Source: Candidatus Peribacteria bacterium (GTDB lineage Bacteria; Patescibacteriota; Gracilibacteria; Peribacterales; Peribacteraceae). Taken from it: a stretch of 34,057 nt of DNA. The notes beneath the pieces were generated by a model that saw nothing but the letters and a program-made list of their open reading frames with translations, ran no database searches and was not told the origin of the DNA. The translations under genes were made by a program, and so were the position numbers. This document shows positions 1 to 34,057 of the stretch, in pieces. The stretch is from the NCBI GenBank assembly GCA_016866875.1, contig VGKY01000009.1, forward strand, positions 1 through 34,057, written 5' to 3'. Each line of letters opens with the position of its first letter. The first letter of the stretch is position 1.

Positions 1-1008
1 AAACGCAATCACGGGAGTGCCACAGGCCATCGACTCGAGAGCGACTAAGTTGAAGTCTTCGTCTCCCGGTATAACGGTGGCTAAGGCGTTACCATAGAGA
101 CCTCGCAGCTCCTCTTTCGGGCGGTAGCCCAGGAAGGTAATGAGCTTTGAGCTTTGAGCTTTGAGCTTTGAGGACCGCGTCTCTATCTGATTGGCAAGTT
201 GCTCCAAGCGCTTTCGATCCGGACCTTCACCGACGATCTTCAGGGGAATTCCCAGGTTGCCGCATGCCTCGATGGCGAGGGTAATGCGTTTGTAGGGGAC
301 GAGGGTGGAGACGACCAAAAAATAGCTTTCAGCTTTCAGCTTTCGGCTTTCCTGCCCGGCCAGTGGGTCGGTCGGACGGGCAGATTTCGGCAACAGCCAG
401 AAATCGTCGATGGGCGGGTAGAGGACGGTACTGGGCTTACGCCAGTAGAGCTCGATGCGGCGTTGCACTTCCTTCGATGCGGCGAGGATCACGTCTGCCC
501 TCGCGGAGGACTCGGAGTCCCAGACACGGAGCTTGTGGAAGACGTGTTCCAGATACGCGCGCTTGAGGGGTCCGAGTACTCCCTGCGATGCGCGTTCGAG
601 CACGTCATGGGTGCGGTCCCAGAGGAAGCGGGCGGGGGAGTTTACAAAGGAAATATGCTTCGGCTTTCCGTTGGTGATGATGCCGTGGGCGAATGCCGAG
701 GAGCTGGAGATCACAAGGTCAAACATACTGAAATCCCATGCCTCAATGGCTTTTGGGAAGCAGGATAAATACAGGTGATGATTGAACGGCAAAGCTGAAA
801 GCTGAAAGCTGATAGCTGAAAGCTTCTCCACCGTATTTTGCAGTTTGCTTACGCGTACACGTTCTTTCGGGAACCACTCTCCAAGCTTCCTCTCGTCGTA
901 GAGAAGCGTGTAGATCGGGGCATCGGGGAACATCTCAGAAAGGACGCGGAGAACCCGTTCGGCCCCGCCTTTCATCGTGAGGAGTTCATGGACGAGAGCT
1001 ACCTTCAT
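1..1008 (-). CDS. Glycosyltransferase family 4 (GT4/GT-B), partial at window edge
   Basis: The frame reads from an ATG at 1008 to the window start without a stop (336 codons, C-terminus missing). It starts MKVALVHELLTMKGGAERV, the usual GT4 N-terminal strand with the Gly-rich GGAE turn. Further on are a second Rossmann start (YFLVVSTLVPYKRITLAIEA), the donor-site stretch KIVGEGPDRKRLE, and GDEDFNLVALESMACGTPV, which corresponds to the family's E-x7-E nucleotide-sugar motif. It should transfer a sugar from an activated donor in the cytoplasm, for surface glycan or glycolipid synthesis; donor and acceptor cannot be told. Three 7-bp tandem repeats (about 791-825, 323-350, 142-172) are translated in frame as KLSA/FQLSA, RKLKAES and SSKLKAQSSKL-like peptides. 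A GATACT box lies 7 bases upstream of the ATG. The gene is divergent from typA. Confidence 0.88.
   Translation of the reverse strand, partial: MKVALVHELLTMKGGAERVLRVLSEMFPDAPIYTLLYDERKLGEWFPKERVRVSKLQNTVEKLSAISFQLSALPFNHHLYLSCFPKAIEAWDFSMFDLVISSSSAFAHGIITNGKPKHISFVNSPARFLWDRTHDVLERASQGVLGPLKRAYLEHVFHKLRVWDSESSARADVILAASKEVQRRIELYWRKPSTVLYPPIDDFWLLPKSARPTDPLAGQESRKLKAESYFLVVSTLVPYKRITLAIEACGNLGIPLKIVGEGPDRKRLEQLANQIETRSSKLKAQSSKLITFLGYRPKEELRGLYGNALATVIPGDEDFNLVALESMACGTPVIAF
142..172. repeat. Heptanucleotide tandem repeat GAGCTTT inside glycosyltransferase gene
   Basis: About four and a half copies of GAGCTTT stand in a row. The frame of the minus-strand glycosyltransferase stays open across them and the repeat is translated as SSKLKAQSSKL, between the two halves of the C-terminal Rossmann domain. 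Similar heptamers are at 323-350 and 791-825. Confidence 0.9.
323..350. repeat. Heptanucleotide tandem repeat AGCTTTC inside glycosyltransferase gene
   Basis: About four units of AGCTTTC, the last with one change, read in frame in the minus-strand gene as a short RKLKAES peptide at the boundary between the two GT-B domains. Confidence 0.85.
791..825. repeat. Heptanucleotide tandem repeat (AAGCTGA type) inside glycosyltransferase gene
   Basis: Five imperfect heptamers of the AGCTGAA type, translated on the minus strand as KLSAISFQLSA near residues 61-73. The family motifs resume on both sides, so the repeat is a tolerated insertion. Confidence 0.85.
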
Positions 1009-1055
1009 CCCTCGTAGTATCGTCGAGAAAGCGCACGTTTACCACGGGATTCCCA

Positions 1056-1084
1056 TTGTGCACCTGTGGCAAAACGGCTACAGT
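1056..1084 (+). promoter_or_regulatory. Sigma-70-type promoter for typA
   Basis: TTGTGC (1056-1061) and TACAGT (1079-1084) are separated by exactly 17 bases. The predicted transcript start is near 1091, seven bases before the ATG of a 12-codon open frame (1098) and about 83 bases before the real typA ATG. Confidence 0.6.
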
Positions 1085-1097
1085 GCTGCGTCATTTT

Positions 1098-1136
1098 ATG
1101 GATATGAGAAATATTGCCATCACCCGCCTTCGCTAG
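1098..1136 (+). other. Upstream mini-ORF duplicating the first codons of typA
   Basis: ATG at 1098 opens MDMRNIAITRLR and stops at TAG (1134-1136). Its first 25 or so bases match the real typA start at 1174 with only two or three changes, so it is a duplicated 5' end of typA. An imperfect hairpin (CCCGCC near 1123, GGCGGG near 1145) lies between the copies. It is out of frame with typA. It may be a relic, or a translated leader that affects typA expression. Confidence 0.7.
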
Positions 1137-1173
1137 GAGCTTCGGCGGGCAGGTCGCGCACCACCCCTTCATT

Positions 1174-2985
1174 ATGGATATTAGAAATATCGCCATCATC
1201 GCTCATGTGGACCACGGCAAGACCACGCTCGTGGATGGACTTCTTCGCCAAGGCGGTGCGTTCAACGATCACGAGGAAGTCGGAGAGCTCATCATGGACA
1301 GCAACGCCCAAGAGAAAGAGCGCGGTATCACGATCTACGCGAAGAATGCCGCAATCCGCTACAAGGACTGCCGGATCAATCTCGTCGATACACCGGGGCA
1401 TGCGGACTTCGGCTCCGAAGTCGAGCGCGTGCTCGGGACGGTGGATTGTGTGCTCCTCGTCGTTGACGCACAGGAAGGGCCGATGCCCCAAACGAAGTTC
1501 GTGCTCAAGAAGGCTCTTGCGATGGGTCTCAATCCCATCGTCGTCATCAACAAGATCGACAAGCCTGCTGCCCGTCCGATGGAAGTGGTGGATATGGTCT
1601 TCGATCTCTTCGTCGCACTCGGAGCCTCCGATGCGCAGCTCGACTTCTCCTACATCTTCGCCATCGCGCGTGAGGGCATTGCGAAGAGAAAAATCGAGGA
1701 TACTTCCAAGGATCTCACGCCGCTCTTCGATCTGATTTTGGAGAAAGTGCCTCCGGCCAAGCAAATCACTTCGGTGCCGTTTCGCATGCAGCCGGCCAGT
1801 CTGGACTACGACAACTACGTCGGGCGCTTGGCCGTCGGGCGCGTCACCGAGGGGCAGATCAAGGTTGGTGACAAGGTCTTCATCAAGGCGGAAGGCGCTC
1901 CGACCCGCACAGCAAAGATCAGTAAGCTCTTCCGCAACGAGGGTGTGCAGAGGGTTGAGATTCCCGTTGGCAGCGCCGGAGACATCGTCATCATCGCCGG
2001 CATTGCCGATATCAACGTCGGAGAGACCATCACGACAGACGAAGCTGCAGAGCCGCTCCCCGCACTGCGCATCGATCCTCCGACGATCTCGATGAACTTT
2101 CTCGTCAACAACTCTCCGTTTGCCGGCAAGGAAGGCAAGCTCGTGACGACGCGGCATATCCGCGCGCGACTCGAGAAGGAAAAGGAGACCAACGTCGGAC
2201 TTGTCGTCGAGGACATCCCCGGATCGGACTCCTACAAAGTTTCCGGCCGCGGTGAGCTTCACCTCTCCGTGCTTCTCGAGCAGATGCGCCGCGAGGGATT
2301 TGAGCTGCAGGTCTCGCGCCCCGAGGTCATCATCCGCGACGGGGCAAACGGCAAGGAGGAACCCGTGGAGCAAGTCATCATCGATGTGCCGGAGACTGCT
2401 ACAGGAACCGTCATCGATATGCTGACACGCCGCAAAGGAGAGATGGCCGACATGCGCACGGAGAACGGTCACACACGCCTCGAATTCACCGCTCCCACGC
2501 GTGGACTGCTCGGGCTTCGGGGAGACTTCATCATTGAAACGCGAGGAGAGGGGATTTTGTCTCATTCGTTCCTGCGGTACGAGCCGTGGAAGGGGGAGAT
2601 CCCATCGCGCTCCCGCGGTTCCATCATGTCGATGCTCCATGGCACGGCAACGGCGTACGATCTCTGGAAGCTCGAGGAGCGCGGACGACTCTTCATCATT
2701 CCGGGTACGCTCATGTACGAAGGCATGATCATCGGTGAGAGCGCGAAGGATCAGGACATGGAGGTGAACGTCACCAAGGGAAAGAAGCTGACGAACATGC
2801 GTGCCTCGGGAAGTGATGAGGCGGTGAACCTCACGCCCGTACAGCCGATGACCTTGGAGCAAGCGCTCGAGTACATCGCCGATGATGAGCTCGTCGAGAT
2901 CACGCCAAGCAACATTCGTCTCAGAAAGAAGCTCCTGACAGATAACGAGCGACGGCGCGCGCGCAATGCTGCAAAAGGGGAGTAG
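1174..2985 (+). CDS. typA: Ribosome-associated translational GTPase TypA/BipA
   Basis: This 603-residue protein has the normal length for TypA/BipA, a GTPase related to EF-G that binds ribosomes and affects subunit assembly, especially under cold or stress. Visible motifs: P-loop AHVDHGKTT (residues 11-19), switch I RGITI, G3 [10 protein letters not shown]4 NKID, then the EF-Tu-like beta-barrel domain, the EF-G-like domains and the family-specific C-terminal domain, with GLRGDF and [11 protein letters not shown] chose the ATG at 1174 because it gives the standard N-terminus [16 protein letters not shown]; an in-frame TTG farther upstream would add residues encoded by the hairpin insertion. 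A promoter and a duplicated mini-ORF lie upstream. Confidence 0.97.
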
Positions 2986-3066
2986 GTGCGGACCGGTCTT
3001 ACAAAACGGCTATTGGATTGAAAATAATCATCCAAAATGCCCATAGCGCGGGAATGAAAAGTTTGC

Positions 3067-3072
3067 TATACT
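3067..3072 (+). promoter_or_regulatory. Extended -10 box upstream of candidate small RNA
   Basis: TATACT preceded by TGC forms an extended -10 element (TGnTATACT). No protein start follows closely. The predicted transcript would begin near 3079 and run into the hairpin at 3127-3157. No good -35 box is visible. Confidence 0.45.
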
Positions 3073-3078
3073 AGTTAC

Positions 3079-3165
3079 GTCATCGGTTGATGGATTCACT
3101 TCTGTCGATCGCTGACCAAAACAAACACCGTCCCTAGGAGCAATCCTCAGTGGCGGTTTTGTTTA
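3079..3165 (+). ncRNA. Candidate small RNA between promoter and terminator
   Basis: About 87 bases lie between the extended -10 box and a terminator-like hairpin. There is no convincing open frame. The 3' hairpin is capped by a GCAA tetraloop closed by AGGA/UCCU. I do not recognise SRP RNA, 6S RNA or tmRNA signatures. The assignment rests only on the spacing of promoter and terminator. Confidence 0.3.
3127..3165 (+). terminator. Terminator-like hairpin with TTTTGTTT tail
   Basis: ACCG at 3127-3130 pairs with CGGT at 3154-3157, with an inner AGGA-GCAA-UCCU hairpin and a small internal loop. The tail is TTTTGTTTA. It would end the transcript from 3079 and any read-through from typA. It abuts the stop codon of the minus-strand GIY-YIG gene. 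Confidence 0.5.
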
Positions 3166-3411
3166 TGTGCGGGATGCGACGAGCTGCAGCTTTTCCTTGC
3201 GATGCATCTTCTTCACGGCAGCTTCCCGCTTTCGTGCTTCGCTCATCGTCGAGAACTCTTCATGGTGGATAATCTTCACGGGACGTCTGCTTCTGGTGTA
3301 CTTCGCTCCTTTCCCTGCGTTGTGCAGCGCTTCGCGCGCCGAGAGATCAATGCACGTACCGCTATAGAGCGAATCATCGCTGCAGCGGGCGAGGTAGAAG
3401 TAGTGGGGCAC
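3163..3411 (-). CDS. Small GIY-YIG nuclease-superfamily protein (YhbQ/UPF0213 type)
   Basis: This 82-residue single-domain protein starts at GTG. The GIY-YIG core appears as FYLARCSDDSLYSGTC, where Tyr-Leu and Leu-Tyr-Ser-Gly replace the canonical GIY and YIG triplets. The conserved Arg follows in SAREALHNAGKGAKYTRSRRP, then the Glu-containing helix SEARKREAAVKKMHRKEKL. Members of this family are small structure-specific or uncharacterised nucleases thought to act in DNA repair; the substrate is unknown here. The start codon is only 12 bases downstream of the encoded CCA of tRNA-Lys on the same strand, so the two are probably one transcript and tRNA 3' processing would free the mRNA. A paralogue lies at 24378-24638. 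Confidence 0.85.
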   Translation of the reverse strand: MPHYFYLARCSDDSLYSGTCIDLSAREALHNAGKGAKYTRSRRPVKIIHHEEFSTMSEARKREAAVKKMHRKEKLQLVASRT

Positions 3412-3423
3412 GAATGCGGAGGA

Positions 3424-3499
3424 TGGTGGGTCGGCTGGGGATCGAACCCAGGACCAATGCCTTAAAAGGGCACTGCTCTACCAACTGAGCTACCGACCC
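3424..3499 (-). tRNA. tRNA-Lys (anticodon TTT)
   Basis: On the minus strand the acceptor GGGTCGG pairs with CCGACCC, followed by discriminator A and an encoded CCA. The D arm GTAGCTCAGTTGGTAGAGC, the anticodon loop CTTTTAA and the T arm GGTTCGATCC are all standard. The anticodon TTT reads AAA/AAG lysine codons. Confidence 0.95.
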
Positions 3500-3577
3500 A
3501 AAGGGTATATGGACAAAGGAGCAACACGGGGATCGAGCAGTACCTTTTATCTATGACGGCCGCTGCGCGGCCTAGGC

Positions 3578-3594
3578 ACTGAGCTACCGACCCA
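3578..3594 (-). pseudogene. tRNA-Lys 5'-half remnant
   Basis: Seventeen bases are identical to the acceptor and D-arm start of the adjacent tRNA-Lys (3484-3500), including the T just before the acceptor stem. No matching 3' acceptor strand follows. Instead there is a perfect small palindrome (GGCCGC-TGC-GCGGCC, near 3558-3572) and unrelated sequence. This is a partial duplication of the tRNA gene, not a functional tRNA. Confidence 0.7.
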
Positions 3595-3650
3595 CTGGGG
3601 ACATTGTATGGACTTCCGCGCACATCGTCGACTGCCTGTAGGATACTTCC

Positions 3651-4415
3651 GTGATCGATTCCCATTGCCACCTGGCTGACCGGAAGTTCGATGCCGATCT
3701 TGCAGCGGTGCTATCGCGTGCAGGCTTGGCAGGAGTTGATCGTATGATCTGCATAGCAGACTCAATCGATGAGTCTGAAAAATGTTTGAAAATAGCTGAA
3801 AAGTTTGATCAAATTTTTTGTACAGTCGGAGTACATCCGCACCATGCTGCGTTGTGGGACGTAACCAATGGCCAAGGGCAAATGGCGAAGATGCTCTCCA
3901 ACAGGAAGGTCGTCGCTGTTGGGGAGATCGGGCTGGATTATCACTATATGAAAAGTCCGAGAGAGCTACAGATTGCAGCATTTCGTGCGCAAGTTGAGAT
4001 TGCCAAGCATCTCGGGAAGCCCGCGGTCGTCCACTGTCGTGAAGCGATTGAGGACATTCGGGCGATCATCCTCGAAGTGCAGCCGCGGGTTGTAATCCAC
4101 TGCTGTACGGACAGGTGGGAAGATGTTGAGCCGCTGGTGGCAGCTGGGCATTTCCTCTCTTTCACAGGGATAGCAACGTTTCCTTCTTCCGAGGAGATCC
4201 GCAGGACGATCCGGATGTGTCCTATGGATCAGCTGATGATCGAGACGGATAGTCCGTACCTCGCACCGATTCCCTATCGCGGAAAGCGCAACGAACCGGC
4301 GTACGTGGTGGAGGTTGCTCGGTGCATCGCCCAGGAGAAGGGGATGACGTTTGAAGAGGTTGATCGCATGACGACGGAGAACACGGAGCGGTTTTTCGGC
4401 CTTCCGGATTCGTAA
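3651..4415 (+). CDS. tatD: TatD family metal-dependent DNase
   Basis: This 254-residue protein has the full TatD/YcfH pattern: N-terminal metal ligands in MIDSHCHLADRKFD, the strand VGVHPHHA, the metal-bridging Glu in AVGEIGLDYHY, the His motifs KPAVVHCR and VVIHCCTD, and the final catalytic Asp in IETDSPYLAP followed by RGKRNEPAYV. These proteins are TIM-barrel hydrolases of the amidohydrolase superfamily with 3'-5' DNase or deoxyribonuclease activity in repair and DNA turnover. The start is a GTG at 3651. A TAGGAT box sits six bases before it, so a leaderless mRNA is likely. It stands alone between tRNA genes. Confidence 0.95.
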   Translation: MIDSHCHLADRKFDADLAAVLSRAGLAGVDRMICIADSIDESEKCLKIAEKFDQIFCTVGVHPHHAALWDVTNGQGQMAKMLSNRKVVAVGEIGLDYHYMKSPRELQIAAFRAQVEIAKHLGKPAVVHCREAIEDIRAIILEVQPRVVIHCCTDRWEDVEPLVAAGHFLSFTGIATFPSSEEIRRTIRMCPMDQLMIETDSPYLAPIPYRGKRNEPAYVVEVARCIAQEKGMTFEEVDRMTTENTERFFGLPDS

Positions 4416-4446
4416 TCCCTGAGACATACTCATAGTGCGGATTGTC

Positions 4447-4521
4447 GCCCTCGTAGGTTAACGGATAGACCACTGGCCTCCGAAGCCGGGAATACAGGTT
4501 CAATTCCTGTCGAGGGCACCA
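4447..4521 (+). tRNA. tRNA-Arg (anticodon CCG)
   Basis: The acceptor GCCCTCG pairs with CGAGGGC, followed by A and an encoded CCA. The anticodon loop CTCCGAA lies in a five-pair stem (CTGGC/GCCGG), and the T arm is AGGTTCAATTCCT. CCG reads CGG arginine codons. Confidence 0.93.
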
Positions 4522-4556
4522 TAGAAATAGAGAGCGAAGGCGGGAGGCGATGACAG

Positions 4557-4607
4557 TGGAGCCTGTGGTGAGCTTGTCGAACCATTCAAATCCCGCCGGG
4601 CACACCA
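4557..4607 (+). pseudogene. tRNA 3'-end remnant joined to an interspersed repeat
   Basis: Bases 4584-4607 look like a T loop, T-stem 3' strand, acceptor 3' strand, discriminator and CCA (TTCAAAT, CCCGC, CGGGCAC, A, CCA). The expected 5' partner strands (GCGGG and GTGCCCG) are absent. In their place is a GTGAGCTTGTCGAACCA-type repeat of the kind spread through this genome. This is probably a tRNA gene broken by repeat insertion or recombination. Confidence 0.45.
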
Positions 4608-4697
4608 TTTTGATGTTCCAGATGGCAATGTGCCTTGCGCTTCCACGTCTGCATACGTACGATCGTTCGGCGAATCAGATGTCTTTCTCTTCACCGT

Positions 4698-4774
4698 GCG
4701 GATGTAGCTCAGTTGGCTAGAGCGGCGCCTTGCCAAGGCGCAGGTCGCGGGTTCGACCCCCGTCATCCGCTCCA
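4698..4774 (+). tRNA. tRNA-Gly (anticodon GCC)
   Basis: The acceptor GCGGATG pairs with CATCCGC, followed by discriminator T and an encoded CCA. The D arm is GTAGCTCAGTTGGCTAGAGC, the anticodon stem-loop GCGCC-TTGCCAA-GGCGC and the T arm GGGTTCGACCCCC. It reads GGC/GGU. Confidence 0.95.
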
Positions 4775-4781
4775 CTTCGCG

Positions 4782-4808
4782 AGGAGAAAACCGAGCGGTT
4801 TTCCTCCT
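4782..4808. repeat. Hairpin between the two tRNA-Gly genes
   Basis: AGGAGAAAACCG pairs with CGGTTTTCCTCCT with one bulged base, giving about 11 pairs. It lies just downstream of tRNA-Gly(GCC). The strong T run is inside the stem, so it may be a processing or attenuating structure and not a classical terminator. Confidence 0.55.
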
Positions 4809-4815
4809 GCGCTAT

Positions 4816-4889
4816 GCGGGATTAGTACAGTGGTAGTATGCGAGCTTCCCAAGCTTGAGACGCGGGTTCGATTCCCGTATCCCGCTCCA
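4816..4889 (+). tRNA. tRNA-Gly (anticodon CCC)
   Basis: The acceptor GCGGGAT pairs with ATCCCGC, followed by T and an encoded CCA. The D arm is short (TAGTACAGTGGTAGTA), the anticodon stem-loop CGAGC-TTCCCAA-GCTTG and the T arm GGGTTCGATTCCC. It reads GGG glycine codons. Its anticodon is a normal CCC for glycine, and nothing suggests UGA decoding. Confidence 0.94.
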
Positions 4890-4890
4890 T

Positions 4891-4920
4891 CCGGCTTCGC
4901 CCCTTCGGGGCTACGCCGGG
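4891..4920. repeat. Palindromic hairpin after the tRNA cluster
   Basis: CCGGC-TTCG-CCCC, a TTCG loop, then GGGC-TACG-CCGGG form a stem with one internal loop. It begins two bases after the CCA of tRNA-Gly(CCC) and resembles the short GC-rich palindromes found elsewhere in the window. It may also end the tRNA transcript. Confidence 0.6.
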
Positions 4921-4954
4921 ATTTCGATTACCAAAGTGAGAACGAAGCCGGGCA

Positions 4955-5685
4955 TCACATACTCACCGTCAGCAGCACCGGCAGGTGGTCGGAGATGCGT
5001 ACATCAGAAAGGACTTCTGCTTTCACATCGGTGATGCCTTCCGAGCAGAGGAAGAGGTCGAGGGGTAGACGTGGGTGGCACGCTGGGAACGTCGCAGGAT
5101 TGGTAGCCCGGATGACGCGTAGATCCGCAGATCGCAGGAGCGGTGTGAGCTCCTTGATGCCGCCGTAGTCGTTGAAGTCTCCACAGACAATAGTCTTGCC
5201 TCTGCCCTTTACGAGCTCTCCGATTTCCTGAAACTGCCGTTGGCGTACGGAGGCATGGAGTGAGAAGTGTCCGACCAGCAGAGAGAGATCGTTGCCCATC
5301 GTCACATCGTAGAGGAGCTTCTTCGTGCCGCTGTGAAACTGTCGGGCGGCGCAGGGTAACTTCTCGACGCTGAAGATACCGTTGCAGTTGTCGCGAAAGA
5401 GAGGAAGACGACGGAGCACACTTCCCATGCCGTACTTCGTGTCTACACGTTTGCATCGGTAGGCACCAAAATTGCGCATCAGGGCTGGATCGTGGTGGAT
5501 CTCAAGCAGGCAGCAGACATCGGACGGACATTCTCGATGAGCTCACGAAAGCCGCTGTGTACTGCGTCAATGACGGCGCGCGGCGTGTGGAGGTAGCGCC
5601 ATGACCGCGTCAGGTACCCCCGAAGCGAACCGTCGAGACCCGTCTCGTAGCCGAGGTTTAAGCAGCAGGATGGTCAGGTGTGCAT
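4955..5685 (-). pseudogene. Endonuclease/exonuclease/phosphatase (EEP) family gene broken by frameshifts
   Basis: The intact 3' part (5479 to 4955) encodes two EEP hallmarks: VGHFSLHASVRQRQF with CGDFND, and the C-terminal ISDHLPVLLTV. The rest of the N-terminal domain is readable only by changing frame twice: near 5518-5524 (a frame encoding GFRELIENVRP must join PSDVCCLLEIHHDP) and near 5657-5660 (TILLL must join LNLGYETGLDGSLRGY). The ATG at 5685 opens a frame that stops after three codons. An AT-rich promoter-like stretch lies upstream. Intact EEP enzymes cleave phosphodiester or phosphate bonds with a metal. Sequencing error is the alternative explanation, but two events in 150 bases make decay more likely. 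Confidence 0.75.
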
Positions 5686-5746
5686 TTTTATATATTATAA
5701 AATATTATCACAAATATAGCAAATACACAGAGAATGCGTTTTGTGG

Positions 5747-5752
5747 TAGAAT
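5747..5752 (+). promoter_or_regulatory. Extended -10 box placing transcription start on the pilin ATG
   Basis: TGG followed by TAGAAT is an extended -10 element. The A of the pilin start codon (5759) is seven bases after it, where transcription should start, so the mRNA would be leaderless. The surrounding 5690-5750 is very AT-rich compared with the rest of the window. Confidence 0.55.
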
Positions 5753-5758
5753 ATTTCG

Positions 5759-6124
5759 ATGTTCTCGTTATGGAGCACCCTCGGCAAAACGCTCTCGCAG
5801 ATGGCATCTGCGCAGAGTCAGGTGAATAGCAACGTCAATCTGATTCAGCCACTGACAGGTGGGTCGAGTGGCTCGATTCCTCTTTCTGGACTGCCGATTT
5901 TCACGTACATCACCACAGGACTTGCTTGGCTCCAGGAAGTCGCCGTTGGTCTGGTGATCCTGTGGCTCGTATTTGCGGGTATCAGCTACATGATCTCGGG
6001 CAACGATCAGGCCAAGCGAACGCAAGCAAAGGACCATGCCGTTGCGGCGATCATCGGTCTTCTCATGCTCTTCCTCCTTGGATTCATTTTGACTCTTCTC
6101 AATGCCAATTTCTTCAAACAGTGA
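5759..6124 (+). CDS. VirB2/TrbC-like pilin (T4SS_pilin type), first gene of operon
   Basis: This is a 121-residue membrane protein. An N-terminal hydrophobic or signal-like segment and an A/S/N-rich linker are followed by two transmembrane helices (about residues 52-80 and 92-115). Between them is the cytoplasmic turn YMISGNDQAKRTQAKDHAVA. The pattern of a Gly-rich helix, a YxxSG-D...K..AK turn and a second helix with GL matches the small pilins of type IV secretion systems in candidate-phylum bacteria. It probably forms the pilus or a membrane precursor pool. The stop overlaps the next gene's ATG by one base (TGATG), which suggests translational coupling. Confidence 0.7.
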   Translation: MFSLWSTLGKTLSQMASAQSQVNSNVNLIQPLTGGSSGSIPLSGLPIFTYITTGLAWLQEVAVGLVILWLVFAGISYMISGNDQAKRTQAKDHAVAAIIGLLMLFLLGFILTLLNANFFKQ

Positions 6125-6747
6125 TGCAAGTTCGCCCTCTGCAGATCGGCGCCTTGCTCGCACAACTCTTCCTCGTGGGCACGGCTTTCGCAGGACCTCC
6201 GCCGGTAGCATACCCCGAGGGGGATCCGTGCACGTACATTGGAGGTAGACACTGCGGCGTGAGTGCTGCGTCTGTCGAAGCTGACGTCAATGCCTCCATC
6301 GTGAAGATCGTGGAATTCCTGGCAGCGGGTGCAGGCGGGCTCGTCGTGCTCTACACCGTCGTCGGTGGTCTCCAGATGCTCTATTCCTTTGGTGACGAAG
6401 GGAAGTTTGCCCGCGGACAAACCAGTGTCCGCTGGGCGCTCATCGGGTTTGCTCTGGTGCTCGGGTCCCAGATGATCGTCAACTTCATCTACGACCGCGC
6501 AAGGGTGGCTGTCGGAGCCACTCCATTGCTCAGTCTCATGACCTCGATCGTCGACACCATCACCAACCTCATGACGGTGATCTTCGTCATCGTGGCGATG
6601 GCCGCTGGCGTGAAGGCGATCATCGGGCAGGGTAAGCAGGAGGAGTTCACTGCAGCCAAGCGGGCGATTGGCTTTGCCATCGCCGGCGCGTTCGTCATCA
6701 ACCTCGCTCGTGCACTTTCGAAAGCAGTCTTCATCGTTCTCGGATGA
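6124..6747 (+). CDS. Tandem VirB2/TrbC-like membrane protein (two pilin units in one chain)
   Basis: This 207-residue protein starts at the ATG in TGATG. A cleavable signal peptide (about residues 1-23, ending AFAG) precedes a Cys-containing periplasmic stretch (DPCTYIGGRHCGV). Two similar units follow, each a helix, a polar turn and a helix. Unit 1 has GGLQMLYSFGDEGKFARGQT and unit 2 has AGVKAIIGQGKQEEFTAAKR. Both resemble the single unit of the neighbouring genes, so this looks like a fused double pilin, or a VirB2 plus a VirB3/VirB6-like partner. The gene overlaps the next by four bases (ATGA). Confidence 0.62.
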   Translation: MQVRPLQIGALLAQLFLVGTAFAGPPPVAYPEGDPCTYIGGRHCGVSAASVEADVNASIVKIVEFLAAGAGGLVVLYTVVGGLQMLYSFGDEGKFARGQTSVRWALIGFALVLGSQMIVNFIYDRARVAVGATPLLSLMTSIVDTITNLMTVIFVIVAMAAGVKAIIGQGKQEEFTAAKRAIGFAIAGAFVINLARALSKAVFIVLG

Positions 6748-7118
6748 TCCTCTCCTGGCTCCTCACATTGGCTCTCCTTCCTACGCGAGTTCTCGGGCTC
6801 GAGTGGGAGACGCGCTGGGACAAGTTCCGCAAACCTGTCGCTGGCCACGCCTCAGGGTTTGGCAGCAATTACATCAATGCGCTCGCCTGCGGCTGGTTCA
6901 GCTTCATCAGCGGCTTTATTGCCTTCGTTTCCATATCGGCGATCATCTGGGGTGCGACGACCATGCAGGGAACCGCGATCGATGAGGGGAGGAAGGAGGA
7001 GGGCAAGAAGATCATCATCGGGGGGATTATTGGTCTTGTCTGGGCTGTGCTTGCCAAGTCCATCGTCGAGTTTCTCTACGAGTTCATCAATGGAAGTCCT
7101 GGAACCTGGCCCTGCTAG
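6744..7118 (+). CDS. VirB2/TrbC-like small membrane protein, third gene of operon
   Basis: This is a 124-residue protein with an N-terminal signal-like helix (SWLLTLALLPTRVLG), a short soluble region (LEWETRWDKFRKPVAGH) and two membrane helices. They flank the polar turn GTAIDEGRKEEGKKIIIGG. The turn has the same acidic-then-lysine layout as in the two upstream proteins. It begins within the stop of the previous gene, so all three should be made from one mRNA. It is probably another pilin or inner-membrane subunit of the same system as the VirB4 ATPase at 11870-13933. Confidence 0.6.
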   Translation: MILSWLLTLALLPTRVLGLEWETRWDKFRKPVAGHASGFGSNYINALACGWFSFISGFIAFVSISAIIWGATTMQGTAIDEGRKEEGKKIIIGGIIGLVWAVLAKSIVEFLYEFINGSPGTWPC

Positions 7119-7210
7119 AGGCTATAGAATGGATTGCGCTTGCGGGGAGCTTTCCGATGGCTAGCCGTCATCGACTGTAGGTTGGATCTTTCTTTGTTTC
7201 CTGGTTCTTG

Positions 7211-7216
7211 TATCTT
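7211..7216 (+). promoter_or_regulatory. Predicted -10 box for leaderless metG
   Basis: TATCTT ends seven bases before the metG ATG at 7224. No clear -35 is visible. The spacing matches that at many other starts in the window. Confidence 0.35.
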
Positions 7217-7223
7217 GCTTTCG

Positions 7224-8747
7224 ATGGGAAGGCAGTACATCACCACCGCTATCGACTATCCCAATGCTGCACCGCATATGGGCCATGTGCTCGAAAAAGT
7301 CTTGGCTGATGTCTGCGCGCGGTGGATGCGTCTTCGGGGCGACGAGGTGCGCTTCCAGATCGGTACCGACGAGCATGGCATCAAGATCCAGCAAACTGCG
7401 CAAAAGGAGAAGGTGACACCGAAGCAGCTCGTCGATCGCAACGTGCCCCTCTTTGAGGATCTCTACCGAAGGCTGGGGATTTCGAGCGATCAGTTCATAC
7501 GGACATCGGATACAAAAAAGCACTGGCCGACAGTCAAGGCGCTATGGGAACGATTGCAGAAAGCGGGCGTACTTGAAAAACGCACGTATACGGGGCTCTA
7601 CTGCTCAGGGTGCGAACGGTTTCTCACGAAGAAAGACCTCTTCGATGGGATGTGTGAGAATCACCAAAGGCCTCCTGAGGAAGTACGCGAGGAAAATTAC
7701 TTCTTTGCGCTTTCCCCAGAGAGTGCATGGCTCAAAAAACTGCTGAAGAAGGAGTACAAGATCATTCCGGAATTTCGCGAAAAGGAAACACTCTCCCTCA
7801 TCGACCAGGGCCTCGAGGACGTTTCCTTCTCACGCCCGAAATCATCACTCGCGTGGGGCATTCCCGTTCCTGGAGATAAAGAGCAGACGATGTACGTGTG
7901 GTGTGACGCACTGACGAATTATATTTCCGGACTCGGATACTTCACTGATGATGAAAAAACGGAATGGTGGGACGACGCAACGGTCACCCATGTCATCGGC
8001 AAGGACATCGCGCGGTTTCATGCACTCATCTGGCCGGCAATGCTCAAGGCCGCTGGCGTCCGCGCACCCGATCAGCTGCTCATCCATGGGTTTCTCACGA
8101 GTGAGGGGCAGAAGATGAGTAAGAGTACGGGCAATGTGGTCGTCCCCGACGATGTTCTTGCGAGGTTTAGTGGCAATCCGGATCCGCTCAGGTTCTATCT
8201 CAGTCACGAGGTTCCCGTCGGCAACGATGGGGACTTCTCATGGAAGCGCATTGAGGAGCTCTATATCGGCGTACTCAGTAACAAGATCGGCAATCTTCTG
8301 AACCGGGTGCTGGTGCTTTTGCAGAAGGACGGTAGTGTGTTTTCCCTCAAAAGAGACAGTGAAATGTCCGAACTCATTTCCGATATGTGGAAACAATTCT
8401 CCGGAGACATGAATGCTTTTGATGTGTCGAAAGCCATAGGGCATGCAGTGGCCTTGGCCGTCGCGGGAAATATGGAAATGGAAAAAAAGAAGCCCTGGAC
8501 GCTAGCGGGAGATGAAAAAATTGCTGTCCTCGGAACTCTTGCAGAGATGCTCCGTCACATAGCACTGATGCTCCTTCCTTTTATGCCTGCAACTGCCCAA
8601 CAGATGAGCATGCAGCTTGGCGTGGAGTATGCGGAATCTATGCACTTGCCTACGTTCGTGATTACGGAGGAGATGAAGGCGTGGGGCGGCATGAAGCAGT
8701 GGAAAAGGGTGGGAAACCCCTCCATTCTCTTTGCTCCATTGAAATGA
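7224..8747 (+). CDS. metG: Methionyl-tRNA synthetase
   Basis: This 507-residue class I synthetase charges tRNA-Met in the cytoplasm. The start MGRQYITTAIDYPNAAPHMGHV contains the HIGH signature as HMGH. The connective domain has YCSGCERFLTKKDLFDGMC, a reduced zinc knuckle, then the NYFFAL strand. The lid DYPNAAPHMG and the WCDALTNYI strand are present, and KMSKS is intact (GQKMSKSTGNVV). The C-terminal anticodon-binding helices are complete, but there is no extra C-terminal tRNA-binding (OB-fold) domain, giving the short form typical of reduced genomes. I chose the ATG at 7224 because it precedes the catalytic Rossmann strand directly. Confidence 0.97.
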   Translation: MGRQYITTAIDYPNAAPHMGHVLEKVLADVCARWMRLRGDEVRFQIGTDEHGIKIQQTAQKEKVTPKQLVDRNVPLFEDLYRRLGISSDQFIRTSDTKKHWPTVKALWERLQKAGVLEKRTYTGLYCSGCERFLTKKDLFDGMCENHQRPPEEVREENYFFALSPESAWLKKLLKKEYKIIPEFREKETLSLIDQGLEDVSFSRPKSSLAWGIPVPGDKEQTMYVWCDALTNYISGLGYFTDDEKTEWWDDATVTHVIGKDIARFHALIWPAMLKAAGVRAPDQLLIHGFLTSEGQKMSKSTGNVVVPDDVLARFSGNPDPLRFYLSHEVPVGNDGDFSWKRIEELYIGVLSNKIGNLLNRVLVLLQKDGSVFSLKRDSEMSELISDMWKQFSGDMNAFDVSKAIGHAVALAVAGNMEMEKKKPWTLAGDEKIAVLGTLAEMLRHIALMLLPFMPATAQQMSMQLGVEYAESMHLPTFVITEEMKAWGGMKQWKRVGNPSILFAPLK

Positions 8748-8900
8748 AGTCGAAACAGTGGAAAGTGGTACAAGGATCCACTATCCTCTTGCTACCTCTT
8801 TCCTGAGAGTGCGGTGCGAGCGCAGCAGGAGTATGCGGCAACGGCATCGGCGGCAGGACAGAGAGATTTATTCCTTTCACCCATTTGTATGTTCGATCCT

Positions 8901-9191
8901 ATGTCCGAATTGACCGGCTCTGGCGGAGGTTTTGGCGAACCCACGTCCGGATCCGCTCCAGCGCGTCCTCCCCGGCAATCCGGAGGCGGTCGCTTCGCAG
9001 ATGAGATCCACTCCATCACGATCCACGGTCGCCAGCGCACGTTCTACATCGACTTGAAGCAGAGCGGCAACGGCAAGTTCTTCAAGGTCTCCGAGAAGTC
9101 CCGCGGCGGACAGAAGACCACGATCATGTTCGATGCTGAGGATCTCCCGAAGTTCCTGGAGGCGCTGCAGGAGATGCAGGGGAAGATCTAA
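8901..9191 (+). CDS. PUR-like nucleic-acid-binding protein (DUF3276/PurA type)
   Basis: This protein of about 96 residues has a Gly/Pro-rich flexible N-terminus (about 30 residues) and one PUR-like repeat: DEIHSITIHGRQRTFYIDLK, then GKFFKVSEKSRGGQK, then a helix DAEDLPKFLEALQEMQ. Four beta strands followed by a helix fit the PUR fold, which binds single-stranded DNA or RNA, often as a dimer. The role in this organism is unknown; a regulatory or chaperone-like RNA/DNA-binding role is an inference. I preferred the ATG at 8901 because a TATGTT box ends seven bases before it; an in-frame ATG at 8889 would lie inside that box. Confidence 0.72.
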   Translation: MSELTGSGGGFGEPTSGSAPARPPRQSGGGRFADEIHSITIHGRQRTFYIDLKQSGNGKFFKVSEKSRGGQKTTIMFDAEDLPKFLEALQEMQGKI

Positions 9192-9201
9192 GGAAAGCCG
9201 T

Positions 9202-9260
9202 AAAGGGCAGGGAGGTCAGGAAAGGCAATTCTTCTGCCCTTTCTGCCCCCCTGCCTTTTT
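9202..9260. terminator. Long bidirectional terminator hairpin
   Basis: AAAGGGCAGGG at 9203 pairs with CCCTGCCTTT near 9257. The pairing continues inward with few bulges to an ATTCTTC loop near 9230, for about 25 pairs. Each arm is built from units of about nine bases (AAGGGCAGG-like). The 3' side ends in TTTTT. It sits between the PUR-like gene and the minus-strand SLH remnant. Confidence 0.75.
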
Positions 9261-9426
9261 ACTTCGCCTTCACAGAGGAATTCCTCTCCATGAGGAGCGC
9301 CACGATCTTCGAAGCTTCTGCTCGGGTGATGGGGCTCCCTCCGCGAAAGGTCCCGTCGCTGTAGCCCTGGATGATGGAGTTACCGACGGTTGCCCCGAGG
9401 AGTCCGCGGATCTCTGCTCCGTGCAT
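9259..9426 (-). pseudogene. S-layer homology (SLH) domain fragment
   Basis: The frame encodes about 55 residues, with the SLH core NSIIQGYSDGTFRGGSPITR and then AEASKIVALL. This is the second half of a single SLH repeat, a domain that anchors exported proteins to cell-wall polymers. Complete SLH proteins have a signal peptide and usually three repeats; here there is neither. The fragment starts at the end of fmt, so it is probably the surviving tail of a lost surface-protein gene. Confidence 0.65.
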
Positions 9427-9433
9427 GCATCGG

Positions 9434-10324
9434 TCATGGCCGCTTTCCCCGTTCCCACTCCTGGCCCGTGAGAGGCTTCCCGCCTGCCGTTTGCACTCTG
9501 AGGAGATAGAGCGTCGTTGCATCGCGGCAGGCGAGTTTTGCTGCGCCTGCAGAGGGCTTGAGATCTGCAGCGAGGATCTTCAGCATCCGCCCGTCGCCCT
9601 GCATGAGCGTGACCCCTGGCCAGGGATGCAGTGCGCGTACGCAGCGATCGATCTCCTCCGCAGTCATGGTCTTGGGGTCGACGACACCGCTTGCGCGGGA
9701 GAGCTTCTTACAGTGCGTGACGTGGTCCTCCGACTGCTTGCGTGGCTCACAGGGGCGCTGCAGCGTTTCAACAAGAAGCCTTGCCCCCATGGACGCAAGG
9801 CGGTCATGGAGCGATGCGTACGTCTCCCTCGGATCGATGGGCGTTCTCTCCTGCGCCAAGACCGGTCCGGCGTCGAGCTCCTTGACCATGCGCTGTACCG
9901 TGACTCCTGTCTCGGGGTCTCCCGCGAGGATCGCGTGCTGTATGGGGGATGCCCCTCGCCAGCGCGGCAGCAGCGACGCATGGAGATTGATGGGGGCGAT
10001 CATCGGGATTGCGAGGATCGATGGCGCGAGGATCTGTCCAAAGGCGACGACCACGAGAAAATCACAGGGCAGTGCTTGGAGCTCGGAGCTTCGAGTCTCT
10101 GCGTTGATGTCCTCCGGTTGCCATACCGGTACGCTAAGGCCCTGCGCAGCGATTTTCACAGGTGGCGGCGTGATCACGCCCTTGCGTCCGACCGGTCGGT
10201 CGGGCTGCGTGACAACGAGGTCGACGCAAAACGCGCTGTTGTTTGCAAGCGCCTCGAGGGAGGGGATGGCGAATGCCGGCGTGCCGGCGAAGACGAGGTG
10301 CAATGGAGATGAGTCTCGTGTCAT
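9434..10324 (-). CDS. fmt: Methionyl-tRNA formyltransferase
   Basis: This 296-residue enzyme formylates initiator Met-tRNA using 10-formyl-tetrahydrofolate. Visible features: N-terminal Rossmann strand LHLVFAGTPAFAIPSLEAL, the folate-site loop DRPVGRKGVITPPPVK, and the catalytic block INLHASLLPRWRGASPIQHA, which carries the Asn/His and the SLLP motif. The second active-site strand is TGVTVQRMVKELDAGPVL, and the C-terminal tRNA-binding domain ends KPLTGQEWERG. I start at the ATG at 10324; residues upstream would come only from a purine/pyrimidine repeat. A TACACT box (10332-10337) lies seven bases before the ATG, so the message is probably leaderless. It is divergent from rbfA. Confidence 0.95.
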   Translation of the reverse strand: MTRDSSPLHLVFAGTPAFAIPSLEALANNSAFCVDLVVTQPDRPVGRKGVITPPPVKIAAQGLSVPVWQPEDINAETRSSELQALPCDFLVVVAFGQILAPSILAIPMIAPINLHASLLPRWRGASPIQHAILAGDPETGVTVQRMVKELDAGPVLAQERTPIDPRETYASLHDRLASMGARLLVETLQRPCEPRKQSEDHVTHCKKLSRASGVVDPKTMTAEEIDRCVRALHPWPGVTLMQGDGRMLKILAADLKPSAGAAKLACRDATTLYLLRVQTAGGKPLTGQEWERGKRP

Positions 10325-10331
10325 TGAAGAG

Positions 10332-10337
10332 AGTGTA
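10332..10337 (-). promoter_or_regulatory. Predicted -10 box for leaderless fmt
   Basis: TACACT on the minus strand ends seven bases before the fmt ATG. Seventeen bases farther upstream is TTCGTC, a weak -35 drawn from the adjoining repeat. Confidence 0.5.
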
Positions 10338-10352
10338 ATCCAAGAACGGGCG

Positions 10353-10461
10353 AGGACGAAGAAGACGAAAAACACGAAGAAGATGATGCATTCCGCTATG
10401 CTGGTTTCAGAGTATGTCTGAACCCCTGCGTCCTTTTATCCCTCTTTCGTCTTTTTCGTCC
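10353..10461. repeat. Inverted purine/pyrimidine 9-mer repeats flanking the fmt-rbfA promoters
   Basis: The left arm (10353-10386) is a GACGAAGAA-type purine tract and the right arm (10428-10461) a CTTTCGTCTTTTT-type pyrimidine tract, roughly complementary to each other. About 40 bases between them contain promoter-like TATGCT and TATGTC. The same repeat type appears at 29091-29180 and 29814-30022. Confidence 0.6.
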
Positions 10462-10469
10462 CCATCCCT

Positions 10470-10781
10470 ATGTCCCGCCGTCCCTCCATGCTTGCATCGG
10501 AGATTCGCAAACTTCTTGCGCCTTCATTGCGCTTCTGTCCACCGGACTGTGGTGTCGTGACCATTACGGAAGTGGAGGTGAGCGACGACTGTTCGGTGGT
10601 GACCGTATACCTCAGCGCGCTCAGTCATGGAGACCTTGCTCTCTCCCATATGCAGGAGCGGAGAAAAGAGCTCCGTCATGCGCTGCGGACGCTGCAGTTG
10701 CACCACGTTCCGGAACTCCGGTTCTCACGGGATTCCCGTAGTGAGCGTGGCCAACGCATCGAGCAACTGCTCGATCAGTGA
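10470..10781 (+). CDS. rbfA: Ribosome-binding factor A
   Basis: This 103-residue protein has the size and pattern of RbfA, a KH-fold factor that binds the 30S precursor and helps mature the 16S 5' end. Visible: N-terminal helix LASEIRKLLAPSLR, the strand CGVVTITEVEVSDDCSVVTV with the usual Val/Thr and Asp pattern, YLSAL, the helix with RRKELRHALRT, and the C-terminal HHVPELRFSRDSRSERGQRI close to the family consensus. It starts at ATG 10470 after a pyrimidine-rich repeat. No Shine-Dalgarno sequence is visible. Confidence 0.9.
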   Translation: MSRRPSMLASEIRKLLAPSLRFCPPDCGVVTITEVEVSDDCSVVTVYLSALSHGDLALSHMQERRKELRHALRTLQLHHVPELRFSRDSRSERGQRIEQLLDQ

Positions 10782-10847
10782 GCGTGCACAGTTTTTGCGG
10801 CATTTGATCACTGCAGAACAGCTGTATTTGCACGCAACACGACATCA

Positions 10848-10876
10848 TTGCTGCTTTTCCCGCTGCTTCCTACACT
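10848..10876 (+). promoter_or_regulatory. Promoter for the DHH phosphoesterase gene
   Basis: TTGCTG (10848-10853) and TACACT (10871-10876) are 17 bases apart. The predicted start, near 10883, leaves a leader of about five bases before the ATG at 10888. Confidence 0.6.
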
Positions 10877-10887
10877 TTCGTCCTTTT

Positions 10888-11883
10888 ATGATAGCGATCG
10901 CGGATGTGCGGCGAACCGAAGAGATCATCCGATCCGCCTCTCGCGTTGTGTGCATCTGCCACCGCAATCCCGATGGAGATGCCATTGGCTCTCTGCTCGG
11001 CATTGGCGCACTCATCGAACACGCGTTTCCCAATATGGAGGTCATCTTGCAGTGCGTCGATCCTGCCCCGGAGACGTGTGCGTTCCTCCCCGGTGCCCTC
11101 AGGATGCGCTCCAACTACGCGTATCGCGATGGAGATGTGGCGGTCATCCTCGATTGTGGCGAGGCAAAGCTCACCGAAATGGTTGAGAGCCATCCGATGC
11201 TCTTTCACGGTTCGGTGCCGACGATCGCCATCGACCACCATCAGCACAATCCGCACTTCGCAGCAGTCAACATCGTTCTTCCCGAGGCGGCATCCACCTG
11301 CGAGATCGTCGTCATGCTCGCAGATCTCCTGCAGTGGTCGATTACCCCCGATATCGCCACCTGTCTGCTGACGGGTGTCTACACCGATACCGGTGGCCTC
11401 TTGCATAGCAACACCACGCCCTCTGTGTACCGCACCGTCGCGAGACTCATGCGGTGCGGAGCGCGGCGAGAGGAGATCGTAAAGCACGTTTTTCGCACGG
11501 CGAAACTGAGCACGCTGAAGCTCTGGGGGAGAGTGCTGGAAAAGATCTCCCTCACAGAGGAAGGCGGGGCGATCTCGGCGGTCACGGAAGGGGACTTCCG
11601 GGTATCGGGTGCCGATTACTCCGAGCTTACCGGTGCGATCGATTACGTGAACGCCGTTCCAGGTATGCGCTTTTCCCTGATTCTCTCCGAGCGCGAGGGT
11701 TCGGTGAAGGGGTCACTCCGAACGCTCAGGGACGATGTGGACGTTGCCGCGATGGCCGCGAAGTTCAGCGGTGGTGGGCACCGCAAGGCTGCAGGGTTCT
11801 CGCTACGAGGCAAGCTAAAGCCCGAAATCCGCTGGAAAGTGGAACAGGAAGGGGATGACGGCGCAGACGCTAGGCCGACGTAG
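10888..11883 (+). CDS. nrnA: DHH/DHHA1 phosphoesterase, NrnA-type nanoRNase/pAp phosphatase
   Basis: This 331-residue protein has the four DHH-family metal motifs: CHRNPDGDAIGS, the Asp in VILDCGE, IDHHQHNPHF, and TGVYTDTGGLLHSNT. The C-terminal DHHA1 domain ends with the substrate-binding FSGGGHRKAAGF. NrnA enzymes degrade two- to five-base RNAs left by other RNases and may dephosphorylate 3'-phosphoadenosine phosphate. The length fits the family. The last 14 bases overlap the 3' end of the convergent VirB4 gene, so the two transcripts must overlap. Confidence 0.92.
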   Translation: MIAIADVRRTEEIIRSASRVVCICHRNPDGDAIGSLLGIGALIEHAFPNMEVILQCVDPAPETCAFLPGALRMRSNYAYRDGDVAVILDCGEAKLTEMVESHPMLFHGSVPTIAIDHHQHNPHFAAVNIVLPEAASTCEIVVMLADLLQWSITPDIATCLLTGVYTDTGGLLHSNTTPSVYRTVARLMRCGARREEIVKHVFRTAKLSTLKLWGRVLEKISLTEEGGAISAVTEGDFRVSGADYSELTGAIDYVNAVPGMRFSLILSEREGSVKGSLRTLRDDVDVAAMAAKFSGGGHRKAAGFSLRGKLKPEIRWKVEQEGDDGADARPT

Positions 11884-13933
11884 GCGGCGGAGCCGTCGGC
11901 GGGGTCGTCGGCACATCGGAGGCCGTGGCCTGCGCATCCGCGCCCTCGGCGTCATCCTTTTGGAAACCACTGAAGAGCTCACTGTGTTCGTCGGGTTTCT
12001 CTTCCTGCTTTGCGGGGGCGATGCCCTGGTCGTCGGAGGAAATCCTCGCCTTTTTGTTGGTCTTCAGAGCGAGCACCTCTTCCGGCTTTGTCGTGATGAC
12101 ACGCTGTTCTTCCGGGCTGGCGACGATCTGGATGGCGACGTGCTTGTTGCCCGCGAAGAAGATGCCCTGACCGACTTCGGAGTTCATGAGGAGAAACTTC
12201 TCCCCGTCGGTGAGATAGAAGAGCTTCTGGAGATTGTCGACCGCGGACGCAGATTGCTTGAGGAGGATCTGCAGCGCGGCGTTGGTGATGATCGGCTTTC
12301 CGTAAGGCGAATTCACGAAGTCCTCAATGTCCTGCGTGATCGTGGTGACGCCGAGGTAGTACTTGCGGGCGCGCTTGATGAGTCCGTAGAGGAAGCGCGC
12401 GGAGTCGTCGTGCTGCAGCAGATTCCACGCTTCGTCGATCACGAGGAACCGGCGCCGCAGGTCCGCACGAATGCGGTTCCACAGGAAGTTCAAGATCACG
12501 TACATCGCGATGGGACGCAACTGCTCCTCGAGGTCGCGGATCTGGAAGACGATCATCTGGTTGTCGAGCGTCACGTTGGTCTGCTGGTCGAAGAGTCCCG
12601 CGTAGCTGCCGTCGGTGTACTTCTTGAGGGTTTGCGCCATGTTCTCTCCGCCCTGCGTGGTCATGAGCACGTCGACGAGCTCGTGCATGGTGGGAGGTTC
12701 CATAGCGGAGGGGTCGGCTGTTTCGAGGGTGATGCCCTTGAGCGCGTACGTGTCGAGGATGGCCTTATCGAGGATGCCGTCTTCCGCCGGCGTGAGCGTT
12801 CCGAGCATCAGCTTGAAGAGACCGTGTAGCGTGATGGATGCCGCGCGCAAAGTTTCTCCCGTGAGCGCTTCCTCGCCGCGAATCGCTTTCGGAAGATCGA
12901 AGGGATTGATGCGGTTAGAGCTCTGGAGCGACATGGGGATGAACGTGCCGCCGACGGTTGCGGCGAGCTCGACGTATTCGTTCTCGGGATCAATGACAAA
13001 TACCTCCGTGTCGAACATCAAGGATCGGAGGATCTCAAGCTTCACGGTGAAGGATTTTCCGGCTCCGGATGTCGCGAACACCGTGGCATTGGCATTGGGA
13101 AGATCGAAGCGGTCGAAGATCACGAGCGAGTCGTTGTGGCGGTTGATGCCGTAGAGAATGCCGTGATCATCGGTGAGGTCGGCGCTGGAAAAGGGGAAGC
13201 TCGTCGCAATCGGAGAGGTGTTCATGTTGCGGTTGATCTCCAGTTGATCAAGGCAGAGGGGCAGCGTGGAGATCCACGCGTGCTCCATCTGGAACCAGGC
13301 GGGCTTCGTGAGGATGAGTTTTCCTCCGAGGATCGATTCCACATCCACTTGCATTTTCTTCAGCTTATCGGCGTCCTCGTTGTAGATGCTGACGTACATG
13401 CCGAACTGGAAGAGCTTCTCCCGGCCGCGTGCCAGAAGGTCGCGCAGTTCCTCGGCGTCTTGAAGGGCAGCTTCGAGGATCGGGTCGCGGACGATGCCGC
13501 GCTGCTCAAGCATGCGTATGGAACTGCGCATCTCGGCAACTTTCTTCCGCAGCATCTTCATGATGATCTTGCTGCTTGCGGGATAGATGTACTGGGCGAC
13601 GTCCATCTGCGCGTCGTAGTTCACGAGGGGGGAGAGCCAGTTTGGGAAAATGAAGTTCGGCCAGTTGAAGGTGAAGAGGGTGTGAATATGCTGTTCATTG
13701 AGCATGATCTCGTTCTGGCGTATCTCCATGGAAGCCGGGGAGATCAGATCGAGGGTCTTCTGCAGCCCTTCCTCATAAAACCGCAAGATCTGCTTCTCTT
13801 CTTCTGGGGACTCCGCGGCTTTGGATTTCAGTACCTTGCGGGCACGCAAGTGCAGACCGAGCAGATCATCGATTGCCGCAATGGCAATTTGTAGCGTCGA
13901 TGGTGCCGGAACGGGTTGTGTCTGCGGAGCCAT
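11870..13933 (-). CDS. virB4: VirB4/TraC-type type IV secretion ATPase
   Basis: This 687-residue cytoplasmic or membrane-associated ATPase powers pilus assembly or transfer. Residues about 60-270 form the divergent N-terminal domain. Walker A is ATSGAGKSFTVK (residues 287-298), followed by VFVIDPENEY. Walker B is RRFLVIDEAW (residues 494-503), and GVTTITQDIEDFVNSPYGKP fits the sensor/arginine region. The C-terminal 60 residues are a low-complexity Ala/Pro/Glu tail. It follows a lipoprotein gene on the same strand. The partner pilins at 5759-7118 are on the other strand about 5 kb away. Its 3' end overlaps nrnA by 14 bases. Confidence 0.93.
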   Translation of the reverse strand: MAPQTQPVPAPSTLQIAIAAIDDLLGLHLRARKVLKSKAAESPEEEKQILRFYEEGLQKTLDLISPASMEIRQNEIMLNEQHIHTLFTFNWPNFIFPNWLSPLVNYDAQMDVAQYIYPASSKIIMKMLRKKVAEMRSSIRMLEQRGIVRDPILEAALQDAEELRDLLARGREKLFQFGMYVSIYNEDADKLKKMQVDVESILGGKLILTKPAWFQMEHAWISTLPLCLDQLEINRNMNTSPIATSFPFSSADLTDDHGILYGINRHNDSLVIFDRFDLPNANATVFATSGAGKSFTVKLEILRSLMFDTEVFVIDPENEYVELAATVGGTFIPMSLQSSNRINPFDLPKAIRGEEALTGETLRAASITLHGLFKLMLGTLTPAEDGILDKAILDTYALKGITLETADPSAMEPPTMHELVDVLMTTQGGENMAQTLKKYTDGSYAGLFDQQTNVTLDNQMIVFQIRDLEEQLRPIAMYVILNFLWNRIRADLRRRFLVIDEAWNLLQHDDSARFLYGLIKRARKYYLGVTTITQDIEDFVNSPYGKPIITNAALQILLKQSASAVDNLQKLFYLTDGEKFLLMNSEVGQGIFFAGNKHVAIQIVASPEEQRVITTKPEEVLALKTNKKARISSDDQGIAPAKQEEKPDEHSELFSGFQKDDAEGADAQATASDVPTTPPTAPPPTSA

Positions 13934-13944
13934 AGAATCTGTTT

Positions 13945-13973
13945 ATTCTAGCAGAAATTGGCATTACATGCAA
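13945..13973 (-). promoter_or_regulatory. Promoter for virB4 with extended -10
   Basis: On the minus strand, TTGCAT (13968-13973), a 17-base spacer and TGC-TAGAAT (13945-13950) give a strong match to an extended promoter. The predicted start is near 13938, about five bases before the ATG at 13933. virB4 can therefore be expressed without the upstream lipoprotein gene. Confidence 0.65.
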
Positions 13974-14001
13974 TATCTGCTCTTTCGGCATTCCCAAGGT
14001 T

Positions 14002-14832
14002 TCAGAGCGCATCCGTTCCGAATGTGCTGCGTGTCTCGCGATGTGCCTTTCCGCTATCGAGCAATATGTGCAAATCCTCGATTCCCGGGAGTTTGATCAC
14101 TTTCAGGCCCGCAATGAGGATCACGCGGTTACTTTCGATGACGATGATCCGCTCTTTGGCGACAGCGATCAGATCCTCAAAGATCTTTTTGACGCTCGCA
14201 GTCTGCTCGCGGCGTGTCGTCAGGGCCGCAAGAGCGGTCTGGCGTTCCGTGAGCTCTGCCTGGCGGGCACCAACAGCGGTGTAGTCCTCGTTCTCCATGG
14301 CCTTGTCAATTTCCCGTTGAATTTCCTGTGTTTCTTTTCTCTTCGTTCGCTCCTCTTCCTCGAGTGTCTGGATCGCCGTCGTCAGCTCGACCATTTTGCG
14401 CTCCGACAGCGCGAACACATTGCGCAGTGACTGCACGTACTCATCGAGGGCCTTGCGTCGGTTAGGACTGCGATTGAGCGTATCTTCCAGGGCAATCTGC
14501 AGGACATTGCCGAGTGCTTGCAGAAGCGAGAAGGTCTCGTCTCCCGTCGCCCCCTGGCCACCGATCATCTTTTTGCCCGCTTCGATGCCATCGAGCGCGG
14601 ACTCGATGCGTACAAAGATCCCCTGCGCGAGGTACGCACTCACGTAGATACCCAGCGGCCCCCCGGGTCTCGATGCGATGCTGCCATCGGTCAGTGCATG
14701 AAGCGCCTCCATGCCGAGCTCCGCCGATGCATTCTCTGCAGCTTTCGCCTGGGCAGGGGGATCTGCAGAATCACCCTGACCACATGCGGCAAGGGTAAGG
14801 GTAAGAGCCATGATCAACCAATGTGTACGCAT
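14002..14832 (-). CDS. Coiled-coil lipoprotein upstream of virB4
   Basis: This 276-residue protein begins with a lipoprotein signal: a hydrophobic run and the lipobox LAAC at residue 17. The start at ATG 14832 is supported by a Shine-Dalgarno-like TAGGAG a few bases upstream, one of the few in the window. After a Gly-rich stretch there is a long Glu/Lys/Arg-rich coiled coil (about residues 140-225), then a short hydrophobic C-terminal segment. I do not recognise a family. The position just before virB4 suggests an envelope-anchored component of the same secretion or pilus machine; this is an inference from context. Confidence 0.6.
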   Translation of the reverse strand: MRTHWLIMALTLTLAACGQGDSADPPAQAKAAENASAELGMEALHALTDGSIASRPGGPLGIYVSAYLAQGIFVRIESALDGIEAGKKMIGGQGATGDETFSLLQALGNVLQIALEDTLNRSPNRRKALDEYVQSLRNVFALSERKMVELTTAIQTLEEEERTKRKETQEIQREIDKAMENEDYTAVGARQAELTERQTALAALTTRREQTASVKKIFEDLIAVAKERIIVIESNRVILIAGLKVIKLPGIEDLHILLDSGKAHRETRSTFGTDAL

Positions 14833-15087
14833 TTCTCCTATTGTAGCGGTTCTCCAAGCATTCGAGAAGTGAGATTTTTTGTGAAAATTGCATGAGATTT
14901 TTGCAGATTTCATCTGTGTTTTCCTCTCAGTAGAGATGTAAACGCCAGTTCAAGTTTTGTGTTCAAAACATGAGTACAAACTGTGTGCAAGATCAAATTA
15001 TTGTTTCCCATGGAAATGCGTCTCTTTAGTGTTACATTTCGCACGGTTTTCTGGCGATTTTTTTTGTTCAAGGATTGTGCTGCATCC

Positions 15088-16791
15088 ATGTTTTCCGCTC
15101 TACAGTCAAAGGCTCAGCAAATTGTTCAGTCTCTGTACGGCCTAGACGGTGTACACATTTCTTGGGAGCGACCGCAGCAGACGGTGTTCGGGGATATTGC
15201 GACGCCGGTGGCGCTGCAAGTCGCGAAGCGCATCAAGAAACATCCCAACGCTATTGCAGGGGAGATCGCCGAGCGGCTTTCCAAGGAGCCCTCTGTCGAT
15301 CGGGCAGAGGCAGCGGGGCCCGGGTATGTGAACGTGTGGCTGAAACCCGAGGTGCTCATCGAGGAGCTTATGCGGACGCGCGAGGCGTGCACCGCGAGGG
15401 ACACACGGACCGAAGAGCATCCGGTGATCGTCGAGTATTCTCAGCCGAATGTGGCAAAGCCGCTCGGTATCCACCACATCCTCTCTACCGTTATCGGGCA
15501 GACGCTCGTGAATTTCTACAGGCACGCTGGTTATCCCGTCATTGCATGGAACTACATGGGAGACTGGGGGACTCAGTTTGGGAAGTTGGCTGTGGCGTTT
15601 AAGCGGTGGGGGGAGGGAAAGAAAGTTTCCGAGTGTTCCATTGAGGAGCTTCTCGCTCTCTACGTACGTTTCCACGACGAGGCGGAGCAAGATCCCTTGC
15701 TTGAGGAAGAGGCACGGAAGACCTTCGTGATGCTCGAGCGTGGCGACGAGGGAGTCCGCGCGTTCTGGAGGGATGTTGTCGGCGTCACCAAGGCCTCGCT
15801 CGGTCACCTCTACGATCGACTCCACGTGAAGTTTGATCTGGACATCAGTGAAAGCTTCTACGAGGACAAGATGGCGCCGATTCTTGAAGAGGGAACAAAG
15901 AAAAACATATTCACCAAAGGGGAAAAAGGGGCGCTCATCGTTGAATTTTCCGAGGAGAGCAAGCTGCCGCCAGCACTCGTGCAAAAGGCGGACGAAGGGA
16001 CGCTGTATGCCACGCGCGATCTCGCGAATCTTCGCTACCGCATCGATACCTATCGCCCCGAGCGCATTCTCTATGTGGTGGATGTTGCCCAGATGCTCTA
16101 CTTTCAGCAGCTCTTTGCTATCGCCAACCTTCTCCAGTGGAAACTTCCGGAGTTGCAGCACGTGGTGGTGGGACGCATGCGGTTTGCTGATAAAAAAATG
16201 AGCACGCGCAAGGGCAATATCCTGCGTCTCGAAGAAGTCCTCGACGAGGCCGTGAAGAGGGCGGGGGATTTGATCAAGAGTCGGGGTGACAGCATTCAAT
16301 CCGACGATCCGCAGGACCTTGCGGAGATGATGGGCGTTGGAGCGGTGGTCTATGGAATTCTGAGTCAAAACCGCCAGAGCGAGTTGGTTTTTGATTGGGA
16401 CAGAATGCTTTCCTATGAAGGAAACTCCGCGCCGTATCTCCAGTACACGCATGCACGCGCACGGTCCGTACTTCGCAAGGCCGACGCGGGAGAGTCGATC
16501 GCGTTTCCCCAATGCATCGCAGCACTTACGGAAGCGGAACGGGCGCTTGTCGGGACGCTTCAACAGTTCCCGCATTCCTTGCAAGAAGCATTGAGCGGGC
16601 ATTTGCCCCACCACCTCACGCATTACCTGTATGAGCTCTGTCAGTCGTTCAATGCGTTTTATAACAGCGAGCCAATATTGCAGGCCGCCGAGCCCCAGAA
16701 AACACTGCGCCTTGCGCTCACAGCACTAACGGCAACCGTTCTGAAGTGTGGTGCAGAGCTCCTGACACTGCGCGTTCCCGATCGCATGTAA
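15088..16791 (+). CDS. argS: Arginyl-tRNA synthetase
   Basis: This 567-residue class I synthetase charges tRNA-Arg. The N-terminal Add-1 domain recognises the D loop. The HIGH motif is changed to GIHH in SQPNVAKPLGIHHILST, the family position after the conserved NxAKP. WNYMGDWGTQFG and the KMSK-equivalent MSTRKGN are typical of bacterial ArgRS, and the C-terminal anticodon-binding DALR domain has YLQYTHARARSVLR. The ATG at 15088 gives the standard N-terminus (MFSALQSKAQQIVQSL); earlier in-frame starts would add an unusual 35-residue extension. The upstream 14914-15087 is AT-rich and probably holds the argS control region. Confidence 0.95.
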   Translation: MFSALQSKAQQIVQSLYGLDGVHISWERPQQTVFGDIATPVALQVAKRIKKHPNAIAGEIAERLSKEPSVDRAEAAGPGYVNVWLKPEVLIEELMRTREACTARDTRTEEHPVIVEYSQPNVAKPLGIHHILSTVIGQTLVNFYRHAGYPVIAWNYMGDWGTQFGKLAVAFKRWGEGKKVSECSIEELLALYVRFHDEAEQDPLLEEEARKTFVMLERGDEGVRAFWRDVVGVTKASLGHLYDRLHVKFDLDISESFYEDKMAPILEEGTKKNIFTKGEKGALIVEFSEESKLPPALVQKADEGTLYATRDLANLRYRIDTYRPERILYVVDVAQMLYFQQLFAIANLLQWKLPELQHVVVGRMRFADKKMSTRKGNILRLEEVLDEAVKRAGDLIKSRGDSIQSDDPQDLAEMMGVGAVVYGILSQNRQSELVFDWDRMLSYEGNSAPYLQYTHARARSVLRKADAGESIAFPQCIAALTEAERALVGTLQQFPHSLQEALSGHLPHHLTHYLYELCQSFNAFYNSEPILQAAEPQKTLRLALTALTATVLKCGAELLTLRVPDRM

Positions 16792-16819
16792 TTCTTCATT
16801 CTTCATTTTTCATTCCTCC
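16791..16819. repeat. Heptamer repeat (TTCATTC type) between argS and next gene
   Basis: ATTCTTCATTCTTCATTT followed by TTCATTCC is a short, imperfect 7-bp tandem repeat. It begins inside the argS stop codon. The same family recurs at 18631-18660 and 19486-19520. Confidence 0.7.
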
Positions 16820-16825
16820 CCTCCC

Positions 16826-18343
16826 ATGGTCCAGTCCTCTCCTCATCGATCCCGCCACTCAGCGGTCTATCGGCGCAGCCGCAAGCACTCAGGATTTCGC
16901 TCGCATCCGTTCGTGGCGTTCCTGCTCGTTGCGTCCTTCGGCATCCTGTTTGCAGGGTGCGGCCAGCCGCAGTCGGAGGAGGACACCTTTACCTTCACGG
17001 AGGATGATGTCGCGAGGTTCCGTGAGGTTGCGGGCGAGGATGAGGCCGGCAGCGGAGCAACAACGGAGCTCAGCCCCGTTCTTACGGGACAGACGGATCC
17101 CGAAGCTCTTCCCAAGCTCGATCTATCGATGGCCAAGACCTATGACGCCGTACGCTCGGGACCGGCTGCGGCAGGGGAGGAGACCTACCGCGTCACCAAT
17201 GCCTATCTCAACGTCCGGGCGGAGCCGAAGGTTACTGCCACGGAAGTGGCCCGTCTGACGCAGGGGGACACCGTGGAAGTCCGCGATTTCATGGATGCGG
17301 CTTGGGCTAAAGTTTCGTTGGGCGGCTCGAAAGAGGGGTACGTCTCCACGCGCTATATCGCCAAGCTCGTCTCCGAGGAGCAGCTTTCGGCGGAGCGTAA
17401 GAAGTACGACGGCGTGTACTTCGTCGACTTCGGATTCCTCAACGTCCGCAAGGCCGCTGATGCGGGAGCCGAGAAGCTCGGAGAGCTTCCGGGTCAGGCG
17501 CTCGTTCGTCCCATTTCCTCAGATAAGGTCTGGGCGAGGATTCCCTTCGGCTCGGGCGAGGGGTACGTGGCTGTGCAGTATCTGTCGCCGTTCTCCCCGC
17601 AGTTCCTCGTTCGGCAGGATTCCTACCGCCTGCCGATCATCCACTACCGCATGTCGACGATCGGCTTCTCCGTGGAGGATCTGCCGTCGCACGTCACCGC
17701 CCTCAGGAACGCAGGGGTGACACTCTGGACGTTTAAGGACCTGCGTCAGCTCGTCCTCAGCCAGGAGCAGCGCGATGTACGCGTACCTCCCACAGCCGCC
17801 ATCCTTGCTATATCCGATGTTACTGCAGAGAACGTTCAGAAGGTTGCCCAAGCACTCAAGTCCGCTGGCGTTCCTGCAACTCTGTTCATCCGTACGGCGG
17901 AGATCGGCTTATCGGGAATCAACGAGAAGACGCTGCTGACGCTTCTCGCCAACGGTCATGACATCCAGTCCGGTGGTCACACGGGGGATGATCTTCGGTC
18001 CCTCACCAACGCCCAGATGGAGCTGGAACTCAGTCAGAGCAGGGCGCTTCTTGAAGAGATGACGGGAAAGCCGGTCTTTGCGATTGGCTACCCGATTGGA
18101 GGTGTGAATGATCGCGTGATCGAGATTGCCGGCAAGCAGGGCTACCTCTTCGGCGTCGGGTCGTCACCGGAGTCGACGTTTAGTCGCAGTCAGTTCCTCA
18201 GACTTCCGAGCTTCGTGGTTTCCGAGTCAATGACCGCCGATGACATCATCAGGACGATCACCGGGAAGCCGAGTGCATTGCGTATGCGCGATCTCTCTCC
18301 GCGTTCATCGCGACCGAGGGGGCAGTATCTCGCCTTCGCCTAG
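16826..18343 (+). CDS. Lipoprotein with two SH3-like domains and a polysaccharide deacetylase-like domain lacking catalytic residues
   Basis: This is a 505-residue protein. A long basic N-terminus precedes a signal helix with lipobox FAGC (Cys 45), so it is exported and lipid-anchored. Residues about 118-182 (YLNVRAEPKV...EGYVSTRYIA) and 195-257 (FLNVRKAADA...EGYVAVQYL) are two bacterial SH3 domains, which often bind peptidoglycan. Residues about 275-480 have the NodB/polysaccharide deacetylase layout. The TFDD motif is replaced by AISD and the H-x3-H metal pair by GGHTG, so both metal-binding motifs are lost. GYPIGGVNDRVIEIAGKQGY matches the later family motif. It is probably a wall- or glycan-binding pseudoenzyme. 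Its 3' end overlaps the next, convergent gene by four bases. Confidence 0.8.
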   Translation: MVQSSPHRSRHSAVYRRSRKHSGFRSHPFVAFLLVASFGILFAGCGQPQSEEDTFTFTEDDVARFREVAGEDEAGSGATTELSPVLTGQTDPEALPKLDLSMAKTYDAVRSGPAAAGEETYRVTNAYLNVRAEPKVTATEVARLTQGDTVEVRDFMDAAWAKVSLGGSKEGYVSTRYIAKLVSEEQLSAERKKYDGVYFVDFGFLNVRKAADAGAEKLGELPGQALVRPISSDKVWARIPFGSGEGYVAVQYLSPFSPQFLVRQDSYRLPIIHYRMSTIGFSVEDLPSHVTALRNAGVTLWTFKDLRQLVLSQEQRDVRVPPTAAILAISDVTAENVQKVAQALKSAGVPATLFIRTAEIGLSGINEKTLLTLLANGHDIQSGGHTGDDLRSLTNAQMELELSQSRALLEEMTGKPVFAIGYPIGGVNDRVIEIAGKQGYLFGVGSSPESTFSRSQFLRLPSFVVSESMTADDIIRTITGKPSALRMRDLSPRSSRPRGQYLAFA

Positions 18344-18624
18344 AGCCCCACCATCCGCTGCAATTCTCCTGCGCTCTGCCGCATCATCGCCGCGGATTGC
18401 TCCGCAGCGGCCTTGGTGATCTGGGTGAGTACCTCGTCCCAGTGGGCGTAGGTGAACCAGACGCTTCCGATGAGGATCACAATGGGGATTAGGTGCAGGA
18501 TGCCGCGCACAAAACCCCCCCACGTTCGAAGTTTATCGCGCTTGTTCATGCGCTCCAGGATGCTGACAATCTGATCGAGCCTTTGCTCAGTTGAGGAGAC
18601 ACTGAGTGTGGAGGGTTTGGGCAT
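18340..18624 (-). CDS. Small single-pass membrane protein, unknown function
   Basis: This is a 94-residue protein. About 45 polar residues with an amphipathic helix (EQRLDQIVSILERMNKRDK) precede one membrane helix (GILHLIPIVILIGSVWFTYA). A short amphipathic tail rich in Ala, Met and Gln follows. I do not recognise a family. It lies downstream of the FemAB-type gene on the same strand but is separated from it by about 100 bases of heptamer repeats. The start at MPKPSTL is the best candidate; upstream in-frame codons lie within repeats. It is convergent with the SH3/deacetylase-like lipoprotein. Confidence 0.55.
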   Translation of the reverse strand: MPKPSTLSVSSTEQRLDQIVSILERMNKRDKLRTWGGFVRGILHLIPIVILIGSVWFTYAHWDEVLTQITKAAAEQSAAMMRQSAGELQRMVGL

Positions 18625-18630
18625 GGCGTA

Positions 18631-18722
18631 CTGAAGAATGAAGAATGACGAATGGAGAACGATGCATGCAGAATATATTGCATACGTATTGTGCGCTTCC
18701 ATTCTTCACTTTCAATTCATAA
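18631..18722. repeat. Heptamer (GAATGAA) and related repeats in the gap before the FemAB gene
   Basis: CTGAAGAATGAAGAATGACG at 18631 and ATTCTTCACTTTCAATTCAT at 18702 are imperfect 7-bp repeats in opposite orientations, so they could form a loose hairpin in the transcript between the FemAB-type gene and the small membrane protein. Confidence 0.6.
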
Positions 18723-18726
18723 TTTC

Positions 18727-19884
18727 TCAAAACCCCCGTTTCCATTTGCGCCACTGTTCAAAACAGCGCGTGAGATAGTACGTTTTGCGGATGGGAATAT
18801 CCTGACAATGCATGAGATTGAGCAACTGCCCTCCGAAGCCGGTTTTAAAGAGTGTGACACCGGCGAAGGGATGCTTCGATGCAGAGATTTGGAACCCTTG
18901 CTCTGTGAGATTTCCCGGTGCCACTCCCCAGAAGCTGTAGACGCGGTCGCCGCGCTGGAGGGCGTCGCAGATCGCGGTCCACTGGAGCAGGTAGCTTGCG
19001 GGGATCTTCTGGAACGCATGCGAGCTCGCGCCGTGGTGGTAGCTTGTCTCGCCAAAAGCGTGCATGTGGATGGACGAGGCGATCACATTGCCCCGGTAGC
19101 GTGCGAGGTAGAGTGTGCATTCCTTTCGTGGAGCGAATCGGGCGACCTGAGCGCGGAAGAAACTATCCGTATACGGCGTAAACCCGTGTCGCTTTCGGGT
19201 TTCGTCGTGAAGAGCGAGGAAATGGGAAAGATCACCAAGGGGATTGTTCGATGCCTCGATGGTTACGCCCTCTTTCTCCGCACGGCGGATGAGATTTCGC
19301 GTGGTCTTGCGCATGTCAGAGAGAAGCTCTTCTTCGTTTTTTCGCCTGCCTGTTCGGCAGGCAGGCCTGCCTGCCGGATAGGCAGGTTTCTTCGTTTCTT
19401 CGTGCATGCCGCTCATCCATGGATCAGGTTCCTGCAAGGGTAGGTACCAGATGTGCTCGGCAAGGAGATGGAGGGGGGAGGGAACCGAATGAGGAATGAA
19501 GAATGAGGAATGAGGAATGGCAAAAGGACTAATACGAATGAACGCGCATTGGTGATCTGTTGCTATTTTTTTTAATGTTGCAATGATCTCGCTCCATATT
19601 TGCTCATAGCTTAAAGCTAAAAGCTTACAGCTGATGACAGGTCCGTAATGCACAGCCAGATGCCTGCCCCGCTTGGCGTCGACCAGGATCGCCTGACAGA
19701 TGCCGACGATTTCGTTGTCTCGCTTCGCAACGAGACGCACGGGCTCTTGTCCGCAGTCGCGATACACCTCGCCCATGGTCCAGCTTTGTAGGAAGGGCCT
19801 CCATTGCTGCATTCCTAAAAATTGATCCCACGCAGTTTGCTCCGTCGCTTTCTCGATGTGCATGTGGGCATTGTAATTCTCCAT
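18727..19884 (-). CDS. FemAB/FmhB-type peptidoglycan aminoacyltransferase (GNAT fold)
   Basis: This 385-residue protein resembles Fem enzymes, which move an amino acid from aminoacyl-tRNA to the peptide stem of lipid II or to other acceptors. Recognisable: FLQSWTMGEVYRDCGQEPVR, IRISPF, the MRKTTRNLIRRAEKEGVTIE helix, FLALHDETRKRHGFTPY, LYLARYRGNVIASSIHMHA, YHHGASSHAFQKIPASYLLQW, and the C-terminal YSFWGVAP...GVTLFKTGFGG. The ATG at 19884 lies three bases after the TGA of the upstream aminotransferase gene, suggesting coupling. Three repeats are translated inside the N-terminal half: a CTTT-type heptamer (residues about 83-92), a TTCATTC heptamer (about 121-133) and a palindrome (about 166-180). 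The catalytic part is not interrupted. Confidence 0.83.
   Translation of the reverse strand: MENYNAHMHIEKATEQTAWDQFLGMQQWRPFLQSWTMGEVYRDCGQEPVRLVAKRDNEIVGICQAILVDAKRGRHLAVHYGPVISCKLLALSYEQIWSEIIATLKKIATDHQCAFIRISPFAIPHSSFFIPHSVPSPLHLLAEHIWYLPLQEPDPWMSGMHEETKKPAYPAGRPACRTGRRKNEEELLSDMRKTTRNLIRRAEKEGVTIEASNNPLGDLSHFLALHDETRKRHGFTPYTDSFFRAQVARFAPRKECTLYLARYRGNVIASSIHMHAFGETSYHHGASSHAFQKIPASYLLQWTAICDALQRGDRVYSFWGVAPGNLTEQGFQISASKHPFAGVTLFKTGFGGQLLNLMHCQDIPIRKTYYLTRCFEQWRKWKRGF
19344..19386. repeat. Double GC-rich palindrome translated inside the FemAB-type gene
   Basis: GCCTGCC-TGTTC-GGCAGGC (19344-19362) is followed at once by CCTGCC-GGATA-GGCAGG (19370-19386). In the minus-strand gene it is read in frame as PAYPAGRPACRTG. 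Related palindromes stand alone at 24030-24049. Confidence 0.85.
19486..19520. repeat. Heptamer repeat GAATGAG translated inside the FemAB-type gene
   Basis: Five units (GAATGAG, GAATGAA, GAATGAG, GAATGAG, GAATGGC) are read on the minus strand as AIPHSSFFIPHS, between the IRISPF strand and the LHLLAEHIWYL segment. A second, looser heptamer (AGCTTAA/AGCTAAA) lies at about 19608-19634. Confidence 0.8.
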
Positions 19885-19886
19885 GC

Positions 19887-21140
19887 TCAATTCTCAATTC
19901 CCAATGTGCCCAAAGTTTCTCTGAGCACGGTAAGCAGTCGCCGCGCTTGCTTCGTGCTCATCGTCGGGTGCGTGGGAAGGCTGATGATTTCCTCGCAGAG
20001 ACTCTCTGCTTTCGGGTCGTCTCCGGTGGCAAAGCCGAGAGCTCCAGCATCCGAATCCCGCGGACAGACGACGCAGCCGGACCATCCGTCCTCGAGATGG
20101 ATATCCTGTGTCTTGAGGGATTTCCGAATGAGGTCGGCTTTTTTGAAGAACAGGGGGAACTTCTGGAGCGCATGTGCCTCATTAATCCCCGGGAGGATAT
20201 TCCACCCCTGCTTCGAACACTCTCGCACGTAGAACAGTGTCAGTTCCCTGCGATGTGCGTTGATCTTGGGTAGTTGGCCAAGTGTATAGAGCGTAAGCGC
20301 TGCACAGGCATTGGGACACTGCCTGAGGAGCGGGGGCATGCGGCCTTGTTTTTCCTCTGGAGTGACGATCGGGAGGAGCAGATGCAGAGATTTGCAGAGG
20401 TGCAAGGCGCACGTTCCGAGACCGATCATGTGCAGCGCCCGGGCTTTGCGGTAGATGAGCGGATAGCAGAGGTAGCGCGCGATGATTGATTGCGGCAACG
20501 GCCGCGCATGTCGTTCCGTTACCTGCAGGGCAGAAGACACGTGCGCGCTCCGCGAGAGGATCGCGCCCCCGCTCACGCCCGATATCGCTTTGTCTCTGCC
20601 GAAGCTCAGCAGGGTGAAGTCTCCCGTCCGGCCGAGGGGGGAGGAGCCATCATCGGGGAGTGCATGCGCGCAGTCCTCGATGAGGAGAATCCCTCTCTCA
20701 TCGCACAGCGAGCGCAGGCGGTTCAGATTGGCCGGGATGCCGAAGGTATGTTGGGCGATAACGGCGCGCGTTCTCGTCGTGATGCGTCGTTTTACGTCCG
20801 CAAGATCGAGATTGAGCGTATCACCGTCGACATCGGCGTATACGGGTACGCCGCCCGCAGCGTGAATGGCGTTGGGGACGACGACGCAGGTGTATGCCTG
20901 GAGAATCACTTCCTCTCCACAGCGCAGTCCGATGGACCGTAGGAGTGCAAGGAGCGCTTCACGACCGGAGGAAAACAGGAACGCTCGACCGCCGAAGGAT
21001 TGCTCGAGCTTTGAGCGCAACGCCTCGTGGTGACGACCGTGTCTCCACTGCCAGGGTTGCAAGAGCAGCAGCAGGCTACGCAGGGCGTAGGGGAGCGTGA
21101 CGTGTGGGCCGAAGGTGTGGTGGATGAGTGGGCGGAACAC
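19887..21140 (-). CDS. DegT/DnrJ/EryC1/StrS family PLP-dependent sugar aminotransferase
   Basis: This 417-residue fold-type I aminotransferase probably makes an aminosugar, or aminates a keto sugar nucleotide. Markers: FLFSSGREALLALLRSIG for the PLP phosphate region, EEVILQAYTCVVVPNAIHAAG, the Asp motif LLIEDCAHALPD, and the PLP-binding lysine in LLSFGRDKAISGVSGGAI. The C-terminal domain is less conserved. It starts at GTG 21140, nine bases after the stop of the MurF-like gene, and ends three bases before the FemAB start. The order suggests one operon that makes an amino-sugar or an amino-acylated glycan. Confidence 0.85.
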   Translation of the reverse strand: MFRPLIHHTFGPHVTLPYALRSLLLLLQPWQWRHGRHHEALRSKLEQSFGGRAFLFSSGREALLALLRSIGLRCGEEVILQAYTCVVVPNAIHAAGGVPVYADVDGDTLNLDLADVKRRITTRTRAVIAQHTFGIPANLNRLRSLCDERGILLIEDCAHALPDDGSSPLGRTGDFTLLSFGRDKAISGVSGGAILSRSAHVSSALQVTERHARPLPQSIIARYLCYPLIYRKARALHMIGLGTCALHLCKSLHLLLPIVTPEEKQGRMPPLLRQCPNACAALTLYTLGQLPKINAHRRELTLFYVRECSKQGWNILPGINEAHALQKFPLFFKKADLIRKSLKTQDIHLEDGWSGCVVCPRDSDAGALGFATGDDPKAESLCEEIISLPTHPTMSTKQARRLLTVLRETLGTLGIEN

Positions 21141-21149
21141 GGCAGGGGA

Positions 21150-22667
21150 TTACGAGAGGGGGATCATGCGTTCGACGGCTTTTGCGGGAACGCGCCCGAG
21201 GCAGACGAGGAGGGAACCGCGAGGTACCCGGGGGATGGTATCGGAATAGATCTCAACGGTTTTCCCATATCCTTGCTCAAATATTTGAGCAAATCTTTTG
21301 TTCGTAAAGATGACTCTCCGGAATGTACCTGCGCATTGAGCCCCGAGCTCGCGGTGGACGCGCTCGCTTTCCATGCCCTGCTCGATGATGCCAGAGGTGA
21401 GGAGAACCTTCTCCCTTTCGTCGCGCACGGTAGCCCAGCGCACGGCAGCAGAGGCGCTCTCGGGGCTACAGTTGTGCGTGTCATCGAGAACGGTGACCCC
21501 GTCGCGCGACTGAACGCAGAACGTCCCGACGAGGGGCTTGAAGCGCGCGAGCCTATTGGCGACGACATTGCGTTGCACCCCGAGGTGCTCGGCGACTGCC
21601 ACTGCGAGGAGGATGTTGCTGGCGTTTTGGGTGCCATGCATGGCGACGTGGAACATCGTCGTGCCGATGCGCATCCGGAGTCCTTGCGAGGTCTCTTCGA
21701 TATCGTAGGCTTGCAGATCTCCGTTGCCCCCCGTTCCAACCGTCGTCACGGGGCAGGAGCAGCGGTCGCGCATCCCAAGCACGCGCTCGCAATCGGCATT
21801 GAGGAATGCCTGTCCCTGCTCTGGGACTGCGGCGAGGAGCTCCCCCTTTGCCCGGACGATCCCTTCCTGCGATCCGAAGAGTGCGATGTGTTGGGTGCCG
21901 ACGTACGTAATAACGCCGATGGTCGGTTTCGCGCATCTGCAGAGCTTCGCGATTTCCCCTGTGCGGTATGCACCCATTTCGACGACCAGCACCTTGGGCA
22001 GTGTCTTCTTATCTTTGGAGAGGGTCTGGATCAACCAACGTGCGACGCCAATCTCGCTGTTGACATAGGCGGGCGTGGAGAGCGCGTCGGCACCAAGTGC
22101 ACAGGCGACCAGTTCCTTGGTCGTCGTCTTGCCGACGGATCCGGTGACGCCGATCACCACCAGGTTGGGATGCTGTTTCCGTAGCTCACCGGCTCGACGC
22201 AGGATCTTGCTTTTCAGTATGGTGTCGAGTGGCAGGAGCGCACTCCAGACGAGGGCGCAGACAAGTGGCTGGAGGAGGACGAGGAGGGGGAGGGCATGCA
22301 GCCCGGAGTGCCTCAGCACGGCGGCCGCGGCTGCCGTAATCCCTACGGATGCGCCGCAGACCATGATCGATTTGGCTGTCCACACCGGCAGGCGCTGGTG
22401 ACGACGCAGAAACTGGGCCGCCCCGAGTATCACCAGTGAAGCGAGAGCTCCGTCCGCAGCACGCTGACCCGTGAGCATCCCTACGGCTGCCGTCACGTAC
22501 CAGGCAGCAGTCAGCGGTACGCGCGCGATGCCAAATATCTGGCGCAGCGCGCCTTCGGTTCGCAGGTGGTCGTACAGACGGTCGATACGCCACTCCTTGA
22601 TCTGCCAGAGAGCGCAGAACGTGAGGAGGGGGGGGAGCGATGCGAGGATGGTTGCCAGGAGGCGCAT
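21150..22667 (-). CDS. Membrane-fused MurF-like Mur ligase
   Basis: This 505-residue protein has no normal MurF N-terminal substrate domain. Residues 1-150 hold about four or five membrane helices (for example 5-21, 50-66, 73-86, 100-118, 125-145). The ATP-dependent ligase domain then follows: P-loop GVTGSVGKTTTKEL (residues 173-186), VEMGAYRTGEIAKL, GVITYVGTQHIALFGS, the carbamylated-lysine region RAKGELL, HGTQNASNILLAVAVAEHLG, and the C-terminal DDTHNCSPESASAA. MurF joins D-Ala-D-Ala to UDP-MurNAc-tripeptide. Here the substrate is probably lipid-linked or membrane-bound, but that is inference. It heads the aminotransferase/FemAB operon. Confidence 0.82.
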   Translation of the reverse strand: MRLLATILASLPPLLTFCALWQIKEWRIDRLYDHLRTEGALRQIFGIARVPLTAAWYVTAAVGMLTGQRAADGALASLVILGAAQFLRRHQRLPVWTAKSIMVCGASVGITAAAAAVLRHSGLHALPLLVLLQPLVCALVWSALLPLDTILKSKILRRAGELRKQHPNLVVIGVTGSVGKTTTKELVACALGADALSTPAYVNSEIGVARWLIQTLSKDKKTLPKVLVVEMGAYRTGEIAKLCRCAKPTIGVITYVGTQHIALFGSQEGIVRAKGELLAAVPEQGQAFLNADCERVLGMRDRCSCPVTTVGTGGNGDLQAYDIEETSQGLRMRIGTTMFHVAMHGTQNASNILLAVAVAEHLGVQRNVVANRLARFKPLVGTFCVQSRDGVTVLDDTHNCSPESASAAVRWATVRDEREKVLLTSGIIEQGMESERVHRELGAQCAGTFRRVIFTNKRFAQIFEQGYGKTVEIYSDTIPRVPRGSLLVCLGRVPAKAVERMIPLS

Positions 22668-22689
22668 AGCGAAAGCAGCCTAATGGAAA

Positions 22690-22832
22690 GCCGTCATCTG
22701 GCACAGGATCTGATCCTATTCGTACAAATGCTTTTGAAAATCATATATTGCATCTAATGAAATAATATTGCAAAATATGTAAAAACATACACAAAAACTG
22801 CATGAAAAACCGCACCCCTTCCTGTCACTGAC
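22690..22832. other. AT-rich non-coding stretch upstream of the Mur ligase operon
   Basis: The sequence has many A/T-rich runs and no open frame of note; it probably contains the control region of the operon. A TAGGCT box ends nine bases before the MurF-like ATG at 22667. Confidence 0.4.
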
Positions 22833-22837
22833 TATGG

Positions 22838-23105
22838 TCAAGCAGCTTTCGTTGCAGCCGCCACTGTCGTCGTCAGTCCAGCACGTCTCCTTGAAAGCTC
22901 TTTGGAGTTCTTCTCCGATACAACTTCACGGGAGGCGCTGTAGAGTTTTGACCAAGACAACGACGGCGTTCCGGATTTCATCAGGCCCGACCGCATCCTC
23001 CGAATCTTCATCTCCGCTCCCCAGTGGCTCAGTGCTCTTGTAGGCACGAGCTAGATTCTGACGATGATCCGGATTGATGAGTGGCAAAGTGTCCCCGTCC
23101 AACAA
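22838..23105 (-). pseudogene. Decayed or frameshifted small gene after the alpha/beta hydrolase
   Basis: On the minus strand one frame reads LDGDTLPLINPDHRQNL, then ARAYKSTEPLGSGDEDSEDA, and ends VKTLQRLP at TGA (22926-22928). The neighbouring frame then continues with REVVSEKNSKELSRRRAGLT to a TGA at 22838. The two parts together look like one protein split by a frameshift near 22930-22945. The acidic D-G-D stretch resembles a calcium-binding linker. No family is recognised, and start and function are unclear. Confidence 0.35.
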
Positions 23106-23115
23106 TAGTTGTTTC

Positions 23116-23844
23116 CTAGGCTTTCGCAGCGATCACCTCTGCAATTTCCTCCGCGCGATCCCGGTGCACGCGGTGGCGAACACCGTGGTAGATATGCAGC
23201 GCACTTTCGGCAATCGCCTTGTGCATGATGTGAGCGTCTCCTACGGGCGTCATGCGATCATCTTCGCCCCAGAAGATGTCTGTTGGGACCGCGATACGCG
23301 GGAGGAGTGGTCGCAGATCTTCCCGGGAAACATGGATCAGTGTCTGCTGCATGATGGGGGAAGCCTTTTCGTAGTCGTGCACGCGTACGAGTTTGTACAG
23401 CAACGTTTTCCCCAGCGGCTGCAGTACCCTCAATCCGGGAATGCGTAGGAGTGCCTTTCCGGTCTTGGCCAGCGTGAGGCCGAAGATTCTCTTGAGATGC
23501 CTCGGATGTTTTATTCCTGCAGCGGCGCAGAGAAACACGTGAGTAGGGAGCAGGGGGCAGGGAACAGTATTTCCGGACGCTAACAATTTGATCGCGATGC
23601 GGCCTCCGTGGCTGTGACCGAGGAGCATGTATGGTCCCGAAATATTGTTGCGGATGTAGGTAGAGACCCATGCGACATAGTCATCCGTCGTCCAGGGTTC
23701 TTTCGGTTCTGACTCCTCGCCAAATCCCGGGAGATCCGGTGCAAGCACAGTGATCCCCGATCCCTCGAGCGCGATCTTGAGTTCATGAAACGAATGGTGG
23801 TCGCCGCCCCAGCCGTGGAGGCAGAGGAGAGTGGTGCTTTTCAC
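23116..23844 (-). CDS. Alpha/beta hydrolase fold protein
   Basis: This 242-residue cytoplasmic hydrolase has the oxyanion-hole strand LLCLHGWGGDHHSF, VLAPDLPGFGEES, the nucleophile elbow LLGHSHGGRIAIK (Ser 78), the acid in FWGEDDRMTP and the C-terminal His in HGVRHRVHRDRAEE. The Ser-Asp-His triad is complete, so it should be an active esterase or related enzyme; the substrate cannot be predicted. It starts at GTG 23844 with a TATGCT box ending six bases upstream, so a leaderless message is likely. A 7-bp repeat (23541-23567) is translated as TVPCPLLPT between the nucleophile and the lid. Confidence 0.88.
   Translation of the reverse strand: MKSTTLLCLHGWGGDHHSFHELKIALEGSGITVLAPDLPGFGEESEPKEPWTTDDYVAWVSTYIRNNISGPYMLLGHSHGGRIAIKLLASGNTVPCPLLPTHVFLCAAAGIKHPRHLKRIFGLTLAKTGKALLRIPGLRVLQPLGKTLLYKLVRVHDYEKASPIMQQTLIHVSREDLRPLLPRIAVPTDIFWGEDDRMTPVGDAHIMHKAIAESALHIYHGVRHRVHRDRAEEIAEVIAAKA
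23541..23567. repeat. Heptamer repeat (GAGCAGG type) inside the hydrolase gene
   Basis: GAGTAGG, GAGCAGG, GGGCAGG, GAACAG are four near-identical heptamers. They are translated in frame in the minus-strand hydrolase gene as TVPCPLLPT. Confidence 0.75.
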
Positions 23845-23983
23845 GGATGAAGCATAGTGCTTTCCCGATGTCTTTGTCGAAGGATTACGCCATTCCCATA
23901 GCCCTCTTGATCTCTTGCAAAGTCGTACTCTCCTCGCGTTTTGTGTTTACGACTTCCTTTCCTTTGATTCATACTGTTGGCAT

Positions 23984-24049
23984 GTCACGGCCCGCCCGTA
24001 CCGAACGTCGGTACGTTCGGGCGGGTAGCCCTGCCTGCCGGCAGGCAGG
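23984..24049. repeat. Palindrome cluster including CCTGCCTGCC/GGCAGGCAGG
   Basis: The 20-bp sequence at 24030-24049 is a perfect palindrome. Just upstream, CGTACCGA-ACG-TCGGTACG is a hairpin (23997-24015) between GCCCGCC and GGCGGGT arms. Same family as the insert in the FemAB-type gene. No gene is supported here. Confidence 0.75.
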
Positions 24050-24135
24050 TCAGTTGACCGCCGAGCGCTTGCGCGAGGCGTAATCCAAAGAAATTTGCTC
24101 GATCCTTCATCATCACATCTTCATACTTGACCCAT

Positions 24136-24211
24136 GTCACGGTAGCTCAGTTGGTAGAGCACGGGACTCATAAGCCCGGGGTCGCCGGTTCAATCCCGGC
24201 CCGTGACACCA
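24136..24211 (+). tRNA. tRNA-Met (anticodon CAT), elongator type
   Basis: The acceptor GTCACGG pairs with CCGTGAC, followed by A and an encoded CCA. The D arm is GTAGCTCAGTTGGTAGAGC, the anticodon loop CTCATAA and the T arm CCGGTTCAATCCCGG. The first pair is normal G-C, so it is not a typical initiator (which has a mismatch at 1-72). The anticodon stem (CGGGA/GCCCG) has an A-G mismatch next to the loop. A CAT anticodon could also belong to a tRNA-Ile that reads ATA after lysidine modification. Confidence 0.88.
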
Positions 24212-24330
24212 TTCGATTCGGCGCTTCGCGCCTCACTCATGGTCGTCGGCCCTTCGGGCCTCCGGCCACCTCTTTGCCGAATCGAATGACCCTGAGCGGA
24301 GCCGCGTCGCAACGCGGCGGAGTCGAAGGG
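24211..24330. repeat. Nested palindromic element directly after tRNA-Met
   Basis: Perfect 12-bp inverted repeats (ATTCGATTCGGC at 24211, GCCGAATCGAAT at 24276) enclose two smaller hairpins (GGCGCTTCGCGCC and GGCCCTTCGGGCC). Then comes CCCTGAGCGGAG...GAGTCGAAGGG (24290-24330) split by a CCGCGT-CGCA-ACGCGG hairpin. The left repeat shares its first base with the final A of the tRNA. Only palindromes and no gene are visible. Confidence 0.75.
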
Positions 24331-24363
24331 CCCAACACATACAACACACAAAACATTCTCTGG

Positions 24364-24369
24364 TATCAT
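24364..24369 (+). promoter_or_regulatory. Extended -10 box for the second GIY-YIG gene
   Basis: TGG-TATCAT ends eight bases before the ATG at 24378, another probable leaderless start. Confidence 0.5.
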
Positions 24370-24377
24370 CAGTCACT

Positions 24378-24638
24378 ATGCCCGAGTCATGGCACGTCTA
24401 CATAGGCCAAGCGCCAACCGGCTGGTACTACACTGGCATTTCGACCGATCCGCATAAACAGATTCAAGACCACAACTTCGACAAGGGGGCAAAATTCTCA
24501 CGCGATCAAGGAGCACTGAGATTGCTCTACGTTTCTCCGCCATTTGAAACGAAATCAGAGGCTCGCAGACGCGAAATACAGATCAAAGGCTGGACGAGAG
24601 AGAAGAAAGAGAAGCTGATTCGAGGGGAGTGGGAGTGA
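24378..24638 (+). CDS. Small GIY-YIG nuclease-superfamily protein
   Basis: This 86-residue single-domain protein has WHVYIGQAPTGWYYTGISTD, where VYI and YTG stand in for the GIY and YIG triplets. It continues with the DHNFDKGAKFSRDQGALRLL strand and the SEARRREIQIKGWTREKKEK helix, which carries the conserved Glu. It is about the same length as the protein at 3163-3411 but diverged from it. Likely a DNA-acting nuclease of unknown target. The close extended -10 box predicts a leaderless message. No neighbour on the same strand is close enough to call an operon. Confidence 0.8.
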   Translation: MPESWHVYIGQAPTGWYYTGISTDPHKQIQDHNFDKGAKFSRDQGALRLLYVSPPFETKSEARRREIQIKGWTREKKEKLIRGEWE

Positions 24639-24701
24639 TTGCCATCCAGGGCTCCCCAGAGTGATTAATTCTGATACGATTACATCGAATTTTCAGAACT
24701 T

Positions 24702-24815
24702 ATGCTTCTTGTCCCTGCAGTCATTAAGCCGTCTTCGGTCCAGGGTGTTGGCCTCTTTGCCGATGCAGATATTCCCAAAGACACTGTTGTATCCCGAAGG
24801 CTTCCCATTCCGTGA
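24702..24815 (+). pseudogene. SET-domain N-terminal fragment
   Basis: A 37-codon frame reads MLLVPAVIKPSSVQGVGLFA then DADIPKDTVV and stops at TGA 24813. The IKPSSVQGVGLFA...DIPKDTVV pattern is the start of SET-domain protein methyltransferases, where the substrate and cofactor regions would follow. None follows, so this is the truncated 5' end of a lost gene. A start inside the tail could also provide the start of the lipoprotein (ATG 24836), but the frames differ. Confidence 0.55.
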
Positions 24816-24835
24816 AGCGAATGCACAATCCTGCT

Positions 24836-25438
24836 ATGAACATTCGACAATGGTTTCCATCATTCCTGGCTCTTGCACTCGCGGGCTGCACTTCTGTGCA
24901 GTCTCCGCCTGTCTCGGAACCCGCACCGATTACCTCATCCCCGGCTTCATCCATCAGCTCGATTCAGGCATTCCCCTATGTTCCTCCGGGCGAGGAGATG
25001 TCGAATCCCGACGAACTTCCCTTTAGCTACAATGCAGGTTCGCTTGACCTCAAGCTCTACCGCTTCACGGAACCCGCATCCGATGAATTCGACTATTTGG
25101 TGAAGAACAGTGCCGATACAAGCTGCGCGCCCAAGCGCCCAGCAGGATATTTTGAAGCACTCGCTAAAACCTTCGCAGGGGCTACGAAGACAACCTATGC
25201 CTTCCAAGCCCAGTCAGGCCCATATAGGGGCAGTGTCTTTCAGCTTGTCCTCATCCCGAATCGCCAACATTATCGTGATGTGGAGAAGGTAAGAGAGGAC
25301 TTTTACGCTTGCCACGTTGGAGCAATGATCGCCTTCAAGGTCTCGCCAGAGTGGCTCCTCTTGGAATCCGGTTGTGGAGGAGTAGATGAGGGATGCGGCG
25401 TGATCGGTGATCAACTGAAGCCTACGATCCATGATTAA
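24836..25438 (+). CDS. Lipoprotein of unknown function
   Basis: This 200-residue protein has a clear lipoprotein signal (MNIRQWFPSFLALALAGC, Cys 18), then a Ser/Pro-rich linker (about residues 20-50) and a globular region with several cysteines (SADTSCAPK, DFYACHVG, LLESGCGGVDEGCGV). The Cys pairs suggest disulfides in an exported protein. I do not recognise the family. In-frame starts at 24812 (GTG) and 24821 (ATG) would add residues before the signal; 24836 gives a normal signal length. It is convergent with the GT-C-like gene. Confidence 0.6.
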   Translation: MNIRQWFPSFLALALAGCTSVQSPPVSEPAPITSSPASSISSIQAFPYVPPGEEMSNPDELPFSYNAGSLDLKLYRFTEPASDEFDYLVKNSADTSCAPKRPAGYFEALAKTFAGATKTTYAFQAQSGPYRGSVFQLVLIPNRQHYRDVEKVREDFYACHVGAMIAFKVSPEWLLLESGCGGVDEGCGVIGDQLKPTIHD

Positions 25439-25526
25439 CTGCTTAAGCGAATTCACCCCTGTGAAGCTGACCTCTCAATGGGCATCGGAGATTCAATGTG
25501 TATACTGTGCCTCCCCTGTCACCACC

Positions 25527-25548
25527 GTGAATCACGAGCGTGATTCAC
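25527..25548. repeat. Perfect hairpin (GTGAATCAC-GAGC-GTGATTCAC)
   Basis: A nine-pair stem with a GAGC loop spans the stop codon of the minus-strand GT-C-like gene. There is no T run on either strand, so a classical terminator is unlikely. It could be an operator or an mRNA-stabilising stem. TATACT lies at 25501-25506. Confidence 0.65.
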
Positions 25549-26909
25549 ACTGTATGACTACGTTCTGCGTTGCCCGGCCAGGTGCCGACCATCAGTACTA
25601 GCGCAAGGATCACCAGTGCGGAAGCGGGCATCATCTGCCTGGCAAAGGATTGTCCGTTGAGCAGGAAGGCGACGTTTGGTGTTGCAAGGTAGATGACGGC
25701 GTTCATGGCGATGATCGCGAGTGGCCAGAGGAGAGCGGGGAATGCAGATGCATGGATTGCAGGGTGCCGATGGTGACGCAGTAGCAGGAGAGCGGCGATG
25801 GGCGCCAGGATCCACGTTACTCCAAGGGAGCCAAGCTCCCACAGCGCGGCGAAAAACATGCTCACGCCTTCCGGGTGCCACGCCAAGGAGAAATCGGAGT
25901 CGTGGGGCGTGAGGCCATATCCCTTGAGCTGCAGGAACACGAGGAAGGGGAGGAAGGCGAAGAGGGGAACGGCGAGGAGCGAACGCCATGGGCGCATCCG
26001 TCCTCTGCGCCATGCGATGAGCGTGCCGAAGGCAACCCACGGAAGGTAGCCGAAGTAGAGCCCCTCGGATTTCGTCCACAGTGCACCGAGCACGCAGAGA
26101 CCGGAGAGCGTCGCCCACCGCACCTCTCCCGTTTGTTCGAAGAGTGCGAGCGAGAGGAACGAGAGCATGAGGTATGTCGTGAGGTGTACGTCGCCGTAGC
26201 CTTGAGCCAGGTGGATGCTCATGAGGGGAATGCCGGCAACGAGCGTCATGCCCATGAGCGCGGCATCTGTCCCACGCAGTTTCCTCAGCATCAGGAATGC
26301 GGCGAAAAGCGACGTCCACGAGAAGAGAAACGTCACAGCATTCGCCGCTCGGTCGCTCCAAGGGCCGATCTGATTGACCACGATCTGCAGGCTGTGGACG
26401 AGGATCGGGTACTGTGGCTTTGCCACTCCGCGCGCTTCGGTGCGGTCGAAGGCGATCGCACGATCTTCGAACGATACGCGCGAGCGCATCGTCCAGTTCG
26501 TGAAGCTGTCGATCGAGAAGCTATGGAGGACGAGAGCGTGGATGGCACTGAAGGAGAAGATGGCCGTCAGGAGCAATGTGCAGCAGATCCGGTACGAGCG
26601 TCGCTGGCGCACGGCTGGCCTTGGGGGTAGATCGATGGATGGGCATGCGTCGTCGGATATCTGCCGTCGTGAGCGCAGCCACAGGAGTGTGGCGATGACA
26701 AGGGCGTGACCTCCGAGCAGTACCAGAGGCGAGAGCTTTGCCCCGATGACCGTGCAGAGGAAGACCAGCAGGACGTTGCTTACGGCCGCGAGCGGTAGCG
26801 CGAGGCTCCAGAGTAGAGCACAGCGGCTCTTGCCGAGCGTGAGGGTGCCAAGCAGTCGCCCTTCGGTGAGGAGGAGCGAGAGAGCGAAGATGCATGCGAG
26901 GAGCTTCAT
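25545..26909 (-). CDS. Multi-pass membrane protein, GT-C glycosyltransferase-like
   Basis: This 454-residue protein has about 10-12 membrane helices. After an N-terminal helical pair, the loop VLHSFSIDSFTNWTMRSRV and the following FEDRAIAFDRTEARGVAKPQYPIL resemble the periplasmic first loop of GT-C glycosyltransferases, where Asp residues coordinate a lipid-linked sugar donor. Such enzymes use polyprenyl-phosphate sugars to glycosylate proteins or lipids outside the membrane. The match is by topology and a few motifs, so a precise family is not assigned. The ATG at 26909 overlaps the stop of the upstream gene by four bases (ATGA); upstream in-frame starts would give a non-membrane basic extension. 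Confidence 0.62.
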   Translation of the reverse strand: MKLLACIFALSLLLTEGRLLGTLTLGKSRCALLWSLALPLAAVSNVLLVFLCTVIGAKLSPLVLLGGHALVIATLLWLRSRRQISDDACPSIDLPPRPAVRQRRSYRICCTLLLTAIFSFSAIHALVLHSFSIDSFTNWTMRSRVSFEDRAIAFDRTEARGVAKPQYPILVHSLQIVVNQIGPWSDRAANAVTFLFSWTSLFAAFLMLRKLRGTDAALMGMTLVAGIPLMSIHLAQGYGDVHLTTYLMLSFLSLALFEQTGEVRWATLSGLCVLGALWTKSEGLYFGYLPWVAFGTLIAWRRGRMRPWRSLLAVPLFAFLPFLVFLQLKGYGLTPHDSDFSLAWHPEGVSMFFAALWELGSLGVTWILAPIAALLLLRHHRHPAIHASAFPALLWPLAIIAMNAVIYLATPNVAFLLNGQSFARQMMPASALVILALVLMVGTWPGNAERSHTV

Positions 26910-27934
26910 CGGGTGATGGCGAAGAGCACGGAACCGTCCGGGAATTTCTGGAGGAATCTTGCAGGTCCCTCGACTCTCCCGCAGTGTAGTACGCCGTCTT
27001 CTTCGTACCATCCGGGCTGAGCATGTACAACGATGAACGTCGCTGCGGCTAGGCTCTCAGGATCGCGGGAGACGGAGCTGGGGTAGAGGAAGTACCGCAG
27101 GGCTTTCTCGTAGAAATCGCTCTCGCTCGTGCAGACGAAGACGAAGCGCTCAATGTCTCTAGCCTCTGCTTCCTGGCGAATGGTATGTGCCATCGCCTCC
27201 ACGGATCCGAGTTGCGCGTACGTGCCGTCGGAAGCCCACGTACGAAGGTGCATAGCGGTCATCGTCACAAGATCCATCGAGAACCATGCCTGGTACCCTA
27301 GTGCGCAGACGAGCACGATCGCGAGGGATCGGCTGAGCGCTCTCTCGCGGCGAAGCTTGCTCATGAGGAAGATCCCGAAGAGCGCTGCTGCAAGCACGAT
27401 GTATCCCAGTGGGATGCCGACGATGCGGTATCCGCGCAGCGTGTGAGCGCTCGATGCTTGATACTCTTCGGGAAGGCGCAGGTGCTTGCGTGCTACCCGA
27501 ACGATCGTCGTGAGTCTCGCAGAGGTGAAGACCGCCCTCCCCAGCTCAGCGGTGCTGCCCGCAGTCCCCATGCACGCCACCAGATAGTTCTGCGACCAAG
27601 GTGCCCAGCCCGGTGATGTCGTGAGGTCAATGGATGCCCGATGTGATCCTGCAGGGAGCGCAAATCGTACGAGGTGCTGCGGATCGCCCTTTCCATTGCT
27701 GCGCAGTGGTCCTGTGTCGCAGGAGAGAGGGTGCGTTGCGGCATAGGAGATCTCCACGGTTTCCCCGGCTCCGACGAGCATTACCGTACTGACGGTGTTC
27801 ATGCCCATGCGCTCGATGCGCTCCTCCTCAGTCAGGTGTCTGTGGGGGGTGATTTCCACGATCTCGCCTTGCGCAAACGCGCCAGATGACAGCGCGCACA
27901 GGAGTGCGGTACCGGCGATGATGCGCATATGCAT
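26906..27934 (-). CDS. Exported membrane protein of unknown function, coupled to the GT-C-like gene
   Basis: This 342-residue protein has an N-terminal signal peptide (MHMRIIAGTALLCALSSGAFAQG). About 140 extracytoplasmic residues follow, with DTGPLRSNGKGDPQHLV and LPAGSHRASIDLTTSPGW. Then come two membrane helices (IPLGYIVLAAALFGIFLM and SLAIVLVCALGYQAWFSM) and a C-terminal domain of about 110 residues with FVFVCTSESDFYEKALRY. I do not recognise the family. A TATACT box ending eight bases before the ATG at 27934 supports that start and a leaderless mRNA. It overlaps the GT-C-like gene, so the two probably act together in surface glycan synthesis or transport. Confidence 0.6.
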   Translation of the reverse strand: MHMRIIAGTALLCALSSGAFAQGEIVEITPHRHLTEEERIERMGMNTVSTVMLVGAGETVEISYAATHPLSCDTGPLRSNGKGDPQHLVRFALPAGSHRASIDLTTSPGWAPWSQNYLVACMGTAGSTAELGRAVFTSARLTTIVRVARKHLRLPEEYQASSAHTLRGYRIVGIPLGYIVLAAALFGIFLMSKLRRERALSRSLAIVLVCALGYQAWFSMDLVTMTAMHLRTWASDGTYAQLGSVEAMAHTIRQEAEARDIERFVFVCTSESDFYEKALRYFLYPSSVSRDPESLAAATFIVVHAQPGWYEEDGVLHCGRVEGPARFLQKFPDGSVLFAITR

Positions 27935-27942
27935 GCACACGG

Positions 27943-27948
27943 AGTATA
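27943..27948 (-). promoter_or_regulatory. -10 box for the exported membrane protein gene
   Basis: TATACT on the minus strand ends eight bases before the ATG at 27934. Confidence 0.45.
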
Positions 27949-28001
27949 GAGAAAGTGGGGGATTTGCAGGGAATCCGGAATGCAGCCCAAATAATTGACT
28001 A

Positions 28002-28166
28002 ATGATCAATATATTTTACTCCGCTGTGATGGAAGCGCTGCGCGCGCGGGTTGCGGCTGATACCTTTGTGCTGATCGAGTACATCCCAGGGGAGACCGAT
28101 CCCGAGCTGGTCGAAATGAACCTCGCGAAGGACTTGGCTCTTATTGGCTGGACTGCTTCTCCGTAA
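28002..28166 (+). CDS. Small putative protein of 45-54 residues
   Basis: The open frame gives up to 54 residues. From an internal ATG at 28029 it reads MEALRARVAADTFVLIEYIP, then GETDPELVEMNLAKDLALIG. The codon choice is like that of the neighbouring genes and the peptide could be a soluble alpha/beta fragment, but no family is recognised. A strong terminator hairpin follows 30 bases later. A TTTACT box ends eight bases before ATG 28029, so the shorter form is likelier. Confidence 0.4.
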   Translation: MINIFYSAVMEALRARVAADTFVLIEYIPGETDPELVEMNLAKDLALIGWTASP

Positions 28167-28198
28167 CGGATTTCACGTTTCATGCTCAAAACCACCGT

Positions 28199-28232
28199 CC
28201 AGCACCTTTCTCGCGAAAGGTGCTGGGTTTTT
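28199..28232. terminator. Rho-independent terminator, usable from both sides
   Basis: CCAGCACCTTT pairs with AAAGGTGCTGG around a CTCG-type loop, an 11-pair perfect stem followed by GTTTTTC. It ends the small + strand gene. The T run borders the stop codon of the minus-strand DoxX-like gene, and A residues on the other side also fit minus-strand termination. Confidence 0.85.
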
Positions 28233-28582
28233 CAAAGCAGGATCGCGAGTGCCACCGCACTAAGCATCAGCCCTAGATCCCGAACGAAGAGATCATTGAT
28301 TCCCGTTTGCGTGAGAATGAAGCAGAGGTGCAGCGTCATGCCCCATGCAGCGATGCGACGGATGATGGTCTTTGGAAAGAGGAGCCCACTCGCAAGAATG
28401 ATTTCGGAGGCTCCGGTGACCATGAGCCACTGCGATTTGGAAAGCCCGACAAGTCCGTCGATCCACGGGGGCATCCAGGCGATCCACGAAAGCGGATGGA
28501 GGAATTTGTCTATCCCGAAGACGCCGAAGACGATGATCATGGCGCTCATGAGCACACCCCGCGCGATCGCAGTATTTAGCAT
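28232..28582 (-). CDS. DoxX-like membrane protein
   Basis: This 116-residue protein has four membrane helices: MSAMIIVFGVFGIDKFLHP, SQWLMVTGASEIILASGLL, a third around AAWGMTLHLCFILTQT, and the C-terminal LMLSAVALAIL. The GIDKFLHPLSWIAWMPPW and GASEIILASGLLFP patterns are typical of DoxX/SURF4-type small proteins, some of which act with thiosulfate:quinone or thiol redox chemistry; most have no known function. The start has GAGGAG just upstream but also a TACACT box seven bases away. It shares a divergent promoter region with the cupredoxin lipoprotein gene. Confidence 0.75.
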   Translation of the reverse strand: MLNTAIARGVLMSAMIIVFGVFGIDKFLHPLSWIAWMPPWIDGLVGLSKSQWLMVTGASEIILASGLLFPKTIIRRIAAWGMTLHLCFILTQTGINDLFVRDLGLMLSAVALAILL

Positions 28583-28589
28583 ACTCCTC

Positions 28590-28604
28590 AGTGTACCCTA
28601 CACT
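28590..28604. promoter_or_regulatory. Divergent -10 boxes arranged as a palindrome (AGTGTA-CCC-TACACT)
   Basis: The minus strand TACACT (28590-28595) serves the DoxX-like gene and the plus strand TACACT (28599-28604) the cupredoxin lipoprotein. They are separated by three bases, so two RNA polymerases could not bind at once. A regulator that binds the palindrome could control both. Confidence 0.5.
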
Positions 28605-28631
28605 CGTAGCGCTTCCATTCTCCAAGCATTC

Positions 28632-29099
28632 ATGACGTTCTTCCGCCTTCTTCCTGTTCTTGCTCTCCTCGTGGCCTGTAGCCAAAGCAATCCGTCAGTG
28701 CAGGAGCCCGCAGCCGATGGTCCCGCCATGGGTATGCCGGTGCCCGGGATGGAGGACGTCGATGAGATGGTTGTCACGGAGGATGCCGGAGGAGACGGAT
28801 CCGGTGTCGTTCCTGCGGCTGCGCCTCGCATTGTACGCATGGAGGCAACTAATTGGGCGTTCACGCCGAGTGCACTGACGCTGAAGAAGGGCGAGAAGGT
28901 CACTCTGCAGCTTGTCGGCGTGTCAGGTATGCACGGCATCGGCATCCCGGATCTTGGTATCAGCCAGAAATTCGGCCCAGGAGAGACGGTTTCCGTTGCC
29001 ATTCCCACCGATAAGACCGGTTCATTCAGTTTCCGCTGCAATGTCCCGTGCGGAGCGGGGCACAGGGACATGACGGGAACGATAGTGATAGAGGACTAA
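28632..29099 (+). CDS. Lipoprotein with CuA-type cupredoxin domain
   Basis: This 155-residue protein has a lipoprotein signal (lipobox VAC, Cys 16) and a Met/Ala/Pro-rich linker with GMPVPGMEDVDEMV, perhaps a weak copper-binding stretch. The cupredoxin domain occupies about residues 68-155. It has MHGIGIPDLGI for the first His ligand and the loop CNVPCGAGHRDM, giving Cys-x3-Cys-x3-His-x2-Met. This ligand set matches the binuclear CuA site of cytochrome oxidase subunit 2 (C-x3-C-x3-H-x2-M plus an upstream His). CuA transfers electrons between cytochrome c and oxidase. No oxidase is in the window, so copper storage, delivery or a stand-alone electron carrier is possible. The 3' end starts a GACTAAGAAG repeat. 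Confidence 0.85.
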   Translation: MTFFRLLPVLALLVACSQSNPSVQEPAADGPAMGMPVPGMEDVDEMVVTEDAGGDGSGVVPAAAPRIVRMEATNWAFTPSALTLKKGEKVTLQLVGVSGMHGIGIPDLGISQKFGPGETVSVAIPTDKTGSFSFRCNVPCGAGHRDMTGTIVIED

Positions 29100-29180
29100 G
29101 AAGACGAAGAGGACTAAGAAGACGTAAAGGGCGAAGAGGAGTTCCTCTTCGTCTTTTTAGTCCTTTTCGTCTTTTTCGTC
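29091..29180. repeat. 9-bp purine/pyrimidine repeat hairpin after the cupredoxin gene
   Basis: GAGGACTAAGAAGACGAAGA-type purine repeats, beginning at the last codons of the cupredoxin gene, face TCCTCTTCGTCTTTTTAGTC-type pyrimidine repeats, with the apex GAAGAGGA/TCCTCTTC at 29133-29150. It lies in a 104-base gap before the next co-directional gene, so it may end or weaken the upstream transcript. Confidence 0.8.
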
Positions 29181-29203
29181 AGTTCCAGTAAGCTTCTTTC
29201 CAT

Positions 29204-29812
29204 ATGAAACATTCCCTCTGCCTCACAGGAGTCCTTGTGGCACTGCTCCTCAGTGCATGCGCCGCACGCGATCCCCATGCGATTGCCAATCCCGATCCCA
29301 ACCACACCCATGCAGACTTCGCCGTCTGGATGGATGGAGTGCGCATGGACTACTCGGCAGAGGAGCTCATGTCCGGTACGTCGACCGATGAAGCGACGCA
29401 CGATGAGGAGCATGAGCGACATGATCCATACCTACACCTTCACGATGGCGTGGGGCATGTGGTGCACCGGCACAAGCCGGGGCTGACCATTGGGGAGTTC
29501 TTTGCAACGATCGATATCGGCATTGCAGGGAATTGCTATTCTGCACATGCGCCGCTCGCGGATGGAGAGATCTGTGGCGATCATCCCTTTCGCATGTTCG
29601 TAAACGGGGAGGAGCGTCCTCTGGATCTCGCATACGCTTTTGAAGATCTGGATCAGATGCTCTTCACAAACGCGGTTGATGATGCAGAAGCAGAGGAGCA
29701 ACTGCAGCGATTGACGGACGACGCGTGCCTGTACTCCAAGCGTTGCCCATGGAGAGGGGAGCCCCCTGCCGAAAGCTGCATTGCAGATCCTGCGGTGCCG
29801 TGTGTGGAGTAG
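29204..29812 (+). CDS. His-rich lipoprotein, likely metal-binding
   Basis: This 202-residue protein has a lipoprotein signal (LLSAC, Cys 19). It is rich in His and acidic residues: NPDPNHTHADFAVWMDG, DEATHDEEHERHDPYLHLHD, GVGHVVHRHKPG. A GLTIGEFFATIDI segment and Cys residues (GNCYSAHAP, GEICGD, ACLYSKRCPW) follow. The clustered His/Asp/Glu suggest binding of copper or zinc. I have the impression that relatives with the same HLHDGVGxVVHxH pattern occur as hypothetical proteins in candidate-phylum genomes. It sits between two cupredoxin genes, so a role in metal capture outside the membrane is an inference. Confidence 0.68.
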   Translation: MKHSLCLTGVLVALLLSACAARDPHAIANPDPNHTHADFAVWMDGVRMDYSAEELMSGTSTDEATHDEEHERHDPYLHLHDGVGHVVHRHKPGLTIGEFFATIDIGIAGNCYSAHAPLADGEICGDHPFRMFVNGEERPLDLAYAFEDLDQMLFTNAVDDAEAEEQLQRLTDDACLYSKRCPWRGEPPAESCIADPAVPCVE

Positions 29813-29813
29813 A

Positions 29814-30022
29814 TAAGGATGAAGAGGACGAAGAGGACGAAAAGGACGAAAAAGACCAAAAGGACGAAAAGGACTTAAAAGACGAAGAGGAACTCCTCTT
29901 CGTCCTTTACGTCTTCTTAGTCTTGTTAGTCCTCTTAGTCCTCTTAGTCTTCTTAGTCTTGTTAGTCCTCTTAGTCCTCTTAGTCTTCTTAGTCTTGTTA
30001 GTCCTCTTAGTCTTCTTAGTCC
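29814..30022. repeat. Very long purine/pyrimidine hairpin of 9-bp repeats between convergent genes
   Basis: The left arm (29814-29891) is GACGAAGAG-type and the right arm (29894-30022) CTTAGTCCT-type. The apex is the perfect GACGAAGAGGA-AC-TCCTCTTCGTC (29881-29904). In the right arm the 9-bp unit forms a 36-bp higher-order unit repeated about three times (starts 29911, 29947, 29983). The right arm runs into the last codons of the DsbA-cupredoxin gene. As an RNA the arms can pair for most of their length, a bidirectional terminator. Confidence 0.88.
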
Positions 30023-31164
30023 TCTATGGTAATCACTCCCTTCATTTCGCTGTGGCCAGATCCGCACGCAACGTTACAAGAGAAGGGGAACGTGCCGGTT
30101 TTATCTGTCGGGAGCGGGAACTCCACAGTCTGCCCCTGCGCGATGGTCTTCGTGATGCCGAGGCCGGGGATGGAAACCCCATGCTCACCCTCAGCACCGA
30201 CGAACCGCAACTTCACCGTGTCGCCTTTCTTGACCGTGAATGTGCTTGGGGAAAATGCCCAGTTCGTGACGCGGATGGGGACCGTGTACACGGTCGGTCG
30301 TGCACGTGAAGAGGTTTGTGCGCCACCCGATGGGGCGGCGGCTGGTGCCGGTGCGGGGACCGTGTCGTTGCGGACATTCTCTACTGCCTGGAGGAAATCT
30401 GCTGTGGGTCGGGCGCCCATCACGCGCTGCACCCTACCCGATGGGATGTGCATGACGAAGGTCATAGGAGTGCCGTTGACGCCCGCTTCCTTCGCAGGAG
30501 CCATATCCTCCTTCACACGCGCGGCGAATTCACCAGAGGCGAGACACGTGGCGAACGCGGAATCCCTCAGGCCGATTTCCTTCGCGAGCTCGACGAGCTT
30601 CGTGTTATCGGATCCCTTTTCGAAGATGATCTCGATCATCTCCCAGAGCTTTCCGTCTCCACCGAGCTTGGCCGCACACTCCACAGCCTCAGAAGCCTTC
30701 TGAGCGTTCTTGTGAGGACCTAGGGGGAAGTGCCGGTACACCCACTGCACATTTGTATCTTGGTCGATCACCTCCTGAAGAGTGGGATGGACGCGCTTGC
30801 AGAAGGGGCACTCGAGATCCGAGTACTCGATGACTGCGACATCGGCATCAGCATTGCCGCGGATGTGATCGCGGTCAGCGTCGACTGTGGGGATCAGTTT
30901 GTCCTGTGCTGCCGTATCGGCAGGAGTAGGAGCAGCAGGAGCTGATGGCGCACTTGGTGGTGATGGTGGCGATGGGGGGGCGGACGGTGCGTTGAGACTG
31001 GGGATGGTGGGGAGGCTCAGCCATCCGGGAAGTGCACTTCCTTCCTTCATAAGTAGGAATGCACCGATGAAACCGACGAGGAGCATCGTTACGCCAAACC
31101 AGACGTTGACCTTGCGGACGGTGATGACCTCAGGCGCGGCGGGAGGAGGAGCTTTACGGGGCAT
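30016..31164 (-). CDS. Membrane-anchored DsbA-type thioredoxin fused to a CuA-type cupredoxin
   Basis: This 382-residue fusion has an N-terminal membrane anchor (residues about 20-40), a Pro/Ala-rich linker (about 50-85) and a DsbA-like thioredoxin domain (about 100-270). The DsbA part has active site CPFCKRVHP (Cys 119 and 122), the helical insert, and the cis-Pro loop NGTPMTFVM. The C-terminal cupredoxin (about 290-382) has the His in EGEHGVSIPGLGI and CNVACGSGHSEM, the same C-x3-C-x3-H-x2-M layout as in the 28632 protein. DsbA proteins form disulfides outside the membrane; the fusion could link thiol redox state to copper loading. The gene is in tandem (66-base gap) with the HMA-TauE/SafE-like gene. 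Confidence 0.85.
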   Translation of the reverse strand: MPRKAPPPAAPEVITVRKVNVWFGVTMLLVGFIGAFLLMKEGSALPGWLSLPTIPSLNAPSAPPSPPSPPSAPSAPAAPTPADTAAQDKLIPTVDADRDHIRGNADADVAVIEYSDLECPFCKRVHPTLQEVIDQDTNVQWVYRHFPLGPHKNAQKASEAVECAAKLGGDGKLWEMIEIIFEKGSDNTKLVELAKEIGLRDSAFATCLASGEFAARVKEDMAPAKEAGVNGTPMTFVMHIPSGRVQRVMGARPTADFLQAVENVRNDTVPAPAPAAAPSGGAQTSSRARPTVYTVPIRVTNWAFSPSTFTVKKGDTVKLRFVGAEGEHGVSIPGLGITKTIAQGQTVEFPLPTDKTGTFPFSCNVACGSGHSEMKGVITIED

Positions 31165-31230
31165 GAGAACGGAGGGAAGCAGAAAAATATTCTATCCGGA
31201 TTCTACACGAAGTCTCAGACGTGAAACACG

Positions 31231-32634
31231 TCAGGATTTCCTCACGCGTATATCCGCGCGCATCATGCCCATGGAGCAGGTCAGCACGAAATCGCTCCGA
31301 GGGTTTTGGATGGGGCCCAGCCAGTTGCCCCCCTGCGCGATCGGCGTCGAAAGGTTGTGCGTGGGGTCGGTGAGCATCGATGCACAACCCCCTACGCTTT
31401 GGGGCGCATAGGCATAGATCCAGGTCTGCAGCCCAGGCTGGATCGTAAAGGAGTCGGGAGAGTAGCCTGCGTTGCTCACGGTCATGGTGACGATCTGGCG
31501 CCCCTGCGCATCGATGGAGACGTTCGGGTCATTGACTGCGGCAACCGCAGGTCGCTGATGGCGAAGCGGACCCGCGAGGTCGATACCGGTGAGCAGAAGC
31601 CCGTTCTGGATGTTCCAGATGCCGAGCATCAACACGAGGGCGCCAGAGAACGTGAGGAACCAGCGTGCGGTGCGCCCTTCGACAAGCGAGCTCACGGCAG
31701 AAAGGCCGAGGAGGGCGGGCAGCGTGCCAAGGGCGAAGACGAGCATGATGATGCCTCCTTGGATGAAGCTTTCCGATCCGAGCGCCAGTAGTTGCATGGA
31801 CTGCGTGAAGCCGCATGGCAGGAAGAATGTGAGTGCGCCAAGGAATGCCGGGGCGAGCGGGTGCTCCGAGCCACTGAGCTCGTGGATGCGCCGCGAGAGT
31901 GCTTTTGGTAGGGGGATGGTGCAGTAGCGCTTGGGGACGATTCTCAGGATGTTTAAGCCGAGCACAATCATGACCGCAGCGACCGCTACCGTGAGCATTC
32001 CCGTGGCTTTGGTGGAGAGGGTGATGGCGCTGCCGAGGAGCCCCACGAGACCTCCCAGCAGGAAGTACCCAGCGAGACGACCGGCATTAAAGGACAGCAG
32101 CGGCTGAAACCGGTACCACCGGTTTGCGCCCTGATGGGACTCCGTCCACTTGGCTGCGATAGCAAGAAGCAGGCCGCCGACGACCGCAAGGCATGTAGAG
32201 GATGCCGCGACCAGACCGACGGTGAAGACTGCTCCGAGGCTAGCCGCATCTTCGATGCCCTTAGCAAACGCGAAGACGCCGAAGCGCTTGAGCAGAAGGT
32301 AGCCGGCGAGGATTAGCAGGATCATGCCCCCGACTTCGGACCAGTCGGGATTCTCCGCCGCTGTAGCTGAGACGCGGAAAGCGCTTCCCTTTCTGTGGAG
32401 CCGATACTTGGTTGAATGCAATGCATGCTGAAGTTGCTCCAGACGAGGTGAGCCGAGAGTGGGATCGGAAAAAATCTCCACCGTGCCGCTCCGTTCGCTG
32501 GCGTGCACTTCGCGTACACCAGCCACATCCCTCAGACGACGTTCTAGGAGCAGTTCGCAGCTCCTGCAGGTCATGCCTGCAACGGAAAACACCTGTCGAA
32601 GTAGAGAGGGGGATGTATGGGAACGCTTGGTCAT
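31231..32634 (-). CDS. HMA domain - TauE/SafE-type membrane domain - cupredoxin-like fusion
   Basis: This is a 467-residue protein. Residues about 13-80 are a heavy-metal-associated domain with the copper-binding GMTCRSC (Cys 23 and 26). The middle part (about 90-375) holds several membrane helices, with an AASSTCLAVVGGLL loop and FFLPCGFTQSMQLLALGS, like the sulfite exporter TauE/SafE or DsbD-type family. The C-terminal 85 residues form a cupredoxin-like domain: VTMTVSNAGYSPDSFTIQPG, SVGGCASML and LTCSMGMMRADIRV, where Cys and Met residues probably bind Cu(I). Proteins of this architecture handle copper at the membrane. I start at MTKRSHTSPS (ATG 32634). Together with the DsbA-cupredoxin gene it forms a minus-strand pair. 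Confidence 0.83.
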   Translation of the reverse strand: MTKRSHTSPSLLRQVFSVAGMTCRSCELLLERRLRDVAGVREVHASERSGTVEIFSDPTLGSPRLEQLQHALHSTKYRLHRKGSAFRVSATAAENPDWSEVGGMILLILAGYLLLKRFGVFAFAKGIEDAASLGAVFTVGLVAASSTCLAVVGGLLLAIAAKWTESHQGANRWYRFQPLLSFNAGRLAGYFLLGGLVGLLGSAITLSTKATGMLTVAVAAVMIVLGLNILRIVPKRYCTIPLPKALSRRIHELSGSEHPLAPAFLGALTFFLPCGFTQSMQLLALGSESFIQGGIIMLVFALGTLPALLGLSAVSSLVEGRTARWFLTFSGALVLMLGIWNIQNGLLLTGIDLAGPLRHQRPAVAAVNDPNVSIDAQGRQIVTMTVSNAGYSPDSFTIQPGLQTWIYAYAPQSVGGCASMLTDPTHNLSTPIAQGGNWLGPIQNPRSDFVLTCSMGMMRADIRVRKS

Positions 32635-32737
32635 GGGATGCGGTGGTGAGGAGGCTTGCAGTATATCACGGTGTTCCATTGCTCGTGGGCGCCTGAGAAA
32701 AATCGTCGGCTTCTGTGGCGCGCGATTTTTCTCGACG

Positions 32738-32743
32738 TATACT
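32738..32743 (+). promoter_or_regulatory. -10 box for leaderless grpE
   Basis: TATACT ends seven bases before the grpE ATG at 32751. No clear -35 or HrcA operator is seen. Confidence 0.5.
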
Positions 32744-32750
32744 CACCGCG

Positions 32751-33305
32751 ATGTCCGCAGTTACTACCAGCGCAGGGGGAGATGGGTCGCTCGAGACGAG
32801 CGTACTTCGAAAGCAGGTCGAAGATCTGCAGGGGCAGATCGTCGCCCTCACGTCTGAGTTCGAAGCTGCGAAAGCTGAGGCAGTGAAGATGAAGGATCTC
32901 GCAGGACGCGCGCAGGCTGACCTGCAGAATGCGAAAGCGCGCGTAGATCGCGAGCGCACAGAACTTGCGGCGTTCGCGCTCGAGGCGATCCTGAGAAAGC
33001 TCCTCCCCATAATCGATAGCTTTCAGCGGGCGTTTCAGCACCTGCCTGAGGCTCTGGCAAACGACGAGTGGACGAAGGGGGTGGTCGCGATCGAGCGTCA
33101 GCTGGCTCGGGAGCTCGAGGCTGCTGGTTTACAGAAGATGTCCTCCCTGGGTGCGCCCCTCGATCCACAGCGTCATGAGGTGCTGCAGCAGGGATCTGGA
33201 AAAAAGGATGCAGTGATCGAGGTCTACGAAGAGGGCTACGAACTCCATGGTCGAGTGCTGCGTCCTGCCAAGGTGAAGATCGGCGATGGAAGTTCTAAGC
33301 ATTAG
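32751..33305 (+). CDS. grpE: Nucleotide exchange factor GrpE for DnaK
   Basis: This 184-residue cofactor releases ADP from DnaK. An N-terminal long coiled coil (about residues 18-75, VLRKQVEDLQGQIVALTSEF and onward) leads into the four-helix dimer region with LLPIIDSFQRAFQHLP. The C-terminal beta domain has FSSL-like MSSLGAPLDPQRHEVL, then GYELHGRVLRPAKVKIGDGS, the family signature. The ATG at 32751 matches the promoter spacing. DnaK is not next to it in the window; the next gene is convergent and overlaps its stop by four bases. Confidence 0.93.
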   Translation: MSAVTTSAGGDGSLETSVLRKQVEDLQGQIVALTSEFEAAKAEAVKMKDLAGRAQADLQNAKARVDRERTELAAFALEAILRKLLPIIDSFQRAFQHLPEALANDEWTKGVVAIERQLARELEAAGLQKMSSLGAPLDPQRHEVLQQGSGKKDAVIEVYEEGYELHGRVLRPAKVKIGDGSSKH

Positions 33306-33868
33306 ACCGCCATGCGCCCGAGAGAGAAGATGACGAAGATGCCCACCGTGTTCATCACAAAGCTCAGCAGCGCAAAGCGCCACCCATCGACCTTGGTCAC
33401 GCCTATAAGCAGCGCTATCCCGATCTCGTCGGGAAGGGGAGAGCCGATGATGATGCAAGCGATAGCCCATCGCGTGACGTTTCGCATCTGATCCGAGATC
33501 GTCTTGTGGTGGAAGAGCGCATGGATCTTGCGGAGGATTGCCGTCCTCTTGAATTGCACGATCTCGTCGCCGACGGATGACTTGGTGAACCGCAAGATGC
33601 TCATGTCTGTGGCCATGGCACCTGCGGCAGCGAGAAGTGCAGCGGGCAGAGGATCAACGATGTGAGCGACTTCGTAGAAGTACGCGGCGGCCAGTGGTGA
33701 GGTGAACCCGAAGGTGAAGAGCATGCCTCCGAGAAGCACACTCGCGTAGTTCGCACCGTCGAGATGCGTCTCGATCCAGTGGAAGGCGTCCATCTTGAGG
33801 AGGACATACGACAGCACGATCGATGCGCTGAAGAGGAGCAGTTTTGGGTATCGAACGATGTGTTTCAC
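33302..33868 (-). CDS. Multi-pass membrane protein, unknown
   Basis: This is a 188-residue protein with about four or five membrane helices: LLLFSASIVLSYVLL, YASVLLGGMLFTFGFTSP, DPLPAALLAAAGAMATDMSI, a basic linker with FKRTAILRKIHALFHH, then IACIIIGSPLPDEIGIALLI and FALLSFVMNTVGIFVIFSLG. The GSPLPDEIGIALL segment recalls the small-multidrug-exporter/VTT-like re-entrant loop, but I do not assign a family. The GTG start at 33868 follows TGG-TATAAT by six bases, a leaderless arrangement. It is convergent with grpE (four-base overlap). Confidence 0.6.
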   Translation of the reverse strand: MKHIVRYPKLLLFSASIVLSYVLLKMDAFHWIETHLDGANYASVLLGGMLFTFGFTSPLAAAYFYEVAHIVDPLPAALLAAAGAMATDMSILRFTKSSVGDEIVQFKRTAILRKIHALFHHKTISDQMRNVTRWAIACIIIGSPLPDEIGIALLIGVTKVDGWRFALLSFVMNTVGIFVIFSLGRMAV

Positions 33869-33874
33869 ATAGAT

Positions 33875-33880
33875 ATTATA
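33875..33880 (-). promoter_or_regulatory. Extended -10 (TGG-TATAAT) for the membrane protein gene
   Basis: A perfect TATAAT with an upstream TG one base away ends six bases before the GTG start at 33868 on the minus strand. It is the strongest -10 element in the window. Confidence 0.65.
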
Positions 33881-33893
33881 CCACTTTTATGCC

Positions 33894-34057
33894 TTTTATG
33901 CATCTCGCGAATTCTGCCCCCTTTTCCTCAACCCCTCGACTACGCTCGGGGTGACATATCTGGGGATTCTGCCATTCCCTGTTTTATGCATGCGCGAAAT
34001 GCTTCCCCCTTTTCCTCAACCCCTCGACTACGCTCGGGGTGACATATCTGGGGATTC
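33894..34057. repeat. 88-bp tandem repeat at the window edge
   Basis: The unit starts TTTTATGCAT at 33894 and again at 33982, a period of 88 bases. The 3' half of the two copies (from CCCCCTTTTCCTCAACCCCT on) is identical, including a palindromic CCCCTCGACTACGCTCGGGG; the 5' part has several changes. The second copy continues past the window, so there may be more units. No gene is visible here. Confidence 0.85.

Follow-up and report, generated by a model that had tools for sequence, protein, structure and literature searches.

Results

Five neighboring genes of a Peribacteria-like genome form a copper/thiol cluster that is real and conserved, and we put the chance at slightly above one half that they encode an extracytoplasmic, respiration-independent copper/thiol module in which the loaded CuA sites are the acceptor and probable relay. 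The genes lie in the window, a 34,057-nucleotide stretch of contig VGKY01000009.1, and their features are collected in Table 1. The host genome is 1.12 Mb in size and 98% complete. A sequence-only reading of this DNA had guessed a CPR genome, and the nearest named relatives are indeed Candidatus Peribacteria; its reading frames were open at their coordinates and as described. The His-rich lipoprotein and DoxX-like neighbors that it named were both present, the gene for the latter (P0005) being divergent from the P0001 CuA gene across a 49-base gap. Scanning for promoters and terminators revealed no useful operon boundary except hairpins in the repeats.

Table 1. Coordinates of the copper/thiol cluster genes and of their metal-site features.
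Feature	Coordinates	Strand	Basis
DoxX-like small membrane protein P0005, 116 aa	28232..28582	-	PF13564 E 8.6e-4, below cut-off
CuA-type cupredoxin lipoprotein P0001, 155 aa	28632..29099	+	Pfam, TIGR02866 and PDB matches; AlphaFold model
His101 ligand codon of P0001	28932..28934	+	Hx34C spacing; invariant in alignment A3
CuA loop C136-x3-C140-x3-H144-x2-M147 of P0001	29037..29072	+	Motif, conserved ligands
His-rich lipoprotein P0004, 202 aa	29204..29812	+	Conserved family; predicted fold
DsbA/thioredoxin-like (CPFC) + CuA fusion P0002, 382 aa, N-terminal membrane anchor	30016..31164	-	Pfam
CuA loop C363-x3-C367-x3-H371-x2-M374 of P0002	30043..30078	-	Motif
HMA (CxxC) + DsbD_2 membrane region (C148, C274) + CupA-type cupredoxin, P0003, 467 aa	31231..32634	-	Pfam, profile
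CupA-type Cu(I) domain of P0003, C417 ... C453-x-M455-x-M457	31234..31524	-	Profile; invariant ligands

CuA-type domains of P0001 and P0002

P0001 carries a lipobox (LLVAC), and its C-terminal domain was matched by Pfam Cupredoxin_1 (E 2.7e-9), by the CoxB model TIGR02866 (E 2.1e-9), and, in a PDB search, by ba3 oxidase subunit II (E 3.6e-10). A C-x3-C-x3-H-x2-M loop with an upstream His had been claimed for two proteins, and the spacing is exact in both P0001 and P0002: Hx34Cx3Cx3Hx2M, which PMC6189053 gives as the canonical CuA motif, with H101, C136, C140, H144, and M147 as the P0001 ligands. The two CuA domains are 55% identical, the top solved matches of both were the ba3-oxidase CuA and the NosZ CuA domain, and a search of the host genome with P0001 matched only these two domains. 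All 25 domains of the first set of relatives kept the five side-chain ligands; in a wider set the complete motif was present in 89 of 104 CuA-profile domains, a total that takes in loop-insert variants and domains of CupA type, and 80 of those 89 had exactly the same H-to-C spacing as P0001 and P0002. On the basis of these two counts, the motif is not a product of chance. Val138, which lies between the CuA cysteines of P0001, was invariant in 40 alignment rows.

The AlphaFold model of P0001 has a pLDDT of about 98 across the CuA domain and superposes on the ba3 CuA structure 2cua at 1.1 Å over 89 columns (Z 14.1), with values of 1.1–1.7 Å for the ba3-oxidase and NosZ CuA domains. The predicted fold would gather the ligands as in solved CuA domains, in agreement with the CuA-type ligand set and fold that had been read from the sequence. 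CuA ligands are lost or altered in some relatives (Janthinobacterium, Cupriavidus, and locus L137), and this variation favors a copper storage protein or chaperone that has inherited the CuA loop and binds a single Cu(I) with no working binuclear center, as do the lipoprotein location, the copper-operon context, and the CupA-type Cu(I) site next door. We regard that explanation as improbable, given that none of the five ligands is missing from P0001 or P0002, that their H-to-C spacing is exact, and that the P0001 model lies so close to a genuine CuA domain.

Respiratory partners

The sequence-only reading had noted that the window holds no oxidase gene, and the same was found genome-wide: the host genome gave no match for a COX1/heme-copper or bd oxidase, Sco, a CBB3-type cytochrome c, or NirK/multicopper oxidase. 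COX1 exceeded the cut-off in none of the 192 genomes of the class, with control genomes positive, and a CuA protein was matched in 56 of the 192. P0001, at only 155 aa, scored 37.2 bits against cytochrome c oxidase subunit II (TIGR02866, cut-off 147.7) and 33 bits against the NosZ model (cut-off 625). We therefore rejected its identity as a respiratory oxidase or N2O reductase, the partners being absent and the scores far under the cut-offs. The wider proposal of a respiratory enzyme, intact or vestigial, of the NosZ or cytochrome oxidase kind draws on the weak CoxB and NosZ matches and on DPANN homologs annotated as nosZ-like (PMC10936187). It is largely refuted and very improbable, since the catalytic subunit and CuZ domain are absent, COX1 is missing throughout the class genomes, and the DPANN version did not consume N2O significantly when tested in a heterologous host (PMC10936187). 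A PmoD-type site was likewise rejected because Cx7MxHxnC is absent from the P0001 sequence.

The DsbA-CuA fusion and its neighbors P0005 and P0004

The N terminus of P0002 was matched by the DSBA/Thioredoxin_4 families (PF13462, E 4e-21; PF01323, E 3e-18), with the CPFC active site at residues 119–122. Fusion of DsbA to CuA was seen at six loci (the window, L112, L115, L117, L042, and L040), and in L039/L121 the two adjoin without being fused. Sco and TlpA reduce CuA cysteines (PMC6696091), and by analogy with this precedent the fusion supports the suggested thiol-coupled loading by DsbA-CuA as a plausible unit. No description of the fusion or of the copper-operon linkage was found in the searchable literature, and both appear to be undescribed so far.

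P0005 is a weak match to DoxX_2 (19.9 bits, cut-off 26.3), which we count against the copper/thiol module. Its homologs adjoin CuA in Peribacteria, and in Woesearchaeota (L136) and Magasanikbacteria (L132) CuA adjoins DoxX proteins that pass the Pfam cut-off for PF07681. Across CPR and DPANN, CuA and DoxX are repeatedly adjacent. The fusion, the adjacent DoxX, and a weak Pfam MauE match to one archaeal DoxX partner of CuA would suit a disulfide-forming system in which copper oxidizes DsbA via CuA and DoxX, replacing DsbB/VKOR. We give this idea very little credence; P0001 has no DsbA, and the window DoxX, with only one cysteine, lacks a redox pair. Literature searches on DoxX with copper and cupredoxin, and on cupredoxin with Peribacteria, returned none.

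For the His-rich P0004, no sequence relative was found in Pfam, NCBIfam, PDB, or plasmids. It nevertheless belongs to a conserved family in which the HxHxD, HLH, and HxH histidines and the C-terminal cysteines are kept. Its core is predicted to be beta-grasp-like, a middling resemblance (the highest Z was 6.9, against the beta domain of transcobalamin, with many ubiquitin-like rows), and Foldseek gave no match to the model at E 0.001.

The HMA/DsbD_2/CupA protein P0003

The membrane domain proposed for P0003 as TauE/SafE-like was found, and a DsbD_2 region, two of whose membrane segments carry one cysteine each, describes it better. The HMA CxxC domain and the Cys/Met cupredoxin-like domain were likewise present. 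Pfam misses this C-terminal cupredoxin and a single-sequence PDB search with it gave nothing useful; a 12-relative profile matched CupA (2mry/4f2e, E 7.5e-12), followed by 4f2f, the metal-binding domain of pneumococcal CopA (E 6e-4). C417, C453, M455, and M457 were invariant in 12 of 12 sequences and aligned with the CupA ligands, which are C74, C111, M113, and M115 (PMC5646241). Judged by its sequence, this third cupredoxin carries a Cu(I) site of the CupA type and not CuA. Hydropathy predicts that it probably lies on the outer side of the membrane. Pneumococcal CupA acts inside, unlike this proposed placement, and we count the difference against the copper/thiol module. The earlier assignment of P0003 as the putative membrane copper step is supported.

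Gene order and copper operons in relatives

Conservation of gene order across Peribacteria-like genomes had been named as a check on the cluster, and the arrangement recurs in Peribacteria as DoxX, CuA lipoprotein, His-rich lipoprotein, DsbA-CuA, HMA/DsbD_2/cupredoxin, and finally grpE, with looser versions in Woesearchaeota. The genome collection was scanned with profile A2, the first profile (A1) being too divergent. CuA and the His-rich protein co-occur over the class (Fisher 2e-6) but with p 0.06 inside the window's own family, so much of the co-occurrence is shared ancestry and gene order is the stronger evidence. Homologs of the cluster proteins were located within CsoR-CopZ-CopA copper operons in L037, L039/L121, and L117, and with CopZ-CopA, CsoR not being seen, in L034 and L042. 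The window cluster is without CopA or CsoR, and the CsoR-CopA pair of the host genome is on another contig (C7, locus L087); this counts against the copper/thiol module. CuA was present with neither DsbA nor TauE nearby in L116, L119, and L122, and therefore no partner is obligatory, a further point against the module.

The linkage is not confined to Peribacteria: DPANN archaea and further CPR lineages also show it, and in relatives it extends to CsoR-CopZ-CopA operons.

In relatives, NirK (as a fusion with CopA; L037 and L039) or multicopper oxidases (L041, L043, L117, L119, and L108) are also found next to CuA or close to it. These neighbors point to a respiration-independent electron carrier, in which CuA would carry electrons one at a time between DsbA/DoxX on the membrane side and an external acceptor (a host, or the NirK or multicopper oxidase of some relatives) and the copper genes would merely supply cofactor. 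The CuA ligands invariant in the first relative set and the CuA-DoxX adjacency across CPR and DPANN are consistent with this role, and the CuA sites of known proteins are electron-transfer centers. A cupredoxin has been proposed as NirK donor in other CPR studies (PMC5581439, PMC12931201). We consider the carrier unlikely, though to be taken seriously: it has no known acceptor in the window genome, since NirK, multicopper oxidase, CBB3-type cytochrome c, and oxidase are absent there, and the CupA/HMA protein and the CsoR-CopZ-CopA linkage are the pattern expected of a copper-handling module.

Discussion

The copper and thiol chemistry of the relay that had been envisaged is supported, at the level of sequence, by the domains and the gene linkage. 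Of the three refuting outcomes named in the sequence-only reading, none arose as far as the checks went: the model overlies solved CuA domains, the genome yielded no oxidase, and relatives keep the gene order. In the copper/thiol module that we prefer, the HMA domain of P0003 would take cytosolic Cu(I), which the protein would then present outside on its CupA-type domain, as the order of its domains and a predicted topology of seven helices suggest. The DsbA-like domain of P0002 may keep the adjoining CuA cysteines reduced and ready for copper, in the manner of TlpA and Sco. The loaded CuA sites of P0002 and of surface P0001 would form a surface copper acceptor and a probable one-electron relay; DoxX would be a partner in the membrane, and the His-rich lipoprotein is a candidate accessory copper binder. 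The likely purpose of the module would be surface tolerance of copper and of oxidative/thiol stress. All five CuA ligands are kept, and a pure copper-handling role does not obviously need them, which we count against the module.

More tentatively, the CuA, DsbA, DoxX, and His-rich proteins might constitute a cross-domain CPR/DPANN system with a true binuclear CuA, in some lineages carrying a fused thiol reductase of its own, that performs one-electron surface chemistry with no respiratory oxidase. If true, such a system would give CuA a physiological setting additional to those in cytochrome oxidase, NosZ, and the PmoD type. The conservation of CuA in presumed fermenters or parasites, together with the DsbA fusion and the copper-export linkage, separates it from respiration; the unexplained DPANN nosZ-like genes gain an alternative role open to test.

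CuA is a standard component of cytochrome oxidases and N2O reductase. P0001 and P0002 match the CuA of ba3 subunit II and NosZ in fold, the five ligands, and spacing, but have no catalytic subunit, membrane hairpin, or CuZ propeller, and the inter-cysteine residue is Val in the P0001 family versus Glu, Gln, or Trp in those proteins. The oxidase-free CuA proteins of DPANN archaea, described as "nosZ-like" and of unexplained function in PMC10936187, are likewise exported and have a CuA site, no CuZ domain, and no oxidase in the genome; the Woesearchaeota matches from our genome scan answer the same description. That source treats them as a possible N2O reductase and, in the passages covered, makes no mention of DoxX, a DsbA fusion, the His-rich protein, or copper-operon linkage (PMC10936187).

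The CupA of the pneumococcal cop operon shares the profile and the C + CxMxM ligands with the C terminus of P0003, and CopA is a neighbor in relatives; in P0003, unlike CupA, the domain is fused behind HMA and DsbD_2 and is probably on the outer side. Scs proteins are not known to have HMA, CupA, or CuA domains, and Pfam did not find the ScsB alpha and gamma domains in P0003, where HMA and CupA occur instead. ScsB/ScsC likewise pair a DsbD-type membrane protein with a copper-linked DsbA-type protein, and they function in copper tolerance and bind Cu(I) (PMC8900818). TlpA and Sco are membrane-anchored thioredoxin folds that act on CuA cysteines, as proposed for P0002, which differs in carrying thioredoxin and CuA on one polypeptide and in serving no oxidase. 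PmoD, too, has a CuA center outside an oxidase and in a copper-linked context; its site is formed at a homodimer interface with Cx7MxHxnC, whereas the motif of P0001 and P0002 is the canonical one.

Cupredoxin domains encoded by the cluster

The copper/thiol cluster comprises five genes (28232 to 32634), and inspection of the open reading frames in the window bore out the coordinates assigned in the sequence-only reading. The CuA-type lipoprotein P0001 and the C-terminal part of the DsbA-CuA fusion P0002 share 55% identity, and both contain the exact canonical CuA motif, Hx34Cx3Cx3Hx2M (PMC6189053). The closest solved structure to P0001 is ba3 oxidase subunit II (3.6e-10 with the single sequence, 1.2e-22 as a profile), followed by NosZ. 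On superposition, the AlphaFold model of P0001, with a pLDDT of about 98 across the CuA domain, deviates by 1.1 A from 2cua and by 1.3-1.7 A from NosZ. Generic cupredoxins and nitrosocyanin match the model equally well by Z; it is therefore the ligands, not the fold by itself, that mark the domain as CuA. The earlier assignment of both proteins to the CuA type was upheld. Since every CuA ligand is retained, we keep the alternative that these proteins are electron carriers, an unlikely one in our estimate. The residue between the two cysteines that offers its carbonyl as a ligand is Glu, Gln, or Trp in known CuA proteins, as also read from the 2cua row of the structure-database match, whereas Val occupies this place in every row of a 40-row alignment. 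COX2 and NosZ lie outside the Peribacteria set in a tree of 85 domains, which rests on 98 columns only and has weak deep forks.

CuA was rejected as the identity of the C-terminal domain of P0003, the HMA/DsbD_2/cupredoxin protein, whose profile (12 relatives) matches pneumococcal CupA at 7.5e-12 and the metal-binding domain of pneumococcal CopA at 6e-4; the CupA ligands align: C417, C453, M455, and M457 are invariant and correspond to C74, C111, M113, and M115 of CupA (PMC5646241). Within the DsbD_2 region, two membrane segments carry a single cysteine apiece (C148 and C274), and the aligned relatives keep both. Hydropathy and the positive-inside count indicate that P0003 probably has seven helices, a manual reading in that the automatic scan split one helix; this number predicts the HMA domain inside and the CupA domain outside.

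The His-rich lipoprotein P0004 matched no known family in Pfam, NCBIfam, and PDB sequence searches. Its homologues extend to Woesearchaeota and, with matches in 36 of 287 genomes of the phylum, to further families of CPR, and the conserved HxHxD, HLH, and HxH motifs suggest metal binding. Its model has a middling resemblance to beta-grasp domains (best Z 6.9, transcobalamin beta domain). In L037 and L088, a CopA-NirK polypeptide continues into a P0004-like domain. CopA copper ATPase and copper nitrite reductase share single open frames of 1105-1310 aa; TIGR02376 scored above cut-off in gene G176, and in G099 when taken with its neighbours in frame.

Positions of the cluster genes and of associated features
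Feature	Position	Strand	Remark
DoxX-like membrane protein	28232-28582	-	first cluster gene
CuA lipoprotein P0001	28632-29099	+	
His-rich lipoprotein P0004	29204-29812	+	
DsbA-CuA fusion P0002	30016-31164	-	
HMA/DsbD_2/cupredoxin protein P0003	31231-32634	-	
GrpE	32715-33305		next after cluster
VTT-like protein			next after GrpE
Exported protein	26906-28009		adjoins cluster
Exported protein	24812-25438		adjoins cluster
9-base tandem repeats	29090-29180		
9-base tandem repeats	29815-30025		
88-base tandem repeat	33894-34057		1.9 copies; end of window
CopA-nitrite reductase frame	L037 1124-4948		
CopA-nitrite reductase frame	L088 3168-7100		
CopA-nitrite reductase frame	L039 8146-11463		

The two exported proteins had no Pfam or NCBIfam matches and no homologues in the examined loci of relatives. 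The purine/pyrimidine 9-base repeats, with higher units of 27 and 36 bases, extend across the stop codon of each CuA gene and form hairpins resembling terminators; the two genes share the same terminal repeat, ...GAAGACTAAGAAGAC.

Gene linkage in relatives

The expected conservation of gene order was found, with the identical order in two named Peribacteria contigs (L112, L115) and parts in further relatives: L125 has the whole cluster except the DsbA domain, L113 and L114 retain DoxX-CuA-His protein, and parts lie beside grpE throughout the family (L031, L034, L035, L044, L045, L089-L092, L102). DsbA, CuA, and DoxX are consecutive in Woesearchaeota (L131, L136, L139, L143); of these loci, all but L136 also encode related His proteins. 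CuA adjoins DoxX in Magasanikbacteria (L132, L135); Pfam backs DoxX in L132 and L136. The DsbA-CuA fusion is present in the window, L040, L042, L112, L115, and L117, and its two parts are separate neighbouring genes in L039/L121. Homologues of P0003 and CuA lie within CsoR, CopZ, CopA copper operons in L037, L039/L121, and L117, and in a copper operon without CsoR within the short contig L042; in the organism itself, CsoR and CopA are encoded on contig C7 (L087), outside the window.

Other neighbourhoods were also recorded. CuA adjoins a gene pair (families F5 and F6), which on visual inspection resembles aldehyde dehydrogenase and acetolactate synthase, in L132, L135, L142, and L146 (Magasanikbacteria and one Woesearchaeote). 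In the Parcubacteria loci L157, L163, and L164, the ligand loop of CuA carries an insert (CSVPCGEG...HFDM), and the gene for this variant immediately precedes one for a P1B ATPase. A stand-alone CuA cupredoxin lies amid multicopper oxidase and heavy-metal sensor genes on Ilyobacter polytropus plasmid pILYOP02 (L108, Fusobacteriota).

Respiratory partners and proposed function

The genome (1,121,510 bases, 98% complete) gave no matches to COX1, bd oxidase, Sco, CBB3-type cytochrome c, or Cu nitrite reductase/multicopper oxidase, with control genomes positive in every search; the lack of an oxidase gene noted earlier for the window extends, for COX1 and bd oxidase, to the whole assembly. P0001 was matched in 56 of the 192 genomes of the class at E 1e-3, some via the CupA-type domain instead of CuA; COX1 exceeded its cut-off in none of the 192. 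The genome encodes an Fe/Mn superoxide dismutase. On a Nanoarchaeota contig, a protein resembling this enzyme by eye (L140 9052-9666) is encoded just upstream of CuA.

We favour a copper/thiol module as the reading of the cluster, at slightly better than even odds (about 0.52). Copper would cross the membrane from the HMA to the CupA domain of P0003, the fused DsbA domain would reduce the CuA cysteines, by analogy with TlpA, Sco, and ScsB/ScsC, and CuA would be the surface acceptor and probably a one-electron relay. TlpA and Sco are precedents for reduction of CuA cysteines (PMC6696091), and ScsB (DsbD-like) and ScsC (DsbA-like) bind Cu(I) and function in copper tolerance (PMC8900818).

Comparison with known systems

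Cupredoxins of CPR have been proposed as donors to NirK (PMC5581439, PMC12931201). Our literature search, of partial coverage, returned no description of the DsbA-CuA fusion, of the linkage of DoxX and the His protein to CuA, or of the CsoR-CopZ-CopA context of CuA. Oxidase-free CuA proteins as such are already known: DPANN archaea of oxygen-deficient zones were reported to encode 'nosZ-like' proteins that have CuA but lack CuZ, with no other respiratory genes present, and N2O consumption was not significant when the gene was placed in Pseudomonas (PMC10936187). The same paper states that it encountered these genes in oxygen-deficient zones only; our profile search of genome collections found related proteins in groundwater Peribacteria, Magasanikbacteria, Woesearchaeota, and others.
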